The notes under the pieces are model-generated. The model saw only the letters and a program-made list of their open reading frames with translations, made no database searches and was not told the origin of the DNA. DNA of 64,000 nucleotides. Origin: Dyella subtropica (GTDB lineage: Bacteria > Pseudomonadota > Gammaproteobacteria > Xanthomonadales > Rhodanobacteraceae). The translations under genes were made by a program, and so were the position numbers. The DNA lies in assembly GCF_026283965.1 (NCBI RefSeq), contig NZ_JAPDPD010000001.1, forward strand, positions 434,001-498,000, written 5' to 3'. Position 1 is the stretch's first letter; each line of letters opens with the position of its first letter. Shown here in pieces: positions 1 to 64,000 of the stretch.

Positions 1-1
1 C

Positions 2-730
<729 letters not shown>

Positions 731-745
731 ACATCAGCTTGCCTG

Positions 746-928
746 CTAGGGAAGTCGCGCCGAGAACAGCGCGACTTTGCCGTGTACGGCGATATCGACC
801 TGGGCGAAGCGATGGCGCAATGCTTGCTCCAGACCGCTGATGTCATCGGTCCGGTTACTGAAGATCCCTTTGCGGTTGTACACAGCCATCAGCTTTCGGC
901 CAAAGCGATTCAGGCGAAGAGCTGACAT
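746..928 (-). CDS. Small hypothetical protein (60 aa)
   Basis: This is a 60-residue ORF convergent with fumC, 15 bp from its stop. It is basic (MSALRLNRFGRKLMAVYNRK at the start) with no membrane segment, signal peptide or motif that I recognise. Codon use is GC-rich like its neighbours. It could be a genuine small conserved protein or a chance ORF; only its position in an otherwise empty interval favours it. Confidence 0.35.
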   Translation of the reverse strand: MSALRLNRFGRKLMAVYNRKGIFSNRTDDISGLEQALRHRFAQVDIAVHGKVALFSARLP

Positions 929-1007
929 CTCGAAAACTTCATGAATTCAAGTGGCAGACGACGGTCGTTGCGGTGCATCGCAGGCGGGGTGTGGCTGGCA
1001 AGTCCGC

Positions 1008-1040
1008 GCCTGCGTCCCGCTTCCGTGCGGGGACGCAGGC
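1008..1040. terminator. GC-rich hairpin downstream of the lipoprotein gene
   Basis: GCCTGCGTCCC pairs with GGGACGCAGGC across a short loop. It lies 50 bp beyond the stop of the minus-strand lipoprotein gene. There is no T-run, so it could be a Rho-assisted 3' end or simply a repeat hairpin. Confidence 0.35.
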
Positions 1041-1090
1041 TGGCAAGGTCGCCGCGGCTTGCCGGCGGTTGAGCGCCGTCAGGTCCTTGC

Positions 1091-1762
1091 TCAATCCTTG
1101 TCGACGTTTTTGCCGCAGTCGTCGACGTCCTGCTGCGTCATGGTGGCATAGGGATGGAACTCCGGCATCGCCGCGGCCAGCTTCTGCTGCGAGGCAAGCA
1201 GGTCGGGCATGCGCTGGCACAGCTTCAGGGCGGCGGCCTTGATCTGCGCGGTCTGCGGCTTGATACGCGCCTCGACTTCCTTGTCGCTCTGGCCGAGGAT
1301 GGCCCCCCAGATCGCTTCCTTGGCGGCGGCCATGCCGAGGTTGGCGCCGCTGGCCCCGATATCCATGCCGGCCTCGGCGATGCCGATGATGCGCTGGCGG
1401 TAGTCCGCCAACATAGTGTGTTGCTCGGGTGTGGCTGGCACCGTCTTGCCGGCGATCACCAGGTCGTTCTGCGGCGTGATGACCGCCTTGGGCAGATTGC
1501 TGGTGTCGCGATGATGGCCGTTGTCGAGATGCACGCTGTTGATGTCGATGTCCTGGCTGACCAGCTCGCGTTTGGCCTGGTCGATACCCTTTTGCACTTC
1601 AGCGCCGATGACTGAGGGCGAGGTTTGCTGCTGTACTTCCTTCATCGCGTCGGCCACGCCGTTGGTGGCTCCGGCGTCGACGTGATTGGGTTGGCCACAG
1701 GCAGTCAGCGACAGGCTGAGAGCCGCAGCTAGCAGGCCGAAGGTGATCGAGCGGTGCTTCAT
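1091..1762 (-). CDS. Predicted lipoprotein of unknown function (223 aa)
   Basis: The N-terminus is a type II signal peptide (MKHRSITFGLL, hydrophobic core, then the lipobox LTAC with Cys22 followed by Gly-Gln), so the protein should be lipidated and exported. The mature part is soluble, Ala/Gln-rich and helical, with Cys residues near the end (LCQRMPDL, DDCGKNVDKD). I recognise no domain. It lies 60 bp downstream of the ABC-2 permease gene on the same strand and may be cotranscribed with the exporter operon. The start is set by the lipoprotein signal. Confidence 0.75.
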   Translation of the reverse strand: MKHRSITFGLLAAALSLSLTACGQPNHVDAGATNGVADAMKEVQQQTSPSVIGAEVQKGIDQAKRELVSQDIDINSVHLDNGHHRDTSNLPKAVITPQNDLVIAGKTVPATPEQHTMLADYRQRIIGIAEAGMDIGASGANLGMAAAKEAIWGAILGQSDKEVEARIKPQTAQIKAAALKLCQRMPDLLASQQKLAAAMPEFHPYATMTQQDVDDCGKNVDKD

Positions 1763-1822
1763 GGGGTGCCTCCCTGTCAGTGCTGGATGAGATAGTCGTG
1801 GCCGCTGCGAAGAGAACCCTGA

Positions 1823-2794
1823 TCAGCTGTCGTCGCGAACTCGGCGGAACCAGATGGCTGCGGCGATCAATGCGGCGCCCGCAGCCACGCCGATCCACAG
1901 GTTGGGTGTGGTCAGTAGGCCATAGGTGTAATTCGGTGCGAGCAGGTCCAGTGGATTGTGGAACCCGTTCATATCGCTCGCCGTTTCCAGGCTGTGCTTA
2001 TTGAAGACCAGGCTCGAACCGGGGAAGACGCTGAGCAGCACGCGTTGAACGATATGGCTCCAGAACCACGTGGTGGGCAGGTCGAACAGGCCCATGATGC
2101 CGAACCAGCTCACCATCACACCGGCCACCGCGGGAACGGCCACCGCCCATAGGAAGGGTTTGGCGCGGGCCCAGGCCGAGCAGAACATCAGCCAGCCGAT
2201 CGAAGGGGCGGCCCATAGGGCGTACAGAGGGATGGCGCTGATCAATGAGCCAATGGCACGGAACGGATGGGCCAGCGTGAGCAACTGCCAGACATTGATG
2301 CCGTGCAGCGAAAGCACTATGGCGAAGATCAGCAACTGCAGCAGGCCGACGAGGATACCGACCACCACGGCGATCACTGGGGCGAGCACCATGGCGCTGG
2401 CCACTTTCGACAACACCGTGCTGGTATTGGATATCGGCAGCGACTTCCAGAACAGGATGCTGCGATCACGGCGATCGTCGTAGAGCGCGCCCAGGCAGTA
2501 GAACAGCACCACGATACCCAGCACGATGCTGATCAGGCCCATGACGGAGAGCATCGTCATGTCCAGGGCTGCGCCGATTTTAGCCAGGTCCCCCGAGCTC
2601 GCCTTTGCAACCAGCTCCTGCAGGTTATTGCCGCCAATCTCGAAGCCGCCGTGGCGGGCGCCCATCACTTCGGCCGCGATGATGGCCATGACGTTCAACA
2701 CCAGGAAAACCACGCCGGTAACGATAGGCGCCCACAGAAACCCGCCGCGGTTCTCCCAGAACTCGCGCTTGACCAGCCAGTAGAAGGTTTTCAT
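1823..2794 (-). CDS. ABC-2 type transporter permease (323 aa)
   Basis: Integral membrane subunit of an ABC-2 exporter. Hydrophobic segments occur around residues 20-40 (WAPIVTGVVFLVLNVMAIIA), 105-125, 145-175, 195-215, 225-245 and 295-315, giving about six helices separated by a long loop with GGNNLQELVAKASSGD. The gene overlaps the stop of the ATPase gene by the ATGA pattern (start at 2794, ATPase stop at 2791-2793), so the two are translationally coupled. The substrate is unknown; YtrA-regulated systems in related bacteria are linked to envelope stress and peptide antibiotics. Confidence 0.88.
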   Translation of the reverse strand: MKTFYWLVKREFWENRGGFLWAPIVTGVVFLVLNVMAIIAAEVMGARHGGFEIGGNNLQELVAKASSGDLAKIGAALDMTMLSVMGLISIVLGIVVLFYCLGALYDDRRDRSILFWKSLPISNTSTVLSKVASAMVLAPVIAVVVGILVGLLQLLIFAIVLSLHGINVWQLLTLAHPFRAIGSLISAIPLYALWAAPSIGWLMFCSAWARAKPFLWAVAVPAVAGVMVSWFGIMGLFDLPTTWFWSHIVQRVLLSVFPGSSLVFNKHSLETASDMNGFHNPLDLLAPNYTYGLLTTPNLWIGVAAGAALIAAAIWFRRVRDDS

Positions 2795-3648
2795 GCGTAG
2801 GTTCCTTTCATGGTGGCGACGAACAGGTCGCTGACCGAGGGGCGGCGTACTTCGCCCATCGCCTCCAGCGTCGTGCGGTCCGCGCCGTCGAACAGAAAGA
2901 TGCTTTTGCCGAAGACCTGGCGCTCGTCCAAGGGTTTCATCTGGCGGGCGGTTTCGGCCTTGTCGCCGCTCACCATCACTTCGGCAAAGCGTTCGCCGAC
3001 GGCGTCCATGTCGGCATCCAGCACGATCTTGCCGTCGCGAATAAACATCAGGTCGGTGAGGATGTGTTCGATTTCTTCTACTTGGTGGGTGGTGACGATG
3101 ATGGTTTTGTTTTCATCGAAGTAGTCCTCCAGCAGGCTCTGGTAGAACTGTTTGCGGTAGAGGATATCCAGGCCCAGTGTGGGTTCGTCCAGGATCAGCA
3201 GGCGGGCGTCGATGGCCATCACCAGGGCCAGATGCAGCTGCACGATCATGCCCTTGGACATCTGCTTGACGCGCTGGTTGGCGGTGAGTTTGGTGCGCGC
3301 CAGGAAGGCTTCGCACTTGGCACGGTTGAAGCGTGGATGCACGTTGGCGACGAAGTCGACCGCCTCATGTACACGAATCCAGCGGGGCAATACGGCGACG
3401 TCGGCGATAAAGCAGACCTGCTCCATCAGTTTGTCGCGCTGCGTGCGTGGGTCGAAGCCCAGCACGTTCAGTTGGCCCTGGAAATCGGTGAGGCCGAGGA
3501 TGGCCTTCAGGGCCGTGGTTTTGCCGGCGCCGTTGGGACCGATCAGGCCCACGATGCGGCCGGACTCGATCTGGAAACTGACCTGATCCAGCGCGAGGGT
3601 GTTCTTGTAGCGCTTGCTCAGGCCATTGGCCGTGACGACGGCGTTCAT
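2791..3648 (-). CDS. ABC transporter ATP-binding protein (285 aa)
   Basis: Cytoplasmic ATPase of the exporter. The Walker A motif GPNGAGKTT, a degenerate signature helix (MSKGMIVQLHLALVMA), Walker B LLILDEP and the switch TTHQ appear in order. The C-terminal 60 residues form the accessory domain common in ABC-2 exporter ATPases. I chose the ATG at 3648 (MNAVVTANGLSKRY) rather than the upstream in-frame start, because it overlaps the regulator stop by ATGA. The signature is not a clean LSGGQ, as in other YtrB-like proteins. Confidence 0.9.
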   Translation of the reverse strand: MNAVVTANGLSKRYKNTLALDQVSFQIESGRIVGLIGPNGAGKTTALKAILGLTDFQGQLNVLGFDPRTQRDKLMEQVCFIADVAVLPRWIRVHEAVDFVANVHPRFNRAKCEAFLARTKLTANQRVKQMSKGMIVQLHLALVMAIDARLLILDEPTLGLDILYRKQFYQSLLEDYFDENKTIIVTTHQVEEIEHILTDLMFIRDGKIVLDADMDAVGERFAEVMVSGDKAETARQMKPLDERQVFGKSIFLFDGADRTTLEAMGEVRRPSVSDLFVATMKGTYA

Positions 3649-4007
3649 GACTGTGTCTCCGTCTCGCGCATCAGGGTCTTCAGATCCAGGCCGAGGCGTT
3701 GCAGGCGGGCAAACAGGGCCGGCCATTCCTCACGCAGAAAGCGCTCGCGCTCGGATTTGAGCAACGCCTCGCGGGCTCCATCGATAACGAACATGCCCAA
3801 CCCCCTCCTTTTTTCCACTAGTTGATCGTCGACCAGTTCCTGGTACGCCTTGGAGACGGTCAGCGGATTGATTTGGAAATCCGCGGCGACCTGGCGTACT
3901 GACGGCAGCGGGTCGCCCTCGTTCAAGGCGCCGTCCAGGATCATCGCCACGACGCGTTCGCGCAGTTGGCGGTAGATCGGGACGCTGTCGTTCCAGGTAA
4001 TGGTCAT
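3645..4007 (-). CDS. GntR-family regulator, YtrA subfamily (120 aa)
   Basis: The N-terminal winged-helix domain has the GntR layout: IYRQLRERVVAMILDGAL, then GDPLPSVRQVAADFQINPLTV as the recognition helix, then KRRGLGMFV as the wing. The effector part is only about 45 residues, which is typical of YtrA regulators that control an adjacent ABC exporter. It is the second gene of the operon, 3 bp after the small exported protein. The likely operator is the palindrome at 4368-4391, so autorepression of the whole operon is expected. The ligand is unknown. Confidence 0.9.
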   Translation of the reverse strand: MTITWNDSVPIYRQLRERVVAMILDGALNEGDPLPSVRQVAADFQINPLTVSKAYQELVDDQLVEKRRGLGMFVIDGAREALLKSERERFLREEWPALFARLQRLGLDLKTLMRETETQS

Positions 4008-4010
4008 ACG

Positions 4011-4337
4011 TTATTCCTTGCTGCTGATACGGCCGAGCGTGGTGCCAAACGAATAGTAGGGCATGGCCAGTTGGGCCCCGAGCAGGCCGGCGCGACTCTG
4101 GGCGGCGCGGGCCATCATCGGGGAGACCGTGGCGCTGGCGATGCTGGCGTCGGCCAGCAGGGCGGCAGCGCGCAGGTCTTCGGCGGTCGGGCGGACGTCG
4201 ATCGGGGCCAGGGTGATGACTTTGACCCCGTTGATTTCGCTGGCAGGCGCGGTCTTGACGTTCGAGTTGACGGCGGCCAGGGCGGCGGTGGTGAACAGTA
4301 CAGCGGCAGTCAGGGCGATCAGGTTCGGCGCTTTCAT
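4011..4337 (-). CDS. Small exported protein, first gene of the YtrA operon (108 aa)
   Basis: A cleavable signal peptide is visible (MKAPNLIALTAAVLFTTAALA, predicted cut after Ala21). The mature 87 residues contain no Cys and no recognised domain; IDVRPTAEDLRAAALLADA is the most distinctive stretch. An SD-like AGGAG lies about 10 bp before the ATG. It is the promoter-proximal gene of the operon, so its product should be made together with the exporter and could act in the periplasm as its partner, but that is inference from position only. Confidence 0.7.
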   Translation of the reverse strand: MKAPNLIALTAAVLFTTAALAAVNSNVKTAPASEINGVKVITLAPIDVRPTAEDLRAAALLADASIASATVSPMMARAAQSRAGLLGAQLAMPYYSFGTTLGRISSKE

Positions 4338-4367
4338 GACGGGTCTCCTTTAGTGACCTCGTGGACC

Positions 4368-4408
4368 GGTGTTGTAGTGAACTATAACACCATAGTCTGA
4401 CCCGTCAA
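4368..4408 (-). promoter_or_regulatory. Promoter with overlapping palindromic operator for the YtrA operon
   Basis: Reading the minus strand, TTGACG (4403-4408) and TATAGT (4381-4386) are separated by 16 bp, a near-consensus sigma-70 promoter. A 24-bp palindrome at 4368-4391 (GGTGTTGTAG, then CTATAACACC after four bases) is symmetric at 20 of 24 positions and covers the -10. The GT...TA...TA...AC plan agrees with GntR-type operators. A repressor bound there would block RNA polymerase. Confidence 0.75.
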
Positions 4409-4645
4409 TAGGCGATTCCAATATTCGCAACATGACTGATGGCCTATGCGGCGGCGGGCCTGGCAGGGGCCGGCCTGGTTGTGTGCCGAGGCGGTCCTGT
4501 CTTCGATGCACATGGTCCCTCGCCGGTTTGTGGCTCGGCAGAGACGGGCATCAGCCGCTGCGCATGACAGGCATCATGTCGTCACAGTCGCAAGGCACGG
4601 CTTCTGCTTCAATGGCGTGGTGTAGCTTGCTTAAGGGGTTTTTGC

Positions 4646-5431
4646 ATGGATCTCGGCCTGACCGGTCGCGTTGTGGTGATTACCGGCGCCAGCAAGGGCA
4701 TCGGCCTGGTGTGCGCCGCTGCCTTCGCTCGCGAAGGTGCAACCGTCATCGGTATCTCGCGCTCACCAGAACACCTGCACGCGGCGCAGCGACAATTGCA
4801 GGCCATGGGGCTGCACATGAATGTCGAGCCGGCCGACCTGAGTGACAGCGTGGCGGCTCAGATCGTGATGGAGCGTATCGAGGACGATCACGGCCCGATC
4901 GAGGTGCTGGTCAATTGCGCGGGCGCTGCGCGGCGCACGCCGCCGTCGGAGTTGGATGCGCATGCTTTGCATGCCGCCATGCAGGCGAAGTACTTCACCT
5001 ATATGCACGCGATCGATCCGGTGATCCGTCATATGGCCGCACGCGGCAAGGGCGCCATCGTCAATGTCATCGGGCAAGGCGGGCGTCAGGCCAACCCCAT
5101 GCATATCGGTGGCGGTGCCGCCAATGCGGCGCTGATGCTGGCGTCGGTCGGTTATGCCACGGCCTATGCCGGCAAGGGCGTGCGGGTCAACGCCATCAAT
5201 CCTGGTATGACGCGCACCGGGCGCGTGCAGGAAGGGTTGGAGGTTTCGTCGCGCGCGAGCGGACGCTCGACAGATGATCTGCTCGCCGAGCAACTCGCCG
5301 GTATTCCGCTGGGGCGGGTGGCGGAACCGGAGGAAATCGCCAACGTGGTGCTCTTCCTTGCTTCGCCTCTGGCGAGTTATGTCACCGGCGCGGTGATTCC
5401 GATGGATGGCGGGAAGACGTCGGTGATTTGA
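4646..5431 (+). CDS. SDR-fold protein lacking the usual Tyr-Lys catalytic pair (261 aa)
   Basis: The Rossmann nucleotide-binding motif is intact (TGASKGIG at residues 13-20, VNCAG near 89-93) and the C-terminal PMDGG motif is present, so it folds as a short-chain dehydrogenase/reductase. Where classical SDRs have YxxxK, the sequence reads GGAAN, with Gly156 and Asn160 replacing Tyr and Lys. It then continues AALMLA in register. An AAGGGG SD sits upstream of the ATG. The gene stands alone between a divergent operon and a lipoprotein gene. The substrate is unknown, and classical hydride-transfer chemistry is doubtful. Confidence 0.85.
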   Translation: MDLGLTGRVVVITGASKGIGLVCAAAFAREGATVIGISRSPEHLHAAQRQLQAMGLHMNVEPADLSDSVAAQIVMERIEDDHGPIEVLVNCAGAARRTPPSELDAHALHAAMQAKYFTYMHAIDPVIRHMAARGKGAIVNVIGQGGRQANPMHIGGGAANAALMLASVGYATAYAGKGVRVNAINPGMTRTGRVQEGLEVSSRASGRSTDDLLAEQLAGIPLGRVAEPEEIANVVLFLASPLASYVTGAVIPMDGGKTSVI

Positions 5432-5607
5432 GAGGACGTTGCATCGGTCCGGCACGTGGGGTCGTCAGGCATCGGCTATCCTTGCGTGTTCACATGGCTG
5501 GCGATGCGGTGTTGAACCCGCTCGGACAGCGTGCGCAGGTTATGCGCGACGTTGCGACCAACGATGTCGTTCGTCATCAAGGGGCGCTGCGGGTTGTAGC
5601 GGCAACA

Positions 5608-5618
5608 GGGGGGGGGGG
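5608..5618 (+). repeat. Eleven-G homopolymer upstream of the LysM lipoprotein gene
   Basis: An uninterrupted run of 11 G lies 35 bp before the start codon of the LysM/TPR lipoprotein. Runs of this length slip during replication, so it could change promoter or leader spacing. No function is shown by the sequence itself. Confidence 0.6.
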
Positions 5619-5653
5619 CTGATGGTCAGTTCGCATGGAGTCATAGTTCAAGC

Positions 5654-6607
5654 ATGTTGAAAGTACAGGGGTATCCGGTCGGCGGTTCGGGGCGGAAGCG
5701 CGCCACGACGATCATTCTCTTTGCGGCGATGCTCGGCTTGGCCGGCTGCGCGCAGATGAAGGCACTCAAGTCGAAGATGGCGGGACAGTCGACCAGCAGC
5801 CCTTCCGCACCAACGACGGACACGGTCGTCGAGCCCGCGAGCGTGGAGGCTCCAAGGGAATCCTCGCTTGCTGCGATCGTCAACGGGGACCTGCAGCAGG
5901 GGCATTACGCGACGGGTGAAAAAGCGTTGCGGCAATACCTGCGGCAGCATCCGAACGACCGTTCGGCGCAGGCTATGCTGCGCCAGCTCACGGGTGATCC
6001 CGTACAGATACTGGGCAGCCCGGCGCGAACACACGTCGTGCAGGCGGGCGACTCCTACAGCACCTTGGCCGCTCGCTATCTCGGCGACGCAAACCTGTTC
6101 CTGGTGCTGGCGCGCTACAACGGCTCGACCAATCCCTCCGTGCTGCGTGTCGGCCAGACGCTGCGTCTGCCAGCCTCCGTGAAAGGGGCGGCGTCGCAGG
6201 AGGCGACAGCGGGGGGCGGCAGCAGTGATGCGCCGTCAGGCACTGAGGTGGCGGCGCCGCTTGCCGCTGCGCCGGTCGCCGAGGCGCCGTCGGTCAAGGC
6301 CGTGCGATTGCAGAAAGAGAGCGTGACCCTGCTCGCGCAGGGGCAGAAAACGCAGGCGCTGGCTCGTCTCGACGAGGCGCTAAACCTCGATCCGAAGTTG
6401 AAGCCGGTTGGAACTGAGGCAACGTCGCTGCGCACCCAGCTGCTGGCCTCGTATCACGAGCGCGCGATCGTGCTGTATCGCGATCAGCAACTGGACCCAG
6501 CGATCGCGTTGTGGGACCGCGTATTGGCGATCGATCCGAGCTACGAGCCGGCCATGATCTATCGCACGCGCGCGCTCGAACTCAAGCAACGCCTCAAACA
6601 ATTCTGA
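5654..6607 (+). CDS. LysM-domain and TPR-like lipoprotein (317 aa)
   Basis: An exported lipoprotein: after a basic start, the hydrophobic stretch TTIILFAAMLGLAGC ends in the lipobox LAGC. A short helical repeat region follows, then a LysM peptidoglycan-binding domain around residues 127-173 (HVVQAGDSYSTLAARYLG ... LRVGQTLRLP). A low-complexity Ala/Ser linker leads to a C-terminal tetratricopeptide-like segment (LLAQGQKTQALARLDEALNL; YRDQQLDPAIALWDRVLAID). It probably sits at the envelope bound to peptidoglycan as a scaffold. It converges with the kinase gene and is not in the same operon. Confidence 0.85.
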   Translation: MLKVQGYPVGGSGRKRATTIILFAAMLGLAGCAQMKALKSKMAGQSTSSPSAPTTDTVVEPASVEAPRESSLAAIVNGDLQQGHYATGEKALRQYLRQHPNDRSAQAMLRQLTGDPVQILGSPARTHVVQAGDSYSTLAARYLGDANLFLVLARYNGSTNPSVLRVGQTLRLPASVKGAASQEATAGGGSSDAPSGTEVAAPLAAAPVAEAPSVKAVRLQKESVTLLAQGQKTQALARLDEALNLDPKLKPVGTEATSLRTQLLASYHERAIVLYRDQQLDPAIALWDRVLAIDPSYEPAMIYRTRALELKQRLKQF

Positions 6608-6644
6608 GTTTCCTGCTGCGGTCTTGGTCGATGCGGGGTGGCAC

Positions 6645-8342
6645 TTAGCCAAGCTCCCCTTCGCGCCTGGGCGTGGGCATCACTCGCGTGGGTTGGGTGA
6701 TGTCCTCGGTGGGGACCGAGCGGGGCGGCTTGGTGCGCTGGCGCTGCCGGGTCTGCAACGCGTTGTTCATGAGATTGAATGTGTTGAACAGCCGTCCCAG
6801 CTCATCCCGGCGGGTCAGGCGGATGCGGTAAGCAAAGTCGCCCCGCGAGACGCGCAGCAAGGCATCGCCAAGCAGATCCAGCAACATCAACGGTTGTCGG
6901 AATAGCCAGTAAGCGGCGCCGACCACGGCGACCAGCGTCACCACCAGCACGGCGGCAATAACCCACAGCGTGGTTCTTTGCGCCGCGTGTAGAGGCGCGG
7001 TGCTGACGCCCAGGCGCATCTGGCCCACGACTTTGGTTTGGTAGCGGATCGGCAGGTCGAACAGCAGAATCTTGTCCGCCTGCGTGCCGTCTTTGCCGAG
7101 ATAGCTATCGCCTTCATCCGAGGCGGAATGACGTTGCAGCACGACCGGCGCGGGCAATGCGCTGTCGATCTCATCCGGACGGGTGCTGGCGATGACCTTG
7201 CCGGTGCGATCCGCGATGGCGAGGTAATGGATCTGGCGGTTGCGCGAAATATCCTCGACCAGGGCACGGGTGGCTGGGCGATCGCCGAGCAACAGGTTTT
7301 CTGCCGACTCGCTGGCGATCATGCGCCCCATGGATTGGCCAAAGTCCAGCGCAAGGCCGGTGACGGCTGTGTTCTGCTTCGCGTAGATCGCCGCCAACCC
7401 CAGCAGCAGTACCAGGCTCAGAATGGCGCCCAGCATGCTGGCCCAGCGCAGGCGCAGCGACACGATGCGCTCGGCCAGCGGCTTTTCGTGCAGGCGCTCG
7501 TATTCCTTGCGGGTCGCGCGCAAGTCGTCGATCACTTCGGCGCCGCTTTGATACCGGGCTTCCGCCGTGGGGGCCAGCAAGGTGCGCACGATGTCGATCA
7601 ACATCGAGGGAGTGGCGGGATCGCGCGGCTCGATCGGCGGCACGGGCGTGCGCAGTCGCTCCCTCAGCAGCTGCTGCACGTCCCCGGTGGTTGTCCAAGG
7701 CAGCTTGCCGGTGACCAACCAGTACAGCACTACGCCTAGCGAGAACAGATCGCTACGCGCATCGCTCGGCTCGCCGCGCAGGCGCTCCATGGCCATGTAC
7801 GCCGGGGTGCCGCCGATTTCCTTGGGCGTGCCGCTGGCACCCTCCCGCGTTCGGCGGCGCTCAGCGATGCCGAAATCGCTGATTTTCGCGTAGTGCCAGC
7901 CGTCGGCCAGCATGATGTTCTCGGGCTTGATGTCGTGGTGCACCACCCCTTGTGCGTGCGCGTAATCCAATCCCGCCGCGATCTGGCTAGCCAGCTCAAT
8001 GGTCACCGCCAGCGAAGGGAAGCCCTCGCTGGCGATACGACTGGCGAGCGTCTCGCCGGACAAGCGCTCCATCGCGATATAGGAGCGGCCGTCGTCGGTT
8101 TCCCCGGCGTCGAAGATCGTGACGATGTGGGGATGGGTCAGGCGTCCGGCGGCCCGCGCCTCAATCTGAAAGCGCTGGCGGTAGCCGGAATCGGCGGCCA
8201 CTTCTCGGTGCAAGCACTTGATGGCTACCTGGCGCTCGATATCCGGATCGAAACCGGCGTAGACCACGGCCATCGCGCCTTTGCCAAGGACGCCATCGAT
8301 GCGATAGCGGCCAACGCTGCGCGGAATGCTGCTGTCGCTCAT
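6645..8342 (-). CDS. Membrane Ser/Thr protein kinase with C-terminal sensor and HAMP (565 aa)
   Basis: A eukaryotic-type kinase domain fills residues 13-280: P-loop GKGAMAVVY (20-28), Lys42, catalytic loop HHDIKPEN (Asp137), DFG 156-158 and a P+1-like GGTPAYMAME. The loop is HHD, not HRD, so this is a non-RD kinase. TM1 (about 303-321), a periplasmic region of about 135 residues, TM2 (459-481) and a HAMP-like segment (482-532) follow, with a short Pro-rich tail and no further output domain. I chose the ATG at 8342 over the TTG at 8360. It is 7 bp downstream of the FHA gene, so the two form an operon. Confidence 0.9.
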   Translation of the reverse strand: MSDSSIPRSVGRYRIDGVLGKGAMAVVYAGFDPDIERQVAIKCLHREVAADSGYRQRFQIEARAAGRLTHPHIVTIFDAGETDDGRSYIAMERLSGETLASRIASEGFPSLAVTIELASQIAAGLDYAHAQGVVHHDIKPENIMLADGWHYAKISDFGIAERRRTREGASGTPKEIGGTPAYMAMERLRGEPSDARSDLFSLGVVLYWLVTGKLPWTTTGDVQQLLRERLRTPVPPIEPRDPATPSMLIDIVRTLLAPTAEARYQSGAEVIDDLRATRKEYERLHEKPLAERIVSLRLRWASMLGAILSLVLLLGLAAIYAKQNTAVTGLALDFGQSMGRMIASESAENLLLGDRPATRALVEDISRNRQIHYLAIADRTGKVIASTRPDEIDSALPAPVVLQRHSASDEGDSYLGKDGTQADKILLFDLPIRYQTKVVGQMRLGVSTAPLHAAQRTTLWVIAAVLVVTLVAVVGAAYWLFRQPLMLLDLLGDALLRVSRGDFAYRIRLTRRDELGRLFNTFNLMNNALQTRQRQRTKPPRSVPTEDITQPTRVMPTPRREGELG

Positions 8343-8349
8343 GCTGTGA

Positions 8350-8877
8350 TTACCGAGCAACCTGCCAGATCAAGACGCCCAGCGCGATCAACATCAGCAG
8401 CCCGGCGGTGAGATAGCGAAGGAGAGAGGGCGGCGGCGTGCCACGCTCACGGGTGCGAAACACGAATTCGGCCTGCCCCAGGCGAATGCGATCGCCGTGC
8501 TTGAGCACCGCCTCATGCACGCGCTTGTCGTTGACGAACGTACCGTTCGTGGACAGCGTATTCATGATCACGTAGTGACCGTGCTGGTTGATGATCCAGG
8601 CGTGCGAGGCCGAGACGCTGAGATCGTCGACCACGATGTCGCTGTCGTTTCGTCGGCCGATAGTCTGACGGCCCGAGCGCAAGGAGTAGCGGCGGCTTTC
8701 GAGTCCCGCACTGACACCCTCGAGCACCGGCTCGTGCGCGCTGGCTCGACCATCCGATCCGGCCTCGGCTTCGCTGGCGAACTGCCGCAACTCCTCGGCG
8801 GAAAACATCCGCGTCCCTTGCGGACCTGCGGAGCGGGTGCCGGGCGCTGACGGGGGAGTGCGGTGCGGTTGATTCAT
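8350..8877 (-). CDS. FHA-domain protein with C-terminal membrane anchor (about 175 aa)
   Basis: The FHA core spans about residues 65-140: GRRNDSDIVVDDLSVSASHA, then NTLSTNGTFVNDKRV, the Arg/Ser/Asn pattern that binds phosphothreonine. A hydrophobic tail (YLTAGLLMLIALGVLIWQVA) anchors it in the membrane with the FHA domain in the cytoplasm. Its coupling to the kinase gene suggests it docks to the autophosphorylated kinase or its substrates. Two ATGs are possible: 8892, or 8877, which has a better AAGG upstream; I used the latter. Confidence 0.88.
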   Translation of the reverse strand: MNQPHRTPPSAPGTRSAGPQGTRMFSAEELRQFASEAEAGSDGRASAHEPVLEGVSAGLESRRYSLRSGRQTIGRRNDSDIVVDDLSVSASHAWIINQHGHYVIMNTLSTNGTFVNDKRVHEAVLKHGDRIRLGQAEFVFRTRERGTPPPSLLRYLTAGLLMLIALGVLIWQVAR

Positions 8878-9013
8878 CGGATGCCTTGGCATCGAAAGCG
8901 GGCGAACACTATAGCCACAATATGGCCTACGGCGGGCTTTCCCGCGGTGCCCTGATTTCGATGCCCGCGCAAGTTCTGGTGTGTCCAGCGTCTAGCGGAG
9001 AGGATGGCGGACT

Positions 9014-9262
9014 ATGCTCTGTGCACTGAACGGGAAGGGGGGGGGGCACGCATGGGGGGCTTTCTTTGCGCCGCAGGTTCAATGGATGTCGGGTCAGGCA
9101 GGCGACCTGTGGGGGCCGGCCTATCTGATCCTCACGGTAATCGCGGGGCTGATAATTTGGGGGCTGCGTTATCTTTCCCGAAAGCCGACGAGATACGACA
9201 ACGACGTGACCAGGCAGCGCGCTCAAAGGTCCGTGCAGCGATTCCGCCTAAGGCGCAGATAA
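9014..9262 (+). CDS. Possible small membrane protein with a G10 tract near its start (82 aa)
   Basis: One transmembrane helix is predicted (YLILTVIAGLIIWGLRYLS), followed by a strongly basic tail (RQRAQRSVQRFRLRRR). Ten consecutive G (9037-9046) lie at codons 8-11. If translation instead begins at the ATG at 9086, the tract falls in the leader. No homologue is recalled. The membrane helix plus basic tail is protein-like, but the ORF may still be fortuitous. Confidence 0.35.
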   Translation: MLCALNGKGGGHAWGAFFAPQVQWMSGQAGDLWGPAYLILTVIAGLIIWGLRYLSRKPTRYDNDVTRQRAQRSVQRFRLRRR

Positions 9263-9296
9263 TCTCCGGCCACTCGTCAGGTTGGGGAGTTCACGC

Positions 9297-9446
9297 ATGT
9301 CATTCGCTGAGATTGATGCGGAGGGCGCCCAAGCTATCGCAGATCGATGGCTGCATAAAGTGACATGGCTGCCTCCTGTCGCGGTGCGATCGTCGAAGCT
9401 GTGGTGGCCTCGAACATACCGCCACGTGCGGGAGGCCGCGACATGA
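9297..9446 (+). CDS. Possible 49-residue protein of unknown function
   Basis: A short ORF begins MSFAEIDAEGAQAIADRW and is preceded by GGGGAG 8 bp upstream. It is rich in Trp and Arg, with no signal peptide or membrane helix. It lies between the small membrane ORF and the convergent DUF3800 gene. It could be a truncated remnant of a larger gene near the island boundary. Support is only the SD and the position. Confidence 0.25.
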   Translation: MSFAEIDAEGAQAIADRWLHKVTWLPPVAVRSSKLWWPRTYRHVREAAT

Positions 9447-9482
9447 GTCTTCAGGTTAACAAAGTTTCGTGAGTGCTTGGGG

Positions 9483-10448
9483 CTAATTTGTCGGTGACTT
9501 GTCAGTTTTTCGGGTATGTTTTCCGTTTTGCCACGATCGATTAATTGTCGATTTTTTTCTATGTTTTATACACATCGTGCACTTGCACGCAAGGTTTGTG
9601 TAGTGGCGCACACTGTGCACTCGTCCAAGTGACCGGTCTGCTCTTTTATAAATTTTTTCAAATATGTCGACTTCATTGTTCTCTACATATCGGCGAACTG
9701 CGTAACTGCACAAGTCTGCAAGTTGCACCATGTTAGTAAGCTGGCTGTCTACGAATAAAGGCGTTTCAATAATGTTTGTAATGCGAGTCCAAAGCGTCCC
9801 TTGAGCATGAAAATGTCTCATCATTTCTGTATGGCGCTTTGCAACAGTTTCATTGTTATCATGCACAATGAGTCCGTATTCTTGCATCTCCGTTTTTTTT
9901 GACCGGGCTGCTAGATAGCGTTCATATCGTGAAACAACTTGTTCAAATGCCTGCTCGTCGATTGATCGGCCTGTCTTGCTTGGGTCGATGTAAAGCTTGT
10001 CGACGCATTCGCAAAAAAGTCGTGCAAAGTCCCATTTGCTGACTTCGTCAGCGACAGCAAGTACAAATGTTCGACGCTCATCGCTGGTTAGGTGGATATA
10101 TGCATCCGTCTTTTCGTAGTTTTTTTTAGCTTGCTTATAGGCTTTGGTGTTTTTTGAGCGTTGTAGTTTGAGAAGGTGTGTATTGCGTTCGCGTTGGACC
10201 GCAATTCGTCGATCAGCGTCGCTTAGCTGGTCGAAGTTCGAAATTCTTGTTTGTTCCAGGTACGGTCTTAGTATCCACGCCGTATGCAGTTCAGCGTTTG
10301 GAAGTCGGTGCGCTACTTGAATACCCTGAATTTGCGAATCAGCATATTTCCATTTGTCGATTGGAATGGCCAATCCGGCGAGTACGAAATGGCTACTGTT
10401 GCCAGGAACTGAGGAGGTGCCTGATTCATCGATATAACAAAGGTGCAT
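9483..10448 (-). CDS. DUF3800-family protein on an AT-rich island (321 aa)
   Basis: The N-terminus MHLCYIDESGTSSVPGNS, followed by FVLAGLAIP, is the hallmark of DUF3800, a family predicted to have an RNase H-like fold; Asp7 and Glu8 are the likely metal-site acids. A later Asp/Asn-rich part (IVHDNNE, QLADLCSYAVRRY) matches the family C-terminal half. The gene is visibly AT-rich, with many A/T homopolymers, unlike the GC-rich genes on both sides. It lies directly beyond the tmRNA 3' end, a common integration site. No integrase is present, so it looks like cargo left by a lost element. A defence role is plausible but unproven. Confidence 0.85.
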   Translation of the reverse strand: MHLCYIDESGTSSVPGNSSHFVLAGLAIPIDKWKYADSQIQGIQVAHRLPNAELHTAWILRPYLEQTRISNFDQLSDADRRIAVQRERNTHLLKLQRSKNTKAYKQAKKNYEKTDAYIHLTSDERRTFVLAVADEVSKWDFARLFCECVDKLYIDPSKTGRSIDEQAFEQVVSRYERYLAARSKKTEMQEYGLIVHDNNETVAKRHTEMMRHFHAQGTLWTRITNIIETPLFVDSQLTNMVQLADLCSYAVRRYVENNEVDIFEKIYKRADRSLGRVHSVRHYTNLACKCTMCIKHRKKSTINRSWQNGKHTRKTDKSPTN

Positions 10449-10475
10449 AAACTTACGCTCCCCTGATATGCATGC

Positions 10476-10512
10476 AAAAAAAAGCGACTGGGGTCGTGGC
10501 TTTAAGCCACGA
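10476..10512 (-). other. Hairpin and T8 tract in the leader of the DUF3800 gene
   Basis: On the minus strand an 8-bp hairpin (TCGTGGCT with AGCCACGA, 10494-10512) is followed after ten bases by eight T (10476-10483), about 30 bp before the DUF3800 start. The spacing is too wide for a textbook terminator. It may be the end of a short leader RNA: a TTGACT -35-like box lies about 80 bp upstream. Confidence 0.3.
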
Positions 10513-10616
10513 GTCGAGGCGCTTAGCGACTCTTCCCAGACGCATGCAGATCGTGGGGTCTTGCGGGGCTGAAGTCAATAACTTCGAGCGAAATTTTTCA
10601 AATTGGGAAACCTATA

Positions 10617-10658
10617 GAAAGCAAAGTGATGCTGTGCGTCACCTGTGGCTTTGCTTTC
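10617..10658. repeat. Inverted repeat between ssrA and the DUF3800 gene
   Basis: GAAAGCAAAG (10617-10626) pairs perfectly with CTTTGCTTTC (10649-10658), and the loop contains a further GTGA/TCAC pair. The rest of the 10449-10822 interval shows no convincing gene on either strand. It may be an attachment-site arm or part of a leader RNA. Confidence 0.4.
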
Positions 10659-10822
10659 GTCAAAGTGGCGTGAAACTGCGCATTCTCCGCAACGTCTGGC
10701 GCGTCTCTACTGGCTGCCTTCGGGCTCATCTTGTCCGATTCGACATGTGCTGGAGTGGAGAGCAAACCGGGCCAGATTCATTTCCGCCTTGCCAATTCAG
10801 CCCCAAATGGCTTTGTGATCTC

Positions 10823-10862
10823 CCAAAAGAAAACCCGCCAAGCGATGGCTCGCTTGACGGGT
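10823..10862 (-). terminator. Rho-independent terminator of ssrA
   Basis: On the minus strand a 13-position stem (10833-10845 with 10850-10862, one mismatch, loop GCCA) is followed by TTTTCTTTT. It begins 6 bp after the tmRNA CCA end. Confidence 0.9.
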
Positions 10863-10867
10863 CGGAT

Positions 10868-11220
<353 letters not shown>

Positions 11221-11337
11221 GGGGAAAAGATCGCTAGCCGAGTTAGTATATGGAGTCATGCCACGCCACATCAAGGCCGCGCACGTAGAGGGCTTAGCCT
11301 CTATCGTTGCGACGTGTCGATAACCAAGGGGTGGGGC

Positions 11338-11796
11338 ATGGCGAGGGTTCGTCTGGCGGGGCAAGGGGACGCTGGCATGCTTACGGAGCTGCGTTGCACC
11401 TTTCTTGAAGAGATGGGACAGCAGCTGTCGGATGGATTCGCCGACCGCTTGCGCGCGTGGATCGAAGAGGCGATGGCGGAAGGGCGCTTGCAAGCCTGGC
11501 TGGCCGAGCTGGACGGGCGAGTGATCGGCAGTGCGGCGGTGAACCCGTATCCGCACATGCCTTCGGCGAGTTACCCGAACGGAAAGGGTTGGTATCTGCT
11601 GAATGTCTACGTGAAACCGCCGTATCGACTCGCGGGCGTGGGTGCCGGCTTGCTCGCGGCGATCGGGTCCGCTGCGCGGGAGCAGGGTGTGGATGCACTG
11701 ACCCTGCATGCCACGGTGAGCGCTCGCCGCTTGTATGAGCGCTGCGGCTTCAAGCCGGCGACGGATGCGATGAGCATGTCGCTAGGGACCCTCTGA
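11338..11796 (+). CDS. GNAT-family N-acetyltransferase (152 aa)
   Basis: A single acetyl-CoA-binding GNAT domain. Motif A reads LLNVYVKPPYRLAGVGAGLL, with the Gly-rich pyrophosphate loop, and motif B reads LTLHATVSARRLYERCGFKP. An open frame extends upstream, but that part overlaps the tmRNA on the other strand. The ATG at 11338, preceded by AAGGGGTGGGG, is the credible start and gives a normal GNAT length. The last five codons and the stop form part of the left arm of a long inverted repeat (11781-12078). The substrate is unknown. Confidence 0.88.
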   Translation: MARVRLAGQGDAGMLTELRCTFLEEMGQQLSDGFADRLRAWIEEAMAEGRLQAWLAELDGRVIGSAAVNPYPHMPSASYPNGKGWYLLNVYVKPPYRLAGVGAGLLAAIGSAAREQGVDALTLHATVSARRLYERCGFKPATDAMSMSLGTL

Positions 11797-12078
11797 TCTA
11801 TTCCACGTAGGCGTCACCGTTGCTGTTTGCGCGCAGATCGCCGTTGCGTTGCCGACGGCAGACTGGACGTCTGTCTAGACAGCGCGGCGGTGAGCTGCGC
11901 GCAAACAGCAACGGCCCAACCTTCTGTTTTATCAATGACGGGGTGATCACCAGAAAGCGCGCTGCGGGCGCCGCGCGGCTTGACCTGACGGCCAGTCAGG
12001 CACTGCGCCACGCGGCGCCCGCAGCGCGCTTTCTGGTGATCATGCCGCCTGCGCGGAATAGATCAGAGGGTCCCTAGC
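11781..12078 (-). repeat. Nested inverted-repeat element, copy A (reverse orientation)
   Basis: Three long stems are visible. The outer arms are 11781-11813 with 12046-12078 (33 bp, 2 mismatches; 24 bp perfect at the outer end). The inner stem 11944-11975 with 12011-12042 is 32 bp, perfect. A side stem 11817-11836 with 11895-11914 is 20 bp, perfect. The core hairpin inside the inner stem (CCTGAC, GTCAGG and the flanking GGCGCAG/CAAGCCGCG) matches copies B and C in reverse. The element fills the gap between the convergent GNAT and smpB genes and includes the GNAT stop codon. Confidence 0.85.
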
Positions 12079-12088
12079 CTGAGTCCAC

Positions 12089-12580
12089 TCACGCGCTGCG
12101 GTTGTGCGCACGCATGGTGCGCTGCTTCTCGCGCTGCCAGTCGCGTTCCTTTTCGGTGTCGCGCTTGTCGTGGGCTTGTTTGCCGCGGGCGAGTCCGATT
12201 TCGACCTTGACCTTGTTGCCCTTCCAGTACATCGCGATGGGCACCATGGTGTAGCCCTTGCGCTCGACGGCGCCGATCAGCTGGTCGATCTCCTGCTTGT
12301 GCAGCAGCAGCTTGCGCGTGCGGCGGTCTTCTGCGATGACATGCGTGGACGCGCTGATGAGCGGTGGAATGGAGGTGCCGACGAGGAAGATCTCGCCCTT
12401 CAGCACAATGGCGTAACCGTCGCCGAAGTTGATCCGCCCGGCGCGGAGAGCCTTCAGCTCCCAGCCCTGTAAGGCGATGCCGGCTTCGTAGCGCTGGTCG
12501 ATGTGGTACTCGTGGCGCGCGCGCTTGTTGAGCGCAATGGTGCCGCTGCCCTTGTTGTCTTTGTCCTTAGCCTTGGCCAT
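12089..12580 (-). CDS. smpB: SsrA-binding protein SmpB (163 aa)
   Basis: SmpB binds the tRNA-like part of tmRNA and brings it to stalled ribosomes. The family core is present: NKRARHEYHIDQRYEAGIAL, GWELKALRAG and ARGKQAHDKRDTEKERDW, with the basic C-terminal tail that enters the mRNA channel (QREKQRTMRAHNRSA). The length is normal. The gene is divergent from ratA, as in many gammaproteobacteria, and close to ssrA. The distal stop lies just beyond repeat element A. Confidence 0.97.
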   Translation of the reverse strand: MAKAKDKDNKGSGTIALNKRARHEYHIDQRYEAGIALQGWELKALRAGRINFGDGYAIVLKGEIFLVGTSIPPLISASTHVIAEDRRTRKLLLHKQEIDQLIGAVERKGYTMVPIAMYWKGNKVKVEIGLARGKQAHDKRDTEKERDWQREKQRTMRAHNRSA

Positions 12581-12663
12581 GTCCGCTAAACTTCGGGCCT
12601 GCTCGCCCTGCTGGTGATCCGCCCGCGCTGGGCAGGACCCTGAATGATTCTGATGAGGCTGAC

Positions 12664-13095
12664 GTGATCGAAATCCGCCGCAGCGCGCTGGTGAAGTATT
12701 CCCCGGCGCAGATGTTCGACCTGGTCAATGAGGTCGAAGCATACCCAAAGCGTTTCCCTTGGTGTGGTGGCGCCGAAGTGCTGGAACGTGGAGACAACAT
12801 GCTGGTGGCGCGGCTGGATCTCAAGTTTGCCGGTTTTCGACATAGCTTCACCACCCGTAACACCACCGATCGTCCGCGCCGCTTGCAAATAAGTCTGGTC
12901 GACGGGCCGTTCCGCAGCCTCGAAGGTGTGTGGGACTTCACGGCGCTGGGCGATACCGGCTGCAAGATCGCTTTTGAGCTCGATTTCGACTACGCCGGCA
13001 AACTAGGCGGCACCGCCCTGAGGCTTGGTTTCCAGGGGTTGGCCAGTCGCATGGTGGAGGACTTTTGCCGCGAGGCTGAGCGCACATATGGCTGA
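12664..13095 (+). CDS. ratA: RatA/COQ10-type START-domain protein (143 aa)
   Basis: A small START/polyketide-cyclase fold protein: IEIRRSALVKYSPAQMFDLV, then EAYPKRFPWCGGAEVLER, then the long C-terminal helix LASRMVEDFCREAERTYG. In E. coli RatA is reported to block 70S association, while COQ10 homologues bind ubiquinone; the sequence does not separate these. It begins with GTG (12664) preceded by GAGG. Its stop overlaps the rnfH start by 8 bp, so the two are coupled. The smpB / ratA-rnfH arrangement is conserved. Confidence 0.92.
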   Translation: MIEIRRSALVKYSPAQMFDLVNEVEAYPKRFPWCGGAEVLERGDNMLVARLDLKFAGFRHSFTTRNTTDRPRRLQISLVDGPFRSLEGVWDFTALGDTGCKIAFELDFDYAGKLGGTALRLGFQGLASRMVEDFCREAERTYG

Positions 13096-13363
13096 GCGCA
13101 TCGTCGTCGAGGTGGTTTATGCCGAATCAGGGCGGCAACTGTTTCGCCGGGTGGAATTGCCTTTCGGCAGCACGGTGATGCAGGCCGTGGAAGCTTCGGG
13201 TATCGCTGGCATGGTGGAAGGCTTGCAGATCGATCCGGCGCGGCTGGGTGTGTTTTCGCGCAAGGTGCAGCCTGATGATGTACTTAGCGATGGCGATCGG
13301 GTGGAAATCTACCGGCCGCTGACGCTCGATCCAAAAGAGGCGCGCCGCAAGCGCGCCGGCTAG
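13088..13363 (+). CDS. rnfH: RnfH-family ubiquitin-like protein (91 aa)
   Basis: A beta-grasp protein of the RnfH family: MAERIVVEVVYAESGRQ, the central VMQAVEASGI, and the terminal EIYRPLTLDPKEARRKRAG, which is diagnostic. The ATG at 13088 overlaps the end of ratA. The exact role is unknown; the family is found beside ratA and the trans-translation genes. It converges with bamE. Confidence 0.93.
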   Translation: MAERIVVEVVYAESGRQLFRRVELPFGSTVMQAVEASGIAGMVEGLQIDPARLGVFSRKVQPDDVLSDGDRVEIYRPLTLDPKEARRKRAG

Positions 13364-13372
13364 CGGCGGCGA

Positions 13373-13810
13373 TTACTTGCCGTCGCTGTCCTTCTTCTGT
13401 TCTTCCGGGGTCTTGGTCTTGTCGCCAGCATTCTCGTCGACCGGGTAGCCGGCGCGGAACTTCTTCTGTTCCTCGACCAGCTTCTTGGCGTCTTCCGCGA
13501 AGAAGTCGCCTTCGGTGCGCACCAGCGTGTCGTTGTTGAAGCTCAGGCTGAGCGTGCGCACCTTGATCGGGCCGCCGCGATGCTGCTGGGTGGAGACGTA
13601 ATCCCAGCGGTTCTGATCGAAAGGCGTGGCGACCGAGGGCGTACCCATCAGCACCAGCACTTGGCGCTTGGTCATGCCGGGCTGCAGCTGATCCACATTC
13701 TTCTTGTCGAGCAGGTTGCCCTGCTGCACGTCGGGGGTATAGATGAGGCGGCAGCTGGCCAGCGAAAGGCCTAGCAAGGCGAAACCCAGCGTGCGAATCA
13801 GCTTGTGCAT
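13373..13810 (-). CDS. bamE: Outer membrane assembly lipoprotein BamE (145 aa)
   Basis: A BAM complex subunit that assists outer-membrane protein insertion. A lipoprotein signal ends at the lipobox LASC (Cys20). The SmpA/OmlA fold follows: YTPDVQQGNLLDKKNVDQL, LQPGMTKRQVLVLMGTPSV, RWDYVSTQQ. The C-terminus is a charged Lys/Glu/Asp-rich extension (EEQKKDSDGK). It is divergent from fur with a 77-bp shared promoter region, the arrangement known as omlA-fur in Pseudomonas and Xanthomonas. Confidence 0.95.
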   Translation of the reverse strand: MHKLIRTLGFALLGLSLASCRLIYTPDVQQGNLLDKKNVDQLQPGMTKRQVLVLMGTPSVATPFDQNRWDYVSTQQHRGGPIKVRTLSLSFNNDTLVRTEGDFFAEDAKKLVEEQKKFRAGYPVDENAGDKTKTPEEQKKDSDGK

Positions 13811-13887
13811 GCGTGTTGCGTCCGGATCGTGAAGGTGTCGGATGATACACTAACGGCTTGGCGGGACTGCGTTGCCGGGAGTGAGCT

Positions 13888-14304
13888 ATGGAACAGGAAA
13901 CCAAGGAACTGCGCAAAGCCGGGTTGAAGGTGACTCACCCGCGCATGCGCATTCTGCAAATCCTCGAAGAGGAGGAGGTTCATCACCTCACCGCCGAGGA
14001 CATCTACAAGAAACTGCTCGCCCACCAGGAAGACATTGGACTGGCCACCGTCTATCGGGTGCTGACCCAGTTCGAGGCCGCCGGCATCGTGGTCAAGCAC
14101 AATTTCGAAGGCGGCCAGGCCGTCTACGAACTCGACCGTGGCAAGCATCATGACCACATGATCGATGTGGACAGCGGGAAGGTGATCGAGTTCGTCAGCG
14201 AGGAGATCGAGCGTCTCCAGCATGAAATCGCGGCCCGGCACGGCTATGTGATCGAGGATCACAGCCTGGTGCTGTACGTGCGGCCCAAGTCGCGCTCCAA
14301 GTAA
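13888..14304 (+). CDS. fur: Ferric uptake regulator Fur (138 aa)
   Basis: An iron-responsive repressor. The winged helix (VTHPRMRILQILEE, LATVYRVLTQFEAAGIV) is followed by the metal-site motif GKHHDHMIDVDSGKVIEF and the dimerisation half with HGYVIEDHSLVLYV. There is no CxxC zinc motif in the C-terminal half, as in the Xanthomonas and Pseudomonas Fur proteins. A clear terminator follows at 14327. Confidence 0.97.
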   Translation: MEQETKELRKAGLKVTHPRMRILQILEEEEVHHLTAEDIYKKLLAHQEDIGLATVYRVLTQFEAAGIVVKHNFEGGQAVYELDRGKHHDHMIDVDSGKVIEFVSEEIERLQHEIAARHGYVIEDHSLVLYVRPKSRSK

Positions 14305-14326
14305 GCGCAGTACGTAGCGACATTCG

Positions 14327-14356
14327 AGCCGGTGGCTAGCGCCATCGGCTTTTTTG
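14327..14356 (+). terminator. Rho-independent terminator of fur
   Basis: AGCCGGTGGC (14327-14336) pairs with GCCATCGGCT (14341-14350) around loop TAGC, followed by six T. Confidence 0.9.
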
Positions 14357-14430
14357 TGGGCCCGGGAAAAAGCAGGCGAAGGCTGTGAGAGGGCGTTTGC
14401 GCTTGAGCATTGCCCATAAATAGCGCGCAT

Positions 14431-14655
14431 AAAAAAGCCGCAGGTGGACTCCTGTCCGCCTACGGCTGATCCGTTACCGATTGGCTTCCCGACGGGGCGA
14501 GTTGCTCGCAGTGTCAGGCTTTGCCATCGGTAGCGGCGGAACGGCATCCTGCCGTCCTTCATGCCCACCGTCCCCACGGTTGGCATGGCTCACCATCTTG
14601 CGATGGTGGCTCCCCCACATCGATGGAAAGGATGCTAACGAAGCCTTCACAGGTG
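14431..14655 (-). ncRNA. Candidate structured small RNA with GGA-exposing hairpins
   Basis: Read on the minus strand, this gene-free interval folds into a series of hairpins. CACCATC-GCAA-GATGGTG is a GNRA-capped stem (14591-14608). A long stem with CATGCC/GGCATG and ACCGT/ACGGT follows (14560-14587). Next is a stem whose loop exposes GGA (14538-14557). A larger stem, ACCGATGGC with GCCAATCGGT, encloses GCGAG-CAA-CTCGC. Last is a strong terminator (14437-14466, loop AGGA, then TTTTTT at 14431-14436). AGGA in closed loops resembles CsrA/RsmA sites. The 5' end and promoter are not defined; the RNA could also be the 3' UTR of the histidine kinase mRNA. Confidence 0.5.
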
Positions 14656-14698
14656 CGGTATTGGAAAATTTCCTAGGTCAGGGAACTTTCAGCTAGCG

Positions 14699-16309
14699 CT
14701 ATAGCCGAGATGTGAATCCGTTCGCATTGCTGCTCCGCAGCAAGATGCGCAGATGGACACCCTGAGACTCCGGGCGCAGGCGGAAGAGGCCGCCGAGTGA
14801 CGTTACGCGGTCCCGCATGCCTTGCAGGCCACGCCCACCGCGCGGCATACGAGTGGGCAGGCCCACGCCGTCGTCGCGGATATCCAGCAACGCCAGAGCG
14901 CCGCCTTGTCGCTCGCCGATGCGCAGGCGCAGCTGGAAGGTGGATGCCTGGGCGTGCTTGACCGCGTTGGTGGCGCTTTCCTGCACCAGGCGATAGATCG
15001 CCGTACGCGTGTCGTCGTCGAGTAGACGCGGATCGCCATGCAATTCGGTGCGATAGATCATGCCCGCGGTGCTCAACAGATCGCGGATGGGGCCTTCGTC
15101 AAGCGCGCGCAGCAGGCCGAACTCGTCCAGCACGGCGGGACGCAGATCGTCCAGCAGACGATGCAGCGCTCGACGCATGTGGCCGAGGATGGTGTTGATC
15201 GACGTCCCGATATCTTCCATGCCGGCCTTGGCAAGGCGCGATTGGGCAAGCTTCAGATGTGTGTGGATGGCGGTGAGGTTTTGACCTAGTTCGTCATGTA
15301 GCTCGGCGGCCATGTGTCGACGCTGGTTTTCTTCGGCCTGCAGGTTGCCGCGGGCGGCGTCGCGCAGTTGGCGCGCCAATTGGTCGAGCCGGCGATTCAC
15401 GGCGGCCAGGTAGACATTTTGCTCGGCGACGCGCTCGCTACTCCGGCGTAAGGCGTCGGTGGCGGCACCAAGCATCAGCGCACCCGTTCCTGCCACGGCG
15501 AGGAAGAGTTGAGCGGTGGCATCGGAGGCGGGACGTCCAGCAAAGTGGTCCACCAGGGTCATGCCCAGATTGGAGATCAGCATGGCCAGACTGGCGCCGC
15601 GCCAGCCATGGCGGAACGCAAAAAACAACACCGGCGCCAGCGACAGAATGCGCGCGAACTGCGGCTGCGGCGACGTATGCGAGGAAAGCAGCAACAGGAT
15701 GGCGAGTGCCGGCAGCATCACCAGCAGACCGTCCATCGTCAGATTGGCCAGTGCGCGATGCTCCAGATGCGCACGGAACAACATGATCAGCAGCGGCACC
15801 ACCAGCAGGATGCCAACATAGTTGCCCAGCAAATCCTGCCCAAGCGCCCGCATCAACAGCTCGGAAGAAGGCACCGCATGGATCATGCTCAGCAGCGCGG
15901 CATCGACCACGGTGGTCGCCACCACGGTAAAGGCGGCGGAGAGCAGCAGGCGCGAGACGTCTTCCGGATCGCGCATGCTCACGTGCAGTTGCGCGCGCTG
16001 CATGAGCCACAGGCAGACGGCCACGACGATAGGCTCCGGCAGTTCGCCCATCACGAAGCCGATCCAGCCGAGGGGCAGGCCTTCGATGGCCGTGGCCAGG
16101 CCTGTCGCTGCGAACTCGGCGCCCAGCAACCACGGCCACATGCGCATGGGCGACAGCAGCAGGGCGCCGAAACGCAAGCCGTAGGGGAGCATCCAGTAGG
16201 GCTGCTCGGTGGGCCACAGCAGTAGCCACAACAGGAAGTAGCCCATACAGACCAGCATGCCGGTCCAGGGCAGGAACAGGGGTTTCGATGACATGCGGGG
16301 ATGGTACAT
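14699..16309 (-). CDS. MASE1-type sensor histidine kinase, NarL/UhpB class (536 aa)
   Basis: The N-terminal half holds eight or so membrane helices with MASE1 wording (GLRFGALLLSPMRMWPWLLG; LPEPIVVAVCLW). A coiled linker leads to a HisKA_3 dimerisation domain with the phosphoacceptor in AAELHDELGQNLTAI. The HATPase domain has the N-box VQESATNAVKHAQAS and the G boxes DIRDDGVGLP and GRGLQGMRDRV. It pairs with the divergent LuxR-type regulator at 16389, so the two form one two-component system. The signal is unknown. The start could be 16309 or the ATG at 16294; neither has a strong SD. Confidence 0.92.
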   Translation of the reverse strand: MYHPRMSSKPLFLPWTGMLVCMGYFLLWLLLWPTEQPYWMLPYGLRFGALLLSPMRMWPWLLGAEFAATGLATAIEGLPLGWIGFVMGELPEPIVVAVCLWLMQRAQLHVSMRDPEDVSRLLLSAAFTVVATTVVDAALLSMIHAVPSSELLMRALGQDLLGNYVGILLVVPLLIMLFRAHLEHRALANLTMDGLLVMLPALAILLLLSSHTSPQPQFARILSLAPVLFFAFRHGWRGASLAMLISNLGMTLVDHFAGRPASDATAQLFLAVAGTGALMLGAATDALRRSSERVAEQNVYLAAVNRRLDQLARQLRDAARGNLQAEENQRRHMAAELHDELGQNLTAIHTHLKLAQSRLAKAGMEDIGTSINTILGHMRRALHRLLDDLRPAVLDEFGLLRALDEGPIRDLLSTAGMIYRTELHGDPRLLDDDTRTAIYRLVQESATNAVKHAQASTFQLRLRIGERQGGALALLDIRDDGVGLPTRMPRGGRGLQGMRDRVTSLGGLFRLRPESQGVHLRILLRSSNANGFTSRL

Positions 16310-16388
16310 GCGCCCGTGGGGGAATCTCTAAGCATCGGGAGCCGGGAGGCCGTGGGCAACGCCCCGGCACTGCTATACAGTGCGTGGC

Positions 16389-17033
16389 ATGTACAGCATT
16401 GTCCTGGTCGACGACCACGCCATAGTCCGCGAGGGGTTCAAGCGGCTGATCGAAATGGAGCCTGACCTCGAGGTGGTGGCGGAGTGTCGCAGCGCCGACG
16501 ATGCGGTGGAGGCGGTGACCCAGCAGCGCCCGCACCTGGTGGCCTTGGATCTCTCGCTACCTGATGGCAGCGGCCTACCGCTGATCGAGCATTTGCGCAG
16601 TGTGGCTGATGAAACACGCATCGTCGTGCTCAGCATGCATGACGGCGAACCCTATGTTTCCGAAGCTTTGCGGCGTGGCGCCAGCGGTTACGTCACCAAA
16701 GGCGTGGCGCCTGAGGAGCTGGTCGCTGGACTGCGCGCCGTGATGCTGGGCGAGTGCTTCCTCAGCTCCGATTTGCGCCAGCGCCGCGCCGAGCGACCCG
16801 GCAACGTGCTGGACCCGATCCACCGCCTAACCACGCGTGAGCGCGAGGTATTCCTGCTGCTGGCGGTTGGTCGCGCACCCAAGCAAGTGGCTGCGGAACT
16901 CGGTATCGGACAGAAGACGGTGTACATCCACCGGGCCAGCCTGATGGGCAAGCTCGGCGCCGGTTCGGAACTGGATCTCTATCGCATGGCCAGCGAGCGC
17001 GGCCTGTTGCCGTCGCGCGACAACAAAAACTGA
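16389..17033 (+). CDS. LuxR/NarL-type response regulator (214 aa)
   Basis: The receiver domain begins YSIVLVDDHAIVREGFKRLI, with the phosphorylated Asp in VALDLSLPDGSG. The C-terminal GerE/LuxR helix-turn-helix reads LTTREREVFLLLAVGRAPKQ, then AAELGIGQKTVYIHRASLMG. I chose the ATG at 16389 over the GTG at 16380. It is divergent from the MASE1 kinase with 79 bp between them, probably sharing an autoregulated promoter region. Repeat element B starts right after the stop codon. Confidence 0.94.
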   Translation: MYSIVLVDDHAIVREGFKRLIEMEPDLEVVAECRSADDAVEAVTQQRPHLVALDLSLPDGSGLPLIEHLRSVADETRIVVLSMHDGEPYVSEALRRGASGYVTKGVAPEELVAGLRAVMLGECFLSSDLRQRRAERPGNVLDPIHRLTTREREVFLLLAVGRAPKQVAAELGIGQKTVYIHRASLMGKLGAGSELDLYRMASERGLLPSRDNKN

Positions 17034-17034
17034 T

Positions 17035-17309
17035 CTAAGAGCCTGTTCAATATCTCTTCGTGGCCCGCGTTGCTTGTCAGTGGGCGTCAGGTGATGGGGC
17101 GTGGCGCAGCGCCTGGCTGGCTGCCAGGCCAAGCCGCGCACCGCCGCCTGGCGCCCACTGACAAGCAACCCTACGGGCCGGGTCTGTTTGCACGCATGCC
17201 CGCGTCATCACTCAGTTGTGTACGGACCGTACACGCCTTCGTTCTTCCTTGGCCTGCGCGCAAACAGCTCCCGGCGCGGGCCACGAAGAGATATTGAACA
17301 GGCTCTAAG
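17035..17309 (+). repeat. Nested inverted-repeat element, copy B
   Basis: The outer arms 17035-17069 and 17275-17309 pair over 35 bp with one mismatch. The inner stem 17069-17086 with 17152-17169 is 18 bp, perfect. A core stem GCGTGGC/GCCGCGC (17099-17105, 17133-17139) is capped by CCTGGC-TGGCT-GCCAGG (17112-17128). The 3' half has the stem CTGTTTGC/GCAAACAG enclosing GTGTACGG-A-CCGTACAC (17218-17234). It exactly fills the gap between the stop codons of the response regulator and recN, which converge. Confidence 0.88.
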
Positions 17310-17312
17310 TGA

Positions 17313-18989
17313 TCACGCCGTCTGCGCGCGGTCCAGCATCTGCTTGGCGTGGGCGCGGGTTTCGCGGGTGATTTCCAGGCCGCCCAGCATGCGCGCCAAC
17401 TCGTCGCGACGACCGCTGGCGTCGAGTTTCTCGATGCGGGTCTGCGTGGATTCGCCGTCGCTGTGCTTGCTGACGCGAAGGTGGGCGTGGCCTTGCGCAG
17501 CGACCTGGGGCAAGTGAGTGACGCACAAGACCTGACGCTGCCCACCGAGCGAGCGTAGTTTTTGTCCGACCACTTCGGCCACCGCGCCGCCAATGCCGGT
17601 ATCGACTTCATCGAAAACCATGCTGCCGACGGTGTCCTTGCCCAGCGTGGCCACTTCGATGGCCAGACTGATGCGGGCCAGCTCGCCGCCCGAAGCGACT
17701 TTGCGCAAAGGGCGCGGCGGTTGGCCGGGATTAGCGCTGACCAGCAGCTCGCAACGTTCGCGGCCTTGCGGGTCGGGTTCGTCGCTGCCTACGGGTTCCA
17801 GTTCGATCTTCAATAGACCGCCGGCCATGCCGAGCTCGGCCATCAAGGCGCTGACTTCCTTGCCCAATTTTCCTGCGGCGGCTTCGCGCGCTTTGCTCAA
17901 TCTGCCCGCGGCGGTGGCGTAGTCGCGCTGAAGCTGATCGCGTTGTGCGGCCAGTCGCTCCAGGGCGTCGCCGGCATCTTCCAACTCGGTCAGTTCGGCA
18001 CGCAGCGTCACCGCTTTCTCATGCAGCTCGGCCGCGGGTGTGCGGTGCTTGCGCGAGAGCTCATGCAAGTGGGTCAGATGGGTGTCGACCTCGGTGTAGC
18101 GCTCGGGGTCGAGGTCGACATCCTGCGCGTAGCGGCCAAGGCCATCGGCGGCTTCGCCGAGTTGGATGGTGGCGTTGTCGAGCAGCTCCAACAGAGGTGC
18201 CAGCCGGTCGTCCAAGGCGGCGAGCTTGTCCAGTTCGGCGTGTGCGCGGCCCAGGGAGCGACGCAAGGCCAGCTCACTATCGCCGTCGAGCAGTTCGGCG
18301 ACCCCAGCGGCGCCCTCGACCAGCCGGCCCGCATTGGCCAAACGCTTATGGCTGGCTTCAAGCTCGATCAGTTCGGCCGGGGGCAGCGCCCATTGTTCCA
18401 GCTCGCCCGCTTCGTGACGCAGCAGTTCAAGGCGCTGTTCGCGATCGTCGCCGCCGTTGAGCTTGCGGATGCGCGCGCCGATCTCGCGCCATTGCTGGGC
18501 ACTGTCCTGCACTTGGGCCAGCAGCGCCTCATGACCGGCATAGGCATCGAGCAAGGACATTTGATGGCTGCGCGAGAGCAGGGCCTGATGTTCGTGCTGG
18601 CCGTGGATCTCGACCAGCAGGGTAGCCAGCTCGCCGAGTTGGCTGGCGCTGGCCGGACGACCGTTGATCCAGGCGCGCGAGCTGCCTTCGGTGCGGATTA
18701 CGCGGCGCAGGCGGCAGCTGCCATCCTCATCGTCCAATTCTTCGCGTTGTAGCCAGTCGCGGGCTTCGGCCAGGTCCGACAAGTCGAACTCCGCGGCCAG
18801 TTCCGCGCGATCGCTGCCGGCCCGCACCATGCCGCTGTCGGCACGTCCGCCGGCCAGCAGCATCAGGGCATCGACCAGCAGCGACTTGCCGGCGCCGGTC
18901 TCGCCGCTGACGACGGTGAGGCCCGGGCCGAAAGCGATCTCGGCTTCTTCGACGACGGCGAAATGGCGAACGTAGAGCGAGGTAAGCAT
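17313..18989 (-). CDS. recN: DNA repair protein RecN (558 aa)
   Basis: An SMC-like ATPase of double-strand-break repair. The N-terminus reads MLTSLYVRHFAVVEEAEIAF, followed by Walker A GETGAGKS. A long Glu/Arg/Leu coiled-coil middle follows, with QHEHQALLSRSHQ near residue 135, and the C-terminal signature VASGGELARISLA precedes Walker B MVFDEVDTGIGG. The open frame continues 266 codons upstream of 18989, but that part overlaps hrcA and its leader. The ATG at 18989 gives the family length. It is divergent from hrcA; no LexA box was obvious. Confidence 0.96.
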   Translation of the reverse strand: MLTSLYVRHFAVVEEAEIAFGPGLTVVSGETGAGKSLLVDALMLLAGGRADSGMVRAGSDRAELAAEFDLSDLAEARDWLQREELDDEDGSCRLRRVIRTEGSSRAWINGRPASASQLGELATLLVEIHGQHEHQALLSRSHQMSLLDAYAGHEALLAQVQDSAQQWREIGARIRKLNGGDDREQRLELLRHEAGELEQWALPPAELIELEASHKRLANAGRLVEGAAGVAELLDGDSELALRRSLGRAHAELDKLAALDDRLAPLLELLDNATIQLGEAADGLGRYAQDVDLDPERYTEVDTHLTHLHELSRKHRTPAAELHEKAVTLRAELTELEDAGDALERLAAQRDQLQRDYATAAGRLSKAREAAAGKLGKEVSALMAELGMAGGLLKIELEPVGSDEPDPQGRERCELLVSANPGQPPRPLRKVASGGELARISLAIEVATLGKDTVGSMVFDEVDTGIGGAVAEVVGQKLRSLGGQRQVLCVTHLPQVAAQGHAHLRVSKHSDGESTQTRIEKLDASGRRDELARMLGGLEITRETRAHAKQMLDRAQTA

Positions 18990-19120
18990 GGGTGGCGGCG
19001 ATAGAAAGTCGGGGGATTGTAAGGGCAGAAACGGGCGGGTAGGAGTCGGGCGGAGGCGAACTGCCCCATGGGTCATGGGAATGCCCCCTGCGTCACGGTT
19101 CTCCCTTTGGTTTCCGTATT

Positions 19121-19149
19121 CTTGCAAACTACCGGGATAGACCTTATTT
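19121..19149 (+). promoter_or_regulatory. Possible heat-shock promoter of hrcA
   Basis: CTTGCA (19121-19126) and CCTTATTT (19142-19149), 15 bp apart, resemble sigma-32 elements (CTTGAA and CCCCATTT). No CIRCE element (TTAGCACTC-N9-GAGTGCTAA) is present upstream of hrcA, so HrcA itself probably acts elsewhere. Confidence 0.35.
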
Positions 19150-19178
19150 CTTTTCCGTCTCACGGATTGCCACAGCGC

Positions 19179-20240
19179 ATGCCTCATCCTCTCGGCCATG
19201 ACATCGACGCGCGCGCTCGCCGCCTGCTGCGCACGCTGATTGCTCAGTACCTGGCCGACGGCGAACCGGTCGGTTCCCGCACGCTGTCGCGCTCCTCCGG
19301 CCTCGACGTCAGCCCGGCCACCATCCGCAACATCATGGCGGACCTGGAGGAGGCGGGCCTGGTGGCTTCGCCGCATACCTCGGCGGGCCGCGTGCCCACG
19401 CCGCGTGGTCTGCGCCTGTTCGTCGATAGCCTGATCGAACTGCAGCCACTGCCCCACGAGGACATGGCGCGCCTGCAGCGCGAACTCCCGCCGGGTCCCA
19501 CCACCACCCGCGACTTGCTGGGCAACGTCTCTACGCTGCTGTCGGCGATGACTCATTTCGCCGGGGTGGTTACCGTGCCGCGGCAGGTGGATTTCCCGCT
19601 GCGCCATATCGATTTCGTGCCACTTCCCGACGCACAGGTGCTGGTGATCCTGGTGTTCTCCGATAACCAGGTGCAGAACCGCGTAGTACAGCTGGGTCGG
19701 CCGCTGGAGGTTCGTGAGCTGGAGCAGGCCGCCAACTATCTCAACGCCCATTTCACCGGTCTGCGTCTGGACGATATTCGCGCGCACCTGCTGCGCGAAT
19801 TGCGCGAGGCCAGCAGCGAACTCAATCAGCTGATGTCCAGCGCGGTGGAGCTGGCAGCCGCCTCGTTCGCTCCGCAGAGCGAGAGCGACGATGTGCTGGT
19901 CAGCGGCCAGACCAACCTGATGGGCTATTCGGAGCTGGCCAATCTGGAGCGCCTGCGTGAGCTGTTCGAAGCTTTCCAGAAGAAAAACGAGCTGCTGCAG
20001 CTGATGGAGGTCTGCGCCCGGGCGCCCGGTGTGCGGCTATTTATTGGCGAGGAATCGGGTTTTGCCGCGCTGGATGGCTGCAGCGTGGTCACGGCCAGCT
20101 ACGGCGCGCAGGGGCGCGTGCTGGGGGCGGTCGGGGTGATTGGCCCCACCCGCATGGCCTACGAACGTGTGATCCCGGTGGTACAGGCTACGGCCGGATT
20201 GCTCAGCGACGCCTTGAATCGCGCCGCCACGGCCTTATAA
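19179..20240 (+). CDS. hrcA: Heat-inducible transcription repressor HrcA (353 aa)
   Basis: A repressor of heat-shock genes that binds CIRCE and responds to GroEL. The winged helix is clear: RARRLLRTLIAQYLADGEPV, GSRTLSRSSGLDVSPATIRN, then LEEAGLVASPHTSAGRVPT. The GAF-like central region and ends (GVIGPTRMAYERVIPVVQ) match the family. I chose the ATG at 19179 (MPHPLGHDIDARA), not the upstream start, because it gives the normal length. It is the first gene of hrcA-grpE-dnaK-dnaJ. Confidence 0.95.
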   Translation: MPHPLGHDIDARARRLLRTLIAQYLADGEPVGSRTLSRSSGLDVSPATIRNIMADLEEAGLVASPHTSAGRVPTPRGLRLFVDSLIELQPLPHEDMARLQRELPPGPTTTRDLLGNVSTLLSAMTHFAGVVTVPRQVDFPLRHIDFVPLPDAQVLVILVFSDNQVQNRVVQLGRPLEVRELEQAANYLNAHFTGLRLDDIRAHLLRELREASSELNQLMSSAVELAAASFAPQSESDDVLVSGQTNLMGYSELANLERLRELFEAFQKKNELLQLMEVCARAPGVRLFIGEESGFAALDGCSVVTASYGAQGRVLGAVGVIGPTRMAYERVIPVVQATAGLLSDALNRAATAL

Positions 20241-20322
20241 CCGCCCCGGGAGGCGGGGTTACCCGCGATTTTGTAGACGGTCGGCACGGCGTGCCGGCCT
20301 TGGATGAGGTTTGGAGTCTTTC

Positions 20323-20856
20323 ATGCAGAACAACGATTCGCAGGTACCGAATGGGGCATCGGATGCCAACGCACCAGATACGCAGCCGAACGCTGAACTC
20401 GAGGCGCTGAAGGCCCGCGTAGCTGAGCTGGAGGTTGCCAATACCGAGCTGCGCGAGACCGTGCTGCGCGAGAAGGCCGAAATCGAGAACCAGCGCCGCC
20501 GGTTGCATCGCGATGTGGAGCAGGCCCGCCGCTTCGCCAACGAGAAGCTGCTGAACGAGCTGCTGCCGGTCTACGACGGGCTGGAGCGCGGCCTGGCCGT
20601 GGAAAGCGGCGACGTGACCAGCGTGCGCGAAGGCATCGCGCTCACCCTCAAGTCGCTGCTGAAGATCGCCGAGAACAACGGCCTGGTCCAGGTCGACCCG
20701 GTGGGCCAGCCGCTGGACCCGGAGCGCCACCACGCCGTGAGCATGGTCGAGGCCCCCGGCCAGGAGCCGAATACGGTGGTCAGCGTGCTGCAGAAGGGCT
20801 ACGTGTTGAACGATCGTCTGCTGCGTCCCGCGCTGGTTGCGGTCGCCAAGGACTGA
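20323..20856 (+). CDS. grpE: Nucleotide exchange factor GrpE (177 aa)
   Basis: The co-chaperone that releases ADP from DnaK. An acidic, Asn-rich start leads to the long helix (ELEALKARVAELEVANTELR, EKAEIENQRRRLHRDVEQAR). The family motif KFANEKLLNELLPVYD is present in variant form (RFANEKLLNELLPVYDGLER), and the beta-domain has ERHHAVSMVEAPGQEPNTV. The ATG at 20323 has GGAG 8 bp upstream. It follows hrcA after an 82-bp gap containing a CCGCC/GGCGG hairpin. Confidence 0.96.
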   Translation: MQNNDSQVPNGASDANAPDTQPNAELEALKARVAELEVANTELRETVLREKAEIENQRRRLHRDVEQARRFANEKLLNELLPVYDGLERGLAVESGDVTSVREGIALTLKSLLKIAENNGLVQVDPVGQPLDPERHHAVSMVEAPGQEPNTVVSVLQKGYVLNDRLLRPALVAVAKD

Positions 20857-20966
20857 AGCAGCTTTGGAATGAAACATCTTTGAACTGAATCAGCTTTGCG
20901 TTGGAGCGGCCGCCTGAACAACGGCGACTCCAGCGGCTTCACCACATAACGAGGGTTCGCCGGCAC

Positions 20967-20994
20967 GTTGAATCGCCAAGGCCGGGCCCCATTT
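20967..20994 (+). promoter_or_regulatory. Sigma-32-like heat-shock promoter of dnaK
   Basis: GTTGAA (20967-20972) and CCCCATTT (20987-20994) are separated by 14 bp. The -10 matches the sigma-32 consensus exactly and the -35 differs at one base from CTTGAA. It lies about 50 bp before the dnaK start, so dnaK can be induced separately from hrcA-grpE. Confidence 0.75.
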
Positions 20995-21042
20995 GACAAA
21001 ACAGCGCGGCCGCGGGGCTGCATAGAAATTCGGAGCATAGAC

Positions 21043-22965
21043 ATGGGCAAGATCATTGGCATCGACCTGGGCACGACCAACTCCTGCGTCGCCGTGATGG
21101 ACGGCACGACCGTCAAGGTCATCGAGAACGCGGAAGGCGATCGCACCACACCCTCCATCGTGGCTTTCAGCAAGGACGACGAGGTGTTGGTCGGCGCGCC
21201 GGCCAAGCGCCAGAGCGTGACCAACCCCAAGAACACCTTCTATGCGGTGAAGCGCCTGATCGGCCGCAAGTTCACCGACGCTGAGGTGCAGAAAGACCTG
21301 CACATCGTTCCCTACGGCATCGTTGCCCACGAGAACGGCGATGCATGGGCGCAGAAAGCCGATGGCACCAAGATGGCGCCGCAGGAGATCTCGGCCAAGG
21401 TGCTGATGAAGATGAAGAAGACCGCCGAAGACTACCTCGGCGAGACCATCACCGAAGCCGTCATCACCGTGCCGGCCTACTTCAACGACAGCCAGCGCCA
21501 GGCCACCAAGGACGCGGGCCGCATCGCCGGCCTCGACGTCAAGCGCATCATCAACGAGCCGACCGCAGCCGCGCTGGCCTATGGCCTGGACAAGAAGGGC
21601 GGCGACCGCAAGATCGCGGTGTACGACCTGGGCGGCGGCACCTTCGACATATCGATCATCGAGATCGCCTCGGTCGACGGCGAGATGCAGTTCGAAGTGC
21701 TGGCCACCAACGGCGACACCTTCCTGGGTGGCGAAGACTTCGACATGCGCGTCATCGACTATCTGGTCGAGGAGTTCCAGAAGGACCAGGGCATGGACCT
21801 GCGCAAGGACCCGCTCGCGCTGCAGCGCCTGAAGGACGCCGCCGAGCGCGCCAAGGTCGAGCTGTCGTCCAGCCACCAGACCGAGGTGAACCTGCCGTAC
21901 ATCACGGCCGATGCCTCCGGTCCGAAGCACCTCAACATCAAGCTGACCCGCGCCAAGCTGGAAGCGCTGGTGGAAGATCTGGTCAAGCGCACCATCGAGC
22001 CGTGTCGCACGGCGTTGAATGACGCCGGCCTGCGCGTGTCCGACATCAACGAGGTGATCCTCGTCGGTGGTCAGACCCGTATGCCGAAGGTGCAGGAGTC
22101 GGTGAAGGATTTCTTCGGCAAGGAGCCGCGCAAGGACGTCAATCCGGATGAGGCCGTGGCCGTGGGCGCGGCGATCCAGGGTGGTGTGCTGGGCGGTACC
22201 GTGAAGGACGTGCTGCTGCTCGACGTGACCCCGCTGTCGCTGGGTATCGAAACGATGGGCGGCGTAATGACCAAGCTGATCGAGAAGAACACCACGGTGC
22301 CGACCAAGGCCGCGCAGGTGTTCTCCACCGCCGACGACAATCAGACCGCCGTAACCGTGCACGTGCTGCAGGGTGAGCGCGAGCGCGCCAGCGCTAACAA
22401 GTCGCTGGGCAAGTTTGACCTCTCTGGCATCGATGCGGCCCCGCGTGGCATGCCGCAGATCGAAGTCACTTTCGACATCGATGCCAACGGCATCCTGCAT
22501 GTGTCGGCCAAGGACAAGAAGACCGGCAAGGAACAGAAGATCGAGATCAAGGCCGGCTCGGGCCTGTCCGAGGAAGAGATCCAGCGGATGGTCGCGGATG
22601 CCGAAGCCAACAAGGAAGAGGACAAGAAGTTCCATGAGCTGGTCGCCACCCGCAACAAGGCCGACCAGTTGGTGCACGCCACCCGCAGCGCGCTGAAGGA
22701 ACACGGCGGCAAGGTGCCGGCCGAGCAGCTCAGCACGATCGAGGGCGCGCTGTCCGAGTTGGAGAAGGTCAAGGACAGCGACGACAAGGCGGCAATCGAA
22801 GCCAAGGTCGAGAAGCTGGAACAGGTCGCACAGTCGCTGTATGCGGCGGCCCAGAGTGGTGCGCAGGCGGACGCCGGTGCGCAGGCCGGTCCTCACGGTT
22901 CGGCTCAGCCAGACGACGTGGTCGATGCGGAGTTCACCGAGGTCAAGGACGATAAGGGCAAGTGA
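21043..22965 (+). CDS. dnaK: Chaperone DnaK (640 aa)
   Basis: Hsp70. All signatures are present: [16 protein letters not shown] at the N-terminus, [14 protein letters not shown] (phosphate 2 loop), [14 protein letters not shown], the linker [18 protein letters not shown], and an acidic C-terminal tail ([17 protein letters not shown]). The ATG at 21043 has CGGAG 8 bp upstream. A long open frame runs antisense to it but has no credible protein content. An inverted repeat (22992-23000 with 23011-23019) follows the stop. Confidence 0.98.
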
Positions 22966-22991
22966 GGTGGTGAGCGGTAAGTAGTAAGCAT

Positions 22992-23019
22992 GCAAGCCGG
23001 GACGGATGTTCCGGCTTGC
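22992..23019 (+). terminator. Hairpin after dnaK
   Basis: GCAAGCCGG pairs with CCGGCTTGC over a 10-base loop, 27 bp after the dnaK stop. There is no T-run. It may stabilise the dnaK mRNA end or reduce read-through into dnaJ. Confidence 0.45.
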
Positions 23020-23039
23020 TGCGCGTTTGGGAGGCATGG

Positions 23040-23401
23040 ATGCAGCACACTCGACCCCATCATGGGCTGCGTGTTTGGCGGGAAAGCATGAGGTTGGTGC
23101 AGACGGTCTACTGAGGTGTCTGCGCGGTTTCCTGTCGAGGAGCGTTTTGGGCTGACCGCCCAGCTTCGACGTGCGGCCGTTAGCGTCCCATCCAATATCG
23201 CGGAGGGAGCGGCGCGAGGCGGCAAGCGCGAGTTCGTTCGTTACTTGATGGTGGCGCGCGGTTCGCTGGCGGAGATGGAAACTCAAATACGCATCGCGCA
23301 GCGTGGGGTATGGCGATATGGAAAGTCTGCTGGAAGAAATCGAGAAGCTGTTCGCTCAAATGGCCGGATTGATCCGTCATACGGAGCGAGCACAAAACTG
23401 A
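23040..23401 (+). pseudogene. Frameshifted four-helix-bundle protein (23S rRNA IVS-type family)
   Basis: Joining three frames gives a complete family protein: MQHTRPHHGLRVWRESMRLV, QTVY; then EVSARFPVEERFGLTAQLRR, AAVSVPSNIAEGAARGG, FVRYLMVARGSLAEMETQ; then VGYGDMESLLEEIEKLFAQM and a stop at 23399. Two single-base insertions break it: a T at 23112 (making TAC TGA) and a C at about 23302. These small proteins are common as intergenic insertions. It separates dnaK from dnaJ by 495 bp. Sequencing error is possible, but two independent shifts favour decay. Confidence 0.8.
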
Positions 23402-23460
23402 CCTCTAACAGGTGGCGCGGCCACCTCTTACAGGCCGCTTGCGGCCACTGACAGTCTTTA

Positions 23461-24594
23461 ATGAGCAAGCGTGACTACTACGAAGTCCTTGGTGTCGAGC
23501 GCACCGTCACCGAGGCTGAACTGAAGAAGTCCTTCCGCCGTCTGGCGATGAAGTTCCACCCGGACCGTTGCCCGGACGATCCGCATGCGCAGGAGAAATT
23601 CAAGGAGGCCAAGGAGGCCTACGAGGTGCTCTCCGACGCGCAGAAGCGCGCGATGTATGACCAGCATGGCCATGCCGCGTTCGAACACGGCATGGGCGGC
23701 AATGGCCGTGGTGGCGCCGGGTTTGGCGATATGGGCGACATCTTCGGCGATATTTTCGGCGACATCTTCGGCATGGGCGGCGGCGGTCGCGGGCGCGCAC
23801 GTCGCGGGGCGGATCTTCGCTACCTGATGGAGCTCGACCTCGAAGAAGCCGTGTTCGGCATCGAGAAGAAGATCGAGGTGCCGACCCAGGTCAATTGCCA
23901 TCATTGCAACGGCAGCGGCTCGGAGGACGGCAAGGTCGTCCAGTGCAAGACCTGCCACGGCCATGGCCGCGTGCGGATGCAGAACGGTATCTTCTCGATC
24001 CAGCAGGCTTGCCCGCATTGCGGCGGCAGCGGCCAGGCGATCGAGAAGCCGTGCAAACAGTGCCGCGGCGAAGGACGTCTGGAAGAAAATCGCACGCTGT
24101 CCGTGCGTATTCCGGCCGGTGTGGATAACGGCGATCGCATCCGCTTGACCGGGCAGGGCGAGGCCGGCCCGGCTGGCGCCGAATCCGGCGACCTGTATGT
24201 GGAAGTGCATGTGCGCGAGCACGCTATCTTTCAGCGCCAGGGCAACGATCTCTACTGCGAGCTGCCGATCCGCTTCGCGCAGGCCGCACTGGGCGCGGAA
24301 CTTGGCGTGCCGACACTGGAGGGTGAAGTGCCGATCCAGATTCCGGCCGAAACACAGACCGGGCAGCAATTCCGTCTGCGTGGCCGTGGCGTGAAATCGG
24401 TACGCAACGGTCGTGCTGGCGATCTGATTTGCCACGTGGTGGTGGAAACGCCGGTACGCCTGACCAAGCAGCAGCGCGAACTGCTTGAACAGCTGGAGGC
24501 GACTTTCAGCGAAAGTGATGGGGATAGACACACACCGCGCGCGAAGACCTGGGTGGATGGCGTAAAACAGTTTTGGTCTCGCGTCACTTCGTAA
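23461..24594 (+). CDS. dnaJ: Chaperone DnaJ (377 aa)
   Basis: The J domain carries HPD in [16 protein letters not shown] Gly/Phe-rich linker ([14 protein letters not shown]) follows, then four zinc repeats: [32 protein letters not shown]. The C-terminal substrate domains are normal, and it stimulates DnaK ATPase. The start has no good SD (upstream CAGTCTTTA), which may reflect the insertion of the decayed gene just upstream. Translation coupling to dnaK is not possible at this distance. Confidence 0.97.
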
Positions 24595-24647
24595 TCGCCA
24601 TGGGTTAATCGCCATGGGTTAATCGCCCAGGGTTAATCGCCATGGGC
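24592..24647 (+). repeat. Four tandem 14-bp repeats at the dnaJ stop codon
   Basis: The unit TAATCGCCATGGGT occurs four times in a row: copies 1 and 2 are identical, copy 3 has CCAGGG for CATGGG, and copy 4 ends in C. The TAA of the first unit is the dnaJ stop codon. Copy number may vary between strains. Confidence 0.85.
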
Positions 24648-24713
24648 GTGTACGTCGGCTGGCGCCGACGCTAGCATCGCTCTTCATCGTCGCCGCTGTC
24701 ACTGGAGTTCTAC

Positions 24714-25517
24714 ATGAGTCGCCCCGTTCGTTTGGCCGTCAACGGTGCCACCGGCCGCATGGGGCAGGCTCTGCTTGGTTTGTTGCGCGACGACGCGCGC
24801 TTTGAATTGGTGGCGGCGATGACCGCGGCCGATGCGCCGCAGCTCGGCAGGCCGATTTATCCCGGCGAAGATGTTCTGCGTTTCACGGATGATTGGCAGG
24901 CGACGGGTGCCCTCGATGTTGTCATCGATTTCAGTGGCCCGGCTGGACTGGCTGGCGCGCTGGAACATTGCCAGTCACAAGGTATCGCCTTGGTCACGGG
25001 TACCACGGGTCTCGACAAGGTGCTGCAGGAGAAGCTCGCCAGCGCATCGCAACGCATCCCCTTGCTACGCGCCGCCAATTTTAGCCTGGGCGTGGCGGTG
25101 CTGAAGCGCGTGCTGCGTGAGGCGGCGGCGGCTTTGCCTGATTGGGATCTGGACATCATCGAGGCTCACCACCGCCGTAAGGTCGATGCGCCATCCGGCA
25201 CCGCGCTTGCCCTGGGGGAAGCCGCGGCGGCTGCGCGCGGAACGACATTGAACGAATCGGCGGTCTACGCACGCGAAGGACTTACCGGGCCCCGCTCGAC
25301 GGGCACGATTGGCTTCGCCGTTGTCCGTGGTGGTGACATCGTGGGCGAGCACGAGGCTTTGCTGATGGGGCAGGGCGAGCGTATTGAACTCAACCATCGC
25401 GCCACGGATCGTTCGATCTTTGCGCGTGGCGCCATCGAGGCGGCACACTGGCTCGCTGGCCGTCAGCCGGGTGCCTATGATCTCGACGCCATGCTGAGCG
25501 ACCGCACCGCGCGTTGA
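24714..25517 (+). CDS. dapB: 4-hydroxy-tetrahydrodipicolinate reductase (267 aa)
   Basis: Reduces the DapA product in the lysine and diaminopimelate pathway. The nucleotide motif is VNGATGRMGQALL, and the active-site region reads DIIEAHHRRKVDAPSGTAL, with the catalytic His-His pair and Lys. GTIGFAVVRGGDIVGEH completes the family pattern. It follows dnaJ as in other Xanthomonadales, but carA, often next in that order, lies 6 kb away here. Confidence 0.96.
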   Translation: MSRPVRLAVNGATGRMGQALLGLLRDDARFELVAAMTAADAPQLGRPIYPGEDVLRFTDDWQATGALDVVIDFSGPAGLAGALEHCQSQGIALVTGTTGLDKVLQEKLASASQRIPLLRAANFSLGVAVLKRVLREAAAALPDWDLDIIEAHHRRKVDAPSGTALALGEAAAAARGTTLNESAVYAREGLTGPRSTGTIGFAVVRGGDIVGEHEALLMGQGERIELNHRATDRSIFARGAIEAAHWLAGRQPGAYDLDAMLSDRTAR

Positions 25518-25577
25518 CCGGCACGTCATGACGGCCCCTTGCTTGCTGCGCTAGATCGACCTCGCTACCATGACCCC

Positions 25578-25745
25578 GTTGTCATTGGGGAGTAGCCATC
25601 CTCACCCCCTGGAGGCCGTTCCGGTCTTCATATCCAGAGGAATCCGCGTCAACAGACTTGAAGCTGCGGCTTCATGGCGCGGATGGCGTCGCGATCCGAT
25701 ACCTTCGGCATCGCGCCCGCCCGGCGAGACCTTTGGCCACGACGT
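25578..25745 (+). promoter_or_regulatory. yybP-ykoY (Mn2+) riboswitch upstream of the antiporter gene
   Basis: Both conserved halves of the yybP-ykoY aptamer are present in order: TTGGGGAGTAGCC (about 25583-25595), then GTCAACAGACTTG (about 25649-25661), a variable stem (GAAGCTGCGGCTTC), and GGCGAGACCTTTGGCC (about 25722-25737). These match the E. coli alx and mntP aptamers as I recall them. The expression platform would lie in the remaining 70 bp before the ATG at 25815. Established knowledge of the class: it senses Mn2+ and usually turns on Mn or related ion exporters. Confidence 0.88.
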
Positions 25746-25814
25746 GCTCACCCGGCCGGGCGAGGTGCGTCGTTGCGCCAATGGTTTTCCGTTCGCCCGG
25801 CCGTGGAATCACAC

Positions 25815-26819
25815 ATGCTGACTGCCTTGTTGTTCTTGCTCTCCGCCGGTGCGATTTATCTCGCCTGCGAGTATTTCGTCAACGGCGTCGAATGGTTCGG
25901 GCGCAAGCTCAACCTGGGCGCGACCGCCACTGGCACGGTGCTTGCCGCTTTCGGCACGGCCCTGCCGGAGAGTGCCGTGACCTTCGTCGCCGTGGTCTTT
26001 GGCGCTACGCCGGAGCAGAAGGATATTGGTGTGGGGGCCGCGCTCGGCGGTCCGTTGGTGCTTGCCACCATTGCCTACGCGGTGGTCGGCGTAGCCTTGT
26101 GGAGCAACCGGCACCGTTTGCGGCGCGCCGATAATCTTGTGCGCGTGGAGCACGGCCGGTTGGCGCGCGACCAGTCCTGGTTTCTGGTGATCTTCGTGGT
26201 GAAGTGCGGACTCGGTTTGGTCGCCTTTGCCTTCAAGCCCTGGTTGGGTGTGTTGTTCCTCGCCGCTTACGGTCTCTACGTCTGGCGCGAACTGCAGGAC
26301 GACGACACCGCACCCGTCGAGGAGGCGCTGGAGCCGCTGAAGTTCCAGCCGCATGCGCTGGACCCCGCCCTGTCGCGCGTTTTCCTGCAGACCGCCCTGG
26401 CGCTGCTAGTGATCGCTATCGCATCGCACACCTTCGTCAAGCAGCTCGAGGCGATCGGCGTGGCGTTGCAGCTGTCGCCCCATCTCGTGGCGCTGGTGCT
26501 GAGCCCGGTGGCGACCGAGCTGCCGGAAACGGTGAATGCGCTGATCTGGGTGCGCCAGGGCAAAGAGCGTCTGGCTTTGGCGAACATCTCCGGCGCGATG
26601 ATGATCCAGGCCACCATCCCCAGTTCGCTGGCCCTATTCGCCACACCGTGGCTGTTCGATGCACCGCTGATGGTGGCTGGCGTACTTACCGGCGTAGCGG
26701 TGATCTTCCTGTGGGGTCTGTTCCGTCGCGGCAAGGTGGATGCGCGGTGGATCGTGCCGGTAGGTTCGCTCTACGGTGTTTTTGCGGTTTTTGTCGCCTG
26801 GTATTTCGCTGCGCGATGA
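25815..26819 (+). CDS. CaCA-family cation antiporter (334 aa)
   Basis: An inner-membrane sodium/calcium exchanger-type protein with two inverted halves of about five helices each. Both alpha-repeats are visible: AAFGTALPESAVTFVAVVFG near residues 38-57, and LSPVATELPETVNALIWVRQ in the second half, each with the cation-binding Glu. I placed the start at 25815 (MLTALLFLLSAGAIYLACEY), because the upstream frame covers the riboswitch. Control by a Mn2+ aptamer suggests it exports Mn2+ or that Ca2+/Mn2+ homeostasis is coupled. Confidence 0.9.
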   Translation: MLTALLFLLSAGAIYLACEYFVNGVEWFGRKLNLGATATGTVLAAFGTALPESAVTFVAVVFGATPEQKDIGVGAALGGPLVLATIAYAVVGVALWSNRHRLRRADNLVRVEHGRLARDQSWFLVIFVVKCGLGLVAFAFKPWLGVLFLAAYGLYVWRELQDDDTAPVEEALEPLKFQPHALDPALSRVFLQTALALLVIAIASHTFVKQLEAIGVALQLSPHLVALVLSPVATELPETVNALIWVRQGKERLALANISGAMMIQATIPSSLALFATPWLFDAPLMVAGVLTGVAVIFLWGLFRRGKVDARWIVPVGSLYGVFAVFVAWYFAAR

Positions 26820-26827
26820 GCTTGAAC

Positions 26828-26857
26828 GGCGACACCGGCGAGCGAGCCGGTGTCGCC
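26828..26857. terminator. Hairpin between convergent transcripts
   Basis: A perfect 12-bp stem (GGCGACACCGGC with GCCGGTGTCGCC) around a 6-base loop lies between the antiporter stop (26819) and the end of the minus-strand operon (26863). With no T-run, it is at best a bidirectional, Rho-assisted end. Confidence 0.5.
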
Positions 26858-26862
26858 TCTCG

Positions 26863-27180
26863 TCAATGAAAGCTGCTCTGCGAGAGCAGGCCGAAACAGG
26901 CGGCGATCAAGAGCAACAGCACCGCAAAGATGGAGGCCAGCCCCAGTAGCAGGCCTTTGCCGGTGCGTGGTTTATGGCCGTTGATCAGCACGATGCCCCA
27001 CACCAGGATGCCCACCGGGGGTAGTAGCCAAGCGCCCATGCCTCCCTGGAAGCAAGCTACCTCGCCAAGGAACATGGTCAGCCAAGCCAGCATGATGCCG
27101 GCGATCAGCGATCCCTGGCTGGGCGGCGCGGTCGGTTCGGGCGGTAGTGGGGCTGGGTCGGGCAACCGCATCTCATTCAT
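26863..27180 (-). CDS. Small membrane protein, last gene of the radical SAM operon (105 aa)
   Basis: A Pro-rich cytoplasmic start (LPDPAPLPPEPTAPP) is followed by three hydrophobic helices: LIAGIMLAWLTMFLGEVACF, AWLLPPVGILVWGIVLI and GLLLGLASIFAVLLLLIAAC. Its start overlaps the radical SAM stop by ATGA, so the two are coupled. I recognise no family. It may be a membrane partner or scaffold of the operon enzymes. Confidence 0.75.
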   Translation of the reverse strand: MNEMRLPDPAPLPPEPTAPPSQGSLIAGIMLAWLTMFLGEVACFQGGMGAWLLPPVGILVWGIVLINGHKPRTGKGLLLGLASIFAVLLLLIAACFGLLSQSSFH

Positions 27181-28613
27181 GCGAGCGTCCTTTCGATGGC
27201 GCGGGTCTGTTCGATTTCTTTTCGCAGGGCCTGTAGCCGCGCCGCCTTGTCGTCGCGGTAGAACAAGTTGAAGGTGTCGAACGGAATGATCCGGCCATCC
27301 GGCTGAGCGATGTGTACGCAGGACTTCTTCACCGCACGCAAGTCGAAGCCATGGGCGTCGATGAATTGCATGATCAGCACGCGGAACACGTTGCGGTAGG
27401 ACAGGTCAGACGGCGCCTGCACTTGCGGCAGGCAGCACAGCAGATCCGAGAGTGAGCAGGCCTGAGACTCGGGCGAGTGATTGGTGGCGAACAATTCGAA
27501 GACATGGGCGCGCAGTTCGTCGTCGCGCTCCACCACAATGGTGTTGCGGCCTTTGCTCACCAGGGTTTCCGGCGAAACGAAGCGCGTCAGTGGCACGACC
27601 TGATCACCCAGTTTCAGCGCGTAGGCCATGGCCAGGCAGTCTGGGTTGCAGGGCACCGGAATCAGGTCGTCAGGCTGGAACAGCGAGCTTTGCTCCAGGA
27701 TGCGCCGACGAACTTCGCTTAACGTCAGTCGGTTGTGCTCCGGGTCGTAGCCTTCCAGGCGGCCGGCCGCCTGGATCGGCTGGAAAGTGACGCCACGGAC
27801 GCAAGGCTGTGTCATGGCGAAGTCGATGATCTCGCCCAGCTCGCCGTCATTGAGGCCCTTCTTCACCGTGACCACCAGCGTGGTCGAGATGTCGTGGCGA
27901 TTGAGGTGTTCCAGCGCTTTGAGTCGCACATCGCGCAGCTTCGCGCCGCGAAGATCCTTGTGTACCTCGTCGCGCAGCGAATCGAATTGCAGGTACAGCT
28001 CGAAGCCAGGTTGATAGGCGGCTAGGCGAGCCGCGAAGTCGGGCTCCTTCGCAATTCGCAACCCATTGGTATTCACCATCAGGTGGCGAATCGGGCGGCG
28101 CTTCGCGGCATCCAGGATGGCAAAGAAATTCGGATGCAAGGTGGGTTCGCCGCCGGAGAGCTGCACCACGTCGGGCTCGCCCTCGTTGGCGACGACGGCA
28201 TCGAGCATGCGCTCCACTGTCGCCAGATCATGGAAGCCCGGCCGATGCGGGCCGCTTTCGGCGTAACAGATCGGGCAGCGCAGGTTGCAGTGATCGGTGA
28301 TCTCGACCAGGGTGAGGCAAGAGTGCTGCATGTGCTCGGGGCACAGGCCGCAGTCGTAAGGGCAGCCGAAATGCTGCGGCGTGTTGAAACGTATCGGCAG
28401 CTCGGGTGGCTTGATATAGAGCTCGCGGCACTGGCGATAGTACGCGGCGTCATCGGCGATCAGTACGCGCTCGCGACCATGGTGCGGACACCACTTCTCC
28501 AGGTAGACGCGATCGTCTTTGATCAGAATCTTGGCTTCGACCCGGCGCAGGCAGGTCGTGCAAATCGATACCGCGCTGTCGTAGAAGAGATATGGCCTTA
28601 CCTTGGCACCCAT
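27177..28613 (-). CDS. Radical SAM protein of the Tes/COG1964-like group (478 aa)
   Basis: The radical SAM cluster motif is C109NLRCPIC116. Before it lie extra Cys clusters: C18TTC21 and CPHHG (Cys42), a zinc-ribbon-like pair, then GCPYDCGLCPEH (Cys84, 88, 91) and Cys99. SGGEP and NTNG follow the cluster. More Cys occur in the C-terminal half (VPCNPDC, LLCCLPQ, KKSCVH). This order matches, as I recall it, the group that contains the archaeal tetraether lipid synthase Tes. I chose the ATG at 28613, which overlaps the Lgt-like gene by 16 bp. The reaction is unproven; carbon-carbon coupling or thiol chemistry on a lipid is a fair guess. Confidence 0.85.
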   Translation of the reverse strand: MGAKVRPYLFYDSAVSICTTCLRRVEAKILIKDDRVYLEKWCPHHGRERVLIADDAAYYRQCRELYIKPPELPIRFNTPQHFGCPYDCGLCPEHMQHSCLTLVEITDHCNLRCPICYAESGPHRPGFHDLATVERMLDAVVANEGEPDVVQLSGGEPTLHPNFFAILDAAKRRPIRHLMVNTNGLRIAKEPDFAARLAAYQPGFELYLQFDSLRDEVHKDLRGAKLRDVRLKALEHLNRHDISTTLVVTVKKGLNDGELGEIIDFAMTQPCVRGVTFQPIQAAGRLEGYDPEHNRLTLSEVRRRILEQSSLFQPDDLIPVPCNPDCLAMAYALKLGDQVVPLTRFVSPETLVSKGRNTIVVERDDELRAHVFELFATNHSPESQACSLSDLLCCLPQVQAPSDLSYRNVFRVLIMQFIDAHGFDLRAVKKSCVHIAQPDGRIIPFDTFNLFYRDDKAARLQALRKEIEQTRAIERTLA

Positions 28614-29350
28614 GCGCTGCGTCGTCCTGTAAGCAGTGCCCGCGCGATTCGCGGGATGGCTCGATGGTAATAGAGCAAGCCCGCGGCGCACAGCAACTGC
28701 AGCCCGGAGATATGCCCCAGATAGGGGTAAGGCAGGGGCTTGATGCTTTCCACCAGAAGGCGGAAGGCGAGGTAGCCGATCATGAAAGCACGAAAGCGGT
28801 CGCCCGACTGGGCGAGTGCATCACGTCGGATATGGATGAGTGCGTACTGCGCGAGCAGGAAGGCGATTTCATAGAGCTGGGTGGGATGGCGAGGAATACC
28901 GTCGCCGAAATCCACGCCCCAGGGAAGTGCGGTTGGGTTGCCATAGGTGTGGTCGCTCAGACCCGCCAGGAAGCAGCCGATACGGCCAATGCACATGCCA
29001 ACGGTGAGCGGCAGCACAAAGGCATCGCCAGTGGATTGCTGCACGCAGGCGATCTTTTTGGCCAGTTCGACGCCGAGTAAGCCGCCAAGCAGGGCGCCGA
29101 CGATGGACTTGCCTTCGATCAAGTGGGCGAGGTTCGGAAAATCGCGAAAGGCAGCCAGCGGATCGTCCAGCCAGAACGCCAGTTTGGCGCCCAGTGCCGC
29201 GCCGACGATAGCGCCGACACCCACCCAGGCCACATGGTCGTCATGCGTGAATGCGTCGGGCGCAAGGCGCTTGCGCGTCCACAGGAAGGTGCGAAAGCCG
29301 ATGGCATAGGCCAGCATCTCGAAGACCGTATGCTGCGCGATCGGGCTCAT
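28598..29350 (-). CDS. Lgt-like membrane protein, divergent paralogue (250 aa)
   Basis: Six or seven membrane helices and the prolipoprotein diacylglyceryl transferase signature in altered form: GRIGCFLAGLSDHTYGNPT, then PRHPTQLYE. Compared with E. coli Lgt as I recall it, the Arg of GRxG and the RHPxQLYE motif are kept. The His of HGGLIG is replaced by Val (KSIVGALLGG), and the Asn and Glu after GR are Cys and Leu. It is therefore unlikely to be the housekeeping Lgt. The ATG at 29350 has GGA at -9. It overlaps the radical SAM gene, so the two products probably act together on a phosphatidylglycerol-like lipid. Confidence 0.85.
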   Translation of the reverse strand: MSPIAQHTVFEMLAYAIGFRTFLWTRKRLAPDAFTHDDHVAWVGVGAIVGAALGAKLAFWLDDPLAAFRDFPNLAHLIEGKSIVGALLGGLLGVELAKKIACVQQSTGDAFVLPLTVGMCIGRIGCFLAGLSDHTYGNPTALPWGVDFGDGIPRHPTQLYEIAFLLAQYALIHIRRDALAQSGDRFRAFMIGYLAFRLLVESIKPLPYPYLGHISGLQLLCAAGLLYYHRAIPRIARALLTGRRSAWVPR

Positions 29351-29378
29351 CGTTCGTCCACTATGGCCGGTGACGTAT

Positions 29379-30131
29379 TCAGGAGTCACCCAGACGCGAC
29401 AGTTCGAGGCGAGCCGCCTTCAGCCAGGCCTGTTCCTTGCGGCGGTAATAACCAGGCATGAGCTGAGCACGCTTGAGCTGGCTCTGCAGGACATCCCGCG
29501 CCTCGGCATGGCGTTGGCTCTTGCCGAGCAGGCAGGCATAGCGGAAACGACCTTCCTCACCTGGATAGCTGTCGGCGAGTACGCGGTACTCGTCCAGCGC
29601 CGCCTCGGTCTCGCCGAGTGCTTCGAGGCAGTTGGCGTAGAGCAAGTGTCCATCGCTGGACTTGTAACTGGGATTGGCCTTGATCAGCGCTTCCAGGGTG
29701 CCACGAGCGGCGGCGTGATTGCCGGCACCCGCTTGTGCCTGAGCCAGGCCGAGCATGAAATCCGGCTCAGTGACGTATAAGCCGGTCAGCAGGCCTTGGT
29801 AGAGCTCTTGGGCATTGGCGTAGTCGCCTTGTTGCAGGCATTCCTCGGCCAGGCGGCGGCGATTCTCCACGGTGTTGCTCAACTCCAGCTGCCGTTGCAA
29901 TTCGCGTCGACGGCGCTGAGGGTCGATCACCTGCATGGCCCTGCTGGCTGCTTTGCGGCCACGTGGGTCGTGGCGAAGGTCGGGAATGACGGCTACCAGC
30001 ACGTATACCAGGACGGCAAGGTAGGAGCCGATCAGGATCAACCAGATCCAGTACAGCGGGCGGCCGCTGCGAACCACATGAATGGCGCAGGCCACTTGCA
30101 GGGCGATGGACAGCAGTAAAACGAAGGGCAT
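29379..30131 (-). CDS. Membrane-anchored TPR protein (250 aa)
   Basis: Two N-terminal helices (MPFVLLLSIALQVACAIHVV and YWIWLILIGSYLAVLVYVLV) resemble the PLDc_N membrane hairpin. They are followed by tetratricopeptide repeats (CLQQGDYANAQELYQGLL, GHLLYANCLEALGETEAALD, LLGKSQRHAEARDVLQSQL). I chose the ATG at 30131, which is preceded by GAGGGAAAGG. It is the first gene of the operon and 28 bp upstream of the Lgt-like gene. It probably serves as a cytoplasmic protein-interaction platform. Confidence 0.85.
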   Translation of the reverse strand: MPFVLLLSIALQVACAIHVVRSGRPLYWIWLILIGSYLAVLVYVLVAVIPDLRHDPRGRKAASRAMQVIDPQRRRRELQRQLELSNTVENRRRLAEECLQQGDYANAQELYQGLLTGLYVTEPDFMLGLAQAQAGAGNHAAARGTLEALIKANPSYKSSDGHLLYANCLEALGETEAALDEYRVLADSYPGEEGRFRYACLLGKSQRHAEARDVLQSQLKRAQLMPGYYRRKEQAWLKAARLELSRLGDS

Positions 30132-30211
30132 GCCTTTCCCTCGGATGCAATCGTTCAAAGCAGCGGATGCTACGTCAAGGACGGAACCCTGAGGAGCTCG
30201 CGCGGATAAGC

Positions 30212-30907
30212 TCAGTCTTGGTGCGACGCATTACGGTCGCGGTCCGCGCCCAGCTTGCGGTCCAGCGCGCCGAACAACTTCTTGAACGTGCGGGCGAATT
30301 TGCCACGCTTGGTCTTGCGGAGCTTCTCTTCTTCGCTGGTCAGCCAAGCCACCTGGATCACCCGACGCTCGCCCTCATAGGGCAGGTGGCCATGGAAGGA
30401 GTTGTCGCAACGCTTGAATACGGCGAACTCGCCGTACAAGGGCTTGAGTTCCGGGGCGATGACATCGTCGATGTTGTCGATGCTGCCCAAGAAGCGCAGG
30501 CAGCCGTCACTGGTGTCCGGCCACTGGGTGTTGAGGTAGAGGAGGGCGGTGGCGACTTTGGATTTGCTGTCCGTATGGATGGTGCCGTGGCGCCTGTTGA
30601 GCGAACGGCAGAGCGTGACCAGCGTGGGGTATTGGCCAAGGTTCTCGATGTTCAGACGCTTGCCGATGGCGCTGGCGAATTCCGGCGTGATCAGGCGCTG
30701 CACCAGGGCATTGACCGTAGGCCCGCAGTCGCTGGGGTCATAGGGGAAGAAGCCGGCGCTGGCGTAGCGAGGGAAGTCCTGCTCCAGGTCGCTGCGGAAC
30801 TCGTCTGGCAACTGGCCGTGCGCGATCATGAGCGGGAACGGTTCGTGCCGTATATCCGTGTCCGGGCGGTCAAAACGGGCAGGATCGAGCAGAACGGCGG
30901 TGCTCAT
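30212..30907 (-). CDS. 2OG-Fe(II) oxygenase family protein (231 aa)
   Basis: A double-stranded beta-helix dioxygenase: iron ligands in GTIHTDSKSKVATALLYLN (His-x-Asp), the distal His in NSFHGHLPYEGERRVIQVAW, and the Arg for 2-oxoglutarate a few residues later. The C-terminus is basic (KLRKTKRGKFARTFKKLFGA) and could touch membrane or nucleic acid. The start may be 30907 or 30925. It lies 80 bp upstream of the TPR operon on the same strand and may belong to it. The substrate is unknown. Confidence 0.85.
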   Translation of the reverse strand: MSTAVLLDPARFDRPDTDIRHEPFPLMIAHGQLPDEFRSDLEQDFPRYASAGFFPYDPSDCGPTVNALVQRLITPEFASAIGKRLNIENLGQYPTLVTLCRSLNRRHGTIHTDSKSKVATALLYLNTQWPDTSDGCLRFLGSIDNIDDVIAPELKPLYGEFAVFKRCDNSFHGHLPYEGERRVIQVAWLTSEEEKLRKTKRGKFARTFKKLFGALDRKLGADRDRNASHQD

Positions 30908-30961
30908 GGGCGTGTGCATCTCCATAGAAACGGCGCGTAGTGTAACGCTTCGCCTGTCTTA

Positions 30962-31229
30962 GGAGCCTGTCCTTATCGTCCGCATAGCCCGCGTTGCTTA
31001 CCCTTGGCCGCCCGCTGGTAGGGCGTGGCGCAGTGCCTGACTGGCGGTCAGGTCAAGCCGCGCCCTGTCGGCGGGCGGCCAAGGGTAAGCAACCCTCCGG
31101 GCCGAGTCTGTTTGCCCGCATGCCGGCGTCATCACTCGGTTGTGTACGGACGTACACGCCCTCGTTCTTCCTTGCCATGCGCGCAAACAGCTCTCGGCGC
31201 GGGCCATGCAGACGATAAGGACAGGCTCC
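30962..31229 (+). repeat. Nested inverted-repeat element, copy C
   Basis: The outer arms 30962-30993 and 31198-31229 pair over 32 positions with two mismatches. The inner stem 30993-31015 with 31071-31093 is 23 bp, perfect. The core stem GGGCGTGGC/GCCGCGCCC (31021-31029, 31057-31065) is capped by CCTGAC-TGGCG-GTCAGG. The 3' half (31094-31197) is nearly identical to copy B, including CTGTTTGC/GCAAACAG and GTGTACG-GA-CGTACAC. It sits in the divergent gap between the 2OG oxygenase and carA. The rest of the gap, 31230-31386, is the carA leader. Confidence 0.88.
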
Positions 31230-31325
31230 CAACTGACACAAAGACGTGACTTTTACGCGTCATCCGGTGGACAGAAAGGCCTCTCGCACCTATCATCGCC
31301 AACCGCCCTGTGACTTTCCTCGACC

Positions 31326-31363
31326 AAGGTCCACAAGCCTGCTTACCGCGGCTTGCGGACTTT
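31326..31363 (+). promoter_or_regulatory. Leader hairpin upstream of carA
   Basis: GTCC-A-CAAGCC pairs with GGCTTG-C-GGAC around a 10-base loop and is followed by TTT, 24 bp before the carA start. It could be an attenuator or a ribosome-access switch responding to pyrimidine or arginine supply. No PyrR box or ArgR box was recognised. Confidence 0.35.
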
Positions 31364-31386
31364 GCTGCACCTAAAAGGCGGCCTCC

Positions 31387-32514
<1,128 letters not shown>

Positions 32515-32515
32515 G

Positions 32516-35739
<3,224 letters not shown>

Positions 35740-35743
<4 letters not shown>

Positions 35744-36216
35744 GTCGTGCCCCCATCACCAAGATCGGCTCGGAACGCCTGCGTGGCGAGCTGGACAAGC
35801 TGAAGTCGTCGGACCGGCCGCGGATTATCGCGGCCATCGCCGAGGCACGTGCGCATGGCGACCTCAAGGAAAACGCTGAATATCACGCGGCGCGTGAGCA
35901 GCAGAGCTTCATTGAGGGCCGTATCGCCGAGCTGGAGGCTGCGTTGTCCACCGCTGAGGTGATCGACGTGTCCCGCCTGGCTGCGGGTTCGCGCGTGGTG
36001 TTCGGTGCTACGGTGGACCTGGAAGAAGAGGTCAGCGGCGAGGCGGTGACTTACCAGATCGTGGGCGACCTGGAGGCCGACATCAAGCAGCGCCTGATCG
36101 CGGTGTCGTCACCGATTGCCCGCGCCCTGATCGGCAAGAGCGAAGGGGACAGCTTCGAGTTCAAGGCGCCAAATGGTGTGAAGCGTTACGAGATCACCGG
36201 CGTGCGCTACGCCTGA
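35740..36216 (+). CDS. greA: Transcription elongation factor GreA (158 aa)
   Basis: Rescues backtracked RNA polymerase. The coiled-coil end carries the acidic tip in [20 protein letters not shown], and the C-terminal FKBP-like domain has [20 protein letters not shown]. The ATG overlaps the carB stop (ATGA), so it is translated from the car mRNA. The carAB-greA order is common in this family of bacteria. Confidence 0.97.
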
Positions 36217-36225
36217 TGTCTGACC

Positions 36226-36254
36226 TGTAGGAGCGCACCCTGTGCGCTCCTACA
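36226..36254. repeat. REP-like hairpin (TGTAGGAGCGCAC type) after greA
   Basis: A perfect 13-bp stem, TGTAGGAGCGCAC with GTGCGCTCCTACA and a 3-base loop, 10 bp after the greA stop. It is the same repeat sequence as at 57339-57416. Such units are dispersed in pseudomonads and xanthomonads and often end transcripts. Confidence 0.8.
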
Positions 36255-36282
36255 AGGCGTTTGGCGGAAATGGATGGGCAAC

Positions 36283-36308
36283 AAAAAAGGGCCGCTTGCG
36301 CGGCCCTT
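36283..36308 (-). terminator. Rho-independent terminator of the bL36 gene
   Basis: On the minus strand AAGGGCCGC and GCGGCCCTT (36287-36295, 36300-36308) form a 9-bp stem with a tetraloop, followed by a run of six T. It lies 25 bp past the bL36 stop. In the other direction it could also stop greA transcripts. Confidence 0.85.
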
Positions 36309-36333
36309 CTTCGTTGACTCGTCGCAGCTGAAA

Positions 36334-36459
36334 TCAGCGCTGACGAGCCTTGAAACGCGGGTTGCTCTTGCAGATCACGAACACCTTGCCGCGACGGCGC
36401 ACAACCTTGCAGTCACGGTGCCGCTGCTTGGCGGACTTCAAAGAGGAAAGCACCTTCAC
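36334..36459 (-). CDS. rpmJ: Ribosomal protein bL36, zinc-free (type B) form (41 aa)
   Basis: The 41-residue product, [20 protein letters not shown] then [20 protein letters not shown], is the bL36 paralogue with only two Cys, which does not bind zinc (YkgO type). The GTG start at 36459 is preceded by AGGAG, and the longer upstream frame has no family support. In bacteria with both forms this one is used under zinc limitation; in Xanthomonadales it may be the sole copy. Confidence 0.93.
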
Positions 36460-36536
36460 GGCCAGCTCCTGACACTTAACGGAAAAAGATAAGTTAAAAA
36501 GTGTAGCTGTTTGATTGCTCTGGAACAAGTCCGGAT

Positions 36537-37451
36537 TTACAACAAATGCGGAACGGCTTTGGATTCGGCCAGCATGGACAGGAATTGGGCCAGTACCGGC
36601 GAAGCATCGTCCCGACGGCTTGCGACGGCCAGCAGCATATAGGCATCGGGATCCTCCAGTTGAACATAGCTGACACCGGTCAGGGTGACCGTGCACATGG
36701 AGGCAGGGATCAGCGCTAGTCCCATGCCGGCAGCCACCAGCATCAGCAGCCCATTGATCTGCTGGGCGTGTTGGCGGATCAAGGGGTGGAAGTTGGCCTT
36801 GGCGGCGATGTGCGCCAGCCGGTCGTACAGGGTGGCGGCGAGTTCGCGCGGTTGAACGACGAAGGCTTCGTCGGCCACTTCGCGTAGCCAGATGCGTTTG
36901 CGATCAGCCAGTCGATGCTCGGAGGGGAGGGCGAGCAGCAGGGGTTCGCGGTCGATGTCGTCCAGACGCAGATCGCGGGCGTCCGCCTCGTGCTTGGGCA
37001 GATCGCGTACGAAGCCCACATCCAGGTCGCCCGCCAGTAAGGCGGCAAACTGCGGCTCGGTGTACATCTCGCTGAGGATGACGCGGACATGCGGTGCATG
37101 ACGGCCGAAACGCAACAACGTCTGGGGCAGCGCAGGGTGGAACGTCACCGATACGGTGTACGCCAGTCGTAGTTGGCCACTGAAGCCTGCCGCGGCCTGG
37201 ACGACCTGACTGCGTGCCTCGCCGGCCTTGGCTAGAATTTGCCGAGCCTGGTCTAAAAACACCCGCCCGGGCTCGGTCAGCGCCACATTGCGTTTGTCGC
37301 GATCGAGCAGGCGAACTCCAAGATCGGCTTCAAGAGACTGAATTTGCTGAGAAAGTGGCGGTTGGGAGATATGCAGTCGTTGGGCGGCGCGAGTAAAGCT
37401 CAGCTCTTCAGCCACGGCAACGAAGTAGCGCAACTGGCGGAAATCGAACAT
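36537..37451 (-). CDS. LysR-type transcriptional regulator (304 aa)
   Basis: The N-terminal HTH reads [20 protein letters not shown], then [20 protein letters not shown]. The substrate-binding domain begins at about residue 92 ([20 protein letters not shown]). It resembles regulators of the BenM/CatR-like branch. It lies next to fadH, but that gene has the same orientation and ends toward it, so the target is not obvious. An AT-rich, partly palindromic stretch just upstream (37450-37495, ATATATAT with TTACATATAA) is the likely autoregulatory site. Confidence 0.92.
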
Positions 37452-37631
37452 ATATAGGATTTACATATAAGTTTCGTCCGAAATATATATTGGTTTCTGT
37501 AATCCGTCGATCATATGCTTCTCCTCGTCCCGCCACCGTCCCCTCCCCCCAGGTGGCGGAGACCCTCGCCCCGCGACGATGCTATCCCCGCGATACCCGG
37601 TCCCTCCCCCTGACCGCCTATCGACGCATCG

Positions 37632-37665
37632 TTTAGCGGGGCGCTTTCATTTCTGCGCCCCTAAA
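37632..37665 (-). terminator. Hairpin after fadH
   Basis: GGGGCGC and GCGCCCC (37638-37644, 37655-37661) pair, with flanking TTTA/TAAA. It lies just past the fadH stop (37683) on the minus strand. The remainder of 37452-37682 shows only C-rich sequence and no gene. Confidence 0.6.
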
Positions 37666-37682
37666 GCCTGTGACGCCAACAC

Positions 37683-40101
<2,419 letters not shown>

Positions 40102-40183
40102 AGGATGGGCATTCGCGAGGTTCGTCGGCAGGACGGGCGGGCTAGATAGCATGCGGGTGGGGCAGGGTCAACGCGATAAGCGT

Positions 40184-40227
40184 CTGATTCATAATCTCTG
40201 CGTAGCCCAGGCAGGAATGTGAATCAG
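40184..40227. repeat. Inverted repeat in the cmk upstream region
   Basis: CTGATTCA (40184-40191) and TGAATCAG (40220-40227) are perfect inverted copies 28 bp apart, within 90 bp of the cmk start. They may be an operator or leader stem. Confidence 0.35.
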
Positions 40228-40268
40228 GCTCTAACATATTGGTTTTGCCTGCCCAGCCTGGAGTCGCC

Positions 40269-40949
40269 ATGAGCCCATTGTCCCCCGTCCCTGTACTCAC
40301 CATCGACGGGCCTTCGGGATCGGGCAAAGGCACGATCAGCCGGCTGGTGGCCGAGCATTTGGGGTGGCGCCTGCTGGATTCAGGTGCTTTGTATCGGGCG
40401 GTAGGCTATGCCGCAGGCATGGAGGGGTTGGATTTGTCTGATGCTGAGGCGGTTACTCGTTGTGCTCAGCACGTGAAGATCCGCTTCCATGCGGCCCCTG
40501 ATGGCCAGGACACTCGCGTCCTGGTCAATGGCCACGATGCCACCGACGAGCTGCGAACCGAGACTGCGGGCGCTGCGGCGTCGGCCATTGCCTCCATTCC
40601 TTCGGTGCGTCAGGCCTTGGTTGATCTGCAGTTGGGCTTCCGCAAGTCGCCCGGCCTGGTGGCTGACGGGCGGGATATGGGGACAGTGATTTTCCCCGAT
40701 GCCGCCCACAAGGTGTTCCTGACCGCCAGCGCCGCCGAACGAGCAAAAAGGCGCTATAAGCAGTTGAAGGAAAAGGGGCTCAGCGTTACACTCTCTAACC
40801 TTCAGCGCGAGATCGAAGCGCGTGACGCTCGCGATGCATCCCGAGCGGTTGCGCCGCTGAAACCTGCCGAAGATGCCGTCCTGGTGGATACCACCGGCAT
40901 GAGCATTGAAGGTGTGGTCGCGAAAGTACTTGCTGTCGTGCAGCCCTGA
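40269..40949 (+). CDS. cmk: Cytidylate kinase (226 aa)
   Basis: Phosphorylates CMP and dCMP. The P-loop is [20 protein letters not shown], followed by [13 protein letters not shown]. The CMP-binding and lid parts read [20 protein letters not shown] and [13 protein letters not shown]. The ATG at 40269 is preceded by GGAG. It lies directly upstream of rpsA, the conserved cmk-rpsA-ihfB order. Confidence 0.96.
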
Positions 40950-40972
40950 GCGGATCGCATGTCGGCATTGGT

Positions 40973-40995
40973 GCCCCTGTCGCGGCAGGGGTTTT
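40973..40995 (+). terminator. Terminator-like hairpin between cmk and rpsA
   Basis: CCCCTG (40974-40979) pairs with CAGGGG (40986-40991), followed by four T. It lies at the start of the long rpsA leader, which in other bacteria is the target of S1 autoregulation; partial read-through is likely. Confidence 0.6.
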
Positions 40996-41129
40996 GGTCA
41001 ACGGTGCCGAGGGCCGTCCCGCTGAGGGACAACCCGAAGACACCCATAACCGGTGGGCCGATCCATCCGTGCGCATAACTTCCGACGGCGCGCACTGGAT
41101 TACGGCCTTTTCTCATTTCTGGAATCAAC

Positions 41130-42803
41130 ATGACTGAAAGTTTTGCCGAACTGTTTGAACAGAGCCAACAGGCTATCTCCAAGCTGAAGCCGGGCGCGAT
41201 CGTCACCGGTATCGTTGTGGAAATCCGCAACGACGTCGTCGTGATCAACGCTGGCCTGAAGAGCGAAGGCATCGTCCCCATCGAGCAGTTCAAGGATGAG
41301 AAGGGCGAGTTGGAGGTGCAGGTAGGCGACGAGGTGAAGGTTGCCCTCGATGCCCTGGAAGACGGTTTCGGCGAGACCAAGCTGTCCCGCGAGAAAGCCA
41401 AGCGTTCGATGGTATGGGACGACCTGGAGCAGGCGTTCGACAAGGAGGAGACCATCAAGGGCATGATCTCCGGCAAGGTCAAGGGCGGCTTCACCGTCGA
41501 TATCAAGGATGTCCGCGCGTTCCTGCCGGGCTCGCTGGTCGACGTGCGCCCGGTGCGCGAGCCGACCTATCTCGAGGGCAAGGAGCTCGAGTTCAAGATC
41601 ATCAAGCTCGACCGCAAGCGCAACAACGTGGTCGTCAGCCGCCGTGCCGTCGTCGAGACCGAGTTCTCCGAGGAGCGCGAGAAGCTGCTTGAGCGTCTGA
41701 CCGAAGGCGCGGTGGTCAAGGGTACCGTCAAGAACCTCACCGACTACGGCGCGTTCGTGGATCTGGGTGGTATCGACGGCCTGCTGCATATCACTGACAT
41801 GGCGTGGAAGCGCGTGCGTCATCCGTCCGAAGTCGTCAACGTCGGCGACGAGCTGGACGTCCGCGTGCTGAAGTACGACCGCGAGCGCAACCGCGTGTCG
41901 CTGGGCCTGAAGCAGCTGGGCGACGACCCGTGGGTCGCCATTGCCCGCCGTTACCCGGTCGGCAGCCGCCTGTTCGGCAAGGTCTCCAACGTCACCGATT
42001 ACGGTTGCTTCGTCGAGATCGAGCCGGGCGTGGAAGGCCTGGTCCACGTGTCCGAGATGGACTGGACCAACAAGAACGTCAACCCGGCCAAGGTCGTGCA
42101 GGTCGGCGACGAGACCGAAGTGATGGTGCTGGACGTGGACGAAGAGCGTCGCCGCATCTCGCTGGGTATCAAGCAGACCCGCTCGAACCCGTGGGAAGCC
42201 TTCGCAGCGATGCACAAGAAGGGTGACAAGGTGTCCGGTCAGATCAAGTCGATCACCGACTTCGGTGTCTTCATTGGCCTGGACGGTGGCATCGACGGCT
42301 TGGTCCACCTGTCCGACATCTCCTGGCAGGCTTCGGGCGAAGATCTGGTTCGCAACTTCAAGAAGGGCGACGAGATCGAGGCCGTGGTGCTGGCTGTGGA
42401 CCCGGAGCGCGAGCGCATCTCCCTCGGCATCAAGCAGATGGAGCAGGATCCGTTCGGTCAGTTCATGGCGACCAATCCGCGCGGCACCATCGTCAACGGT
42501 GTCGTGAAGGAAGTCGACGCCAAGGGTGCCGTGATCGACCTCGGCGAGGGCGTCGAGGGTTACCTGCGTGCCAACGACATCGCCAAGGAGCGCATCGACG
42601 ACGCCACCCTGCACCTGAAGGTGGGCGACAAGGTCGAGGCCAAGTTCACTGGCATGGACCGCAAGGGTCGTCAGCTCCAGCTCTCCATCCGTGCGAAGGA
42701 CGAGGAAGAGCTGAATGACGCCATGGCTGAGTACTCGTCCGCTTCAGGCGGCACGACCAAGCTGGGCGCCCTGCTGAAAGAGCAGCTGAACAAAGCTGAC
42801 TAA
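41130..42803 (+). CDS. rpsA: Ribosomal protein bS1 (557 aa)
   Basis: Binds mRNA at the 30S subunit. Six S1 OB-fold repeats are visible. The first is [20 protein letters not shown] and the second [20 protein letters not shown]. Later ones have the standard [40 protein letters not shown] and [20 protein letters not shown] patterns, with a sixth to the end. The length is the usual 557. It is followed by a GC-rich hairpin and ihfB. Confidence 0.98.
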
Positions 42804-42818
42804 GCAACACGCATGACA

Positions 42819-42841
42819 CGGGGCGGCACGTTGCCGCCCCG
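42819..42841 (+). terminator. Hairpin between rpsA and ihfB
   Basis: CGGGGCGGC pairs with GCCGCCCCG over a 5-base loop, 15 bp after the rpsA stop. There is no T-run, so it probably attenuates or protects the rpsA mRNA. Confidence 0.55.
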
Positions 42842-42870
42842 TGGTTCCACGTCACGGACATTGGGGACCC

Positions 42871-43173
42871 ATGACCAAATCCGAATTGATCGAGGCGCTG
42901 GCACGGCGTCAGACCCATCTTGCGTTTGGCGATGTCGAACTGGCCGTCAAAAGCGTGATCGAGCAGATGAGCCATGCGCTTTCCCATGGCGAACGCATCG
43001 AAGTTCGTGGGTTCGGCAGCTTCGCACTGCACTACCGGCCGCCGCGTATGGGGCGCAACCCCAAGACTGGTGAGGCGGTTGCCTTGCCGGGTAAGCATGT
43101 TCCGCACTTCAAGCCGGGCAAGGAATTGCGCGAGCGAGTAAACCAGGATCTGGAATCGGTAACGTCCGCGTAA
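42871..43173 (+). CDS. ihfB: Integration host factor beta subunit (100 aa)
   Basis: A DNA-bending nucleoid protein that pairs with Ihf[21 protein letters not shown] begins the HU-like fold. The DNA-contacting arm has [20 protein letters not shown] and the family motif [10 protein letters not shown], with the Pro that kinks DNA. The ATG at 42871 is in the canonical position. A strong terminator follows. Confidence 0.96.
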
Positions 43174-43199
43174 GCGGTCGCCAGGATTCAGGGCCTTCG

Positions 43200-43239
43200 G
43201 AAGGCAGGCGGCGTCAAGCCGGTCCTGCCTTCTTTTTTG
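43200..43239 (+). terminator. Rho-independent terminator of ihfB
   Basis: GAAGGCAGG (43200-43208) pairs with CCTGCCTTC (43224-43232), with an inner CGGC/GCCG stem, followed by TTTTTT. Confidence 0.92.
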
Positions 43240-43341
43240 TCTGCGATATGTGAAGGTGATCGCTTCCCGTTTTGAGTTCTTGCGTCCTCAGTTTTCACTC
43301 ATGCCTGTGCCCATCCATGGCAATCGGGTAAAGTCGCGGCC

Positions 43342-43602
43342 ATGCGATTGATCGTGATGCTGATCCTGCTGCTGTTCGTTGCTGCCGGCATAGTGCTGGG
43401 GGCGCTCAATGCCGATCTGGTCGAATACGACCTGGCCTTCGTGCATTTTCAGATGCCGAAAGGCGCTGCCTTATTGGCTGCCTTGGTGCTGGGTTGGCTG
43501 TTGGGCGGGTTGACGGCATGGCTGGGCGTGAGCTCGCGTCACCGTCGCCAGCGCCGTCAAGCTGCTCGCAACGCCGACTCCAGGTTGCCCGCAGACGCAT
43601 GA
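43342..43602 (+). CDS. lapA: LapA-domain inner-membrane protein (86 aa)
   Basis: Two membrane helices (LIVMLILLLFVAAGIVLGAL and AALLAALVLGWLLGGLTAWL) flank the conserved NADLVEYDLAFVHFQMPKGA segment of the LapA/DUF1049 family. A basic cytoplasmic tail follows. It acts with LapB in controlling LPS synthesis. Its stop overlaps the lapB start (ATGA). Confidence 0.92.
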   Translation: MRLIVMLILLLFVAAGIVLGALNADLVEYDLAFVHFQMPKGAALLAALVLGWLLGGLTAWLGVSSRHRRQRRQAARNADSRLPADA

Positions 43603-44771
43603 TTGCCCTCTATGTGCTTGCCCTGCTGATTCCAGTCGCCTTCGCCAGTGGCTGGTGGACTGCCCGAAGCGCCGGGGTGAAGCGCTCCGGTGCCCAGGTC
43701 AGCGAGCTGTCTTCGGACTACTTCCGTGGCCTCAACTACCTGCTCAATGAAGAGCAGGACAAAGCCATCGAGGTCTTCCTTCGCCTGGCCGAGTACAACC
43801 GCGACACGGTCGAGACCCATTTGGCGCTGGGCAATTTGTTCCGCCGCCGCGGTGAGGTCGATCGCGCTATCCGTCTGCACCAGCACCTGGTGTCTCGTCC
43901 CGGTCTCTCGGATGCGATGAAGACCGTCGCCTTACTGGAACTGGGCGAAGACTATATGCGCGCCGGGTTGCTGGACCGTGCTGAAACCCTGTTTTCCGAC
44001 CTGGTGGCGATGGACGCGCATGCGCCTTCGGCGCTGCGTCATCTGATTGCGATCTACCAGCACGAGCGTGACTGGCACAAAGCCATTGAGCATGCCCGCC
44101 GACTGGAGGCTATGACCGGTGAGGACGAGGCCGGCATGATTGCGCAGTTCTATTGCGAACTGGCCGACCAGGCTCGCCAGCATGGGGCCAGGCAGGATGC
44201 CAGCGAGTATCTGCGCCAGGCCTTCGCCTGCCAGCCCGACTGCGTGCGTGCCTTCATGCTCACGGGGCGCCTGCATGCCGAAGACGGGCAGCATGGCACG
44301 GCCGTCGATGTCTACGAGACCGCGATCGAGGCCGATATCGCCTTTGTGCCAGAGATCCTTCCGCCGCTGCTCAACAGCTACGCACGCTCGCAGCAGATGG
44401 AGCGGGCGGAGCGTTTCCTGCGCGACATCCTGGAGCGCTACCACGGTGTTTCTCCGGTGCTGGCGCTGACTCGGCTGTACCAGCAGCGCGATGGTGAGCG
44501 CACGGCCATCGACTTTCTTACTTCGCAGTTGCGTCAGCGTCCCTCGGTACGTGGGCTCATGGCGCTAATCGACGCCACCATGGACAAAGTGGAAGGCGAG
44601 GCGCGCGAAAATTTCCTGATCCTGCGCGACCTCACCAAGAAGCTGCTGGAAGGCCAGGCCATGTATCGCTGCAGCCGCTGTGGTTTCGGGGCCAAGGCGC
44701 ATCACTGGCAGTGTCCTAGCTGCAAGAGCTGGAGCACGATCCGCCCAATCCACGGCGTCGCCAACGAGTGA
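43599..44771 (+). CDS. lapB: LPS assembly regulator LapB (390 aa)
   Basis: An inner-membrane protein (YciM) that promotes FtsH-mediated turnover of LpxC. One N-terminal helix (MIALYVLALLIPVAFASGWW) is followed by about nine TPR units, beginning YFRGLNYLLNEEQDKAIEVF. The C-terminal rubredoxin-like metal site is CSRCGFGAKAHHWQCPSC. The length is the family norm. Translation is coupled to lapA. Confidence 0.96.
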   Translation: MIALYVLALLIPVAFASGWWTARSAGVKRSGAQVSELSSDYFRGLNYLLNEEQDKAIEVFLRLAEYNRDTVETHLALGNLFRRRGEVDRAIRLHQHLVSRPGLSDAMKTVALLELGEDYMRAGLLDRAETLFSDLVAMDAHAPSALRHLIAIYQHERDWHKAIEHARRLEAMTGEDEAGMIAQFYCELADQARQHGARQDASEYLRQAFACQPDCVRAFMLTGRLHAEDGQHGTAVDVYETAIEADIAFVPEILPPLLNSYARSQQMERAERFLRDILERYHGVSPVLALTRLYQQRDGERTAIDFLTSQLRQRPSVRGLMALIDATMDKVEGEARENFLILRDLTKKLLEGQAMYRCSRCGFGAKAHHWQCPSCKSWSTIRPIHGVANE

Positions 44772-44778
44772 GGTGGGG

Positions 44779-45810
44779 ATGTCGCCTTTCATGCTGGCCA
44801 TAAGGATGGTGCTGGCATCGCTGCTGGTTGCCTTGTTCGTGGTGCGCGGTGCCATCGCCTACGCGCATCGCCGCGGCATGCTGGACCATCCCGGGCAGCG
44901 TCGCTCCCATACGATACCGACCCCGCGCGGCGGAGGCATCGGCATCATCATCGCCGTCTTGCTCACTGCGCCCTGGTGCCTGTGGTTGCTTCCTGCCGCA
45001 TGGTCGATCGCTGTGACCTCAGCATTCGCCCTGGGAACCCTGATGGTCGCCGCGATCGGCTGGTGGGACGACCACCATTCACTGCCGGTGCTGCCGCGCC
45101 TGGGGGGGCAGTTGACCGCTTGCGCGTTGTTCGCTTGCGCCCTGGTGGCCGGTGTGGCTTCCTGGCTATGGTTGCCTCTGCTGGTGTTGGGCGGGGCCTG
45201 GAGCATCAACCTGCACAACTTCATGGACGGCATCGATGGCCTACTGGCGCAGCAAGCCCTGTTCGTTGCTGTGGGCCTGGCCTTGTTGGCGATGGGCGGG
45301 GGGCAGCCCGCGCTGGCCGTCAGCATCGCTTGCCTGGCGGCGGCAACCCTGGGGTTTTGGTACTACAACCGTCCTCGGGCGGCCATTTTCATGGGCGATG
45401 TGGGCAGTGGGACGCTGGGTTTCCTCTTGTTCGCCTTCATCGCCATGCTGTGGCGGGTGGATTGGCGCTTGCTCTGGCCGGCCCTGATCCTCAGTTCATC
45501 CTTTGTAACGGACGCCAGCCTTACCCTTTTCAGCCGGTTTCTGAAAGGACGGCGCTGGTACACTCCGCACCGCGAACACGTCTACCAATGGCTGGTTCGC
45601 AGTGGCATGTCGCACGCTCAAGGGGGCGCGTGCTATCTGGCCTGGAACCTTTTGATAGCGGCGCCTCTGGCCTGGCTGTCATGGTTTTGTCCAGGATGGG
45701 GATGGACGATCTGCGTCGTCACGTATTTGATCGCGAGCGCAGCATGGATGCTCGCCAAGCGCTACTGTCGGTGGCGTATCCAGCACAAGGCCATTCATGT
45801 CGCTACGTAA
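44779..45810 (+). CDS. WecA/WbpL-type sugar-1-phosphate transferase (343 aa)
   Basis: A polytopic enzyme that moves a HexNAc-1-phosphate onto undecaprenyl phosphate to start O-antigen repeat units. Family motifs are RRSHTIPTPRGGG, the acidic GWWDDHHSLP, NLHNFMDGIDGL and FMGDVGSG. About ten hydrophobic helices are seen. The ATG at 44779 has GGTGGGG upstream. Its end overlaps the next gene by 14 bp, placing both in one operon. Confidence 0.93.
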   Translation: MSPFMLAIRMVLASLLVALFVVRGAIAYAHRRGMLDHPGQRRSHTIPTPRGGGIGIIIAVLLTAPWCLWLLPAAWSIAVTSAFALGTLMVAAIGWWDDHHSLPVLPRLGGQLTACALFACALVAGVASWLWLPLLVLGGAWSINLHNFMDGIDGLLAQQALFVAVGLALLAMGGGQPALAVSIACLAAATLGFWYYNRPRAAIFMGDVGSGTLGFLLFAFIAMLWRVDWRLLWPALILSSSFVTDASLTLFSRFLKGRRWYTPHREHVYQWLVRSGMSHAQGGACYLAWNLLIAAPLAWLSWFCPGWGWTICVVTYLIASAAWMLAKRYCRWRIQHKAIHVAT

Positions 45811-47692
45811 ACTGATCGGTGTCATTCATCCGCGCACGGCAGTCGTCGGGCATGACTTGCTGATGGCGGCATTGGCCTGGTGGGCGGCGAAGGCATTGCG
45901 TTATGCCTTGATCGACGATGCGGCGATCAGCTTCCACCTCCTTGAGTTTCCATTGGTGCTGGCCGTGCAGGGCGTGGTGCTCAACTGGACGGGCCTGTAC
46001 CGCGGCCTGTGGCGCTTTGCCAGTCTGCCCGATCTGTGGAACATCCTTCGCGCGACGGTGATCGGTGCGCTGGCGATTGGCCTCACCCTGTTTCTGTACG
46101 ACCGTCTCGCTGACGTGCCGCGCTCGGTGCTGCTGGTCTATCCGGTGGTGCTGTCCCTGCTGCTGGGTGCCCCGCGCTTGACCTACCGATTCTGGAAGGA
46201 CAGCCGCGTCGACATGTTCCAGTCGCAGCCGGTACAGCGCGTGCTGATCGTCGGTGCGGATCGTGCCGGCGAGGCTTTGGCGCGTGATCTTCATCGCGAC
46301 AGCCGCTATGCGGTGGTCGGTTTCGTCGACGACCGGGACAGCCTGCGCGGCGCCAGCATCAATGGACGCCCGGTGCTTGGCCGCATCGAACAGTTGCCTG
46401 AGCTGGCCCGCGAAGTGGCCGCGCAGATGTTGCTGATCGCGATGCCCGGCGCTTCGACGGAAGAGATGCGCAATATCGTTGAGCTGTGCGACCAGACCGG
46501 TCTGCCCTATCGCACCGTGCCCAAGCTCGAGGACGTCGTCGCCGGCCGCGCGCAGTTCAACGAGATCAAGGAAGTCGCCATCGAGGATCTGCTCGGCCGC
46601 GATGCGATCGAACTCGATTGGACGGCTATTCGCGAGACCCTCACCGGCAAGCGCGTGCTGGTCACGGGTGGCGGCGGCTCCATCGGTTCCGAACTGTGCC
46701 GGCAGGTGGCGAGGCTGGGTGCGCAATCGCTCTGCGTGGTCGACCACAGCGAATTCAACCTGTACCAGATTTCGCAAGAACTGCGCCTTGAATACCCGGA
46801 GCTGATTTTCGACGCTGTTCTCGCCGACTGCGGCGACTCGGCAGCGACGCAGCGCCTGTTCTCCGAGCTAAAGCCGCAGGTGGTTTTCCATGCGGCCGCC
46901 TATAAGCACGTGCCGATGCTGCAGGGGCAGTTGCGCTCTGCCTTCCGTAACAACGTGCTGGCCTCGCGCACCATGGCCGATATGGCTGATCGCCACGGGG
47001 TCGAGTGCTTCGTACTGATTTCCACCGACAAGGCGGTCAACCCCACCAGCGTGATGGGTGCTTGCAAGCGCATTGCGGAAATCTGGTGCCAAAACCTCGA
47101 TGCGCGATCGAATACGCGCTACATCACCGTGCGTTTCGGCAATGTGCTGGACTCTGCGGGCTCGGTGGTTCCGTTGTTCCGCAAGCAGATCCGCAGTGGC
47201 GGTCCGGTGACCATCACCCATCCGGAAATTTCGCGCTACTTCATGACCATCCCTGAAGCCTGCCAGCTGATCCTGCAGGCAGCGAGTCTGGGTAAGGGCG
47301 GTGAAATTTTTGCGCTCGATATGGGCGAGCCGGTGAAGATCCGTGATCTGGCCGAGCAGATGATCCGTCTCGCCGGCAAGAAGCCGGGGACCGAGATCCC
47401 CATTGTCTTCACCGGCCTGCGTTCGGGCGAGAAGTTGTTCGAAGAGCTGTTCCATCCGCTCGAAAACTACAGCGCCACCGCGCATGCCAAGATTTTCCTG
47501 GCGCAATACCGTCAGGTGAGCTGGGACCTCTTGCAGGCCCAGCTAGTCAAGGCGTCCGAGGCGACGTCCGCGTTCGATGAAGAAAGTCTGCGGCGCTGCG
47601 TGTCCAGCCTGCTGCCCTCGTTCCGCTGGAGCGATGTGGCGCAGCCGGACAACGTGGTGTCGATCCGTCGCAATGAATCAGGAGAGAAGTGA
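45797..47692 (+). CDS. WbpM/FlaA1-like nucleotide-sugar 4,6-dehydratase (631 aa)
   Basis: Four N-terminal membrane helices precede a CoA-binding-like Rossmann segment (VLIVGADRAGEALARDL) and a second, catalytic SDR domain (VLVTGGGGSIGSELCRQV). The catalytic Ser-Met-Lys type triad appears in STDKAVNPTSVMGACKRIAE, as in WbpM rather than the Tyr-Lys form. It probably converts UDP-GlcNAc to the 4-keto-6-deoxy sugar for surface polysaccharide. It sits between the initiating transferase and galU. Confidence 0.93.
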   Translation: MSLRKLIGVIHPRTAVVGHDLLMAALAWWAAKALRYALIDDAAISFHLLEFPLVLAVQGVVLNWTGLYRGLWRFASLPDLWNILRATVIGALAIGLTLFLYDRLADVPRSVLLVYPVVLSLLLGAPRLTYRFWKDSRVDMFQSQPVQRVLIVGADRAGEALARDLHRDSRYAVVGFVDDRDSLRGASINGRPVLGRIEQLPELAREVAAQMLLIAMPGASTEEMRNIVELCDQTGLPYRTVPKLEDVVAGRAQFNEIKEVAIEDLLGRDAIELDWTAIRETLTGKRVLVTGGGGSIGSELCRQVARLGAQSLCVVDHSEFNLYQISQELRLEYPELIFDAVLADCGDSAATQRLFSELKPQVVFHAAAYKHVPMLQGQLRSAFRNNVLASRTMADMADRHGVECFVLISTDKAVNPTSVMGACKRIAEIWCQNLDARSNTRYITVRFGNVLDSAGSVVPLFRKQIRSGGPVTITHPEISRYFMTIPEACQLILQAASLGKGGEIFALDMGEPVKIRDLAEQMIRLAGKKPGTEIPIVFTGLRSGEKLFEELFHPLENYSATAHAKIFLAQYRQVSWDLLQAQLVKASEATSAFDEESLRRCVSSLLPSFRWSDVAQPDNVVSIRRNESGEK

Positions 47693-48565
47693 GTGAGTAA
47701 GCCGTTGCGCAAGGTGGTCTTCCCGGTGGCTGGCCTCGGTACGCGCTTTCTGCCGGCCACCAAGGTCGTCGCCAAGGAAATGCTGCCGGTACTGGACAAG
47801 CCGTTGATCCAGTACGCCGTTGACGAGGCCGTGGAGGCCGGTGCTGATACGCTGATTTTCGTCACCAATCGCTATAAGCACGCCATCGCCGATTACTTCG
47901 ACAAGGCTTACGAGCTGGAAGCGAAGCTGCAAGAGAAGGGCAAGGATGAGCTGCTCGCGCTGGTGCAGGGCACGCTGCCGCGCCATGTGCGCGCCATCTT
48001 CGTCACCCAGCCCGAAGCGCTGGGCCTGGGTCACGCTGTGCTGTGCGCCAAACCCGTGGTCGGCGATGAACCTTTCGGTGTGGTGTTGCCGGACGACCTG
48101 ATCTGGAACAAGGGCAAGGGTGCCCTGCGGCAGATGGCCGAGCTCGCGGAGTCTCAGCAGGCTGGTGTGATCGCCGTCGAGGAAGTGCCGCAGACCGACA
48201 CCGACAAGTACGGCATTGTGGACGCCACGCCGATCGATGCGCGCAGCGCACAGATTCGCCATATGGTGGAAAAGCCCAAGCCGGCGGATGCGCCGTCCAA
48301 TCTCGCCGTGGTCGGCCGCTATGTGCTGCCGGGGCGCATCTTTGAGCTGTTGGAGCAGACCACGCCTGGTGCGGGCGGCGAAATTCAGCTTACCGACGCC
48401 ATCGACGCCTTGCTGAAAGAACAGGGCAAGGTGCTGGCCTACCGTTTCGAAGGCACTCGTTTCGATTGCGGCAACAAGGCTGGCCTGGTGCGCGCGACCA
48501 TGCACATGGCACTACAGGACCCCAAGCTCGCACCGACGGTGCGTGAGCTGCTGAGCACGCTCTAA
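47693..48565 (+). CDS. galU: UTP-glucose-1-phosphate uridylyltransferase (290 aa)
   Basis: Makes UDP-glucose for LPS and exopolysaccharide. The nucleotidyltransferase start KVVFPVAGLGTRFLPATKVV is followed by EMLPVLDKPLIQYAVDEAVE, and GVVLPDDLIW and EIQLTDAIDALL complete the family. It starts with GTG immediately after the previous stop codon, so it is coupled to the dehydratase gene. Confidence 0.97.
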   Translation: MSKPLRKVVFPVAGLGTRFLPATKVVAKEMLPVLDKPLIQYAVDEAVEAGADTLIFVTNRYKHAIADYFDKAYELEAKLQEKGKDELLALVQGTLPRHVRAIFVTQPEALGLGHAVLCAKPVVGDEPFGVVLPDDLIWNKGKGALRQMAELAESQQAGVIAVEEVPQTDTDKYGIVDATPIDARSAQIRHMVEKPKPADAPSNLAVVGRYVLPGRIFELLEQTTPGAGGEIQLTDAIDALLKEQGKVLAYRFEGTRFDCGNKAGLVRATMHMALQDPKLAPTVRELLSTL

Positions 48566-48638
48566 GCTTTCACCACCGTCCATAGCCCTTAGTTGGGCCT
48601 ACGCGGATCGGATGGGTCCCCATGCCTATCCTGTCCAG

Positions 48639-48707
48639 TGACGACGCAAACAGCGTCGTCATGTCAGAATCTGTACCGCATCCTGCCATGTTCATGGAGC
48701 AGGATGC
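48639..48707. other. Two hairpins between galU and the macroglobulin gene
   Basis: TGACGACGC pairs with GCGTCGTCA (48639-48647, 48653-48661), and GCATCCTGC pairs with GCAGGATGC (48678-48686, 48699-48707). No T-run follows either. The rest of the 48566-48827 gap shows no gene; these stems may end the polysaccharide transcript. Confidence 0.45.
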
Positions 48708-48827
48708 GCTTGGGGAAAACTGATCGACACCGCTGTTCCACACTGTGGGGCGGCTTTGTCGCATGCGGTGTTGGTCCAGGGCCGGCGTCTGCCGCTTCTG
48801 TTCATTGGATGATTGTCAGGAAGCATT

Positions 48828-51800
48828 ATGGATTTGCTGCGGTTTCTGTTTTCACTGCCGGTGCGCCTCGTGCACGGCCTGCTCTATGGGATCGCCCTGA
48901 TCCTGCGACCGCTGATCGGACATGTGTCCTGGTCGGCGCCGGGTTGGGTGCCAGCCACCGGTTCGTTCGTTCGCCGTCGCCCGCTGCATGCCGCAGGCGC
49001 CCTGCTGGCGACGATCGCGATAGCCGGCGGCGGCTGGTTCGGCTGGGAGTGGTACAAGAACCGTCCCAAGCCGGTGGAGCCGACGCGCATCAGCTTTGAA
49101 GTGCAGAAGCCGTCGATCACCGACTACACCAAACAGCCGATCGTCATTCGCCCGCTCACGGTGCAGTTCTCGCGTTCCGCCGCGCCGATCGAGCGGGTCG
49201 GCAAACCTGTGACCACCGGTGTCGTCATGCAGCCGGCGGTGAAAGGACAGTGGACCTGGGCCGACGATCGCACCCTCAATTTCGTACCGGCCGAGGACTG
49301 GCCCGTCGGCAAGCACTACGAAGTTCGCTTCGATATCGGCAAGGCCTTTGCTGCCCATGTGCTGATGGCCGAGGATCATTTCGAATTCGATACCGCACCG
49401 TTCGAGGTGAAGTTCGCACGCGGCGAGTTCTACCAGGACCCGCAAGATGCGACCGCCAAGAAGACCATTCAACCGGTCAACTTCAACTACCCGGTGGATA
49501 CCGCGCAATTCGAAAAGCGCATTGGCTTGACGCTCACGGAGAAGGGCAGCGCGGACGCGCCGCTCAAGTTCAGCGTCACTTACGACCAGTACAAGCTGCA
49601 TGCGTGGATTCACTCGCAGCCATTGGCCCTGCCGCGCGACAACGGCGCCGTGAAGTACGACCTCGACAAGGGTGTGCGCAGCGTGCGCGGCGGCGATGCG
49701 TCGAAGGATGCACTCACCACCAACGTGACGGTGCCGGGGTTGTACAGCCTGTCCATTGATGACATCACGCCGACCTTGGTCGACAACGACAAGTACGAGC
49801 CCGAGCAAGTGCTGGTGATGGGCGTCAGCGGCACCGTGCGCGCCGACGAATTGGCCGGCCTCACCAAGGCCTGGGTCCTGCCCAAGCGCAAGCCTGACGT
49901 AGAGCAGGGCGAAGATGAGGCGCCCTATAGCTGGGGTGCGTCGGAAGTCAGCGAAGCTGTGCTGCACAAGGCGCAGCCGCTGAAACTGGAGCTGGTGCCT
50001 ACCGAAGGGGACTACGAAGCGACACAGAGCTTCAAGTTCCACGCGGAACCTGGCCAACGTATCTACGTGCGCGTGGAAAAGGGTCTCAAGTCGTTCGGTG
50101 GCTACATTCTCGGTAAGCCGCGCGTTGAAACGCTGACCGTTCCCGACTATCCCAAGCTGCTTCGCTTCATGGCTGATGGCTCGCTGCTGTCGATGAGTGG
50201 CAGTAAGCGTGTCTCCGTGGTGTCGCGTAATCTGCCCGGCATGCGTGTGGAAGTGGGGCGCGTGTTGCCTGATCAGATACAACATCTGGTCAGCCTCAAC
50301 CAAGGCAATTACACACAACCCTCGCTCAGCTATGCCTTCAGCGAAGATCATATCGTCGAGCACTTCGAACAGAAACGCGCCTTCCCCAAGGGCGATCCCG
50401 GCAAGGCCCATTACGAAGGCGTGGATCTTGGCCAGTACCTGAAAGATGGCAAGCGCGGCGTATTTCTGCTGCACCTCTCCAGCTACGACCCGGTAGCTGA
50501 GAAGAAAAAGGCAGATGCTGCGAAGGCAGAGGAACAGGGTGCCCAGGCGGCACCTCGCAACGACGATCAAGACAGCGCCAACGCCGAGTCCGGTGACGAG
50601 AGCGAAGGCGGCAGCGAGTACAACAGCGAAGCGTCGAATGCGTCCGATCCCTCCGACACTCGCCTCGTGGTGGTCACCGACCTTGGCATGCTGGTCAAGC
50701 GTGGCGTGGACGGCAGCCAGGACGTCTTCGTGCAGTCCATTCACAGTGGCCAGCCGGTGGGCGGTGCCAGCGTGTCGGTGCTCGCGATGAATGGCCAGAC
50801 GCTCTACAGCGAAACCACCAGCGCCGAAGGTGCCGTACATTTCCCCACCTTCAAGGGGCTGGAACGCGAGAAGCGTCCGGTGCTGTACCTGGTGAAGAAG
50901 GGCGACGACCTGTCCTTCCTGCCTATCGGTACCTACGACCGCCAGCTCGACTTCTCCCGCTTCGATATCGGCGGCGAACGCAACGCGACCAACCAAGGCC
51001 AGCTGTCCGGCTATCTGTTCTCCGATCGTGGCATCTATCGACCGGGCGATACCTTCCATATCGGCCTGATCGTGCGCGCTGCCAGTTGGACGCACAGCGT
51101 GGCTGGCGTGCCGCTGCAGGCCGAGATCGTCGACCCGCGCGGCGCTACGGTGAAGCAGTTGCCGCTATCGATGGACGCCAGCGGCTTCAGCGAACTCGAC
51201 TACGCGCCCGCCGAAACTGCACCTACCGGCACCTGGACGGTGAACCTCTACATCGTCAAGGACGGCAAGGCCGGTGCGCAGATCGGCAGCACCACCGTGC
51301 AGGTCAAGGAGTTCCTGCCGGACCGCATGAAGGTCGAAGCCAAGCTCTCGCAGCAGGTGCCGGAAGGCTGGGTCAAACCAGACCAACTCAAGGGCCTGGT
51401 CGATGTGCAGAACCTGTTCGGCACGCCGGCCGCGGATCGCCGCGTGGAAGCCTCATTGACCCTGCGTCCGGCATGGCCGGCGTTCCGTAGCTGGCCGGAC
51501 TACCACTTCTACGACGTGCGTCGCGCCAAGGAGGGTTACGAAGAAGCCCTGGAGGACGGCACGACCGACGACAAGGGCCATGCTGAGTTCGACCTCGACC
51601 TGAAGAAGTACGCCGACGCCACCTATCAGTTGTACTTCCTCACCAAGGCCTACGAGGCCGAGGGTGGCCGCAGCGTGGCCGCGGCTGCGCAGACCCTGGT
51701 GTCGAGCAACGATTGGCTGGTGGGCTACAAGGCGGCTGATAGCCTCGACTACGTCAGCCGTAGCACGTCGCGCAGCGTGCATCTGGTTGCCATCAACAAC

Positions 51801-54800
51801 CAGGCCAAGGCGATCGAGCTGAAGGATCTGCGCGCCCAGCTGATCGAGCGCCGCTACATCTCCGTGCTGACCAAGCAAGACTCCGGTGTCTACAAGTACC
51901 AGTCCAAGCTCAAGGAGATTCCGGTCAACGAGAAGGCGCTGACGATTCCCGCCGCCGGTCTCGATTACGAGTTGCCCACCGACAAACCGGGCAACTACGC
52001 GCTGGTGATCCTGCGCGGTAGCGACCGGGTCGAGGTGAACCGTGTCGACTACTCGGTGGCTGGTGCCGCCAACGTGTCGCGCGCGCTGGATCGCAACGCC
52101 GAACTGCAGCTCAACCTCAACAAGCAGGACTTCGCGCCGGGCGAGTCGGTGGAGATCGCTGTGCGTGCGCCTTACGCGGGCAGCGGCCTGATCACCATCG
52201 AGCGCGACAAGGTGTACGCACACGCCTGGTTCCATGCCGACACCACCAGCTCGGTGCAACACATCACCGTGCCGGCGGAGTTCGAAGGCAACGGTTACAT
52301 CAACGTGCAGTACATCCGCGATCCGGCCTCGGACGAGATCTTCATGAGTCCGCTGAGCTACGGCGTCGTGCCGTTCTCGGTGAACCTCGATGCGCGACGC
52401 GACCCGATCAAGGTCGAGTCGCCGGCGCTGGTGAAGCCGGGCGAGACGGTTACGTTCAAACTCACCTCCACCCAGCCGACCAAGGCCGTGGTGTTCGCCG
52501 TGGACGAGGGCATCCTGCAGGTAGCCCGCTACAAGCTCGGCGACCCGCTGAAGTTCTTCTTCCGCAAGCGCATGCTGGAAGTGAACACCTCGCAGATCCT
52601 CGATCTGATCCTGCCGGACTTCGAGAAGCTGATGACCATGGCCGCTCCGGGCGGCGATGCGGACGCTGCGATCGGCCGCCAGCTCAATCCATTCAAGCGC
52701 AAGCGCGACAAGCCCGTGGCCTACTGGTCCGGCATCGTCGACGTGAACGGCGAGAAGGAGCTGACCTACCAGGTGCCGGATTACTTCAACGGCAAGCTGC
52801 GCGTGATGGCCGTGACGGTGTCGCCGGAACGTATCGGCACCTTCGAGGGTTCCACCACGGTGCGTGGCGACTTTGTGCTGTCGCCGAACGTGCCGACCAC
52901 ACTCGCCCCGGGCGACGAAGTGGATGTGAGTGTTGGCGTGGCCAACAACCTCACCGGTCTCGGCGGCAAGCAGGTGCCGGTAGCGGTCACTCTGAAGACC
53001 GGGCCGCAATTGCAGCTGGTCGGTGATCCGACGCAGAGCCTCAACCTCGGCGAAATGCGCGAGGGCGTAGCGGTGTTCCGCGTCAAGGCGACCGACAAGC
53101 TTGGTTCCGGCAATCTCACCTTCACCGCTAGTTACGGCGGCAAATCGGCCAAGCAGAGCGTCGATCTGTCGGTACGCCCGGCGTCCGCTTACCGCACCCA
53201 GGTCAATGTGGGCCGGGTGGATGCAGGCAGCAAGGCGGACTTGCCGGATCTGCGCAAGCTATACGACGCTTACGCATCGCGCGACGCGGCGTTCTCGCCG
53301 CTACCGGTGGTGCTGGCCCAGGGCATCACCAGTTATCTGGTGAACTACCAGAACTACTGCAGCGAGCAGATCATCAGCGCGGCCATGCCGAAGCTGGTGG
53401 TGGCGAAGTGGCCCGTGGTGCCGGTGTTTGCGCACACGCTGCAACCCGCCTTTAGCGAAAAGAAGATCAGCAACGACGAGGCGATCACCCAGTTCCTCGA
53501 CGTGCTGCATGCGCGCCAGAATGGCCAGGGCGGCTTTGGCCTGTGGGCGGCCACGCCGGATGCGGAACCATTCGTCTCCGCGTATGCGATGAACTTCCTG
53601 CTGGAAGCGCGCGACCGCGGTGTGAACGTGCCGAAGGACATGTTCGACGCAGGCAATACCTATTTGCACAAGCTCGCCAGCGATGACGGTATGGACTCGC
53701 TCGACAAGTTGCGTCAGCGCGCCTATGCGGTCTATCTGCTGACCCGCCAAGGCAATGTCACCACCAATGATCTGGCGGCGGTGCAGAAGCGCTTGCAAGA
53801 AGCCTATCCGGACCAATGGAAGAACGACCTGGCCGCGGCATGGCTGGCGGCGTCCTACCAGTTGCTCAAGCAGGACAAGCAAGCCAATCAATTGATCGCC
53901 GGTCCGCAGAAATTGCTGGAGCGCACGGCCGCGGACAAGGCCTACGTCTACGGCTATTACTACGATTCGCTGATCCGCGACTCCAGCGTGCTCTATCTGC
54001 TTGGCAAGCACTTCCCTGAGCGCGCCAAGGCGCTGTCGCCACGCGTGTGGGAGAACATCAGCTACCCGCTCGCACACGACTGGTACAACACCCTGTCGTC
54101 GTCGATGACCTTGCTTGCGCTGGATGCCTATGCGACGCAGTCGGGCGGCGACCTCAGCAAGCTCAACATCGAAGAGGTGCATGCCGACGGCAACGTCAAG
54201 GCCATCGCCACCTTGCAGGGCAACCTGATGCAGGCCGGCAGTTGGAGTGGAGCTGCCGGTCGTCTCCGCTTCACCAACGGTGGTGCGCTGCCCGCATGGT
54301 ATGTGGCTAGCCAGGGCGGCTATGACCGCGATGCCCCGAACAAGGCCATCAAGAACGGCATCGAGATCATCCGCGACTACACCGATACGAACGGCAAGTC
54401 GCTGGGTCAGATCCATGTTGGCGAGGAAATCGACGTCCATGTGAAGATCCGCGCCACCAGTGGCGAGGGTGTTTCCAACGTGTCGATCGTGGACTTGCTG
54501 CCGGGTGGCTTCGAGCCCGTCATCCAGCCGCCGCCGGAAGTGACCGATCACCAGGAAGACGGCAGCGCGCAGAACGACCAAGGCGGCGACAGCGAGGTCA
54601 AGCCCAGTGCGTGGCGTTCGCCCATCGGCCTGTCCAGCTCCACCTGGACACCGGAGTACGCGGACATCCGTGAGGACCGCGTAGTGATCTACGGCACGGC
54701 GACGCCGGATGTGCGCGAGTTCGTCTATCGCATCAAGGCCACCAACGCCGGCAAGTTCATCGTGCCGCCGGCTTATGGCGAATCGATGTACAACCGCGAG

Positions 54801-54851
54801 ATCCAGGCGCGCTCGCCTGGAGGCGCCACGTTGACGGTGCGCAAACCGTAA
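48828..54851 (+). CDS. Bacterial alpha-2-macroglobulin, membrane-anchored (2007 aa)
   Basis: A YfhM/ECAM-type protease trap in the periplasm, thought to protect the envelope from foreign peptidases. An N-terminal helix (AAGALLATIAIAGGGWFGWE) anchors it to the inner membrane instead of a lipobox. MG-type beta domains fill the middle (YLFSDRGIYRPGDTFHIGLI; EVDVSVGVANNLTG). The thioester motif CSEQ is at about residues 1511-1514 (NYQNYCSEQIISAAMPKL), so covalent trapping is possible. A low-complexity acidic insert lies near residues 565-615. The PBP1C gene follows 60 bp downstream, the conserved yfhM-pbpC pair. Confidence 0.94.
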   Translation: MDLLRFLFSLPVRLVHGLLYGIALILRPLIGHVSWSAPGWVPATGSFVRRRPLHAAGALLATIAIAGGGWFGWEWYKNRPKPVEPTRISFEVQKPSITDYTKQPIVIRPLTVQFSRSAAPIERVGKPVTTGVVMQPAVKGQWTWADDRTLNFVPAEDWPVGKHYEVRFDIGKAFAAHVLMAEDHFEFDTAPFEVKFARGEFYQDPQDATAKKTIQPVNFNYPVDTAQFEKRIGLTLTEKGSADAPLKFSVTYDQYKLHAWIHSQPLALPRDNGAVKYDLDKGVRSVRGGDASKDALTTNVTVPGLYSLSIDDITPTLVDNDKYEPEQVLVMGVSGTVRADELAGLTKAWVLPKRKPDVEQGEDEAPYSWGASEVSEAVLHKAQPLKLELVPTEGDYEATQSFKFHAEPGQRIYVRVEKGLKSFGGYILGKPRVETLTVPDYPKLLRFMADGSLLSMSGSKRVSVVSRNLPGMRVEVGRVLPDQIQHLVSLNQGNYTQPSLSYAFSEDHIVEHFEQKRAFPKGDPGKAHYEGVDLGQYLKDGKRGVFLLHLSSYDPVAEKKKADAAKAEEQGAQAAPRNDDQDSANAESGDESEGGSEYNSEASNASDPSDTRLVVVTDLGMLVKRGVDGSQDVFVQSIHSGQPVGGASVSVLAMNGQTLYSETTSAEGAVHFPTFKGLEREKRPVLYLVKKGDDLSFLPIGTYDRQLDFSRFDIGGERNATNQGQLSGYLFSDRGIYRPGDTFHIGLIVRAASWTHSVAGVPLQAEIVDPRGATVKQLPLSMDASGFSELDYAPAETAPTGTWTVNLYIVKDGKAGAQIGSTTVQVKEFLPDRMKVEAKLSQQVPEGWVKPDQLKGLVDVQNLFGTPAADRRVEASLTLRPAWPAFRSWPDYHFYDVRRAKEGYEEALEDGTTDDKGHAEFDLDLKKYADATYQLYFLTKAYEAEGGRSVAAAAQTLVSSNDWLVGYKAADSLDYVSRSTSRSVHLVAINNQAKAIELKDLRAQLIERRYISVLTKQDSGVYKYQSKLKEIPVNEKALTIPAAGLDYELPTDKPGNYALVILRGSDRVEVNRVDYSVAGAANVSRALDRNAELQLNLNKQDFAPGESVEIAVRAPYAGSGLITIERDKVYAHAWFHADTTSSVQHITVPAEFEGNGYINVQYIRDPASDEIFMSPLSYGVVPFSVNLDARRDPIKVESPALVKPGETVTFKLTSTQPTKAVVFAVDEGILQVARYKLGDPLKFFFRKRMLEVNTSQILDLILPDFEKLMTMAAPGGDADAAIGRQLNPFKRKRDKPVAYWSGIVDVNGEKELTYQVPDYFNGKLRVMAVTVSPERIGTFEGSTTVRGDFVLSPNVPTTLAPGDEVDVSVGVANNLTGLGGKQVPVAVTLKTGPQLQLVGDPTQSLNLGEMREGVAVFRVKATDKLGSGNLTFTASYGGKSAKQSVDLSVRPASAYRTQVNVGRVDAGSKADLPDLRKLYDAYASRDAAFSPLPVVLAQGITSYLVNYQNYCSEQIISAAMPKLVVAKWPVVPVFAHTLQPAFSEKKISNDEAITQFLDVLHARQNGQGGFGLWAATPDAEPFVSAYAMNFLLEARDRGVNVPKDMFDAGNTYLHKLASDDGMDSLDKLRQRAYAVYLLTRQGNVTTNDLAAVQKRLQEAYPDQWKNDLAAAWLAASYQLLKQDKQANQLIAGPQKLLERTAADKAYVYGYYYDSLIRDSSVLYLLGKHFPERAKALSPRVWENISYPLAHDWYNTLSSSMTLLALDAYATQSGGDLSKLNIEEVHADGNVKAIATLQGNLMQAGSWSGAAGRLRFTNGGALPAWYVASQGGYDRDAPNKAIKNGIEIIRDYTDTNGKSLGQIHVGEEIDVHVKIRATSGEGVSNVSIVDLLPGGFEPVIQPPPEVTDHQEDGSAQNDQGGDSEVKPSAWRSPIGLSSSTWTPEYADIREDRVVIYGTATPDVREFVYRIKATNAGKFIVPPAYGESMYNREIQARSPGGATLTVRKP

Positions 54852-54859
54852 GCCGCAAG

Positions 54860-54894
54860 GCTTCGCTCTCTCCCGCTTAGGGAGAGAGCGAAGC
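54860..54894. other. Perfect hairpin between macroglobulin and pbpC
   Basis: A 15-bp perfect stem (GCTTCGCTCTCTCCC with GGGAGAGAGCGAAGC, 5-base loop) begins 9 bp after the macroglobulin stop. With no T-run, it probably adjusts the relative amounts of the two mRNA segments. Confidence 0.6.
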
Positions 54895-54911
54895 GGCTGG
54901 CGGAAACCTTC

Positions 54912-57320
54912 ATGACTGTCATCCATCTCAAGCCGCTGCTGCACCTCATCGCTCGCTGGGTTCACCGTTGGCAGAACTGGCTCGCGGGCCTCGCGCTGGT
55001 AGCGGCCGTGTTGATGGGATGCCGTCTGTGGCCGCATCCGCCTCTGCGCGATTGGCAACCCTCATCCACTGCCGTCTATGACGCCAAGGGGCGATTGCTT
55101 CGGCTCACCCTCGCCAGCGACGAGCGTTATCGCCTGTGGGTGCCATTGCAGGACATCTCTCCACAGCTGGTGCAGGGCGTGCTGCTGCACGAGGACCGCT
55201 GGTATCGCTGGCACGCCGGCTTCAATCCCTATGGCCTGCTGCGCGGCGCCTGGGTGACCTATGTGCGGCATGGCAATCCGCAGGGCGGCTCTACCGTCAC
55301 CATGCAGCTCGCGCGTTTGCTGTGGCGGCTCAATACGCGCACGCCGCTCGGCAAGTTGCGGCAGCTGGGGCGGGCCATCCAGCTGGAACTGTTTTATTCC
55401 AAGGACCAGATTCTTGAGGCGTATCTCAACTACGCGCCTTATGGACGTAATGTCGAAGGCGTCGGCGCCGCCAGCCTGGCGTATTTCGACAAACCGCCTG
55501 CGGCGCTCAGCCTGCCGGAAGCACTGACCCTCGCGGTGGTGCCGCAGGATCCCACACGCCGCCTGCAGGCTGTACGTGGAAACGCGAGCGATGCGCCGCC
55601 AGATGTGATCAACGCGCACCTGGCCGAATCGCGCAATCGTCTCTATACACGTTGGTTGCGCAAGCATCCGCAAGACGCCGCGCTGAAGCCGTTGTTCGCC
55701 TTGCCTTTGAACCTGCGTCCGCTTTCACAGTTGCCGTTCGAGGCACCGCACGCGGTAGAGCAAGTGCTGGCCGCACGCCGATTGGTGGCGGAGCCGGCCG
55801 ACAGCCGTGTGACCACCACGCTCGACCTGAACCTGCAACACAGCCTTGAGCGCCAGGTCGCCCGCTATATCGAACGCAACCAGGCGCGCGGTATTCGCAA
55901 CGCTTCGGCCATCCTTATCGACACGCGCGACATGGGCGTGAAGGCCCTCATCGGTTCGGCCAGCTATGCCGATGGCGCCATTCACGGGCAAGTGAACGGC
56001 ACGCTGGCGAAGCGCTCGCCGGGTTCCACGCTCAAGCCTTTCATTTATGCGCTAGGTTTCGATCAGGGTGTGCTGCACCCGCAGACGGTATTGCGCGATG
56101 TGCCGACCTCGTTCGGCCCGTATACGCCGGAGAACTTCGACGGTCATTTCCTTGGGCCGGTGACGGCGACCGAAGCGCTGGTGCGTAGCCGCAATATTCC
56201 TGCCGTTTGGGTGGCTTCGCAGTTGCAACAGCCGAGCTTCTATCAATTCCTGCGCGACGCCGGCATCAGCCGCATGGCGAGCGAGAAACACTATGGTCTG
56301 GCCTTGGTACTCGGTGGCGGCGAAGTCACCATGCAAGAGTTGGCCGGCCTCTACGCCATGCTCGCCAACCGCGGCGAGCTGAAGCCTCTGCGCCTACTTG
56401 CCGATGAGCCGGTGTCGAAAGGCACTCGCCTGCTCAGCAACGAGGCGAGCTTTATGGTGATGGACATGCTGCGCCAGAACCCGCGTCCCGACGAAACCAG
56501 CGGTGCGCAGCCAGACCGTCTGCCGGTGTACTGGAAGACGGGCACTTCCTGGGGCTTCCGTGACGCCTGGACGGCCGGCAGCTTCGGTCCCTATGTATTA
56601 GTGGTGTGGATCGGCAATTTCGATGGCGGCGGCAACCCGGCCTTTGTCGGTGTGGAAGCGGCGGCACCGCTGTTCTTCCAGATCGTCGACGCTTTGCGCG
56701 CCGAACAGTCACGGCTCGCCGAACCGGTGCGTCACATGCCGGCCAACCTCAAGCGCGTGGAAGTCTGCCTGGCCAGCGGCGAGTTGCCGAATCAGTGGTG
56801 CCCGCAAAAGGGCATGACCTGGTTCATTCCCGGCAAGTCACCGATCCGTGTCAGCCAGATCCATCGGCCCGTGGTGATCGATGACGCCACCGGCAAGCCG
56901 GCGTGTCCACCCTATGACGGCAAGCACACCCATCTGGAGGTGTACGAATTCTGGCCGTCCGAGTTGCAGCAGGTTTTCATCCAGGCCGGCATCCCGCGCC
57001 GTACGCCGCCGCGCAACGAAACCTGTGTGAACAGCGGCGTGGCTGTTGGTGAGCCGCCGCACATCACCTCGCCCTTGCGTGGCAGCATCTACGCCATGCG
57101 GTTGAAGCAGCAGGGCGAGGATCGCATTGCCTTCACCGCCAATGGAGATGCTGCGACGCGCACGCTGTACTGGTTCGTCAACGATGCTTTTGTGGGTCGC
57201 AGTGCGCCGGGCGAATCGCTGTTCTGGCAGCCGCAGGCGGCGGGGAATTACGAAGTGCGCGTGGTGGACGATCGAGGGATGAGTGATCAGCGGTCGCTTG
57301 GTGTCAGTTTGGTCGATTAG
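54912..57320 (+). CDS. pbpC: Penicillin-binding protein 1C (802 aa)
   Basis: A bifunctional peptidoglycan enzyme. A membrane helix near residues 22-38 is followed by the GT51 glycosyltransferase domain with catalytic Glu94 in LLHEDRWYRWH and QGGSTVTMQLARLL. The transpeptidase domain has SPGSTLKPF (Ser372-x-x-Lys), SRN and KTGTSWGFRDAW. A C-terminal BiPBP_C domain occupies about residues 705-802 (HITSPLRGSIYAMRLKQQGE). It pairs with the upstream macroglobulin, which may guard or repair damaged wall sites. Confidence 0.95.
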   Translation: MTVIHLKPLLHLIARWVHRWQNWLAGLALVAAVLMGCRLWPHPPLRDWQPSSTAVYDAKGRLLRLTLASDERYRLWVPLQDISPQLVQGVLLHEDRWYRWHAGFNPYGLLRGAWVTYVRHGNPQGGSTVTMQLARLLWRLNTRTPLGKLRQLGRAIQLELFYSKDQILEAYLNYAPYGRNVEGVGAASLAYFDKPPAALSLPEALTLAVVPQDPTRRLQAVRGNASDAPPDVINAHLAESRNRLYTRWLRKHPQDAALKPLFALPLNLRPLSQLPFEAPHAVEQVLAARRLVAEPADSRVTTTLDLNLQHSLERQVARYIERNQARGIRNASAILIDTRDMGVKALIGSASYADGAIHGQVNGTLAKRSPGSTLKPFIYALGFDQGVLHPQTVLRDVPTSFGPYTPENFDGHFLGPVTATEALVRSRNIPAVWVASQLQQPSFYQFLRDAGISRMASEKHYGLALVLGGGEVTMQELAGLYAMLANRGELKPLRLLADEPVSKGTRLLSNEASFMVMDMLRQNPRPDETSGAQPDRLPVYWKTGTSWGFRDAWTAGSFGPYVLVVWIGNFDGGGNPAFVGVEAAAPLFFQIVDALRAEQSRLAEPVRHMPANLKRVEVCLASGELPNQWCPQKGMTWFIPGKSPIRVSQIHRPVVIDDATGKPACPPYDGKHTHLEVYEFWPSELQQVFIQAGIPRRTPPRNETCVNSGVAVGEPPHITSPLRGSIYAMRLKQQGEDRIAFTANGDAATRTLYWFVNDAFVGRSAPGESLFWQPQAAGNYEVRVVDDRGMSDQRSLGVSLVD

Positions 57321-57338
57321 CCATGGGTATCCAAGCCC

Positions 57339-57416
57339 GTAGGAGCGCACCCTGTGCGCGATGCTCTTCGTGCGGCGCCCATCCAAGCACCCATCGCGCA
57401 CAGGGTGCGCTCCTAC
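57339..57416. repeat. Inverted pair of REP-like units
   Basis: A 24-bp unit beginning GTAGGAGCGCACC (57339-57362) and its exact inverse (57393-57416) enclose 30 bp. The same unit sequence forms the hairpin at 36226-36254. REP-type pairs in pseudomonads and xanthomonads are spread by RAYT transposases; no such gene is in the window. It lies right after the pbpC stop. Confidence 0.85.
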
Positions 57417-57494
57417 AGGCGTCGGTTTCGGGGTGTCGAAGAGCCTGCGCTATGCTTGCCCGTCTGTCCCGTGAAGCCCGCATTCGCCACCACG

Positions 57495-58784
57495 ATGAAG
57501 CAGTCACCGGCTACCTCTTATTACCGCGCCACAGCGACGGCCTACGAGCCGTATGCAGCCTTGCAAGGAAAAGCGGACGCACGCGTGGCGATTGTGGGTG
57601 GTGGTTACGCCGGTTTGCACACGGCGCTGGGTCTGGCCGAGCGCGGTGTGCGCGATGTGGTGCTGCTGGAACGCGAGCAGATAGGTTTTGGCGCCTCCGG
57701 CCGTAATGGCGGTTTTGTCTTTGCCGGTTATTCCTTGGGTGAGCAGAGCCTGTTGGATCAACGCGGGGATGTGCAAGCCAAAGCGTTATTCGATCTCACC
57801 ACATCAGCCGTGGAGCGCATTCGCCGGCAAGTGGCGCGTTACGACATACCGTGCGATCCAGTGGACGAGGGTGTGATCTGGGCCAACTGGTTTCGCGATC
57901 CCGCCGTGCTGCGACAGCGTCAGCAGTTGCTGGCCGAACACTACGGCGTGCAGTGGGAATGGATAGCCCAGGAACAATTGCGCGAGCGTGTGCGCAGCGA
58001 GCGCTATTTCGATGCGCTGTATGAGCGCAATGCGCTGCATTTGCATCCGCTGAATTTCGCCATTGGTCTGGCGGGTGCGGCAGCTAAGCAAGGTGTGCGC
58101 ATCCACGAGAACACGGATGTGTGGCAATTGCGGCGCGACGGTTTGCGCTGGCGTCTGGAGACGGCGCAGGGTGCCGTAATGGCCGATCAGGTGGTGCTGG
58201 CCTGCGGTGGTTATCTCGCCGGCCTGCGGCGGCGAATCGATCGGGCGATCCTGCCGATCGCGACCTACGTGATGGTCACGGAACCCTTGGGTGAGCGTTT
58301 GGCCGAATGCCTGCGGACCCGTTCGGCCGTCTATGACTCGCGCTTCGCTTTCGATTACTACCGGCCGCTGCCGGATACACGCCTGCTGTGGGGCGGTCGC
58401 ATCTCCGTTCGCAATCGATCGTCGCAGGCTGTGCGACACCTGCTGACCAAGGATCTGCAACGTGTATTCCCCGCACTCAAGGACGTGAAGGTCGATTACG
58501 CCTGGTCGGGCCTGATGAGCTATGCGCGGCATCAGATGCCGCAGATCGGCGGTGGTGACGACGGAGTCTGGTGGGCGCAGGCCTTTGGCGGCCACGGCCT
58601 GGCGCCTACCTGCGCCGCCGGCGATCTGCTCGCCGCTGCGATCGCCAACGGCGATGATCGCTGGAAGCAATTCGCCGGCTACGGCTTGGTCAGTGCGCAT
58701 CGACCGGCCGGCTATCTGGCGGCGCAGGCCAGCTACTGGTGGCAGCAAGGCAAGGACTGGTTCAAGACGAGGTTGGAAGGATGA
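57495..58784 (+). CDS. FAD-dependent amine oxidase, PuuB/DAO-like (429 aa)
   Basis: The N-terminal FAD site reads [20 protein letters not shown], and [20 protein letters not shown] follows, as in glycine oxidase and gamma-glutamylputrescine oxidase relatives. The C-terminal part has [20 protein letters not shown], which closes the flavin site. The ATG at 57495 ([20 protein letters not shown]) gives the family length. It overlaps the tRNA-binding-domain gene by ATGA. The substrate is probably an N-methyl or polyamine-derived amine. Confidence 0.88.
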
Positions 58785-59137
58785 GCGACACAGCAACGCA
58801 TGAGGTGGCCGAGATCAGTTGGGCCGATTTCGAGAAGGTGCTGATGGTGGCCGGCACGGTGATTCGCGTGGAGCCGTTTCCGGAAGCGCGCAAACCCGCG
58901 TGGAAGGTCTGGGTGGATTTCGGCCCCTATGGGGAGAAGAAGACCAGCGCGCAGATCGCGGCGCTGTATGCACCCGAGGACCTGGTGGGGCGACAGATCG
59001 TCGGCGTCGTCAATTTTCCGGAGAAGCAGGTGGGGCCATTTCGGTCTCAGTTTTTGCTGACGGGTTTTCCCTCGGACGAAGGTGTGGTGATCACCACCAT
59101 TGAGCGGCCGGTGCCCAATGGCACGAGGCTCGCCTGA
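58781..59137 (+). CDS. tRNA-binding (OB-fold) domain protein, CsaA/YgjH-like (118 aa)
   Basis: A single EMAP/CsaA OB fold: [60 protein letters not shown]. Single-domain members bind structured RNA or act as export chaperones (CsaA). The start overlaps the stop of the oxidase gene (ATGA), with GGAAGG as its SD. The functional link between the two genes is unclear. Confidence 0.92.
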
Positions 59138-59382
59138 CATGGAAAGCGTATCTCTGTTGCGAGCTTGATCGTTCGCTCCAAGGTGGTGCGCGAAGCATCC
59201 CATGTGTTCTATCGACAGCATGGGTATCTGCACCGTAAAGCCCAGCACGTCTACGTGAAGCCTCTGGGAGCCCTCGGCTACGTGGTTGCCATGGCGAGGG
59301 CCGTGCTGTGCCCGCGCTATGTCATGAATCACCTGGTGCCGCCGGTCATCATGTGCGTTCCATTCAAACAAGGAATGTCTCC

Positions 59383-60255
59383 ATGAAGCTTCGACTTTTT
59401 GCGGTACTCGGCGCCGCTTCCATGTTGCTCGCGCCTTTGGCGCAGGCGGAGGATGCGAGCTGGACCCAGGCCCAGCAGCCATTCCGTATCTACGGCAACA
59501 CCTGGTATGTCGGTACCCATGGCCTCAGCGCCATTCTGATCACCTCGCCGCAAGGCCACGTGCTGATCGACGGCACGCTGCCCGGCAACGCCAAGCTGAT
59601 CGAAGCCAACATCGAAGCGCTTGGCTTCCACATGAAAGACATCAAGCTGATCCTCAACTCGCACGCCCACTCCGATCACGCCGGCGCTATTGCCACGCTG
59701 GCGGAGGCGAGCGGGGCGCAGGTGAGTGCGAGCCAGGCGGGCGCTAAGGCATTGATGGCGGGCGGCGACGACCCCGAAGATCCGCAGTACGGTGAAACGG
59801 CGCATTATCCGCCGATTGCCCGTGTTGGCGTGGTGGCCGATGGCGGTAGCGCCCGGGTCGGCAATATCGAAGTGCAGGCGCATTACACCCCGGGCCACAC
59901 ACCAGGTAGCACCAGCTGGACCTGGCGCTCCTGCGAGGAGAACCGTTGCCTCAATATGGTCTATGCCGACAGCGTCACGGCCCTTGGCAACAAGGACTAT
60001 CGTCTCCGCGATCTCAAGCACCCGAATCGTGAGCCTGAATTCCGCCACACGTTCGATATCGTTGCCGGACTGCAGTGCGACATTTTGATGACGCCGCATC
60101 CCGATGCCAGCGATTTCCTGGAGAAGGTGGCGCTACGCGATCAGGGCAAGCTGCCCAATCCGCTGGTGGACACGAAGGCGTGCAAAACCTATGCGGACGC
60201 TGCGCGCGTTAGGTTCGACAGCAAAGTACAGGAGGAGTTGAAGCGCACACACTGA
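59383..60255 (+). CDS. Subclass B3 metallo-beta-lactamase (290 aa)
   Basis: A secreted zinc hydrolase. The signal peptide ends at AQA (about residue 22). Zinc ligands follow the B3 plan: HAHSDH (His94, His96, Asp98, His99), His172 in TPGHTPGSTSWTW and His239 in TPHPDAS. ADSVTALGNKDYRL agrees with the B3 serine that replaces the usual Cys ligand. It has AAGGA 9 bp before the ATG. Codon use matches its neighbours, so it looks like an intrinsic chromosomal enzyme. 59138-59382 is otherwise empty. Confidence 0.92.
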   Translation: MKLRLFAVLGAASMLLAPLAQAEDASWTQAQQPFRIYGNTWYVGTHGLSAILITSPQGHVLIDGTLPGNAKLIEANIEALGFHMKDIKLILNSHAHSDHAGAIATLAEASGAQVSASQAGAKALMAGGDDPEDPQYGETAHYPPIARVGVVADGGSARVGNIEVQAHYTPGHTPGSTSWTWRSCEENRCLNMVYADSVTALGNKDYRLRDLKHPNREPEFRHTFDIVAGLQCDILMTPHPDASDFLEKVALRDQGKLPNPLVDTKACKTYADAARVRFDSKVQEELKRTH

Positions 60256-60270
60256 GTGTGCGCAGTTTGA

Positions 60271-61203
60271 TCAACCGCCCTCACGATCCAGCCATACCTC
60301 CAGCCCTTGGGCATTCAATTCGACATCCATACCCAGGATATCGAGCAGTGCCTTGCGATCGTCGTTCCAGCCGTGGGCGGCGGCGCGCTCGGCATAGAGA
60401 TCGGTAAGCGCATCTTTCAGCCAGTGGTGGCGGTTGGATTTTCGCTTGGCGCTAAGGGCCAGTTTCGTCATCGCGTCGATCTGGCCATGCAGATCGTCGG
60501 CCAATCTTTCCACATCCTGCACCCGGTCGTAGTGGGTGAGGTACATCGCGTCTGGCTTGAGTGCGATCAGGCGACGAATGGAATCGTGCAGTGCGCCGGG
60601 ATCGAATTGCACCGGCGTGCTGGTGGGCAGGATGAAAGGGCCCTTTGCCGTATCGAACTCGCGGTAGGAGAGGCCGAACGTGTCGCCAGTGAAGCAGACG
60701 TTGGCGCGCTCGTCATACATGCTGAGATGGTGCCTGGCATGGCCGGGCGTATCCATGCAGCGCAGCGGGCGGCCTTGCAACTGCACCACGTGACCGTCTG
60801 GAGCTTCCATCACTCGCTCGGCCGGAATGGCCCGCAGGCGACCATAGGTCTGCTCCATCACCGCCTCGCCGTAGACGGCGCTGGCACCGGCCCACAGTTG
60901 TGTCGGGTCGACCATGTGGCGCGCGCCGCGCGGGTGCACCACGGCTTTCGCGTGCGGCAGGTGGGTCATCAGCTCGCCGGCACCACCGGCGTGATCCAGG
61001 TGGACGTGGGTGAGGATGAGCCAGTCCACCTGGGCCGGCTCCAAACCCGCCGCCGCCAACGTGTCGAGCATGCGCGGCACCGCGTGGTTCGTACCGCAGT
61101 CGATGAAGGCGCCGTGCCCGTTCTCGACGATGAGATAAGCAGCGTCGAAGCGCGGCCGCACAAAATCGGTATCGATCGTGTGGATGCCGTGAGTGGAAGT
61201 CAT
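60271..61203 (-). CDS. MBL-fold metallo-hydrolase (310 aa)
   Basis: A cytoplasmic glyoxalase II-like fold: THVHLDHAGGAGELMTHLPH binds the metals, DTPGHARHHLSMYD carries the next His, and FTGDTFG the bridging Asp. The C-terminal 80 residues form a helical extension (DAMTKLALSAKRKSNRHHWL). The substrate is unknown. It converges with the B3 beta-lactamase gene, but the two belong to different branches. Confidence 0.9.
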   Translation of the reverse strand: MTSTHGIHTIDTDFVRPRFDAAYLIVENGHGAFIDCGTNHAVPRMLDTLAAAGLEPAQVDWLILTHVHLDHAGGAGELMTHLPHAKAVVHPRGARHMVDPTQLWAGASAVYGEAVMEQTYGRLRAIPAERVMEAPDGHVVQLQGRPLRCMDTPGHARHHLSMYDERANVCFTGDTFGLSYREFDTAKGPFILPTSTPVQFDPGALHDSIRRLIALKPDAMYLTHYDRVQDVERLADDLHGQIDAMTKLALSAKRKSNRHHWLKDALTDLYAERAAAHGWNDDRKALLDILGMDVELNAQGLEVWLDREGG

Positions 61204-61422
61204 GTCCGTCTCTCCTTGGCTTAAGAGGCGAGGGTAACAAGGCGCATGATCTTGCGCGACGTGCTGGTGACTCAGGTGCCCAATGTGTTGCGTGCGGATC
61301 AGCGCGCTTCATGCATGCCGTCGTTCGCTTGCGGTGAATAGTCAATCTATCTGTGGGCATCTTACGGGCACCGGGCATTCTCTCCATCATGCCCACACCC
61401 CGACACGAAAGAATTCATCGCA

Positions 61423-62298
61423 ATGAACATTCCGCAGGTCTCCCAGCACCATGTCGATGTCAACGGCATCAACGTCTTCTACCGCGAAGCCGGTCCGAAG
61501 GATGCCCCCACCTTGCTGCTGCTCCACGGGTTTCCGTCCGCGTCGCACCAGTACCGCCGGTTGATGGATGCGCTGGGCGATCGCTATCACCTGATCGCGC
61601 CGGACTACCCTGGCTTCGGCCACAGCGACGCCCCCGTGCCCGCTACGCTAGGCGGACCGTTCACCTACAGCTTCGACCGGTTGGCGGATGTGATGGAGGG
61701 CTTCTGTCAGGCACTCGGGCTGGATCGTTTCGTGGCCTATATGTTCGACTTCGGCGCACCGGTGGGCTTTCGATTGGCCGAGCGGCACCCAGAGTGGATC
61801 GAAGGCCTGGTGATCCAGAACGGCAACGCCTACGCGGCAGGTCTTAGTCCGATGGCGCAGGAGTTCACAGCGCTGAAGCCAGGCGTGAAAGGTGCCGAGG
61901 AAGGCGTGCTCAACCTGCTGACGCTGGAGATGACGCGGAGCCAGTACCTCACCGGTGCGGCGAATCCAGCGCTCATCGCGCCCGATGGCTGGACCCTCGA
62001 CCAGCACTTTCTCGACCTGCCCGGACGGGCTCAGATCCAGGTCGATCTCGCGCTGAACTACCACTCCAACGTCGCGTTGTATCCGCAGTGGCAGGCATGG
62101 CTACGCGAGTACCAGCCGCCAGCACTGATCGTGTGGGGCCGCCACGATCCGTTCTTCCCGGAGGCCGGCGCGCAGGCCTATCTGGACGACCTGCCGGAGG
62201 CCGAATTGCATCTGCTGGATACCGGGCACTTCGCGCTCGAAGAATGCCTCCCGGCCATCGCGCCGTTGATTGCCGGTTTTATGGAGCGCACCCGGTAG
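61423..62298 (+). CDS. Alpha/beta hydrolase with Asp nucleophile, dehalogenase-like (291 aa)
   Basis: The oxyanion motif is LLLHGFPSASHQYR. The nucleophile elbow reads AYMFDFGAPVGFRLAE, with Asp in place of Ser, as in haloalkane dehalogenases and epoxide hydrolases. The acid/His part is VWGRHDPFFPEAG ... LDTGHFALEE. The start codon follows a weak upstream signal. It stands alone; the natural substrate is unknown. Confidence 0.9.
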   Translation: MNIPQVSQHHVDVNGINVFYREAGPKDAPTLLLLHGFPSASHQYRRLMDALGDRYHLIAPDYPGFGHSDAPVPATLGGPFTYSFDRLADVMEGFCQALGLDRFVAYMFDFGAPVGFRLAERHPEWIEGLVIQNGNAYAAGLSPMAQEFTALKPGVKGAEEGVLNLLTLEMTRSQYLTGAANPALIAPDGWTLDQHFLDLPGRAQIQVDLALNYHSNVALYPQWQAWLREYQPPALIVWGRHDPFFPEAGAQAYLDDLPEAELHLLDTGHFALEECLPAIAPLIAGFMERTR

Positions 62299-62332
62299 TG
62301 CGATTCGACCGGAGAACTATCGGTCTCCGCAC

Positions 62333-63076
62333 CTATTGAGCATCGTGAAAAATAATGCCCACGGTGTGGCGCTGCCCTGAGTGCAGGCGGCTCACACCGT
62401 GGCGCATGTTGACCCGGTACATGCCACGGCTGCCCTGTACAGGGCGATGATGCACGGCGAACACCACCGCATCGCCCTGGCGCAGCGGCACCAATTCCGG
62501 TCGCGACTGCATGCGCGGTCGCTGCTCGGTCAATACAAACTCCCCGCCGGTGAAATCCCGCCCTGGTTCGGAGAGCAGGATCGCCAGTTGCAGCGGAAAG
62601 ACATGCTCGCCGTACAAATCCTGATGCAGGCAGTTGTAGTCGCCCTCGCCATACTGCAGTAGCAGCGGAGTAGGGCGCTGCTGACCGGCCGCGTGGCAGC
62701 GCGCAATGAAGGCGGCATGGGTATCGGGATAGCGCACGTCGATGCCCATGGCTTCATTCCATCGATTGGCGATGGGCACCAGGCGCGGATATGCCGCCTC
62801 ACGCAAGGCGCCGATCAACGGCGGCAGCGGATAGCGAAAATACTTGTACTCGCCACGACCGAATCCATGCCGGCCCATCACCACGCGACTGCGAAAGGCA
62901 TCGTCGTGCGGATATTGCGCCGCCATTGCCTGGCATTCGGTAGGCGTCAGCAGGGCCGGCAAAAGCGCGCAACCTTGTGCATCCAGCGCCCGCTCGACGC
63001 CGGTCCAATCGTACAGGCTGAACCGGTTGTCGATACTCGTTGCGGTATCGACGATATCCATCATGACTGCACTCAC
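62333..63076 (-). CDS. 2OG-Fe(II) oxygenase coupled to ada (247 aa)
   Basis: A double-stranded beta-helix oxygenase. Fe ligands appear in YNCLHQDLYGEHVFPLQLAI (His-x-Asp) and a distal His (RHTVGIIFHDAQ region); the Arg for 2-oxoglutarate is in the SRGMYRVNMRHGVSRL stretch. The GTG start at 63076 is preceded by AGGAGG at good spacing and overlaps the ada stop (GTGA), so the two are coupled. This suggests an oxidative DNA or RNA demethylase-like role, but the sequence is not AlkB itself. Confidence 0.85.
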   Translation of the reverse strand: MSAVMMDIVDTATSIDNRFSLYDWTGVERALDAQGCALLPALLTPTECQAMAAQYPHDDAFRSRVVMGRHGFGRGEYKYFRYPLPPLIGALREAAYPRLVPIANRWNEAMGIDVRYPDTHAAFIARCHAAGQQRPTPLLLQYGEGDYNCLHQDLYGEHVFPLQLAILLSEPGRDFTGGEFVLTEQRPRMQSRPELVPLRQGDAVVFAVHHRPVQGSRGMYRVNMRHGVSRLHSGQRHTVGIIFHDAQ

Positions 63077-63834
63077 GCCCGCGCCTCCTGGGCCAGCAAC
63101 GCGCGCTTGCGCTCCACGCCCCAGCGATAGCCCGACAGACCGCCGTCGCTGCGTACCACGCGATGGCAGGGAATCAACACAGCCAGCGCATTCGACGCGC
63201 AGGCTTGCGCCACTGCTCGTACGGCCCGTGGCGCACCAATGCGGCGGGCGATCTCTGTGTAACTCGCGGTGGTGCCGGCAGGGATGGCGCGCAAGGCTTC
63301 CCACACCTTTCGCTGGAAGGGTGTGCCGCGCAGGTCGAAGGTCAGGTCTTGTCCATGGCTGTGGGTGGTGATGGCGTGCGCCACTTTTGCGACCTGGGCT
63401 TGCAGGCCTTTCGGTTCCATCTGAAGCGTTGCCTGTGGAAAGCGCTGCTGCAGTTCCTTCGTCAGTAATGCCGCGTCGTCGCCCAAAAGAATCGCGCAGA
63501 TACCCGTCTCACTTTGTGCGACCAATAACTGGCCCAGCGCGTTGGGGGCAATGGTGTAGCGAATGCTTTCCTTGGTGGCGATATCCCGTTCCGGATGGCA
63601 ACGCTTGCACGGCCGGAACCCGGCCCGCTCCGCATCCTCGCGGGTGGCGTGAAAGGCCACATTCTCCGGTCGTGCTGGGCGTGCAGCGCAAGAAGGCCGG
63701 CAGTACACGCCGGTGGTGCGGACCGAATACCAGAAGTTGCCGTCGGCGCTTGCATCGTGTTTCAGAACCTGTGCCCAGCGCGGGTCGGATTGCGTGGCAG
63801 CAGCCAGTGGCATGTGCTTCGTAGACAGATTCAT
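63073..63834 (-). CDS. ada: Ada-type methyl-transfer protein lacking the AraC domain (253 aa)
   Basis: The N-terminal Ada zinc domain is complete: Cys45 and Cys49 (VYCRPSC), Cys76 and Cys79 (PCKRC). The methylguanine transferase domain at the C-terminus has PCHRV (Cys223) and GLSGYRWGVERKRALL. Full Ada is about 350 residues; here the AraC-type helix-turn-helix between the two parts is missing and the linker is only about 12 residues. It can repair both methylphosphotriesters and O6-methylguanine but should not activate genes as E. coli Ada does. The ATG at 63834 has GAGAGG upstream. Confidence 0.93.
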   Translation of the reverse strand: MNLSTKHMPLAAATQSDPRWAQVLKHDASADGNFWYSVRTTGVYCRPSCAARPARPENVAFHATREDAERAGFRPCKRCHPERDIATKESIRYTIAPNALGQLLVAQSETGICAILLGDDAALLTKELQQRFPQATLQMEPKGLQAQVAKVAHAITTHSHGQDLTFDLRGTPFQRKVWEALRAIPAGTTASYTEIARRIGAPRAVRAVAQACASNALAVLIPCHRVVRSDGGLSGYRWGVERKRALLAQEARA

Positions 63835-63948
63835 GGAGTGCCTCTCAGTAGCTTCGCTTGAGGGGCAATCTAGCCATCGCAGGCAAAGTGGGCACTCCGA
63901 TTCTTGCGATGCCAAAGTCAGCTGAAGAGTAGGCGCCACCAATCCGAC

Positions 63949-63999
63949 TTACGCAGCCCGCGGTTCAACCCGGCGCATGATCTCCTTGCGCGTCGGCAG
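63949..63999 (-). CDS. Possible 3' end of a gene cut by the window edge
   Basis: On the minus strand a frame open from the window edge ends LPTRKEIMRRVEPRAA and a TAA at 63949. Sixteen residues cannot identify a product. It would be upstream of ada in the same direction, with 115 bp between. Confidence 0.25.
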   Translation of the reverse strand: MPTRKEIMRRVEPRAA

Positions 64000-64000
64000 T

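What the first reader, a model, noticed from the sequence alone, without database searches (positions are those of the whole stretch)
17035..17309. A family of nested inverted-repeat elements whose stems co-vary between copies
Seen directly: three elements (17035-17309, 30962-31229, and 11781-12078 in reverse) share one plan. Each has an outer arm of 32-35 bp, an inner stem of 18-32 bp, a conserved core hairpin (GGCGCAG ... CCTGAC/GTCAGG ... CAAGCCGCG) and a 3' side stem with CTGTTTGC/GCAAACAG. The arms differ in sequence between copies (for example AATATCTCTTCG against CTTATCGTCCGC) yet pair almost perfectly within each copy. Even the core changes compensate: CCTGGC/GCCAGG against CCTGAC/GTCAGG. 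Random drift would break such stems, so either pairing is selected (structured RNA or DNA) or the arms are regenerated by a copying mechanism. I recall no named family like this.
Basis: seen in the sequence. Interest (0 to 1): 0.88.

Follow-up and report, generated by a model that had tools for sequence, protein, structure and literature searches.

The report
Mobile hairpin elements with rewritten arms
These are copies of a small gene-less jumping DNA that folds into nested hairpins, is common in Dyella and relatives, keeps its stems paired while their letters change, and has a conserved core that occurs with different end sequences.

Summary
The three window elements belong to a large family of ~270-300 nt non-coding elements: 29 core places in this genome, many in Dyella and Rhodanobacter, core hairpins in 8 genomes of other families, and a similar element in a Xanthomonas plasmid. 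Stems covary far beyond the controls. The elements are mobile: 12 of 16 sites tested in one genome are empty in a sister species, and type-A insertion duplicates 3 bp (TNA). Some ends resemble those of IS5-family insertion sequences in related genomes; none was found in this genome. So this is a MITE family probably moved in trans. It is unusual: the interior is conserved while the ends differ, and a wobble test splits the covariation. Outer arms show no G.T excess, as expected if two matching ends are read as double-stranded DNA; the core-proximal stem of hairpin 1 shows a strong G.T excess on one strand, as for folded RNA or single-stranded DNA. At low divergence, changes in place are mostly single and uncompensated; compensated changes are commoner between copies at different sites and are not clustered, against rapid template-switch correction. 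What the core does is unknown. I found no named family.

The parts
17039..17305 (+). Element 1 (type A), between a LuxR-type response regulator gene (16380-17033, +) and recN (17313-19787, -)
   Evidence: the equivalent spacer in same-genus genome G001 has no element
17036..17038 (.). left target-site duplication TAA (inferred)
   Evidence: family consensus TNA duplication
17306..17308 (.). right target-site duplication TAA (inferred)
17039..17068 (+). left outer arm (terminal inverted repeat plus extension), pairs with 17276-17305
17276..17305 (+). right outer arm
17069..17169 (+). hairpin 1: long variable stem with conserved apical core
   Evidence: pair I7
17103..17138 (+). core of hairpin 1 (GGCGCAG...CAAGCCGCG)
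17177..17275 (+). hairpin 2 (CTGTTTGC/GCAAACAG stem, conserved GCGTCATC...CTTCCTTG top)
30963..31228 (+). Element 2 (type A), between a 2OG-Fe(II) oxygenase-like reading frame (30212-30925, -) and carA (31387-32514, +)
30993..31093 (+). hairpin 1 of element 2; core 31027-31062
31101..31198 (+). hairpin 2 of element 2
11781..12078 (-). Element 3 (type B, ends GGGACCCTCTGATC, CTAG at both ends), downstream of smpB (12089-12580, -)
11939..12047 (-). hairpin 1 of element 3; core 11974-12009
11817..11914 (-). hairpin 2 of element 3
   Evidence: pair I9

Best explanation
A family of non-autonomous transposable elements (MITEs), moved in trans by IS5-family transposases. SHOWN: many copies, clean empty sites in a sister species, a 3-bp duplication (TNA) for type A, stop codons over-represented at the target, and a conserved interior that occurs with several end types. 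SUGGESTED by sequence: some of these ends resemble the terminal repeats of IS5-family insertion sequences found in related genomes. INFERRED: two forces keep the arms paired. (1) The outermost ~20 bp of the outer arms must match each other because one transposase reads both ends as double-stranded DNA, so they change together without wobble intermediates. (2) Hairpin 1 is selected to fold as a single strand of fixed sense, RNA or lagging-strand DNA, so it changes through G.T intermediates. Elements that lose pairing multiply less; copies slowly gather unmatched changes in place.
For: Copies: 29 core places in the own genome within 3 mismatches, 0 for the reversed-pattern control; 10 of 31 relatives, own genome included; 17 of 20 genomes of one genus; 84 of 84 named stretches in Dyella, Rhodanobacter, Frateuria or a Lysobacterales MAG. 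Mobility: of 16 sites of genome G135 (of 18 fetched; L382 and L405 not put in), 12 read straight through in sister G164, 3 are interrupted (2 filled, 1 split over contigs), 1 has no match; junctions. Duplication: the 3 bases next to the ends are identical in 32 of 85 copies against 13.8 expected (best of 704 offsets and lengths tried) and in 40 of 173 against 19.8, sd 3.5, in the enlarged set. Stop codons: where the longest open frame runs in frame into the left TNA, it is a stop in 25 of 32 (63 of 167 overall); right, 14 of 34 (30 of 167). Ends: copies L323/L326 start GGGCCTGTTCACACTATCC, like the insertion sequence in L255 (GGGCCTGTTAACACTACC), whose gene matches IS5 models (NF033580 108.1 bits, cut-off 110; PF13340 above cut-off). 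L191, with a type-A interior, starts GGGCGTGTCATCAAT like the elements in L254/L257 (NF033580 above cut-off for L254). Wobble in 152 non-redundant copies: outer arms G.T 32 v A.C 41 and 36 v 28; hairpin 1 proximal 543 v 28 (125 v 23, p=4e-18, without near-fixed columns; 18 columns to 1), distal 67 v 29 (p=1e-4); hairpin 2 main stem 26 v 24. Compensated changes, as a share of compensated plus single, are commoner between copies at different sites (61 of 256, 24 disjoint pairs) than between same-site copies (9 of 95, 10 disjoint pairs; p=0.002, or 0.018 without one misaligned pair).
Against: No IS5-type transposase was found in the own genome or its 5 genus mates (PF13340 and PF01609, 0 of 6), so the partner is inferred from relatives. 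The commonest end (GAGCCTG, 116 of 184) matches the fetched insertion sequences no better than chance over its full length (12 of 19 at L255, best 14 of 19 elsewhere); only its first nine letters agree. In G009, full of copies, the DUF4096 gene (L256/L476) has end matches of 12 and 15 of 18 that are 1.8 kb apart, not a clean pair. Outer-arm pairing runs ~11 bp past the ~17-20 bp shared by insertion sequence ends and still covaries (cols 21-29). In distal hairpin 1 the G.T excess comes from few columns (5 against 6, sign p=1), and hairpin 2 away from its main stem leans the other way (G.T 16 v A.C 80; 16 v 39 without near-fixed columns). The minus strand of element 2 folds slightly better than the plus strand (-202.3 v -197.6). 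Deeper same-site pairs do show compensated changes in place (L178/L292 7, L379/L411 11, L332/L407 3). Loss of pairing with age is weak: no trend with duplication erosion (p=0.70), rho 0.18 with distance to the nearest other copy. Copies kept at one site change about 2-10 times less than neighbouring third codon positions in pairs where the frame looks right (for example 0.023 v 0.222 and 0.030 v 0.180), hinting at a host-level constraint not included here. No expression or transposition data exist here.
Confidence: 0.65

Rival explanations
1. DNA copying: replication template switching inside the palindrome copies one arm onto the other, so arms evolve in concert with no selection for structure.
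For: All four Watson-Crick pairs occur at the variable columns with few intermediates and no wobble bias in the outer stem. The mechanism is described for RNA hairpins (PMC8794818, abstract and outline seen). Pairing persists in copies with eroded duplications. Deeper same-site pairs show compensated changes.
Against: Same-site copies of related species differ mostly by single unmatched changes (13 pairs under 8% divergence, three of them from one trio and one misaligned: 83 single, 6 compensated, 4 other double). Compensated changes are not clustered into patches (23 adjacent, 24.5 expected). It does not predict the one-strand wobble excess of hairpin 1.
Confidence: 0.25
2. Structured RNA: the whole element is a selected RNA (processing site, terminator or small RNA) and covariation is classical RNA compensation.
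For: Wobble bias of hairpin 1; conserved loop and internal-loop letters across end types; co-direction with flanking genes, 38 against 22 (p=0.05), or 69 against 39 with one-sided calls added (p=0.005); low divergence of retained copies.
Against: The outer stem and the main stem of hairpin 2 show no G.T excess. 44 of 120 copies with both neighbours called lie between divergent genes (simple frame calling). The two strands fold about equally well. No Rfam family at gathering score.
Confidence: 0.2
3. An ordinary dead repeat whose arms match only because copies are young.
For: 12 of 16 sites tested in G135 are empty in G164, so many copies are recent; some copies in one genome are about 99% identical.
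Against: Copies differ from one another by more than 15% while arms still match within each copy, which youth of each insertion cannot produce.
Confidence: 0.03

Closest known systems
MITEs of bacteria (review PMC10969869: outline and passages seen)
   Same: Short, non-coding, terminal inverted repeats, target duplications, intergenic, transcripts predicted to fold; insertion sequences are given as the main source
   Different: The review calls MITEs typically AT-rich; these are GC-rich, ~270-300 nt, with two large internal hairpins, a conserved interior with differing ends, and arms that covary at nearly every position
ERIC, Correia/NEMIS, RUP, YPAL/RU-2, CIR (PMC2229807: passages and one section seen)
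   Same: Small mobile sequences with stem-loop folds; YPAL has empty-site evidence; CIR has two inverted-repeat arms joined by a linker
   Different: Other hosts, sizes, ends and duplications; stop-codon preference and end replacement not mentioned in the passages seen
IS5-family insertion sequences with DUF4096 transposase (NF033580)
   Same: Similar terminal repeats for some end types in related genomes; a 3-bp TNA duplication fits the IS1031-like group (recalled, from no call)
   Different: The element is too short to hold a transposase gene
REP/BIME palindromes (PMC3733652: listing only)
   Same: Extragenic palindromes; REP-like repeats sit in the equivalent recN-side spacer in other genera
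   Different: REPs are 20-40 bp (abstract); here there are transposon-like ends and duplications
Template-switch maintenance of hairpins (PMC8794818: abstract and outline seen)
   Same: Explains compensatory change without selection
   Different: In-place data here do not show it as the main process

Membership tests
MITE (non-autonomous DDE-type element) | Terminal inverted repeats | tested here: met
MITE (non-autonomous DDE-type element) | No transposase gene inside | tested here: met
   266-298 nt, too short for one; reading frames that overlap the elements were not tested one by one
MITE (non-autonomous DDE-type element) | Target-site duplication of fixed length | tested here: met
   3 bp: 32 of 85 identical v 13.8 expected, 40 of 173 v 19.8; read by eye as 3 bp in about half of 12 empty/filled comparisons, at least 2 unreadable. 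Type B/C looks like 4 bp, by eye only
MITE (non-autonomous DDE-type element) | Empty sites in close relatives | tested here: met
   12 of 16 sites tested; also the 17039-17305 site in G001
MITE (non-autonomous DDE-type element) | Ends match an autonomous element that can move it | tested here: inconclusive
   Some end types resemble IS5-family elements in related genomes (15 of 18 and 14 of 18), the commonest type does not over its full length; none found in the own genome
Structured non-coding RNA family | Covariation beyond controls | tested here: met
Structured non-coding RNA family | Wobble pairs tolerated on the functional strand in all helices | tested here: not met
   Only hairpin 1 shows it
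Structured non-coding RNA family | Stable transcript | not testable with these tools
   no expression data
Known Rfam family | Score above gathering threshold | tested here: not met
   whole window; 30900-31300 only: four microRNA models, all below threshold

The most novel reading that the evidence does not exclude
The element is built inside out compared with an ordinary MITE: a conserved, strand-specific folded core is the lasting unit, and it changes its terminal repeats to ride on different IS5-family transposases. The core would then have its own job in multiplication, for example folding on the lagging strand to bring the ends together or acting as an RNA, rather than being filler.
Probability: 0.33. 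Interest if true: 0.78.

Novelty: new variant of a known kind. Interest (0 to 1): 0.6.

Why it matters
Covariation is usually taken as strong evidence for a functional RNA. Here one short element carries two kinds of covariation that a simple wobble test separates, so it is a caution for RNA discovery and a natural test case for how palindromes stay paired. If the core does persist while ends are exchanged, it shows a non-coding element switching transposase hosts and makes the role of internal hairpins in MITE multiplication directly testable. It may also explain broken assemblies: many contigs of this genome end inside the elements.

Tried and rejected
Rfam at gathering score (whole window) and below it (element 2 only): four microRNA hairpin models below threshold, treated as chance.

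Search for a resident IS5-type partner: PF13340 in 3 of 19 genomes searched (G007, G009, G011) and none of the 6 of genus g1; PF01609 in 2 of 11 searched (G020, G021, other families) and none of the 6 of g1. Other transposase families were not searched.

A 5-bp duplication TGATC at 17035-17309, suggested by comparison with G001, was dropped: it rests on one palindromic site, and the many-copy tests favour 3 bp.

A small minus-strand reading frame with a ribosome-site-like AAGGAAG was noticed by eye and judged unlikely (element 1 has an extra base in that stretch; the G013 copy seems to have a stop); no call tested it.

Duplication identity as an age marker showed no trend with mismatches. Some apparent same-site pairs (L165, L140, L382/L412/L136, L408 or L402 with L409) are probably separate insertions, because offsets differ or the nearest neighbours are other copies; none is in the low-divergence counts. 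L395/L405 and L397/L405 are misaligned in the profile columns, so their counts are partly artefact. In one search several flank frames are plainly wrong (third position below first and second), so rate ratios are quoted only from pairs that look right.

The first stop-codon count (the TNA is the stop in 23 of 60 left and 10 of 45 right genes) had no control, because TNA itself supplies stops; one search gives one, and the effect is about twofold.

Of the eight genomes outside the family with a hairpin-1 match, I read the element in four (G242, G306, G274, G178). The G178 one is shorter and differently built; the script's pattern missed the other four.

PMC2267715 was searched for Xanthomonas, Xca, Xac, compensatory and MITE: no occurrence. 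One search used a wrong pattern (4 copies only) and was redone. RNA model R1 had a shifted structure and was not used; R2 was.

Full report
WHAT IS THERE. The window holds three elements. Two (17039-17305 and 30963-31228) are type A with ends GAGCCTG...CAGGCTC. One (11781-12078, minus strand) is type B with ends GGGACCCTCTGATC. Each has paired outer arms enclosing two hairpins. Hairpin 1 has a long stem of variable letters topped by a conserved core (GTGGCGCAG n GCCTGAC TGGCn GTCAGGT CAA GCCGC). Hairpin 2 has a CTGTTTGC/GCAAACAG stem and, in type A, a conserved top. Single-strand folding is far better than in shuffles. The window lies in a 4.95-Mb genome. Two of its genus mates have contig lengths equal to those of Dyella sp. 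OK004 and Dyella marensis records (G001 and G003 against L186/L194 and L147), so the host is inferred to be Dyella or close to it.

FAMILY SIZE. The own genome has 29 places matching the core within 3 mismatches and none matching the reversed pattern. BLAST with the two subtypes gives 49 and 89 matches, half-palindrome hits included. A hairpin-2 pattern found 84 stretches in a collection of one genome per species; all 84 records are named Dyella, Rhodanobacter, Frateuria or Lysobacterales MAG. Among relatives 10 of 31 genomes matched at E<=1e-20, own genome included, and 17 of 20 of the genus of G018 at E<=1e-30. A covariance model of hairpin 1 alone hit 24 of 200 genomes of the order at E<=1e-4, 8 of them outside the family (at most 24 candidates scored per genome, so copy numbers are lower bounds). 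I read four of those eight; three have the full plan and one (G178) is shorter and different. A plasmid search with the G242 element gave one record, Xanthomonas sacchari (72% over 86% of the query).

COVARIATION. On 60 copies (first 60 of 66 that passed a 15% distance filter) each of the three structures tested (outer stem, hairpin 1, hairpin 2) exceeds all 500 shuffles and all slid versions on all five measures. Variable columns carry all four Watson-Crick pairs; for example column 14/262 is CG 25, AU 18, UA 12, GC 3. Hairpin 1 of 25 copies from A- and B/C-type elements gives the same result (score 0.531 against 0.186). The structure was itself derived from such copies and relatedness is not kept by the shuffles.

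WHAT MOVES IT. Insertion sequences in related genomes end in letters close to some element ends: L255 with GGGCCTGTTAACACTACC against copies with GGGCCTGTTCACACTATCC, and L254/L257 with GGGCGTGTCATCAATT against copies in G009 and in L191. Their genes match the IS5-family model NF033580 (L254 above its cut-off; L255 at 108.1 bits against 110) and PF13340. Against this: the commonest end, GAGCCTG (116 of 184 copies), shares only its first letters with L255 and scores 12 of 19 over its length, no better than chance matches elsewhere; in G009 the resident DUF4096 gene has no clean pair of matching ends; and no PF13340 or PF01609 gene was found in the own genome or five genus mates. About five end types occur around a recognisably related interior: GAGCCTG, GGGCCTG, GGGCGTGTCATC, GGGACCC/GGATGC, and GGACCTGTTAACGC in G013 (the grouping is by eye). 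The interior outlasts the ends; whether ends are swapped by recombination or just evolve fast is not shown.

WHY THE ARMS STAY PAIRED. In RNA, G.U is tolerated on the functional strand, so G.T should exceed A.C there; double-stranded DNA recognition predicts no excess. In 152 non-redundant copies the outer arms show none (32 v 41 in columns 1-20; 36 v 28 in 21-32) and the hairpin 2 main stem none (26 v 24). The core-proximal stem of hairpin 1 shows a strong excess (543 v 28; 125 v 23 without near-fixed columns; 18 columns against 1). The distal stem shows 67 v 29, but spread over few columns (5 against 6). The rest of hairpin 2 leans the other way (16 v 80; 16 v 39 without near-fixed columns). 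I therefore read outer-arm covariation mainly as matched ends for a transposase, and hairpin 1 as a folded + strand, RNA or single-stranded DNA. Weak points: outer-arm pairing continues past the length shared by insertion-sequence ends, and in element 2 the minus strand folds slightly better than the plus strand.

IN PLACE OR BETWEEN SITES. Same-site copies in different species under 8% divergence (13 pairs, three of them from one trio) differ by 83 single, 6 compensated and 4 other double changes (one pair misaligned). In disjoint pairs of 3-10% divergence, compensated changes are 61 of 256 between sites (24 pairs) and 9 of 95 in place (10 pairs), other double changes left out (p=0.002; 0.018 without the misaligned pair). 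Compensated changes are not adjacent more often than expected (23 v 24.5). This disfavours rapid template-switch correction and fits selection among multiplying copies. But deeper same-site pairs do carry compensated changes (L178/L292 7, L379/L411 11, L332/L407 3), so compensation also happens in place, slowly. Mismatches rise only weakly with distance from the nearest other copy (rho 0.18, p=0.016) and not with erosion of the duplication. Copies kept in place seem to change about 2-10 times less than neighbouring third codon positions (pairs with a plausible frame only), which may mean some are useful to the host; that rests on few pairs.

KNOWN OR NEW. It passes the MITE criteria tested, except that the match to a mobilising partner is inconclusive. 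ERIC, NEMIS, RUP, YPAL and CIR are similar in kind (PMC2229807, passages and one section; PMC10969869, outline and passages). My paper searches listed no described family of this sort in Dyella, Rhodanobacter or Xanthomonas; the library lacks most subscription journals, and the listings were capped. Verdict: a new variant of a known kind, with an unusually conserved and strand-biased core.

Noticed in passing
L191:4446-4710 and L190:2805-3067: Elements with a type-A interior but different ends (GGGCGTGTCATCAAT and GGCGTGTTGGCACT) with matching complementary ends; possible direct cases of end exchange.
   Followed up: partly
own-genome contig ends, e.g. C1, C2, C4, C5, C8, C12, C15, C18, C20, C24, C25, C29: Many contigs of this genome stop inside these elements, so the assembly seems to break at the hairpins.
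   Followed up: no
L236-L253 (spacer equivalent to 17034-17312): The same response-regulator/recN spacer carries other REP-like palindromes in several other genomes: possibly a hotspot for palindromes.
   Followed up: partly
36224-36247 and 57335-57420: GTAGGAGCGCACCCTGTGCGC repeats, one as an inverted pair, resembling GTAG-type REP elements (name recalled).
   Followed up: no
10868-11220 (-) and 12089-12580 (-): tmRNA and smpB lie close together with element 3 between them.
   Followed up: no
24592-24646: Short tandem repeat of a 14-base unit (TAATCGCCATGGGT) (family D5).
   Followed up: no
25575-25749 (+): Manganese riboswitch (RF00080).
   Followed up: no
L451, L468-L475 (genome G009): At least 22 hairpin-1 copies with few distinct scores in one complete chromosome: probably a recently expanded subfamily, good for a transposition test.
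   Followed up: partly
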